From: Dysidea avara | Lineage: Eukaryota; Porifera; Demospongiae; Dictyoceratida; Dysideidae | Direction: 5' to 3' | Assembly: GCF_963678975.1 (NCBI RefSeq) | Contig: NC_089280.1 | Location: 1,873,001-1,937,000 of the forward strand | DNA: 64,000 bases | Notes under the pieces: model-generated | What the model was told of the DNA's origin: nothing | What the model saw: only the letters and a program-made list of their open reading frames with translations | Databases searched by the model: none | Shown here: in pieces, positions 1 to 64,000 of the stretch | Layout of the letters: each line of letters begins with the position of its first letter | How positions within the stretch are numbered: position 1 is the stretch's first letter | Translations under genes and position numbers: made by a program

Positions 1-409
1 CTTCAGCCACTAGTACAGTACTTCTTCTCTGTTGCACTGGAAAGCATTCAGTGATAGTAGCAGTAATAAATAACAAGCTTATGATGCAGCTATAATAATG
101 TGGAGTTTGGTATTCCATAGTTAGGTGGGTGGGCTTAATATAGGAATATTAAATGGAGCAAGAAGATGAATGGAACCCAGAAATCCAATTTGGCCATGCC
201 ATGGATCCTCACTCCGCTCAAATTACTTCAAATGGAGAAGACCACAAATGGCAAGCCCTCCAAGGTTTCCTAGTAGTTGGCCTCATCAATCTGTGTGTCT
301 GCAGATACACTATATACACATAATGTATAAAATTGAATCCTTATAAAGTCATAATAGTGTATATACATTCTGGTGACAAGATATTGTGTGACTGTATGCA
401 AAACAATGT
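1..409. other. Intron 1 of gene A or upstream spacer, no gene seen
   Basis: No exon, signal-peptide frame or recognisable repeat was found here. It precedes exon 2 of the upstream GABA-B-like gene. By analogy with the downstream copy, whose first intron is 9 kb, it is probably intronic. Confidence 0.4.
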
Positions 410-1495
410 CACATGTAGACACCATGAACATGTAGACACCATGAACATGTAGACACCATGAACATGTAGACACCATCATAACATGTAGACACCATGAACA
501 TGTAGACACCATGAACATGTAGACACCATGAACATGTAGACATCATGAACATGTAGACATCATGAACATGTAGACATCATGAACATGTAGACACCATGAA
601 CATGTAGACACCATGAACATGTAGACACCATCATAACATGTAGACACCATGAACATGTAGACACCATCATGAACATGTAGACACCATGAACATGTAGACA
701 CCATCATAACATGTAGACACCATGAACATGTAGACACCATCATAACATGTAGACACCATGAACATGTAGACACCATCATAACATGTAGACACCATGAACA
801 TGTAGACACCATGAACATGTAGACACCATGAACATGTAGACACCATGAACATGTAGACATCATGAACATGTAGACATCATGAACATGTAGACACCATGAA
901 CATGTAGACACCATGAACATGTAGACACCATGAACATGTAGACACCATGAACATGTAGACACCATCATAACATGTAGACACCATGAACATGTAGACACCA
1001 TCATGAACATGTAGACACCATGAACATGTAGACACCATCATAACATGTAGACACCATGAACATGTAGACACCATCATAACATGTAGACACCATGAACATG
1101 TAGACACCATCATAACATGTAGACACCATGAACATGTAGACACCATGAACATGTAGACACCATGAACATGTAGACACCATGAACATGTAGACATCATGAA
1201 CATGTAGACATCATGAACATGTAGACACCATGAACATGTAGACACCATGAACATGTAGACACCATGAACATGTAGACACCATGAACATGTAGACATCATG
1301 AACATGTAGACATCATGAACATGTAGACACCATGAACATGTAGACACCATGAACATGTAGACACCATGAACATGTAGACACCATGAACATGTAGACACCA
1401 TGAACATGTAGACACCATGAACATGTAGACACCATGAACATGTAGACACCATGAACATGTAGACACCATGAACATGTAGACACCATGAACATGTA
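410..1495. repeat. 17/20-bp minisatellite with 334-bp higher-order repeat
   Basis: About sixty tandem copies of a 17-bp unit (catgtagacaccatgaa). Some units are extended by 3 bp with an extra cat/tca, and some carry acatcat in place of acaccat. The variant order repeats: the block 667-852 recurs identically at 1001-1186, a period of 334 bp. Long reading frames on both strands are artefacts of the period. Confidence 0.97.
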
Positions 1496-2043
1496 TGCAC
1501 ACATGTATACATTAGAGACACATTGATTAGTCACACTTACATAAATGTGATCAGTTGTTAATTACACATTATACATTTATGATGTAGACTCTATTATTAA
1601 GTGTTCTGTATCACAGGATGTTCACTATATGGTATCCTACAAGACTACCATATAGTGGTTTAACATCGTGGGTAGCTCCTAAAATGATTATTGTAATATG
1701 ATCCTAGGTGATGATGGAACTGGTATAGCATGCATGGCAAAATGACAATACTACAAAGTGTGCTAAATATAGTTATGAATGCCATCACTTGGTTTCCTAT
1801 CGCAAAACAGGTGTACATGGAAGGAAGTTGTGTATACATAAAAATTCCAAGGTCTTATGTGCTATTACAGGTGTATACATGTGAAAATGTGGTACGAGTC
1901 ACTGACTAATAATAGTTTTAATGGAGCCCAAAGAATTAAATTGTTAGGCAGTTTAGTTACTAGAGTATATCCTCAAATTATACATTATCTGTCCTATAAA
2001 TAGTTATTACCTAATGTGGGTAATTACCATCTAATCTTCACAG
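1496..2043. other. Intron 1 of gene A, 3' part
   Basis: AT-rich intronic sequence ending in the acceptor at 2042-2043. A short inverted repeat (ctatatggta near 1625, taccatatag near 1648) is the only structure seen. Confidence 0.5.
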
Positions 2044-5000
2044 TGTTCATCAATTCCACCAGTATATCACCTCATCCAACAAACTGATCCATCACAACCA
2101 ACTAAACTAATGATCCTTGGAACTGCTTGTTCTATAGCCAGTATCATAATGGGAGAAATTGCTGAGAGACGTTTAAACATCACACAAGTATGATCATGTA
2201 TTGTTGCTGTTGTTGTTGATGATGATGTTGTCGTCATCATCTTGTACATCAAAACACACAATAGAATACTTCAAGTAAACAGTTCTGACCTGTTTAGATA
2301 GAATGGTTTGTATGTATGAAAGGTTTTACCTAAAATATATGAAAGTGAAAGCCATATATGTGCAATTATTTCTATCAGATTGTGCCTGTAGTTTTACGGC
2401 TCCTTTAGAGTGTTTAAAAACAGTTACTTTTACCACATTCTGAAAGATTTTCTGTTTGCACCTGTAAATTGAAACACATTCATGGTACTAATTTTAAACA
2501 AAAATAAATATTTTGAATGCACTTGTAAATGGGCTTATAACTTAGTTTTAAAAGCATCCAAACATGCCCTAAGGCAATGTTTCTGACGTGGCACCGTATC
2601 TCAAATGATTTAGTATACCTCACAAAATTTGGTGCTTTTATCTTAAAGTAAATGATTTCGTCAACATTTGTTGCTTATAGCCACTCTACTATAATAGTTA
2701 TACTTTAAGGCAATAAAGTTAAGTAGTAGCTAAGCACTTTCAGTTTTAGGTTTATTGTGCATCGTATTTACTTTTATTGTAAATTTTAGGTGATAAGTAA
2801 TTTATTCTAATATTTTTAGTTTTAGTACAAGTTTTTATGGTACTTTTAGTTTTAGTCTTTTACAAATAATATAACTACTTCAGTTTTAGTTTTAGGCCCA
2901 ACTAAATTGTTTGGTTTTAGGTAACTAAAAATAATACTACCACTGCAACACTGTGCTATTTCAGTAATAGTTTGAGCATGCACTCAAACAAAAACAATAA
3001 GCTTGGTGCCATTCTTTCTTCTAATGCTGTATGCACAGGTTCATCGGTCATAATAGTGTTATAAGAAAAGTAAACAAACTGGTACAAGGAAGAAATGGAA
3101 ATTTTAAATTGATTAGAGATCAAAGAAATAGTGAACCAAGGAAGATTGCCTACACCTGCAGATATAGTTACTAGTGGACTTTTAATCCCTATTTCAGTCT
3201 ATTTCTGTCTATTTCTTTGATCCCTAATCAAACTTAAAATTCCTAAGTTTCCTTGTACTTGAATTAAACAATGGAATATATTGTGGATATTATCCTTACT
3301 CAAATACTACAATACATGTCATAATATAGCTACAGTAGATCTTCAGTTCCACTGTTTCTAGAAAATTGTTTAAAGAGTTTGAATTTATTCTGACACGTTA
3401 TATACAGGTTGATCACATGTCACCAAGCATCTTACAATATCTCAACCCATTCATTCCTAACATCTTAGTATTATTATGAAGTTTACTAATGTGCAAATTA
3501 CATGTTGATAAACTGCTGCCTTTTAAATTCTATGTAGCTGTCCTGCTAAGAAACAAAGGCAATGTTGTGCACACTTCTCGTGAATATACAATAAGATCTC
3601 ATGATAAATGCATTGATTTCCTGTTCGGCTGCACAACCCCATGTGACAATGACACATGGCCAACCCCTCCTTTGAAAATAGAACATAAGTACTCATATAG
3701 AACAAATACTCTAATAAAACAGTCACTCTAACTTTAAACAAGGTGTCAAATACTTGTTTTATTAGTCTCTTCCCCTCCTGGCCATACATGATATCCTACA
3801 AGTGTAATCATTTTCATATAACTAATCCATTCAGGTATCCTATGCTGCCACTTCTCCATTGTTTGGAAATCAAGAAAAATATCCAAGATTTTACCGGATG
3901 GTAACAGAAGTAACACAATACTTTGATGGATATGATGCAATTCTAAGGAAGTTCAATTGGAAAAAAGTAGCAGTAGTGTATTACGATGATGACTTTACAC
4001 TGAATGTACGTGGGACTGTGGTGTGTGCATTTGTGGGTATATGCTGATAAACACCATACCATCGAAAGTCACAGTTTTAAATGCATACCTTATTGACTTG
4101 ATCACAGGCAGTAGTGGGTTAATGCTTCAGACTGGGTATAGTAAACCAATATTATAACATGTCTGTTATTATCAAAAAACAATTGATAATTGTGTACTCC
4201 AAGTACAATCTTAAGATGATTTTGTAATACTGCATGTTAATCAGTTGGTGTCATTTTTGTCCATACATTCTCAAACTCAACAACACCATTGCATGTCTTG
4301 TGATCTTCTTCCTTAAAAGGTTGGAAACAATGTTGTACGGCACCTGAACAATTCTGAATTTGAGATAATTTTGAATTTGATATTTGCAGATGGAACTGAA
4401 GATTATGTCATTCAGCAGATTAAGGTTATCATAGTACAATATAAACACTAACTTGTAGTAATAGTGCTTCTGTTGTTAACAGAGTGTCAATGCTAGAATT
4501 GTAATATTGGTTGTACCTCCATCACCATTGAACGTACTGGTTAACTTTTGGTGCAGGGTAAGTTTATATGTTTATATGTACGAAATGCATGAGGCTACAT
4601 ACAATGTATACTTGAATTCCAGTGATCAATATACTAGCTTGTTAATGCAAATGACAGTAGTGATTGTTCAATGATTGCCTGTATGTTGTATTAAATGTAC
4701 TGAAGGATGGTTATAGAATTATAGTAAGGTCTGAATGAAATTCATGTCCTTTTACTATTAGTCAACCATTATATACACAGTCCAATAGTCTACTAACTGG
4801 CACATTTCACTTCACAAAGTTATGGTGTACTTGATGTGTAACGAATTCTGTACTGAAACCAACCAATAATCCTACCACATATTACACTTTTACTACTTGT
4901 GACCAGACTTTGCAAAATCATCCCAACAGGTGCAAACTGTATTAGTCAAACACCATTACGAAGTCTATGTTCTATCGGGAAACATGAAGTTTTTTGTGTC

Positions 5001-5839
5001 TTGTGCCAGCAAAATATCATTATTCTTTTACCCTATCACCCACCACTCGTACACAAAGTACACACTTTCAGTTGTAAATTGTGAATTGTTACTCCAAGCC
5101 TGTGTCACACTGGGATAAATATAGACAAGACAAAGTGAAAAATCAAACCCATAGCTGTTATTGATTCACGCTTGCCTGAAGGTTGGCAGCAGGTTGGTAG
5201 GTAGCACAACAATTAATTACAAAAATTAAATGCAGTGAATTCAATCACTATAAAAGAACACACACATCAACTACTATAAATGCAAAGTGATAATTTTTCT
5301 CCTATTCGGTTCTACCTGTTTTAATACTTCAAAAACAAAGAACAGTACAAGAGGTGCTTAAACAAGGTGACTTGCCTTATCAACATATAGAACAAAGTAA
5401 TCCAGGAATGAAAGCATAGTTGTTTACCCTTTAGAAAGCTACTTATGGTCATGCACTGTATGCTCTATTAGAGATTATGTAGTTTGCCCCAGGCCAAAGA
5501 GACATTGATCAGTGCAAACCTGTAGCATAGTCAAGGTATGCTTGGCTGAAAGCATCAGTCAGCCAGTCAGTTAGTAGAAAATTTAGTTAAATATCCTTCT
5601 CACAGGTCCCTAGTAGGGTCACAGAATATTTTGTAGATGCTTTTTGGAAGTGCTTGGAGTCATTTATGTACTTGGTTATGCCTGACAAATATTGCCAAGC
5701 TGTTGTAAAGGAAAAGTGAAACTGGTTTTTGGGTTATATGTTTAGGCAAGAAATTAGAACTCACCCAAGCCTCCATGATTCCAGTACTACTGTACTGTAT
5801 GATGCACTGTCACCACAATACTATTTATGTATGTATGTA

Positions 5840-5870
<31 letters not shown>

Positions 5871-6751
5871 ATGTATGTATGTATGTATGTATGTATGTAT
5901 GTATATGTATGTATGTGTGTGTGTATGTACGTATGTATGTATGTATGTATGTATGTATGTATGTATGTATGTGTGTATGTATGTATGTGTGTGTATGTAT
6001 GTATGTATGTATGTACGTACGTGTGTATGTAGTGTGTATGTCAGTTCCTCAATCAGGTATGTACTTTTGAAATGGCTATAAATTTACTTAGGCTATCAAG
6101 AGCAGAATAACTGGACCCAACTTTGTATGGCTCCTTCCTGGATGGTTCCTACCTGACTGGTGGAATGTCACTGACTCTGATTGTGATGCTGAAGAAATGA
6201 GAGATGCTTTGGAACATTCATTGGTATTTGTGGATAATGGAAAGCTTATTAATGATGCTTCAAGAATGTTAGTATCTAACAAAGTGAGGTTTATATGATT
6301 ATAGTACGTGATTATTATTTATTCAATCATACTAATAGAACGTGTCACAATTTAAGGAAGATCTACAAAATAAAACTACTATATATGGTGTTGACACGGA
6401 TGTAGATGTTGGATCTAGAGTTGGATATATATATGATGCAGTGTGGACCATTGCTCTTGCCTTAAACTCATCCATATCAATACTGGAAGATAGAGGGTTG
6501 GGAAGACTGGAAAACTTCACTTATGATTCAGTTGAAATGGCAAATGTGTTCACTGAAGCTGTTGCTAATGTGTCATTTCAAGGAATATCGGTTAGTTACA
6601 ATATCCTTATAGCTACATGGTATTTTAAAGCTATGCTGTTGCATAAGTAATAACACACAATAATAATCTGAAATATTACATTAGGGAAATGTGTCCTTTG
6701 AAGATGGCAATGCTACCCGACCTGCTTCTCTTCTAATATTTCAATATCAAA
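2044..6751 (+). CDS. Gene A ligand-binding-domain exons 2-8
   Basis: Seven exons encode most of the periplasmic-binding-protein-like (ANF receptor) fold. Visible landmarks: LGTACS in the position of the family GCSS motif; YAATSP matching YGSSSP; GPNFVWLLPGWFLPDWW matching the KYVWFLIGWYADNW block; and GYIYDAVWTIALALN matching LAYDAIWALALALN. The glutamate just before that last block in mammalian GABBR1 (a GABA contact) aligns by eye with Arg, and the FYET tyrosine with a hydrophobic residue. Several N-glycosylation sequons (NIT, NVT, NVS, NSS) fit an extracellular domain. Confidence 0.9.
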
Positions 6752-9700
6752 GTAAGTGTTAAATTGTCACCTATTATTTTAGTAGGTAAGCTTGGAGTTC
6801 ATGGAGTTGTAATAGTAGTCGGAAGGTCCTGTGTGTTGTGGTACTATAAAACATGTTGGCACTGTCAAAATCCATGAAGTTACTTCAGAAAATAAATGTA
6901 ACAAGTTGATGTTGTGCTACTTCTAAAAACCAGGTGCCATGCAGCTAACTAACTCATCTGGAATTAACCATAGATAGTATATGCTACTATGAATTAATCA
7001 ACTATGTATTACTATGGGTAGTTTTGGGTTGTGCAACAGTATTGTTAGCTAATTATTGTATTTCGTAATTCATGAAATTTTTGTATTTCATTCAATTATG
7101 TTGCAATGCACTGCTAAGGAAGTGCTTGTTAAACAAACCGCTTTTACCAATATATTACGCACAGAATTATTTTCTAAACTGTTTTATAGTTTGACTATCG
7201 TATTTTTTCTCACAAATTCACTTGACAAAAGGGATATGGCCCCTTTCAACAACTCGAAGCGATAGGCTATTCCTGGTAGTGTACGAGGCCTGCACTGTTG
7301 TTTTTCAGTTGTTAAACGCCTGAAAACCTCAAAGGGAAGGTAATTTACAAAGTCTGAGGAAAGTCGCCACACCCGTATTTCAGTCCACCGAAAAGAAACC
7401 ACGACCTCACTGAGAGCAAACTTCACCTGTGCAGAAGTTTAATACAGACTTCATTTCGCTTTTGCTTCTTACGTAAAAGCTGCTTTTACCATTATTAACA
7501 ATTTTGCTCATGTGGGTGCGTACGGACAAACATAGATAGGTAGATATGTAGATAGGTACACACACACTTTTACAAAAACAATTTCAATAAACCAGGCGCA
7601 TGCCCACAGCTGGCCTTCAACCGGCTGTGGGCATGCGCCTGGTTTAAAAAGGGTCTATTGTATATGCATATAGTATAATAGTATTGTTTAGTGAAGTTTA
7701 TACTATACTGCCTTCGCAATAAGCAGTGCTGTTCACATATGGCAACCAATCCCTTCATAGCAACCTGAAGAATGCCACCAATTTTATTGTATGTTTGACT
7801 GATTGACTGACTGACTGACTGACTGACTGACTGACTGACTGACTGACTGACTGACTGACTGACTGACTGACTGACTGACTGACTGACTGACTGACTGACT
7901 GACTGACTGACTGACTGACTGACTGACTGACTGACTGACTGACTGACTGACTAGCAGACCAACTAGCTGACTGATCAATACCTAACTGATGCCTTCAAAG
8001 TGTAACCCAATAAACAGCTAGTACTACGAACATGATGTTTCACAGCATTTTGCCCCAATATGTACCTTTTGTCAGGAAAAGTGAAATTGTAGGAAAGCAG
8101 AAATGGGAACAAATAGTGGAAATGACTGATAAAGGTCATCACATTGAATTTTTCACCTAAGTGCTTCTTTGTAGCTTTGTGCTGTATTCTTTTGCAAAAG
8201 CAATTGCAACTATAATGACAATCAAGAGCATTGGGTAACTGGGTACTATCAAACAGTGTGGTAGTACTGTTTAAGTAGGGTTTGCATCAAAAGTGACAAG
8301 CGCTGCCTAAAATTCTGCCTTTAAAAATCATCCTAGAGACATCTTACGCCACAAAAATCACGAATAAATTAGTCTAAATACAACATTAAAAACAAGAAAA
8401 CACTTCCCAGTGACTGAATATAGAATTTTTTTTAATTGCCAAAACTTGAAATTTTGTCTCACTCACTGCCTCACTCACTCACTGCCTCACTCACTCACTG
8501 ATCACAGTCACAAGCCTAGAGCCCACCAACGAAGCAGCGCACGGTCACCATTTTACACCACAACAACAAACTCACCAGTGAGATGTGCCTTTTTGGGTTC
8601 TGACGAGTGTACGCCCTGTGCGCCTTGTCTTTCCTTTTATCTTCAATCAGGTTGGTTGTCTTCTTCTTCAAGCATCGAAACCATACCAAGGCATTAATTT
8701 TCTATTTCAACACTTTTCTGTAGACACCACAAAATTATTTCAGAAAGTGCTTATGCTGCTGAAAGAGCAGGGCACTTATAATTTCAAGTGTTGCAGTGAA
8801 ACATAAGGCTGCTGAGTTGTCACTTCAACTTTTGCCAATGTCTGGACTGCATTCAACGAAGGGATTTTGAGATGGACTGATACTCAATGCCTTGTTCCTC
8901 TGAATACACTGACTCAGCCACTCAGTGCCAGATGGCGAGATCAGCAAGTGATTCATGCGATTGCTTAGTACTCGAGTAGAAATTGTATTACTTCATCCTG
9001 TTAGTTGAGACTAAGTTCCAGACAACTGAAAGGGCCTGTTTGTTTGAACAACTTCTGGCCGGGGTGAATAGAATGCACACCATCAAGGTCATAGATCTGA
9101 GCGCCACTGCTACTACGATCAAAGGTAAGCTATGCACGCTACTAGGGGCCTATGTGCTTCCAATTTTGGTACTTTAATAAGCTGTAACTAGCTAGGCTGT
9201 GCTACAACAAAAGTAAACAAACTAGTATTTTAAAAAATAGTTAATTTAAAAATGAAGTAGGGATCTATACAATAAAAAGTAGTGAAACAAGAGATGAATG
9301 ATGGTATTACAGTATAGCTTGATGGGAAAGTCCCTACTTTGGCACATTAGCTATAATTTTGCTCAATGCCAAAATAGGAGCTTTCCCACCAAGCTATGCT
9401 GTAATAACATCATTCATCTCTTGTTTCACTACTTTTTATTGCATAGATCCCTAATTCATTTTTTAAATTAATAATTTTTTTAAATACTAGTACACCACAC
9501 ATGTAGATCCACACATGTAGATGTTGGTAATGGAGACAATTAGCACCTATGTGATCCAAGCTCATCTTTTATGTCAAGCTTTATTACATAGCTAGCCATT
9601 TAACTGGCTGATCTTCTCCAACACATATTGTTGTTCATAACTATGTAGTGCTGTGTAATGGAACTTAATGAGATGATTATTTACTTGCCAGTAATAATTC

Positions 9701-12700
9701 GTGTTTGGGGTGCATGTTTGCAAATATGTCTGGCATCATTTATTCCTTTAATGTAGTGTTATAGAAGTTTGATAGAAAGAATTGCAATAAAACCTGTGAA
9801 AATTTCATATATTATGTAGCTTATATGCCAACTACACAATAAATATATATATATATATATTACTTACAAGCAGCATTTCTCGATACATATAAATATGTAG
9901 CTAAGTGATATAGACTGTTTTTTCCTAGAGATAGTCATAATTGTGTTACAAACAGTTAACAAATAAGTGTATGGAATTTTGAAAGATAGTATATAGGAAT
10001 CATTGTTAGATCCTTAAAGAGATAGGTTACTATTAGATATATACTTCGGGTGATCATCCTCCTTAATTGCTTCAGTACTCTTTATTGTAACAATCCCTAC
10101 TACTATGTAGCTTGTAAAATTCCTAATATGTGACTGGATTTTGGAAAAAGAACCAAATCACACATTAGAAGTTTCAAGATAAACAATTTTAAAAACTTCG
10201 AGTCAGCATAACTTGCCAAAGATAGCAAAGCAAGTACATGTATGAAATTTACACAAGAGATGCATCAATCTATTACCTTTAGTCCACTAAATTAAATAGA
10301 AAAGCTGAGCAGTTGGACAAGCGAAGTAGTATCACAAGTGCTCACAAAGAAGTGGAGGGTAGGGGTGGTGGAGATAGACTTCACAATTGAAGTCCAGACA
10401 CAAGATTACAGGGTTGTGCTGGCTTCTGAGTGGTTGATATGCAGCAGAATCAGCAGAAAAAATATTTGGCCAACAATATCAGGCTATCCACCAGTAAATC
10501 ACTGATTTTTGCAAGCCAAGCCCTTCACAAACCAGAAACCACCATTCAAGCTCTCTACACCACCCAGAAAAGATGTCTGTTAAAACCAGCCTCGAGTAGT
10601 TTGAGTTGAGGGTCAAACACTGTGCAAAAAAATTGTTATACTCAAGTATACACAGTGTGTATAATTCAATTATACATGTGGTATACTCAGACATGTATGA
10701 ATATGATATACTTATTATGTATATGTTGTGTATAACCACTTGGATAATATACACCAGTGTGTATAGCATAAGTGTGCTAATGATACAATTATACACATGG
10801 CGTAGACTACATGTGCACATATGGTCATGATATACACAATGGAGTATACCTTATCTGAGTTGCATGTAGCAATTAGCAAGTTCAGCTATTTTGCAGCCAT
10901 AGCTATATGTACATTATTTGATGGCTGTGGTCTATAACAATCACTAATCTTAATACTTTGCCACCAACCTGTCCAACTCAATTATTTGAGAAGCCATATG
11001 AGCCAACGGGAAATTCTCTTCCTTTACAAATAAGTGATGGGTAAGCATCACAAACGAAATTGTTAGTTTTGTATGATTTATTTAACAATTGTATGAAATA
11101 TTTACACTGTTTACTATTAATGCTGTTTATATAGTTTATTTATGAAGCCATGCAACTTAATTTGATAAACCACCCAACTGCTCCAGTACGTCACTACCTT
11201 TCTATACTACAATTATTATAAATTCTCTATCACTTGATAAAATCAAATCATACATACTATATACATAATATAATAATCATGCGTACTATGCATATAAACA
11301 TTCAAGACACTGTCACAATTTCCATGATGATAAGAGGTCCGAGCTGCATGATAATCCACCCACGTTCACAAATGGAATTCTATAAATTGAAGGATAAAAT
11401 GGACTAGACGAAACATGAGAGAGAACTCACTATTTATCCACTCATACTCAATATGGTAGATGCATATGGATGCATTGTAGAAATACTAAAGGCCACAGTA
11501 TATAAAAATATTGATTGCATGAGTACCTATACTGTAAAAAACAAAACAAACAAACAAGCAAGCAAACACTGCAGTACACCACATGATACCTGTCTCAATG
11601 GTAAGACTACATTTCAACAGCCCCTATAAATTCAAACAGCATGAAATGAAATGTAACAGTATAAATGACTAACTTATGAGCATATACCATACTCATTGTG
11701 CTCTGTAGTTGCAATGGTACAGTAGATATTACGAAACAAGGCTTGACCATTGCAAACATGTAGCATACAATGCATTTAGAATGCATTTAAAAGCAAACGA
11801 CGTGATTGCAATAGACAACCCTAAGTGATCATGAGTATCTTCAACAAGCACTAATAAAAAAAAGCAACAAATACACTGTACTGTAAATTTCAGGAATATG
11901 CTTGTATGCGAGTGTGTATGTACATGTGCGTGTATGTGCACGTGTACGTGCTCGTGTTGTGCATGTGTGTGTGTGTATGCATGCGCGCGTGCGTGCATGC
12001 GTACGTGTATGTATGTGCGCACATGTAACAATTTTTCTTCCCACATCTTGTCACATGTGTATATATTGCGTGTGTGTGTGCATGTGTGTATGTGAGAGTG
12101 TCTGTGTGCGTGACACTGTGGGTTGTGCAATGCAAACACGACATACCACTACACACACAAACACACTAGAACAATCAGTCCTAGGAAAAGAACTATGGAC
12201 AATCTTATCTTCATCACCGACAGCAGCCTGTATGAAACACAATAGAGGTATAGCAGTGTGTATGACACATACACTATGTGTAAGTATTTACATACGTATC
12301 ACGAACAGTCGCCCAGTATATCACAAAAGCCTACCCTGTATGCACTGAGTCCACACCTTTACCTCTTAATAATGGTTCAACTTGCAGTTCCTTAAACTTG
12401 ACCATCCACACTATTACACTAACAATAATGATTTACAAATAAAAGTATCACTTTATAAATCGGTACAATGTTTGCTAGAGAAAAACTCCAAAGAGAGGGT
12501 AAAACATGCAAGTATAAGGGGACTTACCATCGTGCACATACTGGGTGATTGGAGCAATCTGGATCATCCTGCAAAAATGCATGATATGGAACCCAACCTC
12601 TGATTGATTTGCCGTGTTCTCTCGTTCAGTAGATGAATGTGTCTTTCACCATCATTTGACTTTGGCCTGCGCCTCTCATACTAATCAACACCACGAAATA

Positions 12701-15700
12701 TGAGTAACACCTCCCATGTTTTGTGTGTGTGTGTGTGTAGTGTAGTGTATGTGTGTGTGCACTACAAATGGCAGCCCAGCCCTACTACCATAACTATCAC
12801 CTCCCAGTGAATGACAACTGGGGTGCTTATGCACCACTCAGACACCCAAGTGAATTCCTAATAGTGCACACTTGTATTTATACCCATAAGTAATTTTCCT
12901 TTTAAGTACATTACATCCTTCGCTTTGTGAAACATACAAGATCAACTATGTAGCAAAGAGCTTTAGAAAGCTGACGGCTTTACATACAGTGTATGTACTG
13001 TGTGTGCACAGATTATTATTTGTTTTAAAAATTCTAGTCGTTTACTTTATTTTGACTCTACATGTTTCACTTGCACAGAGTTACAAATGAGAATAAACGG
13101 TTTTGCTCATGTTTGTTTAGTTTATACTCAATACACACGTATATAGCATATAATATACTCACCAGCATTAATGGGTAATTGATAATCTCTCAAGTGACAA
13201 GCAGCACGTCTAGGATGGGCATACTAACTGACCAATCCACTAAAGCACTGGTACTTCATCATTTTGAATATCATAATGTATTCCAACTTATGTACATCAG
13301 TGCTTACATATAATCATGGCTCCCACAACACAGCTCTGCATACACACACACATGTAAATTTTGCAATCTGGGAAAAGATTAAGCACACGTAGTCCACATG
13401 CATGTAGCAAACGTTAAGTTCAGTCAAATACTAATCAAGACACTTTTAGTTTTAATCCATGGTCCCATTTGTAGTGTACACTCATGAATATAGAAACTCA
13501 TCATAATATGTAATATTACAATTGCACATCACTAAAAGTTACACAGCGGACATACAAAATGACACAGTGAAATGACCAACATGACAAAGTGGGACCGTCA
13601 CACTCAAGCACTTACAACCATCATTAATGAATGCATTTCTGGGGAGGTAGGATTATTAGTGGAGGGCTGTTTAATGGCTACACCATCACTGTAATGATCC
13701 CACTAGCCTTATCTCAACTATAGAGCCTTCTATTATTTTGTATGCCCAATGTGTCATAGTACATCACAGTGTGTATGCTTCAGCATAAAGCGTTTGCATA
13801 TCCATGGTAACGTAATCGACGCCATGTTCTTGTACCAAGCTGGGACTTCTATCAGCTGAATCGGGCCAGAAACTAAGTCAATAAGTGAGTGATTTAGGTG
13901 TAAGTGACAGGAATGCTATTTAGAAAAGTTACCAGGTATAGGAGATCCGTCCTAAATGGAACCAGTAAAGGCAGACCACTTAATTGACTTTTGACAATAA
14001 ATATGTTACATTCGAACTTCATGTGTAAAACCAACCAGAGTTAAGTGGTTTGGTTTTGCTAGCTACTTTTCCAAACTGAGTGGTAAGCTAGAATGCGTTT
14101 GGTATGGGACATTGATGGAGCTCTGGCTGAAGTTGAACGTTGCTGTATGGTTCTGTGGTGGTGGATATAATCCTGTACTACAGATTGTGTTGTTCTAGCC
14201 AGTTTGGAGTCGTGAATTGCCTGTAACTTGGCCTAATAGATCAATATACGTTTCCCTTCCCTACAAAACTGCCCTTTTGGGATTCAGTACAGATCTCCTA
14301 GGCCTGGTACCTTTTTAAAATATCATTCCTGTTATCTACACCTAAATCACTTACTTATTGACTTAGTTTCTGGCCCAATTCAGCTGATAGAAGTTTCAGC
14401 TTGGTACAAGAACATGGCCTTAATTACGTTACCATGGATATGTAAATGCTCTATGGGTATTCTTAACTTCAAGGAACGGCACTACATGGTGGTGATACAC
14501 AGACACTCACTGTAGGTAGATCTGCAACCAAAGTCTAAGTCAAAGGTCAAGGCCACCAAATTCGTACTAAGTCAACGGTCAAGAGTGAAAATTTCCAACC
14601 CACAATTGAAAAGTACTTAGTGAAATATCGTTGCTAAAGTCACCAGTCAAAGATTGAAAGACTATTAGTTACAGGTCATAGCAAAATTTTGGGTGGGTCA
14701 AGACTTTAACTGCGGTTGCAGATCGACCTACAGTGAGTATATGTGTGACACCCCCTTGCACTATAATGCATCTATCAATGTAATGCCCGACTACCACAGA
14801 TACAGGCTGAGGGTGGGGGAAGGTTGGGGATGATGGGGGAATCAATCGCCAAATTTCCATGGGGGGTTGTCTTCACTAAGAAATTTACTGAAACAAAGGC
14901 ATGTGTTTTAGAAAGGAGTTACTCAGATGCTAGCTAACTACTAGAATCCACTTGTACTCACTCATAACCTGAATCTCTTGGCTAACACCTGAACGCCACA
15001 TTATCATACAAATCCCCTCCAAGCCACACTATCCCCAGGGTTTGCTAGTCGAGGCTTAGTCAGGGTTTGTATGACTAATACTTCCCCAGTAGGTGAGGAA
15101 TAGTAATCTTCTGTGATGCAAATCCCCACCTTCCCCCACCTTAGCCCATATCCCTGTAGTCTCGTGTGGCCAGACCACTTTTTTCCATATATTGGGTGGG
15201 AAAAAAAGGGTCTGGTGCAACTCCAATAGCTGTTTACTTCTGAAGACTCTAAGGACACTAATTGAATAACATTGACTGCAAAAGAGGCATCATAACATCA
15301 GTAAAACAATGAAATATTCGTACACTCCTGTTGTGGTTGTGAGTCTTGCTACACAATGAGGATGAACTTTCAAGACGCTATGAAAGAGATATCAGAGCAA
15401 ATTAAGAATCATTTAAAGGATAAACAGATCGAAGCCATCTCGAGTTTACTTACTAATGTCATTGGCGCCTCCTTTGCGGCCAATGCTATTCAATTAGCGT
15501 CCCCAAAGTCTGGGAACGGCTCAGAAGTAAACAGCTACTGGAGTTGCATCAGACTCTTTTTTCCCCACCCAATACATGGAAAAAACGCGACACTAGTATC
15601 CCTGGTAGTCACGGAATTACATTGATAGGTGCAGAACAACATATCCACTCACCTAGCGAAATGTCATTAACACCACCCTCACACGCCTCCTTTGTGGACA

Positions 15701-18700
15701 ATGTTATTCAATTAACGTCCCCAGATTCTGGGAACGGCTCAGAAGTAAACAGCTACTGGAGTTGCACCAGACTCTTTTCTCCCCACCCAAACACGCGACA
15801 CTAGTATCCCTGGTAGTCAAGGATTACATTGATAGGTGCATTAACAACATATCCACTCACCTAGCGAAATATCAGTAACACCACCCTCACAAGACTACTG
15901 GTTGTTCAGTTGTGACATATTAGGGCAACGAGTTCTTTGATGTCGAGACGCTTAAACTCTAAATAATGATCACTAAGCAAAGAAGGAAAACATCAATGAC
16001 ACGCACGCTCGAGAGAAACAGACCTGCCTTAACTTCGATGGAAATTCTGTACGAGGCGAGGAAAGACGGGACTGAACCAGGGGCAGACTCCTGGAGACAA
16101 AAGTAAACATATACACTTGAATCAATTAACTAAGTGCTCGAATTTATAAACACACTAGCTACTACCGGATGCGGTTAGATCATTCTGGACCATTGGGTGA
16201 AGACTCAACAGTTTGAGCAGCAAGTGATTAGATTGTGTGGAGTCTGGTGGTTTATTTCGTCGATATGTTTCATCGCGCATTGTTCTGGGATGTGGCGGGT
16301 AGGGGGGCACCTTTACAGGTGCACTTCCAGAAGTAATTGATTATTTATTAACCTCCTGTTCTGGGATAAAGATAGCCGTTCTTCCGATAGCCATTCTTCC
16401 ACACAGGTGAACGACTATGTTCAATTCTAGTGGTGTTAATGTTATTGTTTTAGGTGTACGTTAGCTGGTAAGGCTCGTGTAGCTGTGCCTGTCAAGCTGT
16501 ATTCTCTGTTCACTTGGCTAGAGACAGGGGTCGTGTGTCACTTGCTGTGGTGTGAGTGTACATCAATTTGTACCTGTGCTTGTTGAAGTTGTTTTAATTT
16601 AGATTTTGCTTGGAGTACAATAGCAATTATGAGACATTTGAAAGGTGTGTTTGTTCACTTCTTGTCTAAACTTAACTGTCAGCTAGAAATGCTGTCATCA
16701 ATTTGGCACATTGCTGATAGGTAAGTAGTTGCACTATGTTCTTGTCAGTTATAATTACTTGATTAAATCATTTTTTCATCCCAGTAATAGTGGAATGTCA
16801 GACATAAAAATGGCTGCTATAGTAGGGGACTCTCATGCGAGCTCTCATGACTTTTGTGTAGGCAACTATCGGACGAAGATTTTGAATGGCCATATTTCAG
16901 TCAAGAACAAAGATGTCGAGGTATACCCAGCAGGTATGGTTATATATTAACTGAAAGAAGAGGGATCTAATGTTGTTTTGAAAATCAACTGAAAACCGCT
17001 AGTTCGTAGTTATTGTAATGCCTTATAATCATACTTGGTAGTTAGTGCTCGATATCTTCACTTTTACCTGAGATATGACCATTCAAAGTCTTCTTCCGAT
17101 AGTTGCCCATACAAAAGTCATGAAAGTGCCCCTACTATGGCGGCCTATTTATGTTTGTGACGTGATTTGGATAAGGCTCATTACAACCGTAAGGCCTGTA
17201 CTTTGCAGGTATGTTTAATGTGGAATTACTGACTGTTAAAAAATTAATCTTGTAGGACTGGTTGGTACAATCAGTAGATGTACAGGCATACAGTGTTGAT
17301 CAAGTCAGTCTTTGATCTAACTGTGTTTGTGTAACCAACAGGTATAGTGGGCTTACATTGTCTATTTAACAATGTGCTATTTCTATTGACATTAGTATTT
17401 TGTAATTCACTGGGGTTTATAGAGATGTAAACTCCAAAGAAGAACACACACATGTACTGGGGAATATACCAGATTCAATGGTGAGACCACAAATAAAACA
17501 ACATTTGAATTAACTGTGAATGACGATAGCTTATTTCAGCAAGTTATTCAAATGTGCAGACTCTGGTAGTTCATTTCATTTATTTCATCTTGCATTGTTC
17601 TAGGATGTTGCTAGTCATAGGAACACTTTTACAGGAGCACTTCCACATGTGAGTCTGTCGATTCTTTGATATAGGGGTATACTAAATCTTATTGTTTACT
17701 AGGTGTGTGTTTTAAACGGCAGATGATGCATTTCAGATGGCTAGAAATGCTGGCATCACTTTGCCACATTGTGGATAGATAAGCAGTTGTACTACATGTT
17801 CTTGTCAGTTTTAATGTCCAATCATTTTTAATTCCAGGAATAAGTGACAGTGGAACTGCCACTGCTTATTACGACTGTACGGCACATCGATATTTTTGCA
17901 GGTATGTATTAATGTTGAATTACTGACTGTTAAGTTTCATCTTGTAGGGTTGGCTAGTAGAATCAATCCCACTGATACTTCATGTTTAGATGTACAGGCA
18001 CATGATCACAATTGAGTCAGCCTTTCATCTAAATGTGTTTATGTAGTGAACAGGTATAGTGGCTTTGCACAGTTGTCTAATTATTATAATTGTGCCTTTT
18101 CTAGGAAGAGGAATATGTCCGTACTGTACACCTGGTCAATATAATTGTTTTCAGTGGTGATATAGCAAGAGAGCATGCGAATCATTGTCAAGTGATCTCT
18201 TTCATTGTTTGATGATGAGACCTATATAGAGGAAAGAAGAACAACGTAGCTGTAGCTATCCAAGAAATGTGAACACTGTACTGAACACATGCAACAATGT
18301 TTATTTAATGTTGTATAAAATATTTTAATTAAATTTTTAAAAACCTCTAATCTTATAATAGCAGAAATATGCATCAGTTATACTCAGCTGTTACACCACA
18401 ATTATACAATGGCCTGTATATCTAAGTATGTATATCTTATATATACACACATTATACTTATGTAAACAGAGGTTATACACATGGTTAACCAGTAGTGTAT
18501 GAGTCAATTATACTCATAATTATACATAGTATTGTAAATGGTATCTATACACAGGTGCAACCATGGTGTATAACAGATGTGCCACACATGTGTACTCTTA
18601 GCGTATATCATAATCATACATCAGTTATACACCTAAGTATTTCAAACTTTTTGCATGGTGAAAATTAGTAGTACAATAGTGTAGCTATCCACTGGTGGTG

Positions 18701-21700
18701 TTTGCCTGATGTGTGATATGGATCAGTTTTGTAAAATCTGGTCACATACAAATTTGTGTAAGTAAAACATTATCATCATGATGTGGTTTAGATGGTGTTC
18801 CTGAGCCAATACTGATCTTCAGTCTATTACAAACTAATGATTCTGAAAAGTTACAATTTGTATCAAACAGTAGCTTTATCTGGCAAGGTATGTACAACTA
18901 TAATGATAAAACTGTTATCAGTTTATATCATCTCCCTAGGTGGGGATGTACCTAGAGATTCTCCTATTCCAATTGTTAGAGAAAGCAATTTGGTAGAATT
19001 TATAATAGCTGGTGTTGTGTCTTCTATTGGAATATTATCAACAGTTTTCTTCTTTGTGTTTAACCTCTACTATAGAAAACACCCGTGAGTCAGCTAGTAT
19101 ACAGGCTCAGTGCAAAGTACTGTATACACAAGTGATTATGTGACTGAATCTGGGAAAACCCCTGGGGAAAACTGGTCTTTTTGCCAATGACAGCAGATTT
19201 ACTTTTCACCAAAAACACAATTAAAGCTACATGAATAAACTATCAAATTGCATTATCAAAATCAGCTAGACTTTAGTGGTCTGCTCTTGCTGGCTGTTTT
19301 TCCAGTGGCAATCACAAGTGGTCTGGGGGCCCTGATGGAGTTTTGGCCAGCCTGGGGATGACTGTATGTAGCTGTGCAGCTCTGTGGTGTTGAATAGAGA
19401 CCTGTACTCATTTTATTAACTGGTTTTGAGACCTAAATGGCCCATCCCTGTGCCTTAACTCCTCTTTAATTTTTTGCAACAGTCTTTGGCCTCTGCTTCC
19501 TACCCCTTTTGGAGCTGGCCTGATACAGTTTTAAAACTATCTAAAATGGTGGGTAACTCTGCTTGTATAGTGGATACCCTGGAAGGCAAGGAAGTGGTGT
19601 AAAACGTGTGAAAATTTGGTACACATAGCTTCAACCATTGGCAAGCTACAACACACTGAATACTTATCACCAGCATTTCTTAATACAGTGGAACCTCGAT
19701 TATCCGAATTAATCAGGGGAAAGTGTGTTCATATAATTGAATAGTACATAAAATCGAATATCCATACATTGCTTTGCTCAAGTACTCTAATAATGCATAC
19801 ACTTGTTGACAAAATACTCTAATTGAGCAGTCAATTTGGCATACGGATAATCGAGTGTTCAGTTAATCAGTATTCAGATAATTTAGGTTCCACTGTATTT
19901 TTAAATAGGCAATAAGACCAGTTTTCCCAGACTAAGTCACATATAATGATTTTGAAGTAAATCTTGCTAGTAACATAAAAGGCAGATGTTCACTTAATAA
20001 CTATTAATACTTGTAGTGTAGAAGAAATGTATAATCAAGTTAATATGTTTATAGGGCTTAGAAAGGATTTTCTGACTTAGTTCCTTATCATATTAAAATA
20101 GATATACTCTAATAGAACAGTCCTATACTCGGCTGCTACCTACTATCACAACTACTGCTATTATATTATGCCTACCACCATGCATCACTGTTTACTAAAG
20201 GCTGGATTCCTTTCTTCCTGTCAATATGCACATGATGTGGCAGTCTGGCTTTCTTGTTGGTCACACAACACACTACCATGTGTCTTGATATATCGTATAA
20301 AAGAAAACGTTACCTATAGGTATCCCTCTGTTTCTTTAGAGTTGTAAGAAAAAGCAGTTACCGACTCAATTCACTAATTTTAGTAGCAGTGTTTGTAGGG
20401 TTTGTTGGTACCCTCCTACATGTTATTAAACTAGATGATGATATGTCTGAAGTTGTCACTACAACTATTTGTAATGTAAGTTGAATCACTAAAATAACCT
20501 GTTTAACTAGATTATATACACAGGCAAGAAACTGGACTAACAAGTTAGCTTTTGTAGTTGCTTTTGGTACACTGTTTGTTAAAATCTGGAGACTATACAG
20601 AATCTTTTTAAACAGAGCATTGATAAATCGAGTAAGTGTTACTTTAGATTTAGTATATATTTATGTGATTAACTATACTGTACAGAAACATTTGGATGAT
20701 AAATATTTACTTCTGATAGTAGCAGTTATAGTAGCACCAATCTTAGTAGTACTAATTGTCCAAGTTGCCACATTTCCACTAAAGTTACATCGACATGAGA
20801 TTATAAATGAGGTAACGTTTTCTCAAATTTTGTACAATACGGTTTGTGAAATTGTGTGGTTATAAATCTTCATGTGTTTAATGCACCTAACATTGTTGAT
20901 TACTCTAGGATGATTTGATGACAGTAGAAATTTATAAAGACTGCAGTGGAGATCATGGGTTCATATTCTTAGGAGTTTGTTACATTGAATATGTTCTACT
21001 AGCATTGTTTAGTATACTAGTAGCTTATCAGACTCAGAAAAATATTGGTGTTTATCGTAAACATCTTGAATCAGCTGTGATCAACCTGACAACAATACTA
21101 GCTGTCCTGTTGTCCTCTATTTGTCAAGTTGTCGTGATCATTCTTCATTTGAATGACCAACAAGAAGGAGTATTATTAGTGATTACACTGCGTGATTGTC
21201 TTTGGATGTTTCCAATGATCTATTTGTTGTTCATTCCTAAGGTACAGTTGCTACTCTGTACAGTGGATAATATAGCTGGGTATTTTTGAGGGGCACCATT
21301 CGCCACTAAAAACTATCATAGAAATGTGATATTTGACAGCAATCACTTCTACGGAATAGTCTTAGTGCATTCAACTTCAAGTATAGCATTAAAAACAATA
21401 AAACACTTACACTTGCAAACAGCCAGATTTAATTGCCAAAACTGGATGTTTAGCCCACCCTCTCGCCTGCCAAATACTCGCCCACCCTGCCCACTTGCCT
21501 GCCCACCTGCCTGTGTGTAAGGCAGCATAGCCAAGTGGCTAAAGCATTGGCCTAGTAATTGAAAGGTTCGAAGTTTGATGCCCAAATTGGTATTGTTGTT
21601 TCCTTGAGCAGGAAACTTTACTCACATGGCTCCAGTATACCCAGCTATTAAAATGTGGATCTGGTGGCCAGGTATCAACTGGGGAAGCAAATGCCATATC

Positions 21701-23207
21701 TAGCTTGTAGTGAGTAAAGTTCAAGGTGGGACTTTGGTTGCCTAAACCTTCATCTGTGAGACATGGCACAACCTTCTGGAGGTTACTAGTCCTGCCCCAT
21801 GCAAAGTCATAAAGATTTGTTGAGATTCCATTTATCCAGAGATTTCAGATTCTTGACCAAGATTTTGGGATATCAAATTGCTTTGTGTTGGAATCCAGTT
21901 GGTGTTGAGCCTCATTCCTACTGTACAGTACTACTGTATTGCTACTGCATGATGGCAAATAATTTCTCTGAAAATGAATACCAGTGCCTAATAGCCAGAG
22001 TCTACATACAGTATAATAATAGATATGAGAAAGTGGTGTTGCCTACTGGTAGTTAGTTGATGGGGATGTCTTGTTGGTGTAGTATTGACAGCTGTTAAAC
22101 TAAATTTGGCTAAAGCCTTGCCAGTTCTACTAATGTATATAAAAACTGAGAAAATGTAAACAGCCCATCTGGCTAAGGGGATTCATGTATGCATATTGAA
22201 ACAGATACCAGACACATCGTATAAGTATATTATGAAGTTGGTTCACATACCAATGTCATTTTTCAACAGTGTTCGCTTCTTTCTGTGTGATAGGACAGGT
22301 TTAGAGTTGGGATAGTTACTTCAGTTGGGATAGTTACTTCAGAAAAGTAACGAGTTACTCACTACTTTTATCCCATGTACAGTTACAGTTGCTTTTTAAA
22401 AGGTAACTAAGTATCTAGTTACTAGTTACTTTCATAAATAAATCATGCTTGATTATTTTCCCGGGTATATGTTTCAGCCAGGGAAGAAGAGTATAATATG
22501 TGCCCTTTCTGAAAATAACAATTCTGTGGCTACAGTTTCATCTGTTACGTCTGTTATTCAAGCTGATCACAAAGAACAGTGCACAGAAAGTGTCTACGTA
22601 ATGTGGACAAAAATTGAAGTACTTGAAGCATAATTACCCAGCATTACAATGTAACTATTGTAACATTGTTATTTTTCCGACCGTTACTCTTAGTTACAAG
22701 TTACTAGTTACAAGGAATGCAACTAGTTATATTACTAGTTACTTTACAAGTAATATAACGTTACGAAGTAACCAGTTACCCCCAACTCTGTAAATAATTA
22801 TATATTAAAGTGAAATACAGTGACTGTAGCTAATTAGTTACTCTGTGGAATTACAACTACCATGTTAGTGATCACACCATTTCTTACAGGTATACAGAGT
22901 GAAGAAAATGCCCCAGTTCATTAATAAAGTTAATGAGTCTGTAGCAAATACTTTTTGGAGCAGGAAGAGTGTAGAACTACCAGACTTTGACTTCCACAGA
23001 AGAAGTTCAGATGCTATTGCAACACACAATGAAAAGACACAGGAAACGTCTCTCAATTCAATTTCAAATTTGTATCCTGAAACTAAAGTAACATTTTCAA
23101 CTGTGTTTGAGAATCACAGTGCTCCATATGGAATAGACCAGAATACATTAAATGTGCCATATCATTTGTGTGACACTGATACACTAAATGGTGTTCAGTT
23201 ACAGTAA
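2044..23207 (+). CDS. GABA-B-like class C GPCR, upstream copy (gene A), exons 2-15
   Basis: Metabotropic GABA-B-family receptor: extracellular bilobed ligand-binding domain followed by a seven-helix membrane domain that couples to G proteins. Exons: 2044-2187, 3835-4005, 4320-4424, 4483-4557, 6092-6283, 6339-6590, 6685-6751, 18792-18887, 18940-19084, 20340-20475, 20524-20631, 20686-20811, 20909-21241, 22890-23207. All have GT/AG ends and compatible phases, giving 755 residues plus stop. Exon 1 (signal peptide) is missing because the window starts inside intron 1. Exons match gene B at 25335-51952 almost residue for residue. Intron 8 (6752-18791) is 12 kb and full of transposons, against 1.9 kb in gene B. 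The family is certain from the 7TM motifs; the ligand and G protein are not known. Named as GABA-B-like rather than as an orthologue. Confidence 0.93.
3070..3262. mobile_element. Foldback MITE remnant
   Basis: Left arm (gtaaacaaactggtacaagg...gatcaaagaaatag) is the inverted partner of the right arm (ctatttctttgatccctaat...cttgtacttg). It belongs to the same foldback family as the copies at 9221, 30685, 47908, 49247 and 53189. It lies in intron 2 of gene A. Confidence 0.6.
4558..5825. other. Intron 5 of gene A, no gene seen
   Basis: Intronic sequence. The stretch 4798-5118 resembles the same intron of gene B (39720-40025), so it predates the duplication. No convincing coding frame. Confidence 0.5.
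5826..6031. repeat. (ATGT)n microsatellite with GT interruptions
   Basis: About 200 bp of tandem tatg/tgtg units just upstream of exon 6 of gene A. The Val/Cys/Met/Tyr-only frames across it are artefacts. Confidence 0.97.
7589..7645. other. Perfect 22-bp-stem hairpin, GC-rich
   Basis: 7589-7610 is the exact reverse complement of 7624-7645, with a 13-nt loop. The core ggcgcatgcccacagc is much richer in GC than its surroundings. It could be a MITE core, a structured RNA or an old terminal pair. Confidence 0.75.
7796..7952. repeat. (GACT)n microsatellite opening a ctga-tailed repeat
   Basis: About 39 tandem gact units, followed to about 8075 by the gatgccttcaaa...acagcta...cctttt body that also follows short ctga/actc runs at 24275, 47418, 48610 and 52735. 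The array is therefore the expanded head of that dispersed repeat. Confidence 0.9.
8400..9180. other. Repeat-derived stretch with a weak coding-like tail
   Basis: 8455-8600 is a repeat shared with 30270-30370 (agtcacaag...accattttacaccacaacaacaaactca). Around 8983-9125 a plus frame (KFQTTERACLFEQLLAGVNR) runs to a good donor (aaag|gtaagc after 9125). It is not recognised and has no partner exon, so it is probably a decayed fragment. Confidence 0.3.
9221..9491. mobile_element. Foldback MITE, nearly complete palindrome
   Basis: Arms run from actagtatttt at 9221 to aaatactagt at 9491. Conserved subterminal strings are aatgaagtagggatc and aaaaagtagtgaaacaagag. The whole element folds into one hairpin of about 130 bp with a short loop, and carries no coding capacity. 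Confidence 0.85.
10625..10860. repeat. Degenerate TTATACAC/TATAC-rich tract
   Basis: More than a dozen spaced tatac/gtata words in both orientations. A similar tract lies at 18370-18640 at the far end of the same intron. Confidence 0.5.
11729..12700 (-). other. Possible minus-strand exons, unassigned
   Basis: Three short minus frames have splice-like edges: about 12602-12690 (tag|TATGAGAGGCGC to CAGAG|gttggg), about 12532-12573 (ttgcag|GATGATCC to CACGATG|gtaagt) and about 12180-12228 (acag|GCTGCTG). They use more GC-rich codons than their surroundings. A GT/CA-rich simple repeat (11900-12110) splits the region. No family was recognised and no frame links all three, so this is tentative. Confidence 0.2.
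12721..12762. repeat. (GT)n microsatellite
   Basis: Interrupted gt repeats, tgtgtgtgtgtgtgtagtg followed by tgtgtgtgtg. Confidence 0.8.
13784..14455. mobile_element. Foldback DNA element, about 0.67 kb
   Basis: Left arm (cataaagcgtttgcatatcc...gtaacgtaat...agtgagtgatttaggtgtaa) pairs with the right arm (ttacacc-like...cacttacttattgacttag...accatggatatgtaaatg). The centre resembles the middle of the GTGACTGAATCTGGG elements at 19140, 45465 and 50132 (agaccactt, tgatggagctctggc). Confidence 0.8.
14494..14753. mobile_element. Foldback MITE
   Basis: Ends actcactgtaggtagatctg near 14506 and cagatcgacctacagtgagt near 14720 are inverted copies. The centre carries repeated aaagtcaaaggtcaag-like words. 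No coding capacity. Confidence 0.75.
15170..15905. repeat. Inverted plus tandem duplicated block with helicase-like fragment
   Basis: A module containing aagtaaacagctactggag occurs inverted at about 15180-15245 and directly at 15520 and 15737. The interval from caatgctattcaattagcg (15481) recurs at about 15697, a tandem copy of about 216 bp. Between the inverted and first direct copy lies the start of a frame (15356-15625) discussed separately. Confidence 0.7.
15356..15480 (+). pseudogene. Possible RecQ-like helicase N-terminal fragment
   Basis: The frame from 15356 reads MRMNFQDAMKEISEQ and continues with HLKDKQIEAISSLL. This resembles the motif 0 / Q-motif region (LK.KQ.EAI..L) that precedes the Walker A loop in RecQ-type helicases. 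The Walker A motif is absent; the frame runs into the tandem-repeat module. Best read as a captured or broken fragment; chance similarity is possible. Confidence 0.3.
15966..16106 (+). other. Short 46-codon ORF, unassigned
   Basis: Begins MITKQRRKTSM and ends with WRQK before a TAA at 16104-16106. It is basic and CpG-rich compared with the intron around it. No family recognised; it could be an exon piece of a lost transposon gene. Confidence 0.2.
16250..17960. repeat. Duplicated block with internal inverted repeat
   Basis: gcattgttctgggatgtggc near 16280 recurs as gcattgttctaggatgttgc near 17596, and gctagaaatgctg near 16683 recurs near 17738: a degenerate direct duplication of about 1.1-1.3 kb. 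Within the first copy, 16815-16920 is inverted at 17040-17150 (atgacttttgtgtaggcaac versus its reverse complement). Confidence 0.65.
18370..18640. repeat. Second TTATACAC-rich tract
   Basis: Repeated ttatac/gtataa words in both orientations, comparable with 10625-10860. It sits 150 bp before exon 9 of gene A. Confidence 0.5.
18792..21241 (+). CDS. Gene A linker and seven-transmembrane exons 9-14
   Basis: Exons 18792-18887, 18940-19084 (TM1, ending NLYYRKH), 20340-20475 (TM2, ending in the conserved extracellular Cys of ICN), 20524-20631 (TM3, FVKIWRLYRIF), 20686-20811 (TM4) and 20909-21241 (second extracellular loop KDCSGD, then TM5-TM7, ending LLFIPK). The Cys pair ICN/KDCSG corresponds to the class C TM3-ECL2 disulfide. 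LLFIPK matches the VLFVPK end of TM7 in GABA-B receptors. Confidence 0.95.
19140..19940. mobile_element. TIR DNA element, GTGACTGAATCTGGG family
   Basis: Starts GTGACTGAATCTGGGAAAAC and ends with an inverted ACCAGTTTTCCCAGACTAAG followed by TCAC. It lies in intron 10 of gene A and contains the nested pogo-like MITE at 19686-19895. Related copies are at 45465-46090 and 50132-50750. No transposase frame; non-autonomous, superfamily unassigned. Confidence 0.85.
19686..19895. mobile_element. pogo/Tigger-like MITE
   Basis: CAGTGGAACCTCGATTATCC at the left and an inverted GGTTCCACTG at the right, directly flanked by TA on both sides (19684-19685, 19896-19897), the target duplication of the Tc1/mariner-pogo group. 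Interior holds a second inverted ggataatcgagtgttc copy. Nested in the 19140-19940 element, hence younger. Confidence 0.85.
21521..21800 (+). mobile_element. tRNA-derived SINE
   Basis: A pol III A box, TAGCCAAGTGG (21528-21538), and a B box, GGTTCGAAGTT (21565-21575, weak at its 3' end), are spaced as in a tRNA. A non-tRNA body follows: ttgtttccttgagcaggaaa, then ctttactcacatggctccag. The tRNA part has no good acceptor stem, so this is a SINE head, not a functional tRNA gene. The 3' end is not sharply defined. Confidence 0.7.
22312..22790. mobile_element. hAT-like MITE rich in GTTAC
   Basis: Ends agagttggga and cccaactct are inverted. The interior is built from agttact/gttac words, as in the copy at 33447-33950. 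Such CAGTGTTGGG-ended elements are typical of hAT-derived MITEs in animals. Flanking target duplication not resolved. Confidence 0.65.
22890..23207 (+). CDS. Gene A last exon, cytoplasmic tail
   Basis: Encodes 105 residues from VYRVKKMPQF to a TAA at 23205-23207, rich in Ser/Thr. There is no evident coiled coil of the type that pairs mammalian GABBR1 and GABBR2. It is 39 residues longer than the gene B tail, which lost the frame here. Confidence 0.9.
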   Translation, partial: VYRVKKMPQFINKVNESVANTFWSRKSVELPDFDFHRRSSDAIATHNEKTQETSLNSISNLYPETKVTFSTVFENHSAPYGIDQNTLNVPYHLCDTDTLNGVQLQ

Positions 23208-25334
23208 AATCTTTTTTATTCATTCTAGTTTTGCAGTTTGTGTTGAACCTTGTGTGTTTAGTTTTTTGTATTTTTTTTTCATATTCAAGTTTTATAGAGC
23301 ACTGCATCAGAATACTCTATAATTACAAAAATTTCCACAAAGTGGAGTATGCATAACAATGACCGCAGCAGCTGAATTACTCTAAACAGTTGTACATTAG
23401 CCATACAAATCTTATAGAAGGAGTTGACACTTTACCGTTTGTTTGATAACACATTAGCACCTTATACTTTACTGTTGCTGTTGGTTTACATTAACCAGTC
23501 AGTATATGAACAGTCTGACTGACTGGTCTATGACTGTATCTGATTTTATGTGCTTAGTTGCATGCCGGGATGATGCTGAATGTATGGACATACATATACG
23601 TACCAGTCCCCTATCTTGTTAAATGTACGTGTTTGAACATGTAGGTATTCATAGCCACTATGAAATGAGCTAATATGAAATGACAAAAATTCATTGTTTT
23701 TTTTATTCACCAGGACCCATGGCCACGATAGCATCATTCAGCCAAGTACAGCCAGTGATAAGTATTACCTTTGTAAATAGCACAAAAGCATCTTGGAAGT
23801 TTCAATGAAGTTGACATTGGAAATGATGATTGTTCAATTACGTAGGAGATGAGTGTGTCAATGTATTATGTTGCAAACTAAAACATTGATCTAAGTATTA
23901 GTCACTCTAAGACTAAGTCAGATTTAGAGCTCTTGCAGCTATAGCTAGCAGTTCATCATAATTTACTAGTTATAAAAAGTAGCCTATCAGATTCAGAAAC
24001 CATTCATTAAAGTTATAAAACTTGATATAATCTCCTCTGTGTCAATGGTACTGTAAGGTATAATGCAATAGGTAATTGAAATTTTTAACTAGATGTGTAA
24101 CACTACTGATGATGATTATACCTGTACTAGTTATGACTCTCCTACAACACCTTTAGAACCATACAATTTCAAAGTGATAGATGATATACTGATATTATAC
24201 AGTATGTAGTACTGTACATTTTAGACCTGCACATCTCACAAAAAAAATGCTAACCAGAAACCAACCTCACAATAATGAATGGCTGACTCACTCACTCACT
24301 CACTGGGCTGATTGAATGACTGTCTTCAGACAAGGATAGCTCAATAGTGATTAAGGCTAAGGGTTTGATTTTCACTGCTAATGTCACTTTAGCCCAACAG
24401 GTGCCTTTTGGCATATTGCAGTAGGTACAATGGACACATCATGGACTTACTGTTGTCACTGGCCATGGAGTCTAAAATAATGATAAATCAAACATTGGCT
24501 TATAATTGCAAATCATCCACTTCAATTTTAACTAGCTATACTCTCTTTTAAAATGCTTCCAGATTTTAATTGCTCACTTTAACTGCTTGGATAATCATGA
24601 CAAGATATAGAGCACAAAATATGCACTTCAAACAAGAATGCAGTTTTAGTTTCAAGTGTAACACCATCGCTTTTGATATACATAGCTACCAAATTTTAGT
24701 TTTATAATTGGTTCTATTTTTTCTCTTTGCCATGCCCACAACTGACACAAGTCACTTAGATATATGTATACATGTTGCCTCGAGGACTCACATTCATGTA
24801 CTTAATTTAAATGTATTCATCATAACCATGATGGTGTTAATAGTAATACTCCCTCTCCTCTCCCCGCTTTCAGGTTGGGTAGTTGGTTCATTTTGCCCTC
24901 GATTTTTTATTATTATTATTTATTATTAGCGCTTTACAGTGACCAGCACTGAAGGTCTGACAGCAACATGTGCTGCAGCCTTAGGTTTTGCCACTGCATG
25001 CCCGCCTACCAATGCAATTGCCTAGCTAGCTAGCTAGCTACTAGTCTATAATATAATTGTGGGTCAGTAGAGATCAATCTATATCATTCTGAGAAAAAAA
25101 AATCACTTAATACTTGGTCATAAACACCGCTAACTCCTCCATACGTCGATTTAAGCTTGCACGGAAGAATCCGATGTCCGGATATTCAGGGCGCTGTAAC
25201 AAAGCAAAACAAATGTGTAGGCGTGGCCGATGAGAAATACGTATAATACTCGAAATAATACTCGAGATAATACTGCTTCCAGTTGTTTTAGTAAGTGCTG
25301 ATCGTTGAAGTGTTCATAGACGGATGACCGGATC
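23208..25334. other. Intergenic spacer between genes A and B
   Basis: About 2.1 kb separating the two receptors. Holds a ctga-headed repeat copy (24275-24480), tat/tta microsatellite (24908-24929) and gctagcta repeats (25022-25042). No AATAAA was noted close to the gene A stop. Confidence 0.6.
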
Positions 25335-25338
25335 ATGA
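25219..25338 (+). promoter_or_regulatory. Putative 5' flank/UTR of gene B with overlapping uORF
   Basis: Three close copies of ataatactcga lie at 25241-25275. A four-codon upstream ORF (ATG at 25324, stop TGA at 25336-25338) overlaps the receptor start codon (25335-25337) in the ATGA arrangement, which can limit initiation at the main start. The transcription start is not identifiable by eye. Confidence 0.35.
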
Positions 25339-25592
25339 CTAAGCTGCTGATTGTATTGCTTGTCATCTGTGCAGCCTATAGCGAGATTCCATGTGGAAGA
25401 AATGAATCGACCGACATTCATATAATTGGTTTTTTCCCCTGTACTGCCAATAACGATACTAGAAGTATTCCAGTTGATAATTGTGATGGAATAGACAGAA
25501 TACCCATTATGAAGTTAGCTCTAGAGGAGATCAATGAGAGATGTGACCTACTACCAGGATATCGACTAGTCGTCGACTATGCTAACTCCGCA
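25335..25592 (+). CDS. Gene B exon 1, signal peptide and start of LBD
   Basis: 86 codons, phase 0 at the donor (GCA|gtaagt). The hydrophobic N-terminus LLIVLLVICAA is followed by IHIIGFFPC, matching the opening beta strand of family-3 ligand-binding domains, and by IPIMKLALEEINER, matching the first helix. Confidence 0.93.
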
Positions 25593-28500
25593 GTAAGTAT
25601 TTTATTTAGGTAGTTGTTTCAAGGTTACTTGTTTAACTGTTCAGCAGCATATATAGTAGCTAAGGAGTACCGATTGTTGTTCCAGGGTTTGACTTTGAAA
25701 ATCAAATTCTCCACCATGGGGGAAAATCTAGCAAATGCCTACATAGCATGTCTATAGGAAACAGTATGCAGCTTGCAAGTTGAACAGGTGCCAAAATTTC
25801 AAACAGTCAAATGGGGCAGAATCTCAGATCATATTGGGCCAAAATCGTCCTGGGTCATTCCATGTCAAATCAACAAGGAATTTAGGGTCACCTCTCAGAT
25901 TTTAACGAAACTTGGTGTGTTTGTAGTACCTATGGTGCTTATCACTCATGCACATTTTTAGCTCCATACACCGTGTAGTTTCTGATTTATGACCACAAAT
26001 ATTTTGAATATTTCGGTCCATCTCTAGTTATAAAATTGACTGCAACTTTGCACGGTGTAAATATTTTTAAACACAATTTTCACTGATGGAAGACTGTTGA
26101 TTGACCTTTCCAGTGATCCCTAAATTATGGGATATCTACTTAATTATGGTTCAAAGGTACTTCATTGAAAACTTTAATCCTTTATATTTTGAAAAATGCT
26201 GCTTGAAATTTTTTGTGAATAATGATTGGGTCATAGTCTATGTTTGATAAAAGTTTTGTGGTGGGACCACAATGGGCTCAAGAATTATGTTGTGGTATGC
26301 AGTGGAATTTGCAGGATATTATTGCTGTATTGGAGTGTACACCTCCAATAACCACTCACAACAACAAGTTTGTTTTACAGAGTGAAGGTGACTAGGTACA
26401 TTGCAACCTGTATTAGTGACCACCTGTATTCTATGTGCTGCAGTTAAGTTATACTTCTTTAATGTAGCACCAAAGCATCAACCCTTTCTAGCAATTGCAA
26501 AAATGGCCCTTATTAGACAGGATGATTTTAAATTATAGATCTGACCACCATGTGTCCATAAACATCATGTAAATGTTGTACCATCTCTTCACAAGTACAG
26601 TGAACCCTCACAAATCCGACCTCCCCTGGGACCAAAGGCTGTTCAGATTACTGAAATGTTCGGATTTGTGAATCATCAATTAACACTGAGTTTTAAGTTT
26701 TATTGACTAAATAAGTATATAAGAGGTCTTCACATACATCAAGTTTTACAGTACAGTGTATACGTTTTTGCAGTTAAGTTGAATGAAAGTAAGTGTCAAG
26801 AGTAAGTTGCTTAGCATTACTGAAAGTGATGGGGTAGTGCACTCATCTTGACATTCATACCAAGTGTTTGAATAACACTTAGTCTAGTCACTTCTTCACT
26901 TCAGTATATCTTCATTCTTTTTAATGTCACTTACAGTTGATTTGCCAATGCCATATTCTTTAGCAATGTTGCTTAAACTTGCTCCTCTAGTAATCTTTTT
27001 CAATATAGTAAACTTTTGCTCAATTGACAAGGTCACACGTTTTTGCTTTTCTTCAGCCATATCCTCAACTCTTTAACCTCGCTAAAAACGCGTTTATTGC
27101 TTGGCGTTAATTAGATTTTTTTTGCTAGCTACATGACCCGTTCGGATTATCCAAGGATCCGGATTAGAGAGGGTCAGATTTGCGAGGGTCCACTATACTT
27201 TCTTTATTAAGTTGAATCCCACTGTAGTGGACTTAGCCATATTTATTTGGCTGCATAGGTACATACAACAGAACTCCTCAGAAGGGATACCTGGATACCT
27301 TGATGACCAGGACACCTGTTTATACACTGTACTCCCACTCTAGCGGTGCACATACATTTAGACCAAGATATTTCTGTGGCTTCTGTAATATGAGCACTTT
27401 ATTATGGTCCTAGCAATGGAGGGATTTTACCATATACATGAATTAATTGTACCTCAATGTGTGAAAATTAATTACTACATTACTTTACATTCACGACCAC
27501 TTGAAGATCAAGTCATAAATTCATACACATACTCACGTAGGAAGTAAACATGTTAACCACATATTTAACATTTACCTGCACTGATCTTCAAAACGTGAAC
27601 ACAAATACTTTGAAACACAAATACTTTGAAACACAAATACTTTGAAACACCATTAATTTTAGTAATTACAGTGATATAAATCATGCATTGAAGTGCAAGC
27701 AAGTGTTAATAATATAAAAACTCTTGGTACAAGTAATACATCTACTGTATATAGTGTAACTCTTCTATTCCCTGGACCATTGATGAAGTGTTCATTTTTG
27801 AGAAACCACAGACTTGTCTTGGGTCCAAAACGTATGTACAATTATAAAGTGAGATCATGAGGCTATCAAGGTACCTTTTTGAGGAGGTCTGTTGTACCTA
27901 TGCAGCCATGTATGTAACTTGAATAGTGTAGAGTGGGGATACGTATGTAAGTGCACTACGGCAAGATTTTACTTAATAAACAAGGTATAACTGAAGAGAT
28001 GGTACAACATTAATGTGTTTATGGATGCATGATGATCTCATTTATAGTCAACCTGTCTAATAAGGACCATTTTTGGATTTGCTAGAAAAGATTGATGCTT
28101 TGGTGCTATACATTAAGATCCAATTAAAGTATAAATTAGCTACAGCTTATAGATGGTCTTTCAATACAGGTGGTCACTAATATAGGTTGAAATGTACCTA
28201 GACACCTTTACTCTGTAAGAAAAATTTGGCATGGCCTTGTTGCGAGTGGTTATTGGAGGTGTACACTCCAATACAGCAATAATATCCTGCAAATTCCACC
28301 GCATACCACAACATAATTCAATATATCACTTGAGCCCATTGTGGTCCTACCACAAAAATTTTATCAAACATAGACTATGATTAGGGACCAGTCTATTTTG
28401 CTTTTTTTTCTACCTATTTTTCTTTCCAGCAATTCTTTTATTTTTCACCTATTATGCTCCATATTTTGCTCAAGAATTGTAATTTTGCTCAGCATTGATC

Positions 28501-31500
28501 TTTGTTAATTGAATATTTCCAAGTGCAAAGCTACAGTTTCGCCTTAAAGTGACTGTTCTATTAGAGTATCTCGATCAGAAATTACTTCTAACATGTAAAG
28601 CAAGAAGCCAGCTAATATTGCTTAACATGTGCGACTGTTTTATTAGGGTATCTCGATTGTCACTTGTTGTTCTTGTAACAATTAGCTATGCATTGTCGAT
28701 ATTTTAGCGTGTCTGACTGTTCTATTAGAGTATCTCGATCTTTTGTGCAATTTTTATGTCCACTTCACAAAAATTGCACGTATTATGCCAGCATTTTGCT
28801 CTTTACTTTTACCCAACCATTATGCCAAAAATTTTGCTGGCGAAATCGACGGGTCCCTAACTATGATCCAATCATTATTTACAAAAGAATTTGAAAATTT
28901 TCAAGCAGCATTTTTCAAAATATAAAGGATTAAAGGTTTCAATGAAGTATTTTTGAACCATAATTAAGTAGATATCCCATAATTTAGGGATCACTGGAAA
29001 GGTCAATCAACAGTCTTCCATCAGTGAAAATTGTGTTTAAAAATATTTTCACAGTACAAATTGCAGTTGATTTTGTAACTAGAGATGGACCAAATTTTCA
29101 TGAAATATTCAAAATATTTGTGGTCATAAATCAGAAACTATGGAATGTATGGAGCTAAAAATTTGCATGAGTGATAAGCACCACAGGTACTACAAACACA
29201 CCAAGTTTCGTTAAAATCCGATAGGTGACCCAAAATTCCTTGTTGATTTGACATGGAATGACCCTCCTACCAATTCCCTAGTAACCCCAGGTTGATAGTC
29301 TGATGCATAATTAATTACTAGTTGGCATGTACCAAGGGGACAATTGATAGAAACACCTCGAGAAATGCTTACCATGAGCCAAGCAAGCTTATCGTGCAAA
29401 TGCACTTTGTGGTGCTGCTGTCTAAATTCTTTACTCAGGTTTTGCCAGTGATTCCGACACTTTAGAAATTTTAAATGTCTACAGAGAATAGTGAGAGTAA
29501 AATGTATTGAGCATTCTAGTGCTAAAACCAGCACAGCTGTATTTTATGCATAATAATAACACCAGCCCATCTTCTAGTATATTTCCCTTGCATTTTCTTT
29601 TTAAAAATCCATAATCCTGGATGAAAAAAAAGTTGTGAAATCAAAGATGGCAGCCAATGATATTAATGATATTCAAATTAATAACGACATTTTTACATTA
29701 TGGTGGTAGGGTTCCCCCTAAAGTGACTCGCACTGATATAAATACACTTTTGTTGATTTTTTGTAGCTACCATTACCATATTCAGCAAACCAATAATTGG
29801 ATCTAATTTGTGGTGCATTTTATTGGCTTCAATAACCATTGTATAATGTTGATAAAACTGTCAGCTAATCTTGTCCAATGGCGTGGGTACAGCAGTGATG
29901 AAGTGTGCTACATCTTAAAGTGCTCTATGGAGTTGCACTTATAAAGACACTGGCTAAGTGTTATGACTAATGAAACCATGGTAATGCATTAATGCAATTC
30001 ACAACCATCCTTATAAGGCACTGTGCATTAAGCTGGTGACTATTGAAATTCACCAACAGTGTGCAGAGACTATTAACAGATGTTAAGTGCTCCTTTTCCC
30101 TTGCAGAAGCATCACAGAAAAACCATATGCAACAAAAACCATCTTTAGGGAATACCGTAGTCTTACTCCATTCAATATCAAACCCAACGTTGAAAACAAG
30201 ACAACACTAACAGGCTGAGGCATCTAGAAATACCTTTTTTTTAAATCGTCAAAACCTGTAATTTAGTCTGCTTGCCTCATTGAATGCCTGACCACAGTCA
30301 CAAGGCAGCACACAGCCACCATTTTATGCCACAACAACAAACTCAGGAGTGGGATGTGTCTTTATGATTCCGACAAATGTCTGCAACAAAACTATCTGAG
30401 GACTGTAGTGTCCTTGGCAGTATCAGGTTGCAGCTAATATAAAACAATTGCAATGGGCCATGTCCTCTTAAATGGTCAAAACACCTCACGACACCTTTTG
30501 CTGAAGCCATGCCCCTCAATGATCTAGCTCCATAGACAATATGGTACTGTACCACACCATCTAGCTTAATCTACTGCGTAGCTGAGTATCGAGATCAAGG
30601 CACTCTATTACAGCAGTCACAGTGATGTAAGGACCACTGTGAAGTGTATTTTATAGCTAGCTCTAACAAAAGAAAGTTAACAAACTAACACAATAAAAAA
30701 TTATTAAAATGAAGTAGGGTCCAGCGATAAAAGTACCAAGTAAGGGATTTTTTCACAAAGCTACAATTCCAAATAGAGATTTTCCCTCATCTCTTGTTTC
30801 ACTACTTTTTATTGGTGTAACCCTACTTCATTTTTAAAGTAATACATTATTTTGTTACACTAGTTAATTATAGTTTCTCATCTGCCGATACTCAAAATAG
30901 CAATGTGGGTGAGAGGATTACTTTATTATTAACTAGATACCTGAATTAGATAGATACCTGAACTCTCACAACTCATAATGCAGATGCCATCTGCTTAATA
31001 ACTACAATCTTCCACTGGTAGTACAAAAATTCATTATTTGCAGTAAAGGGAAGTCGTGACCTAGGTGCGGATGAGGAACTGATGTTATAAGTTTATATGG
31101 CCTAACAGCATAGATTGTGTATGATGTCTATTCTGGTAATTTTATCATAACATTCTCTAAACTTTTCAATAGTACGTATTATCTTCCTCAGATAAAAATA
31201 TTTTAATCTTTGTAATAATTATATTAAATATGCTAAACAAATTTGCTTTCTATAAGTTGCCAATTATCAGCATCATTTCATCGCAGCACATGTTGCTGTC
31301 AGACCTTCAGTGCTGGTCACTGTAAAGTGCTAATAATTATACAACCAAGTACTAAGAATAATACGAAACGCGGTTAAAATTACGTCATAAATAAATAAAT
31401 AAATAATTAAATAAATAAATAATTAATTAATAATTAATGTTTGAGAAAACTACGAGGCCTAGAGACATGAACTAACCGGGGATAGATTCGCCTGTGAATG

Positions 31501-34500
31501 AAGGCACAAACGTATAATCATCGCTCCTGTTTGTGCTGATGACTTGACCATACGTGTAATTCTATATAGCGCCCAGTACCACACCCTTGCTTAATTACTT
31601 ACATATTGCGCGAAGAAGATTAGTGATGCCCGTGCAGGAGAGCCAGAAGCCACTTGTGTAAACAAGAAGATTACAAGTAAGTTTTATGTTTGTAACATCT
31701 CAAGTCTCCATGCCAGCTGCCAGTGGATTCATTCACGTAAATAAACAATACAAGAAAACATTAAAACACATGCCATGCTCTTTACAATAAGCTTACAGTT
31801 ACATATAAAATACAAGTAAACAATTTTGTCTTGTGCAGCTGGCATGGCGAACTTTCTTTGTGTTGGTGTCAGGCAATTCAATACGTGCTTAATCTTTTTT
31901 GCCTTCACCTGGCGTAGCTACTAGGCTCTAGTGGCTTGGCTGTCTTCCTTTATCTGGTTCATCTGGCTTGCATACGCCTACAGCATTGTGTAGCTATCTC
32001 CTGAAAGTTGTGTATGCATAACTATAGTGTGTCACTCATCACTGTGCCATTGCTACATCACTGATGAACCTTACTTAGCTCTAGTTGATGTTGATATGCA
32101 TTGCTGTATATTGGCTAATAATTTTTATCTGCATGGTGATGTTGCCTATAATATATTGCTGCATACAATACTGCAATAATGTATAGTTCTCTCCTGTATG
32201 TTTTGTATACATATACTTTGTACACATCACTGTGCCATTACCACACCAATGATGTACTGGCACTTAGCTACTGGTGGCCTTTAGTTACGATGCCACTATT
32301 GTGTTATATCTGTCACTACTGTGACATATTGAGTTGATTTGGAGATAATGCATTCACCACCTAATAGCCTCACCAGGGGGCTGTCACGTTGGTGTATGTA
32401 CTTGGTTGTATGTGACGCGGTCCTAGTAATAAAATAAAAATAATAATAATCTGGCCATTGTAGTTCTTCTCTTGCCTTCATATCAATCACTAGATAACAT
32501 TATCATGAGTTTTCCTATAGGAAAGTATGTTAAAGTTCAACTGCCACACATCCATATCTGCTTCTCCATAAGACCACTTTCTAAAACATTGGGTCCCTAA
32601 TGACATGTACAAAGTAAAAAAACACTATCACTACATACGCATTACTACTGATGGGGGAATTAGCAAACAAAAGACACAGGACATGTTAATCTGTGCGGAG
32701 GTAAATATAGGAAACCCAGTAAGGGTCTGTAGGGGATTTATTACCTCTTGCAACAAATGCATAGAGCATGGCATGGTTTCTTGCATGTTAACTAGCCACA
32801 AAGATAATTATGTAATTTACTGTTCCACAGAACAACATTAACTACAGAACAACATTCTTTGGTCAATTAAAGAAGTCATGTAACGCTTAATGGTTTATGA
32901 ATTTTTCCTTCTGTGTTGCAGGAAGTACTATATAAAACCCCTATATCATCCCATACGTTATGCACAGTAAGCCAGTACACACCTGGTACGTACTTGCTAG
33001 TTGTATTGTTTACTTGTTAGTCGTACTGTTTACTTATAGTCGTACTATTTACTTGTTAGTCGTACTGTTTACTTGTTAGTCGTGTTGTTTACTTGTTAGT
33101 CATACTGTTTACTTGTTAGTCATACTGTTTACTTTTTGGTCGTACTGTTTACTTGTTAGTCATACTGTATGCTTGTTAGTCGTCCTGTTTACTTACTGTT
33201 TACTTGTTAGTCATACTGTTTACTTTATAATCATACTGTTTACTTGTTAATCGTACTGTTTACTTGTTAGTCGTACGGTTTACTTGTCAGTTGTCCTGTT
33301 TACTTGTTAGTCGTACTGTTTACTTGTTAGTCGTGCTGTTTACTTGTTAGTCGTACTGTTTACTTGTTAGTCGTACTGTTTACTTGTTAGTCATACTGTT
33401 TACTTTTTGGTCGTACTGTTTACTTGTTAGTCGTACTGTTTATTTTCAGTGTTGGGAGTAACGCGTTACATAATATTATTACTTTTGGTAACTAAGTAAT
33501 ATAACGAAATACACTATAAAAACAGGTAATATAACTCAAGTTACTTTACTTACAAATGTAACACGTTACCTAAGTAATATAGTTACTGTAACGAACTAAT
33601 ATTACGTAATATTACTACTACAAGTAACGAAGTTACTAATCTCGTTAGTAATCCACTGTGTAACGCCTAGCCACAACGAAGTAATGGAGCCTACTGAATG
33701 AAGCTTATTTACCAGCTTCTTACTTATAACCAAGATTTGCACATTGTCCAACAATGCATTCATGTCACGTGATAAGGTGGTAGTTTCACATGTGACAGCT
33801 TAAGGCTGTGGACACAAAGTAATATATTATGGAATATTATTACAGTTACTTTATTTTATGGGTAATATGTAACTGTAACTAAATAGTTCAGTTGCAAGTA
33901 ATATGTAATATGTAACTAGTTACTTTTAAAAAGTAACTTGCCCAACACTGTTTACTTGTTAGTCGTACTGTTTAGTTGTTAGTCATCCTGTTTACTTGTT
34001 AGTCGTGCTGTTTACTTGGTAGTTGTACTGTTTACTTGTTAATCAGGCTATTTCCAGCAATGTTTCACCAGTTACACAGTGTTTCAAATACAGAACAGTA
34101 CAAGAAGCAGTTCTACAATCAATTCACAAAAGGTAAAGCACTGAAGCTTGCACAGCACATCACCATGAATCAACACCTACATAGTAGTGGAGAAAGAAAT
34201 GGAATGCAAATAGGTAATTACATCAATACATGCATTACAGTTGCTGCGGTTGGCAAAAACATACCTTTCAGGATGAAGCAAAGTTGAACAGTGAAGAAAT
34301 CAAGTCTGTATAGTTAGCTGAAGGAATCAAGTAGTTAGTCAATTAGTAGAACGAGCCTCTTTTAGAAAATTGTTGGAAGGGTTTGGCATCACTATGAAGA
34401 TATTTATGGGCTAGGCTATGCCTAACCATGCAATACTGCCAAGCTGTTGTTAGGGAAAAGTTAGGCTAATATGTAGATGATATATATTTTGTGGCAAGAA

Positions 34501-37500
34501 GCCCAAACCTCTATGATCCCTTACTACACAGTACTACCATACTATTATGATACTATCAGTGAAATATTTCGTATAAATTATGTGTTATAACTGCGATTAC
34601 CATCTTATCTTCACAGTGTTCATTAATTCCACCAGTATATCACCTCATCCAACAAACTGATCCATCACAACCAACTAAACTAATGATCCTTGGAACTGCT
34701 TGTTCTGTAGCCAGTATCATAATGGGAGAAATTGCTGAGAGACGTTTAAACATCACACAAGTATGATTGTGTGTTGTTGTTGTTGTTGTTGTCATATTAT
34801 GCATCAAAACACACAGTAGAATATTTCAACTAAACAGTTATGTTGAAGTATAGTTTATCTGTATAAAATGCTTGTCTTTAATTATTCTACTTTGCGTGGG
34901 AGAATCAAACATGTTCTTTATTTTCCATATTGTGCCAATTAGCTGCATAGTTGTGCTGTATGAGTCATACAACAGTTATGTAGCTAATTGGGAAAATATG
35001 GTACAGTTATGCGGATAATATAGTATGCTAAGCTTGGGAAAATACAGTACAGTTATGCAGTGAAAGGAATGTTACAAAAACAACCCCACTCAGACAGCAT
35101 GATTGATCAGATGCTTGACATTGTAAATCGCTAAAAGTAACCAGACTAATCCTACCAGTTGGTTCTATGATTAGAAATAGATTACATGAACACGTAATAG
35201 TTATACGGGCACAATGTGGAGTCTATGAAATTTATAAACCCGAAGGCCCGGGCTGTGGCACACGAGCGAAGCGAGGGCGCTACTAAGGACCTGAGGGTTT
35301 ATAAATTTCATAGACTCCACATTGTGCCCGTATAACTGCTTTAGACTCTATTTCACATTACAGTCAGATTACTTACCTCATCCACGGCTGTTTCTGCTGT
35401 GGGCTTGGCAAAAGTGGATGGTTTTCTTGCGGTAATACTAGTGCCATGGCAACTGTGCGTCCTCATGTGACAAAATAATAGCGTTCGTTAAATTACTGCA
35501 CATGAGCAATGCATAGCGATTGGATAAACCTGGTTTTGAGCAGATGTTATATTGTGCCTGAAGGCGTGGGGTATATTAGAAAACAAGGTGGAGTATATGA
35601 GATTTATTACCCACCCAAAACAGCCTAAATAGAGTCTAATTACTGATAGTCTGACATGGAAAATTGAAGCAACAGTCCCACACAGACAGTATGATGGATC
35701 ACATACATGACACTGTCAAACAATACAACTATAGCCAAACTAATCCTACCAAATTGCTCTTCAACAACAAAATTAGATAACTTCTGATTGCTGAAAATTG
35801 AAGCAATTTGGGTATCCACAAAATCGCTCTGAGCAAGACGACCAGGAAGTACAATAAAACATTTAAAGCACTGCCATATGAAAAATACAGCGCAAGGGGG
35901 GTATCAAGAGGCTAATACAGCACGAAGTGAACACACGCACAGTGGTGCTTTAAATATAGCTAACACATTGTTATCCTATAACTATTGTCCTATAACTAAC
36001 ACATTGTTGTCCTATAACTAACACATTGTTGTCCTATAGCTAACACATTGTTGTCCTTGCTCAAATACTACATAGCTACATGCCATATAATTATTTGTGT
36101 CAGAAAATTGTTGAATTTATTGACACATTTTATACAGGTTGATCACTTGCCATCAAACATCTCAACCCATTCATTCCTGATACCTTAGCATTGATATACC
36201 AATGTGCAAAGTGTATGTTGATAAATCACTGCTCCCATGGCCCTCCTCACACGTTTTGTAGCTGTCCTGCTAAAAATTAATTATGCATTATGCATACGTC
36301 TTGTGAATATGACAAAAGGATTTCACAATTATGTTACAAAGTGTCATGTTTGGATGTACAATCCCACATGACAATATGATGTGTGGGAGGTGGCCAACCC
36401 ATCCTTTGTAAATAGAGAATACTAAAGTACTCTTATAGAATACAGTCTAATAGAACAGTCACTTTTACATTAACAACAAAAGTACATAACTCGATGTATT
36501 ATAAGATATGAAATATTAGTTTTGTTAGTCTCTTTCTCTCCTAGCTTTCTCCACACATAGCATCCTACTAGTGTAACCATTCCATGTAACTAATCCATTC
36601 AGGTATCTTATGCTGCCACCTCTCCATTGCTTGGAAATCAAGAAAAATATCCAAGATTTTACCGGGTGGTAGCAGACATAACACAGTACTTTGATGGATA
36701 TGGTGCAATTCTAAGGAACTTCAAATGGAAAAGAGTAGCAGTAGTGTATTACGATGACGAATTTACACTGAATGTATGTGAGACTCTGGTTATGTGCATT
36801 TGTTGGTATATATATACACATGTGTGTTAATGAAACACCACAAAGTAATGCATACATTTGACTTGATCATTCCCCATGGTTGCAGATGGTAGTGGTTGAA
36901 TTCTGTGTACACCAGTACTAATGACATGTCTTATGTCATGACTAGGTCATGAAACAAGCCAGCATCATAACATGTCTGTTATTACTATCCATGTTAAAAA
37001 CAGCCAAGCTTTTAAAAAAGGGTGCGACCTTCAAAAGCCTGGGTGGAAAAAGTTGTTGATTCAAAGGTGGCAGCCAAGTAATTTCTGAAATGATGTTAAG
37101 CATTTCTTGTTTTCCACCTTTGATTTTATAACTTTATTTTATTCACTATGCTTTTGAAAGCTGCACCCTTTTTTGCAGCTTGGCTGTTTTGCATGAATTT
37201 TACTTCTTTTTGAGTTTCAATACAAGCTTTGGGGCTTGTTTTTACCCAATTTCTTCTTATCCACAGATACAGTGATGATTATTTCTATTTGACTATTTGT
37301 TAAAAATAATGTTTTAACTAGGGCTGTACCGATACTGATATTATATTGGTACCTCAATTGCAAGTCTACAGATATTTCATTCAAGTTATATATTCACTGT
37401 TTGATGTAGCTTCGTCCCGAGACGTCTTTTGGCATACTGCAGTACATACTATCCACGCATCATGGACTTAATTTTGTCCTCCTTTGTGTCCCATTTCTTT

Positions 37501-40500
37501 TTGCTGACAGCCCAAGGTGTCAATTCGTAGTAGCGCAATGCATAGCTTCCCTACAGTATGTTTGTAAACAGAAATTATCCGTATTTCCTGTGGTGACTGG
37601 ACTGATTGCAGAGACAATCCTAACACTGGTAATGCTGTGTAATGGGCTGAACATAGCTGAAAGCGAAGCATAATGGCCGCTGCACTTTCGAGGCAGTAAT
37701 TGGTAGTTGAGGGCACACGAATTGTATTTTTGTGGTAATTGGATTGTTGCAGAGGCACTTCTTCTACTGTTTTTGATCTGTAGTGCTGTGTAACAGGCCA
37801 AATATAGCTGAAAGCAAAGTGTAATGGCATCTGCACTTTCGAAGCAGTTTTTGATTGCTGGGACGCACATTTAGATGAAAACATATATTCTGATACCATA
37901 GTTGTCAAATGGTAAAACTCTGAAGTTCCACTTTTACCTAGTAAGAGATGGCCTAAGTTCAAATCCCAGGTTGGTCAATTTTTTTTTCTTTTTCTGAGGA
38001 TTTGTTGCACCACTTTTTTGGTTTTTTTTGGTGGTTGATTTTTTCTTTAATAGCACTGACAAGTTTGGATAAAATCCTTTTGTGAACAGTCATTAGCACC
38101 AACGAATAAAAGGATCAGATTGTTGAAAAGCATAATAATTGTAGTAATTTAACTCAGCCATAGTGATCATGCTACATACTCTGTTATACTGTAATGCATA
38201 TCGGTTCGGTTTTTTGGCTTTGAAGTATCAGCTGTGTATATGATATCGGTTCATTATAAACCTTATCAGAAATAGGCAATAAATATCAGATATCGGTATC
38301 GGATGTAAAATGTGGTATTGGTACAGCTCTAATTTTAATAGAGTGCATATTTTTTAAGGAATAGAACACACATAAAACACAATCAATTCCCCTGTAAAAT
38401 AATAAACATTACTATTAGCTATGACATAGAATTTTCATTTATAAGGTAAAACTTAAATAAGTTAATCAGCTGACAGCAGTGGTTCAGTGGTGAAGGGTTT
38501 GGGAAATGGATATAGAGGTCCCTGGTTCGAACCCAGGACAAATTTTTTTAGACATTTTTAAATTCTTGGTTGACCGTTCTATTAGAGTATTTCAACCCCA
38601 CAGTTTTACACCAAGTTGGTTTTCTCTTGGTAGCTTTATAGATGTCGCTGCAATTGTTTTTAAACCACAAGTAATTTGAGCTATGATGGTTAACTTACTG
38701 TATGCACAGACCAATTTTCAAATTATTTTCTTAAGTGGCAAATATTGATCATTTTTAACTTTATAACTCTGTGAACATCTTGCCAGATTTGTACCAAACT
38801 TTATTAGCCTTAACAGTAGGCCAAATTTCATGACAATTGAGGCTTTTTACAATAGTTCTTGTAAAGTGTGTAAAAAAGATAACCTATGCCCCCATGTGAA
38901 GAAAAAACAAAGAAATCCAACTTTGAGTGCTTGTATTTAATGCAACCTTGCTCAAATTTTGTATGTGGTATGCCAAAGGTGTAGCGGGATGTTTGCGGTA
39001 TAAAATCTATTTATATTGGAGGAGGGATCATGAAGCTACATAAGCGTGAATATCGCATTTTCTTTCTTCCTATCAATATATCCACAGTTTAGCATACCAG
39101 CTTACTTGGCCACACAACACATTACTATGTGTATCTTGATTAGCAACAACCTTTAATTCATATCTGTGTACGTTAAGTACAATTTCATTATGTCACTTTC
39201 AGTCTCACTCACAGTAAAATGATTGCTAATTATAGCCACAATAAGCTGCTAGTATGTTAATGTCATAAAATTTTTGTCCATACATTAACAAACTCAATAT
39301 CACTGCATGTCATTTTTTCCTCATAAAGTCATACTGTTCTTTCTTTAAAGATTGGAGAAAATATTGTACAGTACCTGAACAATTCTGGAGTTCAGATAAT
39401 TTTGAGTTTGATATTTGGTGAAGGAGCTGAAGATTATGCTATTCAGCAGATTAAGGTGATCAAAATACACAGTAGTAACACTAACTTGTAACAATAGTGC
39501 TTCTTTTGTTAATAGAATGTCAATGCTAGAATTGTGTCTGTATTTATACCTCCATCACCAGTAAACTTACTGGTTAACTTCTGGTGTAAGGTAAGTTTAT
39601 GTAATGTTGTTACGATGTGTACTTATGTTGATTTGAATCCCAGTGATCAAAATACTAGCTTGTTAATTGACAGGGGTGATTGTTCAGTGATGCTTAAGAA
39701 AAGTATGAGTCCTCTCACTTTCACCAATAGTTTGTTTCCAATTAAAGCACATGCCGCTTCACAAAGTTACAGTGTACCTGATGCATAGCAAATTCTGTAC
39801 TAAAACTAACCAACCATTGTATAATGTTGCAAACTTTTCACTTTCATTAATTGTGACCAGATTTTGCAAATCAACCGATAGGTGCAAACTGCAAATGTCT
39901 CATACCATCCATCATGAAGTTGATGCACTATCAGGAAATGTGAATGTTTTGTGCCTTGTGCCACCAAACACCATTTGTGCTAGCGAATACCATTCTTTAA
40001 ACCTAGTTATATACTCACCCACCACTCACTTTACAAGACACACCATAGTGTGTTGTGTGGCCAAGAATGCTAGCACACCACACCGTGAGTATATTTACAG
40101 AAAGAAACAAAATACAATTTTCACGTATATGTAGCTCCATGCTCTCTTCTCAAGTTGGAATCATTTTATACTACAAATGCCCTCCACCTTCAGTACCCCA
40201 CATACCAAATTTGAGCAAATTGCCTAACACAATCGTGAAATATAAGCCTTCAAAATCCAGCTTAATTATTTCTTCATTTAGGAGGTTTGGGGGCTTAGAT
40301 TATTCTTTTCACACACTTTACAAAAACCATTATAAAATGCAAATGTGTAACTCAATTGTCTTGAGCTTTGGTACACTTTACGAATGCATTGTGGCACACA
40401 TACCAAGTTTAGTGCAAATCTGATTAAAAGTCGTAGAGCTATGGACAATTATTTGCGTTAAAAATGTCATCTTGTTGTCATGGCTACAAGGTAAATCACT

Positions 40501-43500
40501 TATGGGAATAACTTAAAAATCAGTGTGCATGTAGGTTAACTATCATAGCTCAAACCTTTTGTGGTATAAAAGAAATTGCATTAACAGCTATAGAGTTACA
40601 AGGCAAAAACCAAACAACTGTAAATCGTGGGGTTGAAATGCTCTAATAGAACAGTCACCATGGTGCATATAAATGTAAAACCAGGGACTTCCATGCTGAA
40701 CACCCGAATCCTTAACCATTGAGCCACTGTTATCACAGCTGATAACCTCACTTACCTTGCTTAATTTCTACTTTATAAATGAAAATTCTAGCAAAATCTA
40801 CTCAATAGTAAAAGTTCATAATTTCATAGGTCTAGCGAGAAGTCAATGATTAAGTAGAGGTTGACTGCAGAGAAGATCACAGGTCCCAGCTGTTGTGGCT
40901 CGTCTGGTGCGTGCTTAGACTGCATGTTGTGGGGGATCAAGTCACCACTGGATCTGGGATTTTTTTCTACATTCTTCAACGTTTCAGTTACATGTTTCTG
41001 ACTCCCTGTATTCACAGGCTTTAGCCTTCTCACAGGTCTCTAGTGGGATAGCATTTAATAATAAATCTATCAATGGAAAATCTTGAACATTCTATGTGTG
41101 TTCTATTAGAAATCCTCAAAAAGTATGTGCTCTATTAGAGCATTACACAAGTAATCAAATAAAACAATACTATTACAACTTCTCTAGTACTTATTCCATT
41201 GAATCAAAGCTGATATTATAGCCATTTTGCTACAGAACAGCGGGGTAGTACATTACTATTAAGACCTATTTGCACCAATCGTCATCATCATAAGTGCTAT
41301 GCTAATAAAACTTGGCTGCAAATTGTATTCTAGCCTAAAAGGTGTGGGATTTGCTTTGTATCATGTTTTGCATGAAAAATCAAGATACTTTAATAGAACA
41401 GTCACTGATAAATCTTAAATAGACAAATAGTATACCTAACTTGGAAAGAATTTACTTTGTTATAAAACACTATTACAAATAAATACAGGTATATTGCAAC
41501 CTTATATAGCCACAATTGAGCACAAAATTATATCAGTACAAATTGGCTTTAGTATCAGATCAGTAGGTAGCTATTTTTCTGTATTGGTAGAGCACTAGTT
41601 TGTCATATCATCTTCATTGTATCTATAGATAAGAAGAACAATGATTTGTGTAAAAGCAAACCTCAAAGGCCAGTTTATGGTTGGCTTTGGGTATAAATTT
41701 AAACTACAAAAAGAAGTAAAATCCATGCAAAAACAGCCCAGCTGTATAAAAAGGGTGCAGCCTTCAAATAGTCTGGATGGAAAAGGTTGTGAAATCAAAG
41801 GTGGCGGCCATAAAATGGCTGCAATGATGTTGATCATACTAAATTTTATTAAAGCACAAAACCATTATTAAGATTTATTCAGGCTGTTTTGGGTGGGTAA
41901 TAAATCTCATATACTCCACCTTGTTTTCTAATATACCCCACGCCTTCAGGCACAATATAACATCTGCTCAAAACCAGGCTTATCCAATCGCTATGCATTG
42001 TTCATGTGCAGTAATTTAACGAACGCTATTATTTTGTCACGTGAGGACGCACAGTTGCCATGGCACTAGTATCACTGCAAGAAAACCATCCACTTTTGCC
42101 AAGCCCACAGCAGAAACAGCCATGGATGAGGTAAGTAATCTGAGTGTAATGCGAAATAGAGTCTAAAGCAGTTATACGGGCACAATGTGGAGTCTATGAA
42201 ATTTATAAACCCTCAGACCCTTAGTAGCACCCTCGCTTCGCTCATGTGCTACAGCCCAGGCCTTCAGGTTTATAAATTTCAGACTCCACATTGTGCCTGT
42301 ATAACTATTATTTATCATCCGCATCATTGCAGCTATTTCATGGCTGCCACCTTTGATTTCACAACTTTGTTCACTAGACTTTTTGAAGGCTGCACCATTT
42401 TTATACAGCTTGGGCTGTTTTGTGTGGATTACATTTACTTGTATAAATACCTGTGATTGGCTGTGAATTGTTACTGCCTCCATACGGTAGATTTTCCTGT
42501 TTGAGTCTGGAATACATATACAAGACAACACAGCCCATATAAAACTACTTTCAAAGCAATAATATATCTACAGGCTTAGGATACGTTGGCATGTTCTATA
42601 ATAACATCAGATAAATGTGAATCACTTTGTGTTTCATTGTTGCAAGTGAAGATTTTAAACTATAAGTTTATTATACATATATAAGCACTTTCACCCCTGC
42701 TCTAACCATTACCACCCTGTGCACACTAAGGAATTAACACCTGGGCTTGCAGGGCTCATTAATGTCAAATATGAATACTAAATTGCTTATAAGAAATAGA
42801 TGTGGGCTTCTAAAGTGATAAAATTAATAAAGTAATGAAATGTTATACGGCCAAGAAAGCCAGTGTACTAGACCATGGGCATATTGACGGAACATGATAT
42901 TTACATACATATGCACCTTCTCTAAATGGAATTAGTTTTACAATTCAGTTTTCCACATACTAAATGTGAACAAGATTGTCATGTGTGTCCATGAAATATG
43001 AGCTCGCAAAGTTTGGTTTAATTTCTTCTTTGTTTTGATTTTGTTGCACACTTTCCAAAACTATTATGAAAGCAATTGCACAACTCAATTGCCTTGAAAT
43101 TTGGCTTACATTAAGTTTGGAAAATCTGATGATGGATGTTCACATGCAGAGTTATGTAGAATTTATTTGTATTAAAAGAGGGTAAACCACTTATGGGAAT
43201 AGGTTGAAAATTGGACTGTACATAGGTTAACCATCATAGCTCATACTTTTTAAAGTTTAATACAAATCACAGTAACAGCTACAGAAGTTAAGGAGAAAGG
43301 TGCAAAATTGTGGGGTCAAAATACTTTAATTACAACAGTCACCGAGAATTATGAAAATTGTCAAAAAGAATTGTCCAGGGTATGAACCGGGGTCCTTTAT
43401 ACTCATTTCCCGTACCCTAATCCACTGCTGTCATCTGGTCAGCTCTACCTTATAAATGACAATTCTAGACTGAATCTACTTAATGTAAAAGTTTATAATT

Positions 43501-46500
43501 TCATAGATCTACCAATGGAGAATCTAGAGCATTCTACAGTATGTGTGTTCTATTAGATGACTTTAAAACACATACACATCTTCAGCAAAATTAGTTGTCT
43601 ATAATATGACACTCTTTCAGCTTTCATTATCATCATTGTATCTGTAGATAAGAAGAAATTGGAGTCAAGGCCAGTTTATGGTCAACTATGGGGCATTTAA
43701 AACACAAAAAGAAGTGAAATCCATGTAATGGCTACCAAACTACAAAAATGGTATACAGCAAACATCATTGCAGCCATTTCGTGGCTTTTTCCACCCAGGC
43801 TTTTAAAGGTCAAACCCCTTTTTACAGTTTGCATGTATATGGTTTACTAGTAATTGCTGTCATTCACAGCCTCCACGTGTACTGTCACCTCAATACTACA
43901 CTATGTATCTCAGTTCCTCGACCAGGTACTTTTGAGATAATATTATTTCTTAGGTTGTTAAGAGCAAACTAGCTGGACCCAACTTTGTGTGGCTCCTTCC
44001 TGAATGGTTCCTACCTGACTGGTGGAATCTCACTGACTCTGATTGTGATACTGAAGAAATGAGAGATGCTCTGGAACACTCAATATCATTCGCAGATAAC
44101 AGTGAGCTTACTAATGATGCTTCAAGGATGTTAGTATCTAACAAAGTGAGGTTTATATGATCATAGTACGTGATTATTATTTATTCCATCATATTAATAG
44201 AATGTGTCACAATTTAAGAAGGATCTACAGAATAAAACTACTTTATATAGTGTTAACACGGATGTAGATGTTGGATCTAGAATTGGATATGTGTATGATG
44301 CAATGTGGACCATTGTTCTTGCCTTAAACTCATCCATATCAATACTGGAAGATAGAGGGTTGGGAGGACTGGAAGACTTCACTTATGATTCAGTTGAAAT
44401 GGCAAATGTGTTCACTGAAGCTGTTGCTAATGTGTCATTTCAAGGAATATCGGTTAGTTACCTTTAGGTGTAAACTATGTATTGTTGTGTCAGTATTAAC
44501 ACATAGTATTACTAATCATCTGAAATATTACTTTAGGGAAATGTGTCTTTTGAAAATGGCAACCCCAGCCAACCTGCTTCTCTTCTAGTATTTCAGTACC
44601 GAAGTAAGTGTTAAATTATTAGTTACGTATTTTTAAATTAATAGGTAAGCTTTAAATCACAAGAATTTTTGGAGTTTTAATACGGCAGTGGTCTGAAAGT
44701 CCTGTGCCATGGTACTTTAAAATGTGAAGCATTTTTTAAGTTACTGCTGAAAATTAACATGTAAAGGGTCTATGATACAGCACAGTATTTGGTGAGGTTT
44801 TACATTTCCTGCCAAAAGATCAACAAAAACCCAGTTTAACTTTTCCTTCATAATAGCTTAATTGGCTAAATCAAGTCCAAATGTGCTTTTCATAGTAATC
44901 CCGAAAAACTGCCTCCAATGCATTTTAAAAATAAATCTTACTATATGACTAAACATAACAATTGTTTCATGTGTATCTATCATATTAGCTTGGGGAAATC
45001 CAGGGTTTGGTAAGGGGGCACACCATGATCAGAGTAGTAGGCAGTCAGGGGTGCAGAGTAATTTATATCTTTCAGGACCGAAATACTTATATACGTAATA
45101 GCAATAAATCATGCTTTCTAAGTGGTCTACATTGATCAAGAGCTGCATGTAGGGATCAGTAACGGTCATGAGTTCAGTTATACGAGCCTTAAGAAATGTG
45201 ATAATAGTGTAAGTGTAAATAATGTACAAAATATTCCTACAGGCTATGTAGCTAAATGTGTTCGTGGGTTGCATGGTGCTGCAGATACAAGTTTTCATAC
45301 TCAGCAGAACAATGACTATAGAGAATTTAAAATAATGTTACATACAGTGACTGTTATATTAGACTGACTGCTCCATTAGAATATCTTTTTTGGAGGGAGG
45401 AAGGAAGGCACATACCCCTGTTCCCCTTTACAGTAGATTCACCACTGATAGATAAGAACAAAATGTGACCCAGTCTGGGAAAACTAGTCTTATCGCTTAT
45501 TAAAAAGTATTGAGAAATGGCAATTTTAAGTATTCAGTGTGTTAAATGTTGTAGCTCACCAATGGATAAAGCTACGTGTATAATTACAAATTTTCATATC
45601 ACCAATTTCTTACATCCACTGTACCAGTAGCCAACAGTTAAATTTCCTACCATTTTATATAGTTTTTAAACTGAGGTTGACTGTAGGAGGTGAGCTCCAA
45701 AAGGAGTGGGAGGCGGGGTACGGAGGAAGGCAAGGAACTGTTTAAAAAGTTAAAGAGGAAGGCGTAGGTATGGATTAGACCAAGTTATGGAGCATTTAGG
45801 CCAAGTTATGGGGAATTTAGGTCTCAAACAGGCTAAAATGAAAGGACATTTACAACACAGGTCTTTATTCAACACCACGGAGCTGTAAAGCAACATACAG
45901 CCATACCTAGGCTAACCAGAGCTCCTTTAGGGCCCCAGACAGCTTGTACAGATCGTCACTGTGTTTGGAAAAAGCAGCCAGCGACTTTCATAATGAAATT
46001 TGATAGTTTATTCTTGTAGTTTTGTTTTCTTGGTGAAAAATCAAATCTGCTGTCATGGGCGACAAGACTGATTTTCCCAGACTCAGTCACAAGTTAGGAA
46101 TTATCAAAGTACAGTCTAAGTGAGCAGACTGGTTCATTTGGCTGTGACAAAACAAAGAACTTAGTGAAATGATTACTTTACTTGCCAGTAATGGGTGCTC
46201 GTTTGCCTTGCAAGTTGTAATTATAACCAAATGTATCTGGCATTGTTCATTCCTTTAATGTGGTTGTATATAGAAGTTTGATAATGATGAACTGTATTGT
46301 GACCAGTTAACAAACAAGTGTGAGAAATTTTGCAAGCAACATAGTAAGGATCACTAAAAGTATTGGATTTGCACTTTAGGTGATCATCCCCTCGTTTCAG
46401 TACTCTTCAATCCCTACTACTATGGAGCTTGTAGAATTCCTAATATGATTAACATTATCATCATGATGCATGTGGTTTAGATGGTGTTCCTGAGCCAATA

Positions 46501-49500
46501 TTGATCTTCAATCTACTACAAACTGATGATTCTGACAAGTTACAATTTGTCTCAAACAACAGTAGCTTTATCTGGCAAGGTATGTACAACTATAATGATA
46601 TAACTGTTATCAGTTGATATCATCTCCCTAGGTGGAGTTGTACCCAGAGATTCTCCTGTTCCAATTGTTAGAGAAAGCCATTTGGTAGAATTTATAATAA
46701 CTGGTGTTGTGTCTTCTATTGGAATATTATCAACTATCTTCTTCTTCATGTTTAACCTCTACTATAGAAAACACCAGTAAGTCATCTAGCATAGGGATCA
46801 TGAAGGTTTGGGCTTTTCTGGCCAAAATATCACCCTAAAACCAGCCTCACAATACCTTCATGGTGCCTTGGCAGTATTGGTTGATAGTTTATAAAATATA
46901 TACACTGAGGAGAGTATCCTACTCTCATATACCCCTGTAGAAGGGCATATTGTGAAGTTGTGATGTTACATTTCCGAGTTCACCTGTTTCTCTTTGCATA
47001 ATTAATGATGTTATTAATTGAACATAATATCAGTTGAACATGACCCTAACAATATTGCTAGCAGATAAATTGACTCAAGCTCTCAGCATTTCTTACTGAA
47101 CTACAAGCGTATGGGTTTGGGCAACTGCATAGACATTTCTTGCCAGGCCTTTTGAAAATAGGGAATTCCTGAGCATCGCTAGTGTGGTAAAATGCTAATG
47201 ATTCTTGCACTTTTACAGCTGCTCGTATGTCACAAACCACAGCACCTTGTTACATCATAACTTCACGATCCGCTCTTCTACAGGGGTATATGAGAGTAGG
47301 ATACTCTCCTCAGTGTATTATGAACACTTGATATAACCAAGCCCGAAAGTGCCTTTAGTACAACATGAAATACTTCCAAAAAAGTTGCTACAAATTTTTT
47401 CAAAATTATTTAGTGGAGTTTTCTACTGACTGAATGACTGAGTGAGTGACTAACTAATGCCTTCAAACAAGGGTAACTCAAAAACAGCTAGCTTGATGTT
47501 TTTATTGTTTGATGTCACTTCAACCCTACAGGTGCCTTTTGGCATACCGTAGTACATACAATGCATGCTTCATGAACTTACCTCTGTCCTCCTTTGTGTC
47601 CCATTTATCTTTGCTGACAGCACGAGGTGTTGATTCGCGGTAGCGCCATGTGATGGTTTCCCTACTTTTGACAGGAATTCCCAAGTTTTCTGCTAATTGT
47701 GCCTGGATTGATTGCAGACATTGTTCTTGTAGTGTTCTTCATTTGTATACAACACTGTGCAACCGGCTGAACATAGCTGAAAATGAAGCATGATGGTCAC
47801 TTTGCTACTTCAGTAATAATATTGATTATTGGGAGATGAAAACAATAAGCTTGCTGCCATCCTTTCTTCTAATCCGGGTTCAGCAGTCACAATAATGTTA
47901 CAAGCAAACAAGTATAAGAATTTGATTAGGGATCATAGAAATAAAAAGTATTGAAACACAAGGGATATACCTGAAGATATACTAGAGAATATTTAATCCC
48001 TAATTTAGTCATGGGTATTTAATGTCCCCTAGTATATCTTCAGGCGTAGGTGACCTCTTGTTTCACTACTATTTATTTCTTAAATTCCTATTTTTTTCTT
48101 ATACTTGTTCTATCTGTCTCCATTAACAGATGTATCTATGCATAATCAACTGCATGAGTCTATCTAAAATACAAGTACACATTTATCACTCAATTTCAAA
48201 GCACTCAAACTTCAAAATTTTCCTGTTTGGGCATGCCCCCAGACCCCCTACTATTCCTAGTGTGCAAAGCACACTAAGGTACAGTTAATGGTAACATTTT
48301 GTAACTGAAAGACACCCCACATGACTTGCCTCCCACTTTGGATTACTGTCCACTCCTGCATGTAATGATTGCAATATTAATTTATGAAAGCAATCTGTAC
48401 ATCATACACTACGATAGTAGTGTATAGTAGGGACCACAAAGGAGTAGACGTGGCCCACGAAATAAAATCATCCAAAAAACAACCTCAATTTTCCCAGACA
48501 ACGATGAGGCAGTATTGGTTAGGTAAAACTAAGCCCAAACAAGCTTTCAGATCAACCCGAAATGCTTTCAACAAGTTGCTATGGAATTTTAAAAATAATT
48601 TATTTAATGGAATTTTCTACTGACTGACTGACTGAGTAACTGATTGACTGATGCCTTCAGACAAGTGTACTCAATAACAGCTAAGGCTACGGGCTTGATT
48701 TTTTCACTGTTCGATGTTGCTTCAGCCTGACAGGCACCTTTTGGCATACCGCAGTACGTGTAATGCCTTCGCCATGGACTTACCAGTGTCCTCCTTTGTG
48801 TCCCACTCATCTTTGCTGACAGCTAAAAGTGTCGATTTGGCAATAGCACATGATGGCTTCCCTTCATAACGAAAATCATCCGTATCTGTCATAATGGCTA
48901 TTTTGATAGCAGAGGCGCTTTTCAAACAGTTTTTGATTTGTATTGCTGTGTAACGGGTTGAACATAAGCTGATAATGAAACATAATGGATACTTTACTTT
49001 TCAGATGATAATAATTGATATAACCTGGGGCGTGCGGCACCATTTCTTTCGATATGTGTGAATTGCAGAGGTGCTTTTCGAGCAGTTCTTGATTCGAAAT
49101 GCTGCGTAACAAGTTTAACATAGCTGACAACAAAGCGTAATGGATACTTCACTTTTCAGATGATAATTGGGGTACGCGGCATCATTTCAGATGCAGTATG
49201 CATGGGTTCACCAGTCATAATAATTATTTACAAAAAAAGTTAACAAACAAGTACACAGAAAAATTTGGAATTTTCAACTAGAGTAGGGACCATAGTACAT
49301 CAATAAAAAGTACTGAAACAACCTGGAGCAGTGCACGATATTAAATCACAGTAAAACAATAAGAAGTGATATATCCCTACTGTGCTCAAGATACTACAAT
49401 GGAAATGCACAGTAGGGATATAACACTTCTTATTGTTTTACTGTGATTTAATATCGCGCACTACTCCAGCTTGTTTCAGTACTTTTTATCGATGTGTTAT

Positions 49501-51952
49501 GGTCCCTACTCTAGTTGAAAATTCCATATTTTTCTGTGTACTTGTATTAATAATACATATGATGCATACTATATATGGCATGTGTGTATCACCTAGTAAA
49601 AAACTTGAACTATTCCGTTTCTTTAGAGCTGTAAGAAAAAGCAGTTACCGACTCAATTCACTAATTTTAGTAGCAGTGTTTGTAGGGTTTGTTGGTACCC
49701 TCCTACATGTTATTAAACTAGATGATGATATGCCTGAACTTGTCACTACAACAATTTGTAATGTAAGTTAAATCACTGAAAATAATCTGCATGTTTAACT
49801 AGTTTATGTACACAGGCAAGAAACTGGACTAACAAGTTAGCTTTTGTAGTTGCTTTTGGTACACTGTTTGTTAAAATCTGGAGACTGTACAAAATCTTTT
49901 CCAACAGGACTTTGACGAAACAAGTAAGTGTTACTTTAGCGATCTTTATTTAGTATAGTATGTAATTATTATACTGTACAGAAACATTTGGATGATAAAT
50001 ATTTATTTCTGATGGCAGCAGTTATAGCAGCACCAATCTTAGTAGTGTTAATTGTCCAAGTTGCAGCATTTCCACTAAAGTTACATCGACATGAGATTAT
50101 AAATGAGGTAATATTTTCTTCTAATATAATTGTGACCCAGTCTGGGAAAACCGGTTTGATCACCTATTTAAAAGTGTCGAGAAATGCCGGTTTTAAGAAT
50201 TTAGTGTGTTGTAGCTCACCAATGGTTGAAGCTATGTGTATTAAATTTTCACACGTTTCATACCAATTTCTTACCTTCCAAAGCACCAGTAGCCAACAGC
50301 TAAGTTTCCCACCATTTTAGATAGTTTTTAAACCATGGTTGACTGCATCAGGCGAGCTCCAAAGGGGAGGGAGGCAGGGACCCAGAAGGAGGGCAAGAGG
50401 CTGTTTAAAAAATTGAAAAGGAAGACATAGGGATGAATTAGGCCAAGTTATGAGCCATTCAGGTCTCAAAACTGGCTAAAATGAAAGGAAATTCACAGTA
50501 GATCTCTTTAATTAACACCACAGAGCTGTACAGCCACATACAGCCATCCCAAGGCTGACCAGAGCTCCGTTAAGACCCCACACTGCGTCACCACTGTGCT
50601 TAGGTAAAGCATCCAGCAAAAGCAGACCACTCAAGTCTAGCTGATTTTGATTGTGAAGTTCGATAGTTTATTCATGTAGCTTTGTGTTCTTGGTGAAAAA
50701 TCGAATCTGCTGACATGGGCAATAAGACTAGTTTTCCCAGATCCAGTCACAGTTTGTGAAAAGACATCTTCACACAGTTATGCACTTGGCTTAACATTGT
50801 TAATTTCTTTCTATTGCTCCAGGATGATTTTGTGACAGTTGGGATATATAAAGATTGCAGTGGAGATCATGAGTTCATATTCTTAGGAGTTTGTTACACT
50901 GAATATGTTCTACTAGCATTGTTTAGTATACTAGTAACTTATCAGACTCAGAAAAATATTGGTGTTTATCATAAACATCTTGAATCAGCTGTGATCAACC
51001 TGACAACAATACTAGCTGTCCTGTTGTCCTCTATTTGTCAAGTTGTTGTGATCATTTTTTATTTGAATGAACAACAAGAAGGAGTATTATTGGTGATTAC
51101 ACTTCGTGACTGTCTGTGGATGTTTCCAATGATCTATTTGTTGTTTATTCCTAAGGTACAATTGCAAAATGCTCTAAACAGTAGTGAAGGAACCCACTCA
51201 GCATTGTAACAATGTGGGAAAATCCCTAAATTGGTATGTTTTTCACCATCTTTTCAATACCAAAGTTTTCTACACTGCTACAATGCCAAGTAGGGATTTT
51301 CCCTCTTACAGTAGCTACCATATCTCTTGTTTAACTACTTTGTATCACTTTAATCCTGCTTCATTTGTAAATTAATTGAAAGTTTTGGTAGAGCATAGCT
51401 ATAAATAGACGTGCTGCTGTGACTGCTGTATTAGAGTATTTTGATTTCACTACTCAGCTACACAGCAGAATTAGTTGGGGAGGGGGGGGGGACATGGTAC
51501 AATACTTTATTTCCTATTATGGAGGTAGATCATTAAGGGGTGTAGCCTTAGCACTTTTAAATATTATATATTAGCTAATATACATACAATGTAAACATGT
51601 ATAATTACAATCAGATACACTTTCTAAAACAAGAAAAGGAAAACTGAAAAAAGGGATAACTAAGTGTCCTTAGGGCCATGCGTATAAAACAGTGATTAGT
51701 TACTTTGTGAAATTACAACTACCATGTTAGTGATCACACCATTTCTTACAGGTATACAGAGTGAAGAAAATGCCTTTCCAGTTCATTATTAAAGTTAATG
51801 AGTCTGTAGCAAACACTTTTTGGAGCAGGAAGAGTGTAGACCTAACAGACTTTGAACTCCACAGAAGAAGTTCAGATGCTTGTCTAATACACAATGAAAA
51901 TACGCAAGAAGCATCTCTTGATTCAATTTCAAATTTTCACTCGCTGAAGTAA
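25335..51952 (+). CDS. GABA-B-like class C GPCR, downstream copy (gene B), complete
   Basis: Complete 15-exon receptor gene of 803 residues. Exons: 25335-25592, 34617-34760, 36603-36773, 39351-39455, 39516-39590, 43954-44145, 44201-44452, 44537-44603, 46481-46579, 46632-46776, 49627-49762, 49816-49923, 49982-50107, 50823-51155, 51752-51952. Every junction is GT/AG with matching phase. Residues 1-17 form a signal peptide (MTKLLIVLLVICAAYSE); about 27-400 are the ligand-binding domain, about 465-735 the seven helices, and 738-803 the tail. The start was chosen because it opens the signal peptide and has A at -3. Same intron positions and phases as gene A, so it is a tandem duplicate. Odd points: a one-codon longer exon 9 and a tail cut short by a small deletion. 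Ligand unknown. Confidence 0.95.
26598..27195 (-). mobile_element. pogo/Tigger deletion derivative
   Basis: Left end CAGTGAACCCTCACAAATCC preceded by TA; right end (gcgagggtccactata) is its imperfect inverted copy followed by TA. It encodes only the start of a pogo transposase on the minus strand. Inserted in the left arm of the 25852-29264 foldback element. Confidence 0.85.
26896..27060 (-). pseudogene. Truncated pogo transposase, CENP-B N-terminal HTH
   Basis: 54 codons from ATG at 27060 to a TGA at 26896-26898. It reads MAEEKQKRVTLSIEQKF and then LKKITRGASLSNIAKEYGI, followed by KSTVSDIKK. This is the psq/CENP-B-type helix-turn-helix found at the N-terminus of Tigger/pogo transposases. 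The DDE catalytic domain is deleted, so it cannot transpose by itself. Confidence 0.85.
28382..28859. mobile_element. hAT-like MITE with 8-bp target duplication
   Basis: Termini TAGGGACC and GGTCCCTA. Flanked by ACTATGAT at 28374-28381 and 28860-28867. Removing it restores continuity of the foldback right arm with the left arm, giving an empty-site proof of insertion. Contains three copies of gactgttctattagagtat at 28551, 28632 and 28714. Confidence 0.9.
29265..30684. other. Intron 1 of gene B, middle part
   Basis: 29575-29720 is a diverged copy of the repeat that contains tgtgaaatcaaaggtggc (also 37030, 41790, 42350). 30270-30370 is shared with 8455-8600. Nothing else recognised. Confidence 0.5.
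30685..30866. mobile_element. Foldback MITE, short copy
   Basis: Ends aaaatgaagtagggtcc and accctacttcatttttaaag are inverted; the right half keeps catctcttgtttcactactt. Same family as 9221-9491. Confidence 0.75.
30867..32985. other. Intron 1 of gene B, repeat-poor part
   Basis: Holds an aaat/aatt microsatellite (31387-31436) and an inverted pair, tgccagctgcca near 31711 and gcagctggcatgg near 31838. A degenerate tandem duplication (about 31990-32090 versus 32180-32265) shares cactgtgccatt. No convincing exon; the 32605-32841 frame is unsupported. Confidence 0.5.
32990..34045. repeat. 20-bp minisatellite split by a transposon
   Basis: Tandem ctgtttacttgttagtcgta units at 32990-33446, resuming in the same phase family at 33951-34045. 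The interruption is the hAT-like element at 33447-33950, so the array existed before that insertion. Confidence 0.93.
33447..33950. mobile_element. hAT-like MITE inside minisatellite
   Basis: Perfect 10-bp terminal inverted repeats CAGTGTTGGG/CCCAACACTG and a GTTAC/taatat-rich interior. The neighbouring octamers tttatttt and tttacttg are similar, but the target lies in a repeat array so the target duplication is uncertain. Confidence 0.85.
34617..44603 (+). CDS. Gene B ligand-binding-domain exons 2-8
   Basis: Residues 87-421. Key strings: LGTACS, YAATSPLLGN, WKRVAVVYYDD, FIPPSPVNLLVNFWC, GPNFVWLLPEWFLPDWW and GYVYDAMWTIVLALN, all placed as in the GABA-B ligand-binding lobe. As in gene A, the glutamate contacting GABA in mammalian GABBR1 aligns with Arg (GSRIGYVYD), and no tyrosine stands at the FYET position. 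Confidence 0.92.
35187..35635. repeat. 430-bp repeat with long palindrome, copy 1
   Basis: Opens with a palindrome of about 140 bp (gttatacgggcacaatgtgg...ccacattgtgcccgtataac) whose loop contains gagcgaagcgag. The remainder recurs inverted at 41883-42310. It includes a 24-codon ATG frame on the minus strand that ends in a donor-like ATGAG|gtaagt. Confidence 0.8.
37405..37970. repeat. ctga-family repeat with internal 120-130-bp units
   Basis: Shares ccttttggcatactgcagta and ctcctttgtgtcccat with copies at 47505, 48730 and 52840. Internally a unit around gctgtgtaa.ggctgaacatagctgaaag.aa occurs at least twice. The long minus-strand frames here are products of the repeat, not a gene. Confidence 0.7.
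38463..39139 (+). repeat. tRNA-headed dispersed repeat, copy 1
   Basis: Head ggttcagtggtgaagggttt ... ggttcgaacccaggac looks like A and B boxes of a tRNA-derived retroposon. The body then runs from gaccgttctattagagtatt to ttggccacacaacacattac. It lies in intron 3 of gene B. An inverted copy is at 40027-40747 and a third at 42845-43480. Confidence 0.75.
40027..40747 (-). repeat. tRNA-headed dispersed repeat, copy 2 (inverted)
   Basis: Inverted relative to 38463-39139 over its whole length, in intron 5 of gene B. Together the two copies bracket exons 4 and 5 (39351-39590). On the minus strand the head reads agtggctcaatggttaagga. Confidence 0.75.
41725..41870. repeat. ggcggccat-containing repeat
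   Basis: gtgcagccttcaaatagtct followed by gtgaaatcaaaggtggcggc. Relatives, some inverted, at 37020-37180, 42330-42440, 43740-43830 and 29590-29690. Likely a fragmented DNA transposon family. Confidence 0.6.
41883..42310. repeat. 430-bp repeat with long palindrome, copy 2 (inverted)
   Basis: Inverted partner of 35187-35635, 6.3 kb away in the same gene. The hairpin (42170-42305) and the 24-codon frame (plus strand, ATG at 42060, donor gtaagt at 42131) are both kept with few changes. Confidence 0.8.
42845..43480 (-). repeat. tRNA-headed dispersed repeat, copy 3
   Basis: Same orientation as copy 2; keeps ttaaccatcatagctcatac, the aatacttta...acagtcac motif and a tRNA-like head (minus strand, cagcagtggattagggtacg). 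Confidence 0.7.
45465..46090. mobile_element. GTGACTGAATCTGGG-family TIR element, copy 2
   Basis: Starts GTGACCCAGTCTGGGAAAAC and ends gattttcccagactcagtca plus c. Located in intron 8 of gene B; no copy lies at this position in gene A's own short flanks. Non-autonomous. Confidence 0.85.
46481..51155 (+). CDS. Gene B linker and seven-transmembrane exons 9-14
   Basis: Residues 422-737. TM1 ends NLYYRKHQ; TM2 is LILVAVFVGFVGTLLHVI; ICN supplies the ECL1/TM3 cysteine; TM3 ends FVKIWRLYKIF; TM4 is AAPILVVLIVQVAAF; KDCSGD supplies the ECL2 cysteine; TM5-7 run to LLFIPK. The third intracellular loop region carries YQTQKN, matching the YETR/YETK stretch of GABA-B receptors. Strongest family evidence in the window. 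Confidence 0.95.
47418..47830. repeat. ctga-family repeat copy
   Basis: ctgactgaatgactgagtga head, gccttcaaacaagggtaact body, then ccttttggcataccgtagta and tttgtgtcccatttatcttt. In intron 10 of gene B. Confidence 0.75.
47908..48109. mobile_element. Foldback MITE
   Basis: Left acaagtataagaatttgatt pairs with right cttatacttgt. The subterminal aataaaaagtattgaaacac motif marks the family; the inner arms carry cctgaagatatactag and its inverse. Confidence 0.8.
48610..49200. repeat. ctga-family repeat copy with internal units
   Basis: Head ctgactgactgactgagtaa, then ccttttggcataccgcagta. Two diverged internal units follow, around 48906-49010 and 49068-49160, sharing tgctgtgtaac/tgctgcgtaac and aagcgtaatggatacttcac. 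Confidence 0.75.
49247..49545. mobile_element. Foldback MITE, near-perfect palindrome
   Basis: acaagtacacagaaaaattt at the left is inverted at the right end (tttctgtgtacttgt). Inner arms repeat cagtagggatat and its inverse. It sits 80 bp upstream of exon 11 of gene B and directly abuts a ctga-family repeat, an arrangement repeated at 52735-53422. Confidence 0.85.
50132..50750. mobile_element. GTGACTGAATCTGGG-family TIR element, copy 3
   Basis: Starts GTGACCCAGTCTGGGAAAAC and ends gttttcccagatccagtcac. It lies in intron 13 of gene B; the matching intron in gene A (20812-20908, 97 bp) is element-free, so the insertion followed the duplication. Confidence 0.9.
51208..51380. mobile_element. Foldback MITE remnant
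   Basis: gggaaaatccctaaattggt and agtagggattttccc are inverted; the right end keeps atctcttgtttaactacttt, the family subterminal motif. In intron 14 of gene B. Confidence 0.65.
51752..51952 (+). CDS. Gene B last exon, truncated tail
   Basis: 66 residues from VYRVKKMPFQF to FHSLK and a TAA at 51950-51952. Aligned with gene A, a 4-nt deletion just before gtaacattttcaactgtgtt shifts the frame; the remaining tail DNA is present downstream but untranslated and further eroded by deletions. Confidence 0.9.
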   Translation, partial: VYRVKKMPFQFIIKVNESVANTFWSRKSVDLTDFELHRRSSDACLIHNENTQEASLDSISNFHSLK

Positions 51953-52734
51953 CATTTTCAACTGTGTTTGAAAATCACAATTCTCAAAATGGAATGCATT
52001 GAATATGTCATATAACACTGATACGCTAAATGGTGTTCAGTTACAGTAAATCAAGAAATCCTTATTATTTATTTCTACTTGCTAGTAGTTTAGGTAGCTA
52101 TAACCTTGAGTTTGTGTTAAACCTTGTGTACTTTAATTTTTGTATATTTCATGTTTAATTTTTATAAAACACTGTCTTACACACTTCTAGTTAAAATGTC
52201 CAAGGTGGAGTATGCAGAACACTGACCTGATCCATGTATTTATCCATACTGTATACGCTACTTAAGGCAACTAGCCATCCAGAAATACTCACAATGGAAC
52301 CTCTTAGTCCAGCAGACAGCAGGATGAAGTTTGCAAAATGATCTATAGCTTATTTTAATGCAATTTTAGATTATCCTATACACATAAAGCAGTATTCCAC
52401 CTGTTGGACAGGTGTCAGCATTGTGAATTTTGCCATGGCAACCAAGCTGCATAGCAACCATACAAATTTTATTAAACTGTTTCTTTTGGTTTAATTTTTA
52501 CTGATTTGTCAACATAATAGCATCTTATGCATTACTGTTTATCATACAGTGCAACAGTACTGTATAGTAGGGACCACAAATATTTGGGTGTGGCCCACAA
52601 AAATATCACCCAAAAACCAGCCTCAATTTTTCCTGGCGACAATGAGGCAGTATTGGTTAGGTGGAAGCAAGCTTTCAGATCGACCTGAAATGCTTAACAA
52701 GTTGCTATAGATTTTTTCTAAATTATTAAACAGA

Positions 52735-53188
52735 ATTTTCTACTGGCTGGCTGATGATTCCTTCAGACAAGTGCAACTCAATAACAGCTAAGGCTACAGG
52801 CTTGATTTTTTCACTGTACGACATTGCTTCAGCCGGACATGTGCCTTTTGGCATACCGCAGTACATACAATGCATTCTTCATAGACTTACCGGTGTCCTC
52901 CTTTGTGTCCCATTTATCTTGACTGACAATGAAAGGTGTCGATTTGCATGATGGCTTCCCTTTGTAACAGAAATTGTCCGTATTTTTCATAGTGGCTACT
53001 TTGATTGCAGAGGTGCTTTTCGAACAGTTCTTGATTTGTAATGCTGTGTAACAGCTGACAACGAAGCGTATTGGATACTTCACTTTTCAGACGGTAATTG
53101 GTAGCTGGGGCACGCGACACTGTTTTTTTTCTTTTGATGCAGTATGCATGGGTCCACCAGTCATAATTTAAAAAGTTAACAAAGAAAT
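52735..53188. repeat. ctga-family repeat copy
   Basis: Head ctggctggctgatgattcct, then ccttttggcataccgcagta and ctcctttgtgtcccatttat. Followed directly by the foldback element at 53189, as at 48610-49545. Confidence 0.75.
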
Positions 53189-53422
53189 ACACAAAAAGTT
53201 GCAGTTTTCAACTGGAGTAGGGACCATTGCACATTGAAAAAAGGTGTTATATCCCTACTGTGCTCAAGATAACATAATGGAGATTCACAGTAGGGATATA
53301 ACACTTCTTATTGTTTTACTGTGATTTAATATCTTGCACTACTCCAGCTTGTTTCAGCACTTTTTATCAATGTGCTATGGTCCCTACTCTAGTTGAGAAT
53401 TCCAAATTTTTTGTGTACTTGT
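53189..53422. mobile_element. Foldback MITE, internally deleted copy
   Basis: Shares the terminal and right-half sequence of 49247-49545 (gatttaatatcttgcactac versus gatttaatatcgcgcactac) but lacks much of the left arm. Confidence 0.8.
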
Positions 53423-55920
53423 GATATATAACTGGTAGATGCAAACAGTATTATGAACACAACATCTGACTGGCCTATATCTGATGGAATTATTAAGTCA
53501 TTTAGTTAGTTTCATGGATGATGCTAAATAAGTACTCCATCTCTTTTTGTACATGTAGCTATTCATAGCCTCCTGTAAAATGAGCCAACATAAAATGATA
53601 AAAATTAATTGAGTGTATCCATCATGTTGGTTAATACTGTATTCATAGTACTTGGAATACGTATTACAATTATCACATATTTTGTTTGTGAAGCCATGTA
53701 GTTAACCCTAGCTACAGTGTCCACTTAATCTATCACCTGATGAGTTGCTGCAGCAGAAATATCTAGCAATATAGTTGTAAGCACTTAGCCTACTTTGTAT
53801 ATTATACTGTCATACATGTGTTTAACAGTTGTACACAATTTTAGCTTGTTTTAACACTTGAATTTGAAGGTGTGCTTATTTGATGCTACTAATGCATGCA
53901 AATTAAAGCCATAACATCATGGTAGTTATCATAATCGTGATATGTTGCATCCTACAAGCAAAATTTCCCAATCACGTCACTTCAGCCCTAGCTAGTACCT
54001 AATCATGCTGCAATTTCCATGACACGTTTAGAATGTGCGTAGTTTACTATTCACCTCTGATAGGAGTTAATGTTTTTCATTCCTGGCCAAAGCTCTGCTT
54101 GTAGCACAATGTATAATAAATTATGAAGTTCAGACCTGATGGCTACTGTCCACTTTTTGTGGTATGTATACAACATCTACACTGTATTGTAGGAATGAGG
54201 CCATTGTAGTGAGACATTAGTTGTACTGTTGTAACAGAGCATTCAAGTTTAAGACTACACATATTTATTTTAAAACCTCATTAATGCTGCTTGTGAAATG
54301 TGTAACATAACACTGACTTGTTATAACATACAGTACGGCTACTTGGCATGTATCATAATATATACAGCCCTCAAGATATATGTAGCAGACTAGCAGGTGC
54401 CAAACACATTAAGGGTATATACTGTACATGTTGTGCATGCATAAATCTCCAGATGTCACCATAATAGAATGATAAGCACACGTGTGTAATACGCAGAGTT
54501 TGTAGGATTAGTGTGCCAAACTAAATAAGCTATAGGTATGATGTGTGCATGGATTTAGCATTATATACACTCTTTCTTGAGTATGAGAATGATAAATGAA
54601 ACCTACAATGGAAATGCGACATGAAGAGCCATGACCATATTGACTGGAACATGACCACTAAAGAGCATATATTTGTAATAATATATGTTCTTAAATTCTT
54701 ATAACTCAGCATACCAACTACGCTGACTGTTGTCATTATCAGGTTTATTTTAGACAGTTAGTTGATCAGTCAATGTAACCCACACTGTTAGCTATTTCCT
54801 TCAGTGACTGGTATATTTCCTCCAGATTTTCTACAAGTAAATTTCTCAAGAAACATAGAGCCTACACTTTACCACTTGAAACATTTCATTCTGGATATGG
54901 GACTGGTTTCAGTTATGGACATTTCCTTGAAGATTCAATACTGTGTCCAGTATACTACTGACACGTGTGTTGTTACATAAGTGCAATTGTGACAAGTGCT
55001 CTCTGAAAATCCTGAGTCTCCAGGTGAGTTTCTAACAAGGCACTTCATCTCACTGTCTCAATACATATACAAATGTGTCAGTCATGTTTGGTTAGCAACA
55101 GGATACTATTTTTTGGGATGCTGTTCTGTCCCAGTACATTAAAAGCAGGCTGGAACTTGAAGAATTTTATCTATCTAGAGGAACTAGCTACCCATGCCAG
55201 TGTCATCAGGAAATTGATGGCTACTGACTGTGTATGCATTGTTGAACAGCTGGAAGTAGGATAATGGTAGGATTATCAACTATAAACATGCCAGCCTGTT
55301 GCAGCATGTTACACACCTGAGAATGACCTTAAAGACCATGCATATGGTCAAGGATCTACATGATGCAAGTCAGTAGCTGTGACTAGTAAAATGCAGTTAC
55401 ATGAAACATCTGAATACAGTTGACACTAAATGACACACATTCAAAGTCCCAGATGGTGAGAGATTGTTTCAACTCACACACTATATACAATCTACACAAT
55501 GAGGGATGTGTCTTATTTTGCTTACGATTTTGTAATGGTTGTATATTATGTGTATCCTTTGTGTAACTGTGTGTGGGTGTATACTGCACTAGTGTATGAG
55601 CTTCCCTTGACAAGAAAGAATAGCTTACGATAATACTGATTGACAAGATAAAGGATTAAATGAATCACAGGATAAAGGGAGGATAGGAGCCAAATGATGT
55701 ATCTCTATATATGATATATGTATCTAGCTGTCAGTGAAGACTCTCTAATTTGGATTTATTTCATGATCAATTAAATGACTATTCAGCCTTTAAAATCATT
55801 TAACGGTGCTGATACATACTTTGATGTGCCATCACCAGGTGCATACATAGTTATTATCTAGTAATGATCATTATATATAACATATATTTCAGCTATCTAG
55901 TTACTGTAACATAAAAATCC
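53423..55920. other. Spacer with weak coding-like frames only
   Basis: A plus frame at about 54826-54962 (KFLKKHRAYTLPLETFHSGY and onward to a TGA) follows an acceptor-like tttcctccag, and another lies at 55140-55264. Neither is recognised or joined to other exons. Confidence 0.3.
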
Positions 55921-55939
55921 ACCCCCCCCCCCCCCCCCC
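55921..55939. repeat. poly-C run
   Basis: Nineteen consecutive C in an AT-rich stretch; a likely assembly-sensitive and G-quadruplex-capable site on the opposite strand. Confidence 0.95.
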
Positions 55940-55979
55940 AGCATGGCAACAATACAGTTACTCAGTTCAGGATGCTACA

Positions 55980-56260
55980 GCACGTGTTAAAAAAAAATTA
56001 AGCATGACACACGTTTGTGACGTCAGCGCTGGCCGCCAGTATTCTTAATGAATCTTGTTATACGCAGAAATCCTACGACCTTTGAACTTCCGGTACCGAA
56101 ATCACGTGATCACATTTCGGTTCCTCGGTCATCCGGCACACGAGTTCCTAAAAGTGAGATTCTTCTTCTTTGGTGCTTTGGTGTTTTATCTGTTATTCTC
56201 ACCTCAAGTAGTTACTTCGAACTGATGCTACGCGGCTTCTACGGTAAACCATAAAATGCT
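55980..56260. promoter_or_regulatory. CpG-containing patch with perfect CRE and E-box
   Basis: TGACGTCA at 56018-56025 and TCACGTGA at 56102-56109 lie in a locally CpG-rich segment unlike its surroundings. It could be the promoter of an unannotated transcript or the promoter-like 5' flank of an element. No downstream gene could be tied to it. Confidence 0.3.
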
Positions 56261-56449
56261 TTTAGTTCAGTTTTGCATCGACTGATTGTGGATCTTTGAG
56301 TGCTACTAAAAGAGCTGCAGGTAAACAAATGATGCTAGACTGACTACCTACTGAATGCAACTGATTCTCTCTGTATTCGTGGAGAGTACAAGGTTTGGAT
56401 ATATAGAAACTACATCATATCATTGTTACATTTTCACCTATGTGTTGAT

Positions 56450-57228
56450 GCAGTGTCAAATAGGACAATTTCACAGATGGAATCAACTGCCACTCGTTAT
56501 CTGAAGAAGTGGTTGGACAGAACATGTCCGGCTGATGTCTGGTTTTCATCCTGGGCAGTTGTTATTTCTTTTGTGGGCTGCTTCAGATACCTTACCAACT
56601 GCAGTTAACTTTAGGCGTTGGTGTGTTCAATCTGATGTTAAGTGTACATTGTGTGACTCGACTCATCCTACCACAGCTCACATCCAAGGAGGCTGTCCTG
56701 TTGCCTTAACGCAACAGAGATATACATACCGTCATGATCAAGTTCTTCACTTTCTGGCCTCTAAACTCAAAAGAAATATTTAGTGACAATCCATCTATCC
56801 ATGTTTTTGCTGACCTTCAGGGTTTACGAGCTAGTGAAACACCTCAAGCCACTATTCTATCTACCTTACTAATCACACCTTACAGGCCAGATATTGTTGT
56901 ATATAACTCAGGCAAACCCTCTGTTGCTTTACTTGAACTAACCTGCCCTCTAGACTCAGAACACAACATTCAATCTGCTAGGTCTAGAAAACAAAATAAG
57001 ATTGAATATCATCGACTGCTTGCAGAATTTGATCACTTAAAAATCCCAAACTATTATGAAACTATTGAAATTAGTGTGCTAGGTCACTACCTACCTTCTT
57101 CCATTCAGAACATCAAGAACTTTATTGACTTTGTACAACTTTGTGTAACCACCAAATCTTCCATCCAAAAGATCCTCGACAATGCTGCTCGTCAATGTAT
57201 GACATGTTCGCAAAAGATTTTTTTGTAG
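56450..57228 (+). pseudogene. R2/NeSL-type non-LTR retrotransposon fragment
   Basis: Three pieces in different frames. 56463-56540 resembles the reverse-transcriptase thumb (ESTATRYLKKWL). 56535-56783 carries a zinc knuckle C-x2-C-x8-H-x4-C (CTLC...HIQGGC). 56784-57228 contains RPD-x14-E (RPDIVVY...LLELTCP), the restriction-enzyme-like endonuclease signature of this class. At least two frame breaks (near 56540 and 56775) and loss of nearly all of the RT show it is dead and 5'-truncated. Codons and order match the C-terminus of such elements in other animals. Confidence 0.75.
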
Positions 57229-58857
57229 TGATTGGTCAACCGAGCACTTAACTTAATTTTTGTCTTGTAATTATTGTTGTTGCTGTTGTTGTTAGTCTTT
57301 TTTTTTGTTTGTTTGTTTTCTTTTTACATGTACACAACTTGCCGTGCCCACAAGATCTCATTTTGCTTGATCTGACTGTGGTCGCACAAGACCGAGGACT
57401 AATAATGTATTGTATGTATCATCTTATTATTAATGATGGTTCTCTCTCTGGACTAAAAGTGAGTAAATCATAAGGTGTTCAGTGCTATCAGTTAATCACA
57501 AAATAGTTATGCATTCTATTATAGCTGACAAGATAATCTGCACATCATGCCAATAATCAGTTCAGTCATCACAGGATAGGGCAGAGTTTGCCTCTCTGTC
57601 CACAGCTTGTATGTGAAGAGTGAAGACTTTTTTTAGTATTGTAGCTGTTGTAAACTTGTGTGTGTGTGTATTTGTAATGTGATTTTTGTTTTGTATTGTG
57701 TGTTCATCAGTTCAGTTGATGGGTGCTTGTAGATCTAGAAGTTGCTTGCACAGAGTGCAATTCCCCTGTTCCCACACATGCAACTGGCATAATGTTGCGC
57801 TATAAAGCTTATTAATAGATAACAAAGCCAAAAATAATTAAAATTCACACTGCCACATAATGTACTTTACCATGAAATTTATATACGGTTAGTCCAAAAT
57901 TGCAATTTTAAGGTTAAAATTCTGCTACATTATTATACTGAATTATATTGACCACATTTGGAATGGATAAAATTACAAGAAAGAAGGCACAGCCTATATA
58001 AGTCCTTTCCACTTGTACGCTTACACAAAATGTTGTTACTGTAACAGCTAATTATGTACATATCAATGAAGAATAAATGCTCCAGCAGCCATGTGATCCA
58101 CATTGAGTTCTATAGCAGAAACAGATCTACAGCCATGCTGGTAGGCTGCATGTGTTTCAGAAATTGCAACAACAGAGGAACTGGCCGACATCACAGAGCT
58201 GGAACGATGCAATTACTTACCTAGCTAATGCTTTAATTATTTTTCATATCCTGCTTATTGTGTTGTAAAACTATTTTGCTGAGTATTATAGCAAGATGAC
58301 ACAGAATCCACCAGTTTGAGATTTGGTGTACAGTAAGTGTGACGTGTTTATGAATTTGCTATAATAGACCATCTGAGATGTGCAATCTTGGATGTGGTTT
58401 TGTAAAAAGTTGAAAGCCTCGGGTAATGTATTGCAAATGGTAATGTTTGTCAGCCACGTATGTTGTCGTCAGGTATGTTTAGTACAAATTCATGGTCTTG
58501 GCTGGCAGAGGAAATTATTAAAACTTTTACCTTAATGCTATCCTGAGGTTTGCTTGTTATGACTTTCCACTGTCTGTATGAAGGTAAGTTTACAAGAGGG
58601 CTGGAGAGTGGCTTGTCCCAGCAAAGCCAGGTCAACTCTCAAACTACCATAAGCTTACCTTCAAACACCACTAGTGTGTCAAGTAAAATGAATACACTGC
58701 CAGCTGTTTAACCATTCTCGCTTGAAAACTGGCGCCGGATTCAAGCAAGGATTTTTTTTAAAGAAAAGATTCACAATGACATAGGTATAACAAAGATATT
58801 TAAACTGCATGCAATATAATCAATATTCCTAGTGGTTGTCATAATAATAATAAGAGA
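57229..58857. other. 3' region of the retrotransposon fragment and gene C downstream flank
   Basis: 57229-57440 may be the untranslated tail of the fragment (ttgttgttgctg, poly-T). On the minus strand 58450-58635 is an open frame (SYRQWKVITSKPQDSIKVKV) near splice-like sites, unrecognised and beyond the OTU stop. Nothing else seen. Confidence 0.35.
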
Positions 58858-59424
58858 CTAGTCAGATATCTCGATCAGTTCACTGGATACTCCTGATAAT
58901 AAAGGCTGGTAAATGCACACCCTTCCTGTATCCACAGATACTATTGCATCATAATGAGAATTTGTGTAGTATAACAACTCAAAATGTGTTGGCCTCAACA
59001 AAGTACATTCTTCCATCTCAGGAATGTGAGGATACTTGAGTGTGGGGTTGTGCAGTGGGTATATAGTATTCCACTTGTGCTCATTTCCTGACTGCTCTAT
59101 GAAAAATATCGGTACTGCAAAAACTGTTGCTGCAGCTACTACTTCTACCTGAGTGGCCCATGCACCTGACGGCCAGTTTTGCTCACAATGTTTTTCAATT
59201 GTATCCACATCTTTCCTTGGAATAAAATAAGGTCTGAAAATACTTTGGTTTTTTTTAACCATACTGGTTACCACGTGTCGAACTTCAAAGTCTTCATCTT
59301 GTGTACCGAATAGTTGAAAGGAAAGTGATGCATAGAAACAGTTTCCGTCCCATTTAATCTTTATTACTTTACGACTTTGTGTGGTTAAATATGCATCACA
59401 TGATAACATCAACTCCTCGGCTAC
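58858..59424 (-). CDS. Gene C OTU cysteine-protease exon 16
   Basis: 188 residues. IKWDGNCFYASLSFQLFG carries the catalytic Asp and Cys; WATQVEVVAAATVF matches the conserved WA..vE..A.A block; NSHYDAIV carries the catalytic His. The acceptor is ttttag before GTAGCCGAG, and the frame ends ELIEISD-TAG. The OTU triad appears intact, so deubiquitinase activity is plausible though untested. Confidence 0.92.
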   Translation of the reverse strand, partial: VAEELMLSCDAYLTTQSRKVIKIKWDGNCFYASLSFQLFGTQDEDFEVRHVVTSMVKKNQSIFRPYFIPRKDVDTIEKHCEQNWPSGAWATQVEVVAAATVFAVPIFFIEQSGNEHKWNTIYPLHNPTLKYPHIPEMEECTLLRPTHFELLYYTNSHYDAIVSVDTGRVCIYQPLLSGVSSELIEISD

Positions 59425-62400
59425 CTAAAATAAACATTCAGGCAGTATATCAAATACAATTTTAAATATTACTTTAGCAAAAGATTATAATAAAATTTGT
59501 TGTAAATGTGACTTACACCATGTTGTGTCTTAGGCTGTTTGTTTTTTCCATTGTTACTACCTGCATATGTTAAGTATGTCTGTATATTGTTTCGATTTGT
59601 TTGTTCATATACCTGATATAAAATTGTCAGTTAATTTCCTCGAAATTGTGTCGTCAACAGGCTGAATATTTTCCTAAACACATTGTGGTGCATTGGTATG
59701 TGTTAATATTACAGTAGTTCAATCATTATCAAACCTTTCTAGCAGTGTTCAGTGTATCAGTTTCCTGTGTTAATCTGTGTGTGAAAAACGCAATATCTCC
59801 ATATCATTAACAATAAATTTGTATCGACCTTTCACATTTCCGTTCACTGCATGGCCTCTTCTTCTTTCCTGGCCCTCCATATTTTGGCATGTCTTGACAG
59901 TTGACGCACTTCTCACAATTTACTCTAGTACAGCCTTTGCAAGTGTCACATCTCTTTCGCTTTTTTCCTATTTGTATGGAAACAATGCAGACGTGTAATT
60001 GTAAAATATACTGTTTACCAATAACTTGTGGCTGTTGGTCTTTGACTGTACAAATGTTTGTTTCTCTGTCAACGTAAAGCTGATTGCTATAAATACATGT
60101 ACGTTGTGTTTATCACCTTTTATGTACATATGCTTTATTTAGCTACCTGTTTGATGCTGTCTGCTGAGATCCAGATATCACTGACATTATCTTCAACTTG
60201 TCATCGTTACTAGGCTTCCTAGAAGAGAGAAGATGGTAATTATACTACGTACGTACAGTAGCTTTGCCTATAACTGTGCATGCATGTGTACAGTACACAA
60301 CAAACTTCATTGGAGGGTTAGAGGGTTTTCTTCCAGGATCTTTTGATGTTTTCCATAATCGTAATTGTATTTCATTCTTTTGTGCCGGTGCAAATTTCTC
60401 CTTAACTTCAAAATTACACAATTCATTTTCTGGTAAAGATTGGGTAACAGCCTTCAAAGCTGCAGATGCTTGCATCAGTAAACACAACACACGTTCTAGG
60501 ACATTTGAATCACAGGTGTGGTCACATGATTCACTTATGGCTTCTAGCATTTTCCTAACTGCTTCCTTGCGTCCATTGATGTCTAGTAATTATAGTAATT
60601 TGTAAATCACATTATATTAAGTACCTGAAGATTTTCACTTGTCTTGTGATGGGGTACACATGTATACAGTAGACGTCTCTGTTGTCTCAGTAGGTTCATC
60701 CTCTATAATGGACTGATGATTGATTGGTTTTAAGTCTTCCACCTGTGTGTTCACTACCAATGCTCTAACCTACATACATATTAAGTATTAAAGTTTCCCT
60801 CATACTGCATGTACATATGCAGAGTATGAAAGATGACCTTATGGGTATGCTTGCATATGTGTCCACATTTGTAGTCAATGCACGAACACTCCATGATACA
60901 CCGACACAAATGGGAACACTCGGGGGCTATGCAGTGAGGGACACACTTGCTTCCTAGTGCACATTGCTCAGCATAAACATGAATAGTGTACTCCTTCTCT
61001 CTGCTTGTAGACACAACTTTAAAGATATCCTCACTGACCATCTATTGTAGAATGACAGATTATCACTAAGTATGAGTATATAATCTATACCTGTATTGAC
61101 TCATCAGGAATTTCCATCCCACGGGTGTGCCTGTCAGTACCCTCTTGTTTTAGTGATACCTCACTGCTGTCTCTCATGACCTCCTTACGCATGCGATCAA
61201 AAAACAAATCTTCTTCAATTTGTAGGAGTGTTCCAACCAGATCATCAATTCTTTTGTTAACTTGATGTGCCAGATATCTTGGATTCATCTTTAGCTTGTT
61301 ATGAAAACTACAGATACATGCAGTAGTATATATGATGTGTAAATTGCATCTTAACCTCTTACTATTATACACCTACCTTTCTACAAGCATATTAGTGTCT
61401 GTGCTCTGGTGATCAAAGTGACGGTAACACATGGCCCACTTTTCTATTAAATTGTAAATGAACATTTTCAGTAAATATGTGCACAAGTGTTATTACAAGT
61501 AATTGCTACAACTGGTCCCCCAAAAGTTGGTCCTCCTGACCACCTATATCAGCCACTGATGGTTCCGTAGACCACTTACAGTGCCACAAATGGTCCCTAC
61601 GGACCATTTACAGCACTATGGATAGTTTCCATTTAACATAACAATAACCCATGTAACAAACATGAGTTGTATAATCAGCAGAGTTTGTCACTTTTCACTT
61701 ATGATTGTGTACAGTAACTATACCATGTATACATACCACCAATAACAGAAGCCAGTCCTTATTATAAGTTTTGCTTCACTCAACATGTATCTTTTCTAAA
61801 AGGTAAAAGCTATGGTAAATCTTTTAAGTATCACAATCATGCTGGTTGAGAACATATCATATCACCCGTATCATTGTGGTTTGAGTCATTAGCTAGCTAC
61901 CATATTATAGCTAGATAGTTAGGCAGGAGGAAAGTTGTAGCAGTAGGATTCTGGTGAGAAAATTTTTGGTGAAATTGTTACAGATTTGTATTGGACAAAT
62001 GATTTGGCAGATTTTAGTTTGTTGAAATACCACACAGTTGCCAAACTTTCTACAGTATTGTGTGAGTGGGTGGGGATCACTTGTAACAAGGAACCAATTG
62101 AGACAACATTATATGCTCTGGCCAAACCATTAGAAGTACTGTTGTTGGCCTGGCCAGACAACTTGGAATGTGGACCACTTACATCATGACAGTACCTGCT
62201 CTGGATCTATACTCATTGTTGTAATACTCTATAAACTTCGGCTGTCTGGTAGACCAATAAGTTGTGAAAGTTTCCTCCTTATCTTTAAATGTGTCGCTGT
62301 CCTCTTCGTTCATTAGTATCCATAAACATGCATATAGGTTTGCCTTCTGTTCTGAATCCTTCACTAGGGCTTTCAATTTTCTCTGCCATGCTCTAAGTGT

Positions 62401-64000
62401 TTTGTATAAATACATGTTGTGATAAAAACAAATTGAGGTAGCACATTAACCTGTACCTATCAATATGCCATTTACAAAGCAAATGTCTCACTCCTGGATA
62501 TACAGTACTACATCCATTGACTCCAGCCAAATCTACAAACATCATTGAAAATATGAAATAACACATCTTGTCATTGTGACACAATAGCTAGATACATACC
62601 GTCATCTGTCATCAAATTAGTAATCTTTGCTTTAGGACATCGTTCATGAACTACTTTGAAAAACATAGTTAGTGTAGCTTCATCTTCTCTATTAGAGATC
62701 AACCAAGCCACAGGACATCCTGGGTGTATATAAGCATAAGTATGCAGGGCAGGTTCTAACGATATTAAGAATTGTGATTTGGATTATACAAATGATTAGC
62801 TGTTCATAGAAATACAAGTGTGCACACTATCTTGTAATGTGATTGCTGGCAGCCTGGCATGACATGTAATTTTTATACCAAATACATTTGTAATACAATG
62901 CCAACCATTAAACCTGCATGTATAGCAGTACGTAGTCAGTACAGGGTACAATATGGGACTCACAGCCAAGAAATCATAATAATCAGGGAGGGGGGTTATT
63001 TCAAACTCCTTATGTTTTGCTACTGCTATGTTACTGATTGTTATAGATGGAAAGAAATTACATACATGAAAAGTTATCTTTAAAGATGGGCAAATAAATG
63101 TTAACAAATGTAATGTGAAAGTAGCATCCCTTAATTCTGTATATGCATGGGGATGTGCATTTCAAGGTCTTATACTCATTAGGCCATGCATACCTATCTG
63201 ATCTCATGTTGTGCAGGCCCGACCAACTGCATTTTTCTTCAAGTGAAATAATTTTGAAAATCATGTGTGTGGATGGCATGTTCCAATTAAAAGACCATAC
63301 AATTGTGTTACAGCCAAAAGGGCCCATTGAAGATTGTCCAACAGTCTAAAATTGTACAGATATAATGGGAAAGCTCAAAGTGGGGAGCCTAGCTGGCAAA
63401 CAGGCAGTGTGATAATATGAAACCTGAATTTTTAACTGTGTATGTAAAATATAGCTACTGCATTTTGTATGAAAATTGCTATCATTTTCAAACTGATCTA
63501 CCTACCCAAATTTAAAATAATTTTGCTCGTGCAACATAAGATCAAATAGGTATGGTCTAATGATTATAACAACAGATTAATAATTAATACAGTGCAGTTT
63601 AATGTTGTCTTACCATTACGAAACTCATCTGGGACTACCAGTGTTACTAACTTATGTTTATACTGGTTTGTCCGGTGCGTTGAATCCAGGCACACAATTT
63701 TGGCTGAAAATTCTTCAAATATATTCATCTGAAATTCTGTCATGATAGCCAAAAAGAAACTATCATCAGGTAGTAGGTACTGGGCATTGGTAATCCCTTG
63801 CTGCTTATATGCTATAATTGGTGATGGTGATTCTTGATTTAGTTCATTGACAAGACGATCTACAGAAATGGCATCATCTGTGTGTCGATGTTTTATAAAT
63901 TCATTTAGTTTTCTTCGTATGTTTCTGCAATCTTGGCGAGAAACGAAGTGCTTTCTGCTTGCAGTTTCTCTGAAATATTGTCTCTTTACACGACTACCCA
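58858..64000 (-). CDS. MULE transposase - SWIM - CXXC - OTU multidomain gene (gene C), 5' partial
   Basis: Sixteen exons on the minus strand: 64000-63614 (partial), 62719-62600, 62532-62457, 62392-62196, 61443-61377, 61307-61091, 61041-60838, 60769-60658 (or to 60625), 60582-60306, 60218-60147, 60086-60019, 59967-59829, 59774-59735, 59673-59613, 59560-59517, 59424-58858. Phases agree throughout, giving about 881 residues to the TAG at 58858-58860. Domain order: Mutator-like DDE transposase, SWIM zinc finger, CXXC zinc finger, OTU cysteine protease. A MULE transposase cuts and moves DNA; CXXC fingers bind unmethylated CpG; OTU domains cleave ubiquitin chains. One weak point is exon 8: its best donor leaves an in-frame TGA at 60635-60637, so a poor donor (after 60658) or a nonsense change must be assumed. 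It may be an intron-bearing Mutator/Phantom-type element or a domesticated host gene. Confidence 0.87.
59829..59967 (-). CDS. Gene C CXXC zinc-finger exon 12
   Basis: The exon encodes CDTCKGC, NCEKCVNC, KYGGPGKKK and CSERKC in order: all eight cysteines of a CXXC finger (C-x2-C-x2-C-x4-C-x2-C-x2-C, then C-x4-C) with the KFGG loop as KYGG. A basic KKRKR run precedes it. Known CXXC fingers of this type read unmethylated CpG. Phase 1 in, phase 2 out, consistent with neighbours. Confidence 0.9.
60838..61041 (-). CDS. Gene C SWIM zinc-finger exon 7
   Basis: EYTIHVY, a Cys-rich stretch (CVPHC, CSHLCRC), then CSCIDYKCGHICKH, fitting C-x-C-xn-C-x-H(-x-C-x-H). SWIM fingers follow the DDE core in nearly all MULE transposases and bind nucleic acid or protein. 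Phase 0 at both ends. Confidence 0.87.
61091..64000 (-). CDS. Gene C MULE DDE catalytic exons 1-6
   Basis: First catalytic Asp in VCLDSTHRTN (exon 63614-64000); second in LMTDD (62600-62719); the zinc-like C-x2-H of the insert in LLCKWHIDRAW across the 62457/62392 junction; catalytic Glu in LVESFHNKLK across 61377/61307. The flanking strings MTEFQM, VVPDEF, GCPVAWLISNRED and EKWAMCYRHF are classic MULE blocks. All three acidic residues are present, so the nuclease core may be functional. Confidence 0.9.
61986..62189 (+). other. Unassigned plus-strand frame inside a gene C intron
   Basis: 67 codons, starting MYWTNDLADFSLLKYHTVAK and ending GPLTS-TGA, opposite to gene C in the 752-bp intron 61444-62195. 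Amino-acid composition is coding-like but no family was recognised; could be another element's fragment. Confidence 0.2.

Follow-up and report, generated by a model that had tools for sequence, protein, structure and literature searches.

Does a single transposase gene of a sponge encode, in addition to its catalytic core, a putative reader of CpG and a putative deubiquitinase, and if so, does it belong to a mobile element or to a domesticated host locus? This question is raised by a gene located in a 64,000-nt stretch of Dysidea avara DNA (contig NC_089280.1, positions 1,873,001 to 1,937,000; hereafter the window). The region 58858-64000 is a minus-strand split gene, which the initial annotation had described as a phase-consistent gene of 16 exons. 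The split structure was retained, and every junction of the final model conforms to GT/AG, but the gene comprises 20 exons and is not complete within the window, which covers exons 5-20 (the start is placed approximately 1.9 kb past the window end); moreover, the phase of this copy is broken by a TGA codon. The model discards several alternative donor sites at exons 13 and 19.

Pfam analysis of the window-encoded part of the protein gave matches above cut-off to MULE (PF10551; 1.9e-15), ZSWIM1-3 RNaseH-like (PF21056; 6.8e-12), zf-CXXC (PF02008; 3.7e-11), OTU (PF02338; 1.3e-10) and Peptidase C65 (3.1e-07); PF10551 was also matched by another copy of the gene, C12a (1.9e-14). The MULE core starts in exon 5 (63614-64000, continuing to 64015), which carries the first catalytic Asp (CLDSTH). 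The second Asp is in exon 6 (62600-62719), its motif LMTDDD being shared with exon 7 (62457-62532), which also contains the CxxH motif (CKWH), and exon 8 (62196-62392) is followed by exon 9 (61377-61443) with the catalytic Glu (MLVE, SF following in exon 10; 61091-61307), so that D, D, E and CxxH are all present. Exon 11 (60838-61041) contains the SWIM motif, which is identified by the pattern CSC-x8-CKH and is conserved in relatives, the Pfam SWIM model giving no match in the window protein. Exon 12 (60625-60769) ends at the donor CTTCAG/GTACTT, and exon 13 (60306-60582) encodes a linker collinear with protein P0003. Downstream of exons 14 (60147-60218) and 15 (60019-60086), the zf-CXXC domain is encoded by exon 16 (59829-59967), and exons 17 (59735-59774), 18 (59613-59673) and 19 (59517-59560; donor GTAAGT) lead to exon 20 (58858-59424), which contains the OTU cysteine protease domain and the stop codon. 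The order MULE DDE, SWIM, CXXC, OTU proposed initially for this strand is thus borne out by the Pfam matches and the SWIM motif. A pattern search of C12a, with relatives aligned, found all of the DDE residues, the SWIM pattern, the eight CXXC cysteines and the OTU DGNC/HYD motifs. Two C2H2-like motifs, recognized by eye, precede the MULE core at the N-terminus of the intact copy.

The solved chains nearest to the CXXC finger are those of KMT2B (1.6e-10) and DNMT1 (2.9e-08). Alignment to both revealed the eight spaced cysteines, with KYGG in place of KFGG. CXXC fingers contact CpG through a K/R-Q pair, of which the Gln is a part. KR takes the place of the KMT2B KQ in the window copy as well as in five further copies, and the CpG specificity of the finger in this family is therefore not certain; KKQ is retained in P0003 and in a third family, L086. 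The OTU domain, whose best solved chain is OTUD1 (0.0019), contains the active-site Cys and His (DGNCFY, SHYD) and is a candidate deubiquitinase.

The TGA of the window copy lies at 60635-60637, between SWIM and CXXC, and it is kept by the in-phase join of exons 12 and 13 (window exons 8 and 9) through the strong donor given above. A weaker in-phase donor, ATGT/GTACCC (60658), would bypass it, and the donor CAA/GTGAAA immediately before the TGA was rejected as out of phase. Since the stop is upstream of the CXXC finger, the CXXC-OTU part of the window copy is probably untranslated. The TGA is present in three of the five complete copies and is replaced by an arginine codon in C12a and C3a; a further copy, C3b, has a glutamine codon at this site. 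Stop codons occur in four of the five complete copies, that of C3a being located in the MULE core, and C12a has an unbroken frame of 1137 aa in 20 exons. The NCBI model P0002, which contains MULE only, stops at the TGA. It was rejected as the annotation of the window copy, from which it differs once, and shows no difference, over the parts compared, from C9b, a near-identical copy on the same contig. The model P0001 corresponds to C3a, to which it is identical over 629 aa, a stretch that begins ahead of the catalytic Glu, spans SWIM and CXXC and reaches OTU, and P0003 encodes MULE, SWIM and CXXC within a single frame. The C12a frame, P0001 and P0003 support the presence of MULE and CXXC-OTU in one predicted protein for the family, though not a full protein of the window copy.

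The gene is carried by an element of 9971 bp (56050 to 66020 in extended coordinates), one end of which lies outside the window. The terminal inverted repeat (TIR) at the end 3′ of the gene occupies positions 56050-56094. In the window copy the inverted repeat spans 48 bp (95.8% identity), and comparison of copies placed its boundary at GAATCT; in all five complete copies 45-bp TIRs match at 43 of 45 bp between the ends. The TIR core occurs at 16 places in 550 Mb (the reversed-pattern control at none), including five facing pairs, approximately 10 kb apart, each enclosing one copy of the OTU exon. The five copies so bounded (C3a, C12a, C9b, C12b and the window copy) are dispersed and 96.7-99.3% identical, from which we infer recent movement of the element. 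A 9-bp target duplication was found at C3a (9/9 matches), C12a (8/9) and C9b (8/9), and flank comparison revealed none at the window copy (6/9) or C12b (5/9); 20 mispaired flank pairs gave at most six matches, except for one pair with eight, which joined two copies with a common flank. The C12a duplication is located in a T run. The left flank of C12b spans the sequence interrupted by C3a, matching the left flank of the latter over 58 bp (98.3%) and the right flank over 29 bp (93.1%). The TIRs and target duplications of 8-11 bp suggested for verification were thus found, the latter at three of five copies, and together with the MULE DDE core they place the element in the Mutator superfamily. 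On sequence grounds, these data show that the region holds one copy of a D. avara DNA transposon of the Mutator superfamily (MULE), which is approximately 10 kb long, low in copy number and recently mobile. Its proposed status as a distinct element family is upheld by the facing TIRs, the duplications, the dispersed near-identical copies and the fully open copy.

The CXXC-OTU arrangement is not confined to this family. Genome-wide profile searches (best 150 of 410 MULE candidates, best 150 of 193 for CXXC, and 149 OTU matches from the best 150 of 230) placed OTU after CXXC on the same strand in at least 66 cases among the 150 CXXC matches listed. All 66 of these neighbours share one order and strand, with 1.45 neighbours expected. 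Among the 150 MULE matches listed, at least 37 are followed by CXXC (37 of 39 MULE-CXXC neighbours are in order), and at least 14 MULE-CXXC-OTU triples occur among the matches listed. These counts are lower bounds, as the lists hold the best 150 of longer candidate sets, and the window family is missing from the triples because its intron-split MULE is not in the MULE list. A second, divergent D. avara MULE family, L085 (P0013), has the same MULE-SWIM-CXXC-OTU order. Its MULE core, which matches mostly PF15299-type MULE proteins, is very divergent from that of the window family, and the CXXC-OTU regions of the two align over 298 residues (31% identity; 8e-35). L085 was rejected as a CXXC-free control, as it carries both CXXC and OTU; its terminal repeats were not found within the 8 kb read, and L001-L008, considered as sources of a control MULE, yielded one weak 19-bp inverted pair only. 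By alignment, the predicted CXXC-OTU module is shown to be homologous in two deeply divergent MULE families, and the profile matches show that CXXC followed by OTU recurs genome-wide. With the CXXC-OTU part of the full-length protein as query, P0001 was the only relative found among 618 candidates, and thus the module was not found outside D. avara at that sensitivity.

Against the CpG-depleted background of the D. avara genome, both ends of the element and the majority of its insertion sites stand out as CpG-rich. In all five copies the observed/expected CpG ratio (o/e) is 1.0-2.1 at the ends and 0.33-0.36 in the interiors. It is 0.7-1.3 at eight of nine insertion sites (random loci mean 0.28; p 5e-05), a count that omits C9w (right flank common with C9b, left flank different) and C9c (no real terminal repeat), and in which C3a and C12b are not independent contexts, since their flanks carry a common 301-bp repeat. 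Of the 1.5 kb compared, C2 and C8 match the element end over only 39-66 bp and C6 over about 254 bp, so that these three may be other families. The older copy C3b is inserted in CpG-poor DNA (0.23). These ratios fit, but do not prove, CpG-island targeting by CXXC.

It is probable that the element is a recently mobile MULE encoding one protein in which the CXXC finger reads CpG at ends or targets and OTU acts as a deubiquitinase. The DDE core would perform cut-and-paste transposition, while the finger would bind CpG in its unmethylated form. In a genome so depleted of CpG, such sites are predicted to cluster at the two ends of the element itself and in promoter-like DNA, so that the transposase might discriminate between methylated chromatin and those ends and targets that are accessible and unmethylated. 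The OTU domain may strip ubiquitin either from the transposase, affecting its stability, or from chromatin at CpG-rich sites, creating a permissive state.

A serious competitor, to which we give somewhat less than an even chance, accepts the same transposon and attributes the CpG-rich sites solely to the preference that MULEs in general show for open regions at the 5′ side of genes; CXXC and OTU would then have another role, for example shielding the ends of the element from methylation (anti-silencing) or stabilizing the transposase. Muta1, for which the part of the source consulted names FLYWCH and DDE and does not mention CXXC, favours genic regions (64.3% vs 28.7%; PMC5225508), which weakens the earlier proposal that CXXC steers the element to unmethylated CpG islands, fitting though the insertion sites are. 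CpG-rich ends beside CpG-depleted interiors in the same copies would also be expected if the ends stay unmethylated. Nothing counts directly against this explanation, but it does not account for CXXC and OTU being kept together, in order, at at least 66 places.

The remaining alternatives are far less probable. That two adjacent genes are present, one encoding MULE-SWIM and terminated by the TGA, the other encoding CXXC-OTU, is very improbable: the TGA does terminate the MULE frame in the window copy, P0002, the model of the near-identical C9b, stops at this codon, P0001 begins inside the MULE core past both Asp residues and P0013 after SWIM, but C12a is open across the join, P0001 and P0003 each run in one frame with a collinear linker, and the late start of P0001 fits the stop in the exactly matching C3a. 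Domestication as a chromatin regulator of MULE origin, which the initial annotation had considered, hardly comes into question, because the locus is multi-copy and recently mobile and its window copy is interrupted; TIRs bound the near-identical dispersed copies, duplications were found at three, and stops in four of five. Constraint is evident, with dN/dS below 1 in all nine defined pairs (0.21-0.33 in seven of ten pairs, 0.64 and 0.72 in two, undefined in one; the three pairs tested gave Fisher p 0.0002-0.001), but an active transposase would be expected to show it as well. Equally slight is the probability of functionless captured gene fragments or chance juxtaposition: plant Pack-MULEs carry gene fragments (according to the part of PMC6431247 consulted), but the single order and strand at all 66 places among the matches listed, the homologous module in two families and a dN/dS of 0.20-0.36 for the CXXC-OTU half in seven of nine defined pairs argue against it.

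If the favoured explanation of a CpG-reading, ubiquitin-removing MULE is taken further, sponge MULEs may have radiated around the CXXC-OTU module. In the host KDM2B-PRC1 system, CpG islands receive an H2A ubiquitin ligase through a CXXC protein; the module would work as its mirror image, the transposase landing on unmethylated CpG islands and removing ubiquitin there. We consider this extension rather doubtful. Were it true, the host DNA methylation map would decide where the element cuts and inserts, and most of the 150 CXXC matches listed in D. avara would be transposon-borne. The element bears on the question of how a DNA transposon in a heavily methylated genome locates promoter-type DNA that is unmethylated: in two or more divergent families of this sponge, the transposase itself includes a candidate methylation sensor and a candidate ubiquitin protease. 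Mutating one finger would directly test methylation-guided target choice. Of the genes annotated as CXXC or OTU in the D. avara genome, many may be parts of transposons.

To our knowledge, animal MULEs are poorly described. At the level of titles and the opening of abstracts, we found no CXXC-bearing MULE in print; an OTU within a MULE is already known. MuDR-6_HM, a cnidarian MULE of group 14, has an ovarian-tumour (OTU) motif, like the D. avara element, but, compared by description only, its table row lists neither a zinc finger nor TIRs (Dupeyron et al. 2019, PMC6446971). The Mutator-like Rehavkus, as described in the same portion of that paper, likewise combines a 9-bp duplication with a chromatin reader, but the latter is PHD, not CXXC, and the element is associated with a minisatellite and occurs in arthropods and annelids (PMC6446971). 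In other metazoan MULE-SWIM proteins (e.g. P0027 of Lytechinus variegatus) the MULE-SWIM core is likewise followed by a ubiquitin-like protease and by a finger of the chromatin-reading kind, but these are Ulp1 (C48) and PHD instead of OTU and CXXC, in the opposite order and with a PF15299 (CARF-type) N-terminus. The best match outside D. avara, P0003 (53% identity; JGI contig of 2211 bases), shares MULE-SWIM-CXXC in one frame, but has no OTU in its known 638 aa, the contig being short. The ZSWIM1/3 proteins resemble the element in their RNaseH-like core (PF21056, matched as given above), but they are encoded by host genes, whereas that of D. avara belongs to a mobile element.

When the exons of the window copy were rebuilt from the minus strand, all 16 exons of the initial annotation were recovered, and the MULE, zf-CXXC and OTU domains scored well above the Pfam cut-offs. 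The extent and the open frame assumed for the gene required correction. The gene continues past the window edge, with the fifth exon beginning 15 bases outside and four more exons farther out; therefore, the whole gene comprises 20 exons (65922 to 58858, minus strand, in window numbering carried on beyond 64000). In the window copy, it contains an in-frame TGA. The catalytic D, D and E, the CxxH, the SWIM pattern, the eight CXXC cysteines and the OTU motifs DGNC and HYD were found by pattern search in C12a, another complete copy of the element, and the same residues are legible in the translation of the window copy. The N-terminal part of the product contains, by eye, two C2H2-like motifs; a Pfam search of this part gave no match.

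The Mutator-type terminal inverted repeats that the initial annotation proposed to look for are present: a 48-bp inverted repeat (95.8%) is located on both sides of the gene (56047-56094 and 65976-66023). A search of the assembly (550.8 Mb, 108 contigs) with the 24-base core of this repeat, allowing up to 2 mismatches, revealed 16 places (reversed control, 0). Ten of them form five facing pairs approximately 10 kb apart, each containing one copy of the OTU exon, which was found independently by a DNA search. These pairs bound the window copy and the copies C12a, C3a, C9b and C12b; the window itself is C9:1873001-1937000 of the assembly. Comparison of the copies placed the terminus at GAATCT, giving a window element of 9971 bp. 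Beyond the OTU stop, approximately 2.8 kb of the element (58857-56050) remain up to its terminal repeat; this stretch carries a 172-aa ORF on the plus strand (56710-57228), for which a Pfam search gave no match.

Target duplications were seen at some of the copies only: 9-base duplications flank C3a (9/9), C12a and C9b (8/9 each), but not the window copy (6/9) or C12b (5/9). Flank lengths of 8 and 10 gave a match of 5 at best. Among 20 mispaired flanks, one scored 8 (the window copy with C9b, which have a common flank) and the others 6 or less; the C12a duplication sits in a T run. The left flank of C12b matches both flanks of C3a (58 bp at 98.3% and 29 bp at 93.1%) and spans the sequence interrupted by C3a, in effect an empty site. 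The window copy (C9:1929050-1939020) and C9b (C9:2013114-2023683) share one flank (1493 bp at 99.8%) and differ by two residues, while their other flanks diverge from the exact terminal repeat onward; this is a duplication with an altered end, for which alternative-end transposition may be responsible.

The C12a frame runs uninterrupted between its ATG and its stop (1137 residues), with GT/AG at every splice site, and C3a carries a stop inside the MULE core. In the window copy, the in-phase joining of exons 12 and 13 via a strong donor places the TGA in frame (60637-60635). This codon is also TGA in C9b and C12b, but CGA in C12a and C3a, and CAA in the older copy C3b; therefore, the frame of the family was probably open, and the window copy is probably cut off after SWIM. 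Both changes at this one CpG codon (TGA and CAA) would be the expected outcome of methyl-CpG decay. The nearest relative of the window copy, its duplicate aside, is C3a (99.28%), and that of C12b is C12a (99.03%; next 98.91%). Since both of these relatives carry CGA, the TGA may have arisen twice, i.e. by two separate losses, although the margin is thin. Over the compared parts, the NCBI model P0002 agrees fully with C9b but differs once from the window copy; judged by its sequence, it is a model of C9b and not of the window copy. It leaves out exon 5 (402 nt, in frame), the exon of the first catalytic Asp; if this skip is real, the encoded transposase would lack part of its DDE.

Pairwise dN/dS values were 0.21-0.33 in seven of the ten pairs of copies, 0.64 and 0.72 in two, and undefined in one (no synonymous change). 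For the CXXC-OTU half, these seven pairs gave 0.20-0.36, and the two pairs with higher values gave 0.61 and 0.70. Fisher tests, run on three of the ten pairs, gave p values of 0.0002-0.001; the pairs are not independent of one another.

Proteins of Dysidea avara, a dictyoceratid demosponge, are the top matches to the window protein. The joining of MULE-SWIM and CXXC-OTU in one protein, as initially proposed, is supported at the level of the family by (i) the open frame of C12a, (ii) the NCBI model P0001, which from the catalytic Glu onward covers SWIM, CXXC and OTU and is identical over 629 residues to C3a, a copy on contig C3, and (iii) P0003, a JGI protein from outside D. avara, whose single frame contains MULE, SWIM and CXXC (53% identity to the window protein). 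The alignment of P0003 and P0001 is collinear across the linker (48%, 191/397 columns).

Profile searches of the genome yielded at least 150 matches to PF02008 (CXXC; best 150 of 193 candidates, all above the cut-off), at least 149 to PF02338 (OTU; best 150 of 230) and at least 150 to PF10551 (MULE; best 150 of 410). The number of CXXC matches is far above that expected from host genes, a dozen or so. An OTU match lies within 5 kb of 66 of the 150 CXXC matches listed, in all 66 cases downstream on the same strand (200 position shuffles: mean 1.45, maximum 4). CXXC lies within 10 kb of 39 of the 150 MULE matches listed, in 37 cases downstream on the same strand (shuffled: mean 1.05, maximum 4), and 14 of these 37 ordered pairs have an OTU further downstream among the matches listed. 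Because six of the 14 triples have identical spacing and belong to one family, such co-occurrences are copies and not independent events. In this second, divergent family, CXXC and OTU come after a MULE-SWIM core whose matches are mostly PF15299-type MULEs from other animals; the NCBI model P0013 connects the tail that follows SWIM in this family with CXXC and OTU. The CXXC-OTU part of the second family shares 31% identity with that of the window family over 298 residues (8e-35). In a third family, the MULE is followed downstream by a CXXC that carries KKQ, and no OTU was seen within the 3.5 kb read.

The genome is CpG-depleted (mean o/e 0.28; one of 60 flanks of 500 bp, sampled around an arbitrary 13-mer at 30 of its 47 places, reached 0.8), whereas 12 of the 16 terminal-repeat places have an o/e of at least 0.8 in the 500 bp outside the element. 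After these places had been condensed to nine insertion sites, five of them with one known flank only, the values were 0.73, 1.00, 1.02, 0.93, 0.84, 0.23, 0.89, 1.28 and 1.07 (Mann-Whitney p 5e-05 against random flanks; mean 0.28, maximum 0.66). Six of these sites (C3a, C9b, C12a, C12b, C3b and C14) have a long element interior in common, and five of the six exceed the random maximum. The terminal 200 bp of every one of the five complete copies have an o/e of 1.0-2.1, compared with 0.33-0.36 in the interior; youth alone does not explain this, since the ends and interior of one copy are of the same age. CpG-rich ends and sites are compatible with targeting, or end-protection, by CXXC. However, Muta1, a MULE described with FLYWCH and DDE but no CXXC in the relevant passages of PMC5225508, likewise prefers genic regions (64.3% of 171 sites versus 28.7% of random sites). 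On the right-hand side of the window element, an open frame begins within approximately 150 bp (some 130 bp; about 1150-1430 of stretch L010) and, by eye, resembles the beginning of a ligand-binding receptor, with the look of a first exon of the GABA-B type; a Pfam search with it gave no match.

In the full-text papers searched, a set without Repbase and subscription papers, there was no co-mention of MULE transposase, CXXC and OTU, of CXXC and Mutator-like, or of CXXC domain, transposable element and Porifera; among the listed papers naming zf-CXXC and transposase, none was about transposons by title. The words CXXC, sponge and Porifera are absent from the main text of a MULE survey of 50 numbered groups (PMC6446971). 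In this survey, OTU, as in the D. avara element, is entered for MuDR-6_HM, and the reader entered for Rehavkus is PHD, in place of CXXC. MULE-SWIM proteins of other animals carry Ulp1 and PHD, whereas the D. avara element carries OTU and CXXC; in P0008 (Trichonephila) and P0027 (Lytechinus), PHD is the last domain, and Ulp1 may or may not accompany it. Since OTU, PHD and Ulp1 are known in MULEs and a CXXC-bearing MULE was not found in this literature, the element is a MULE with protease and reader, a known kind, whose new part is CXXC as the reader. The combination of reader and protease may be a recurrent theme in animal MULE-SWIM proteins.
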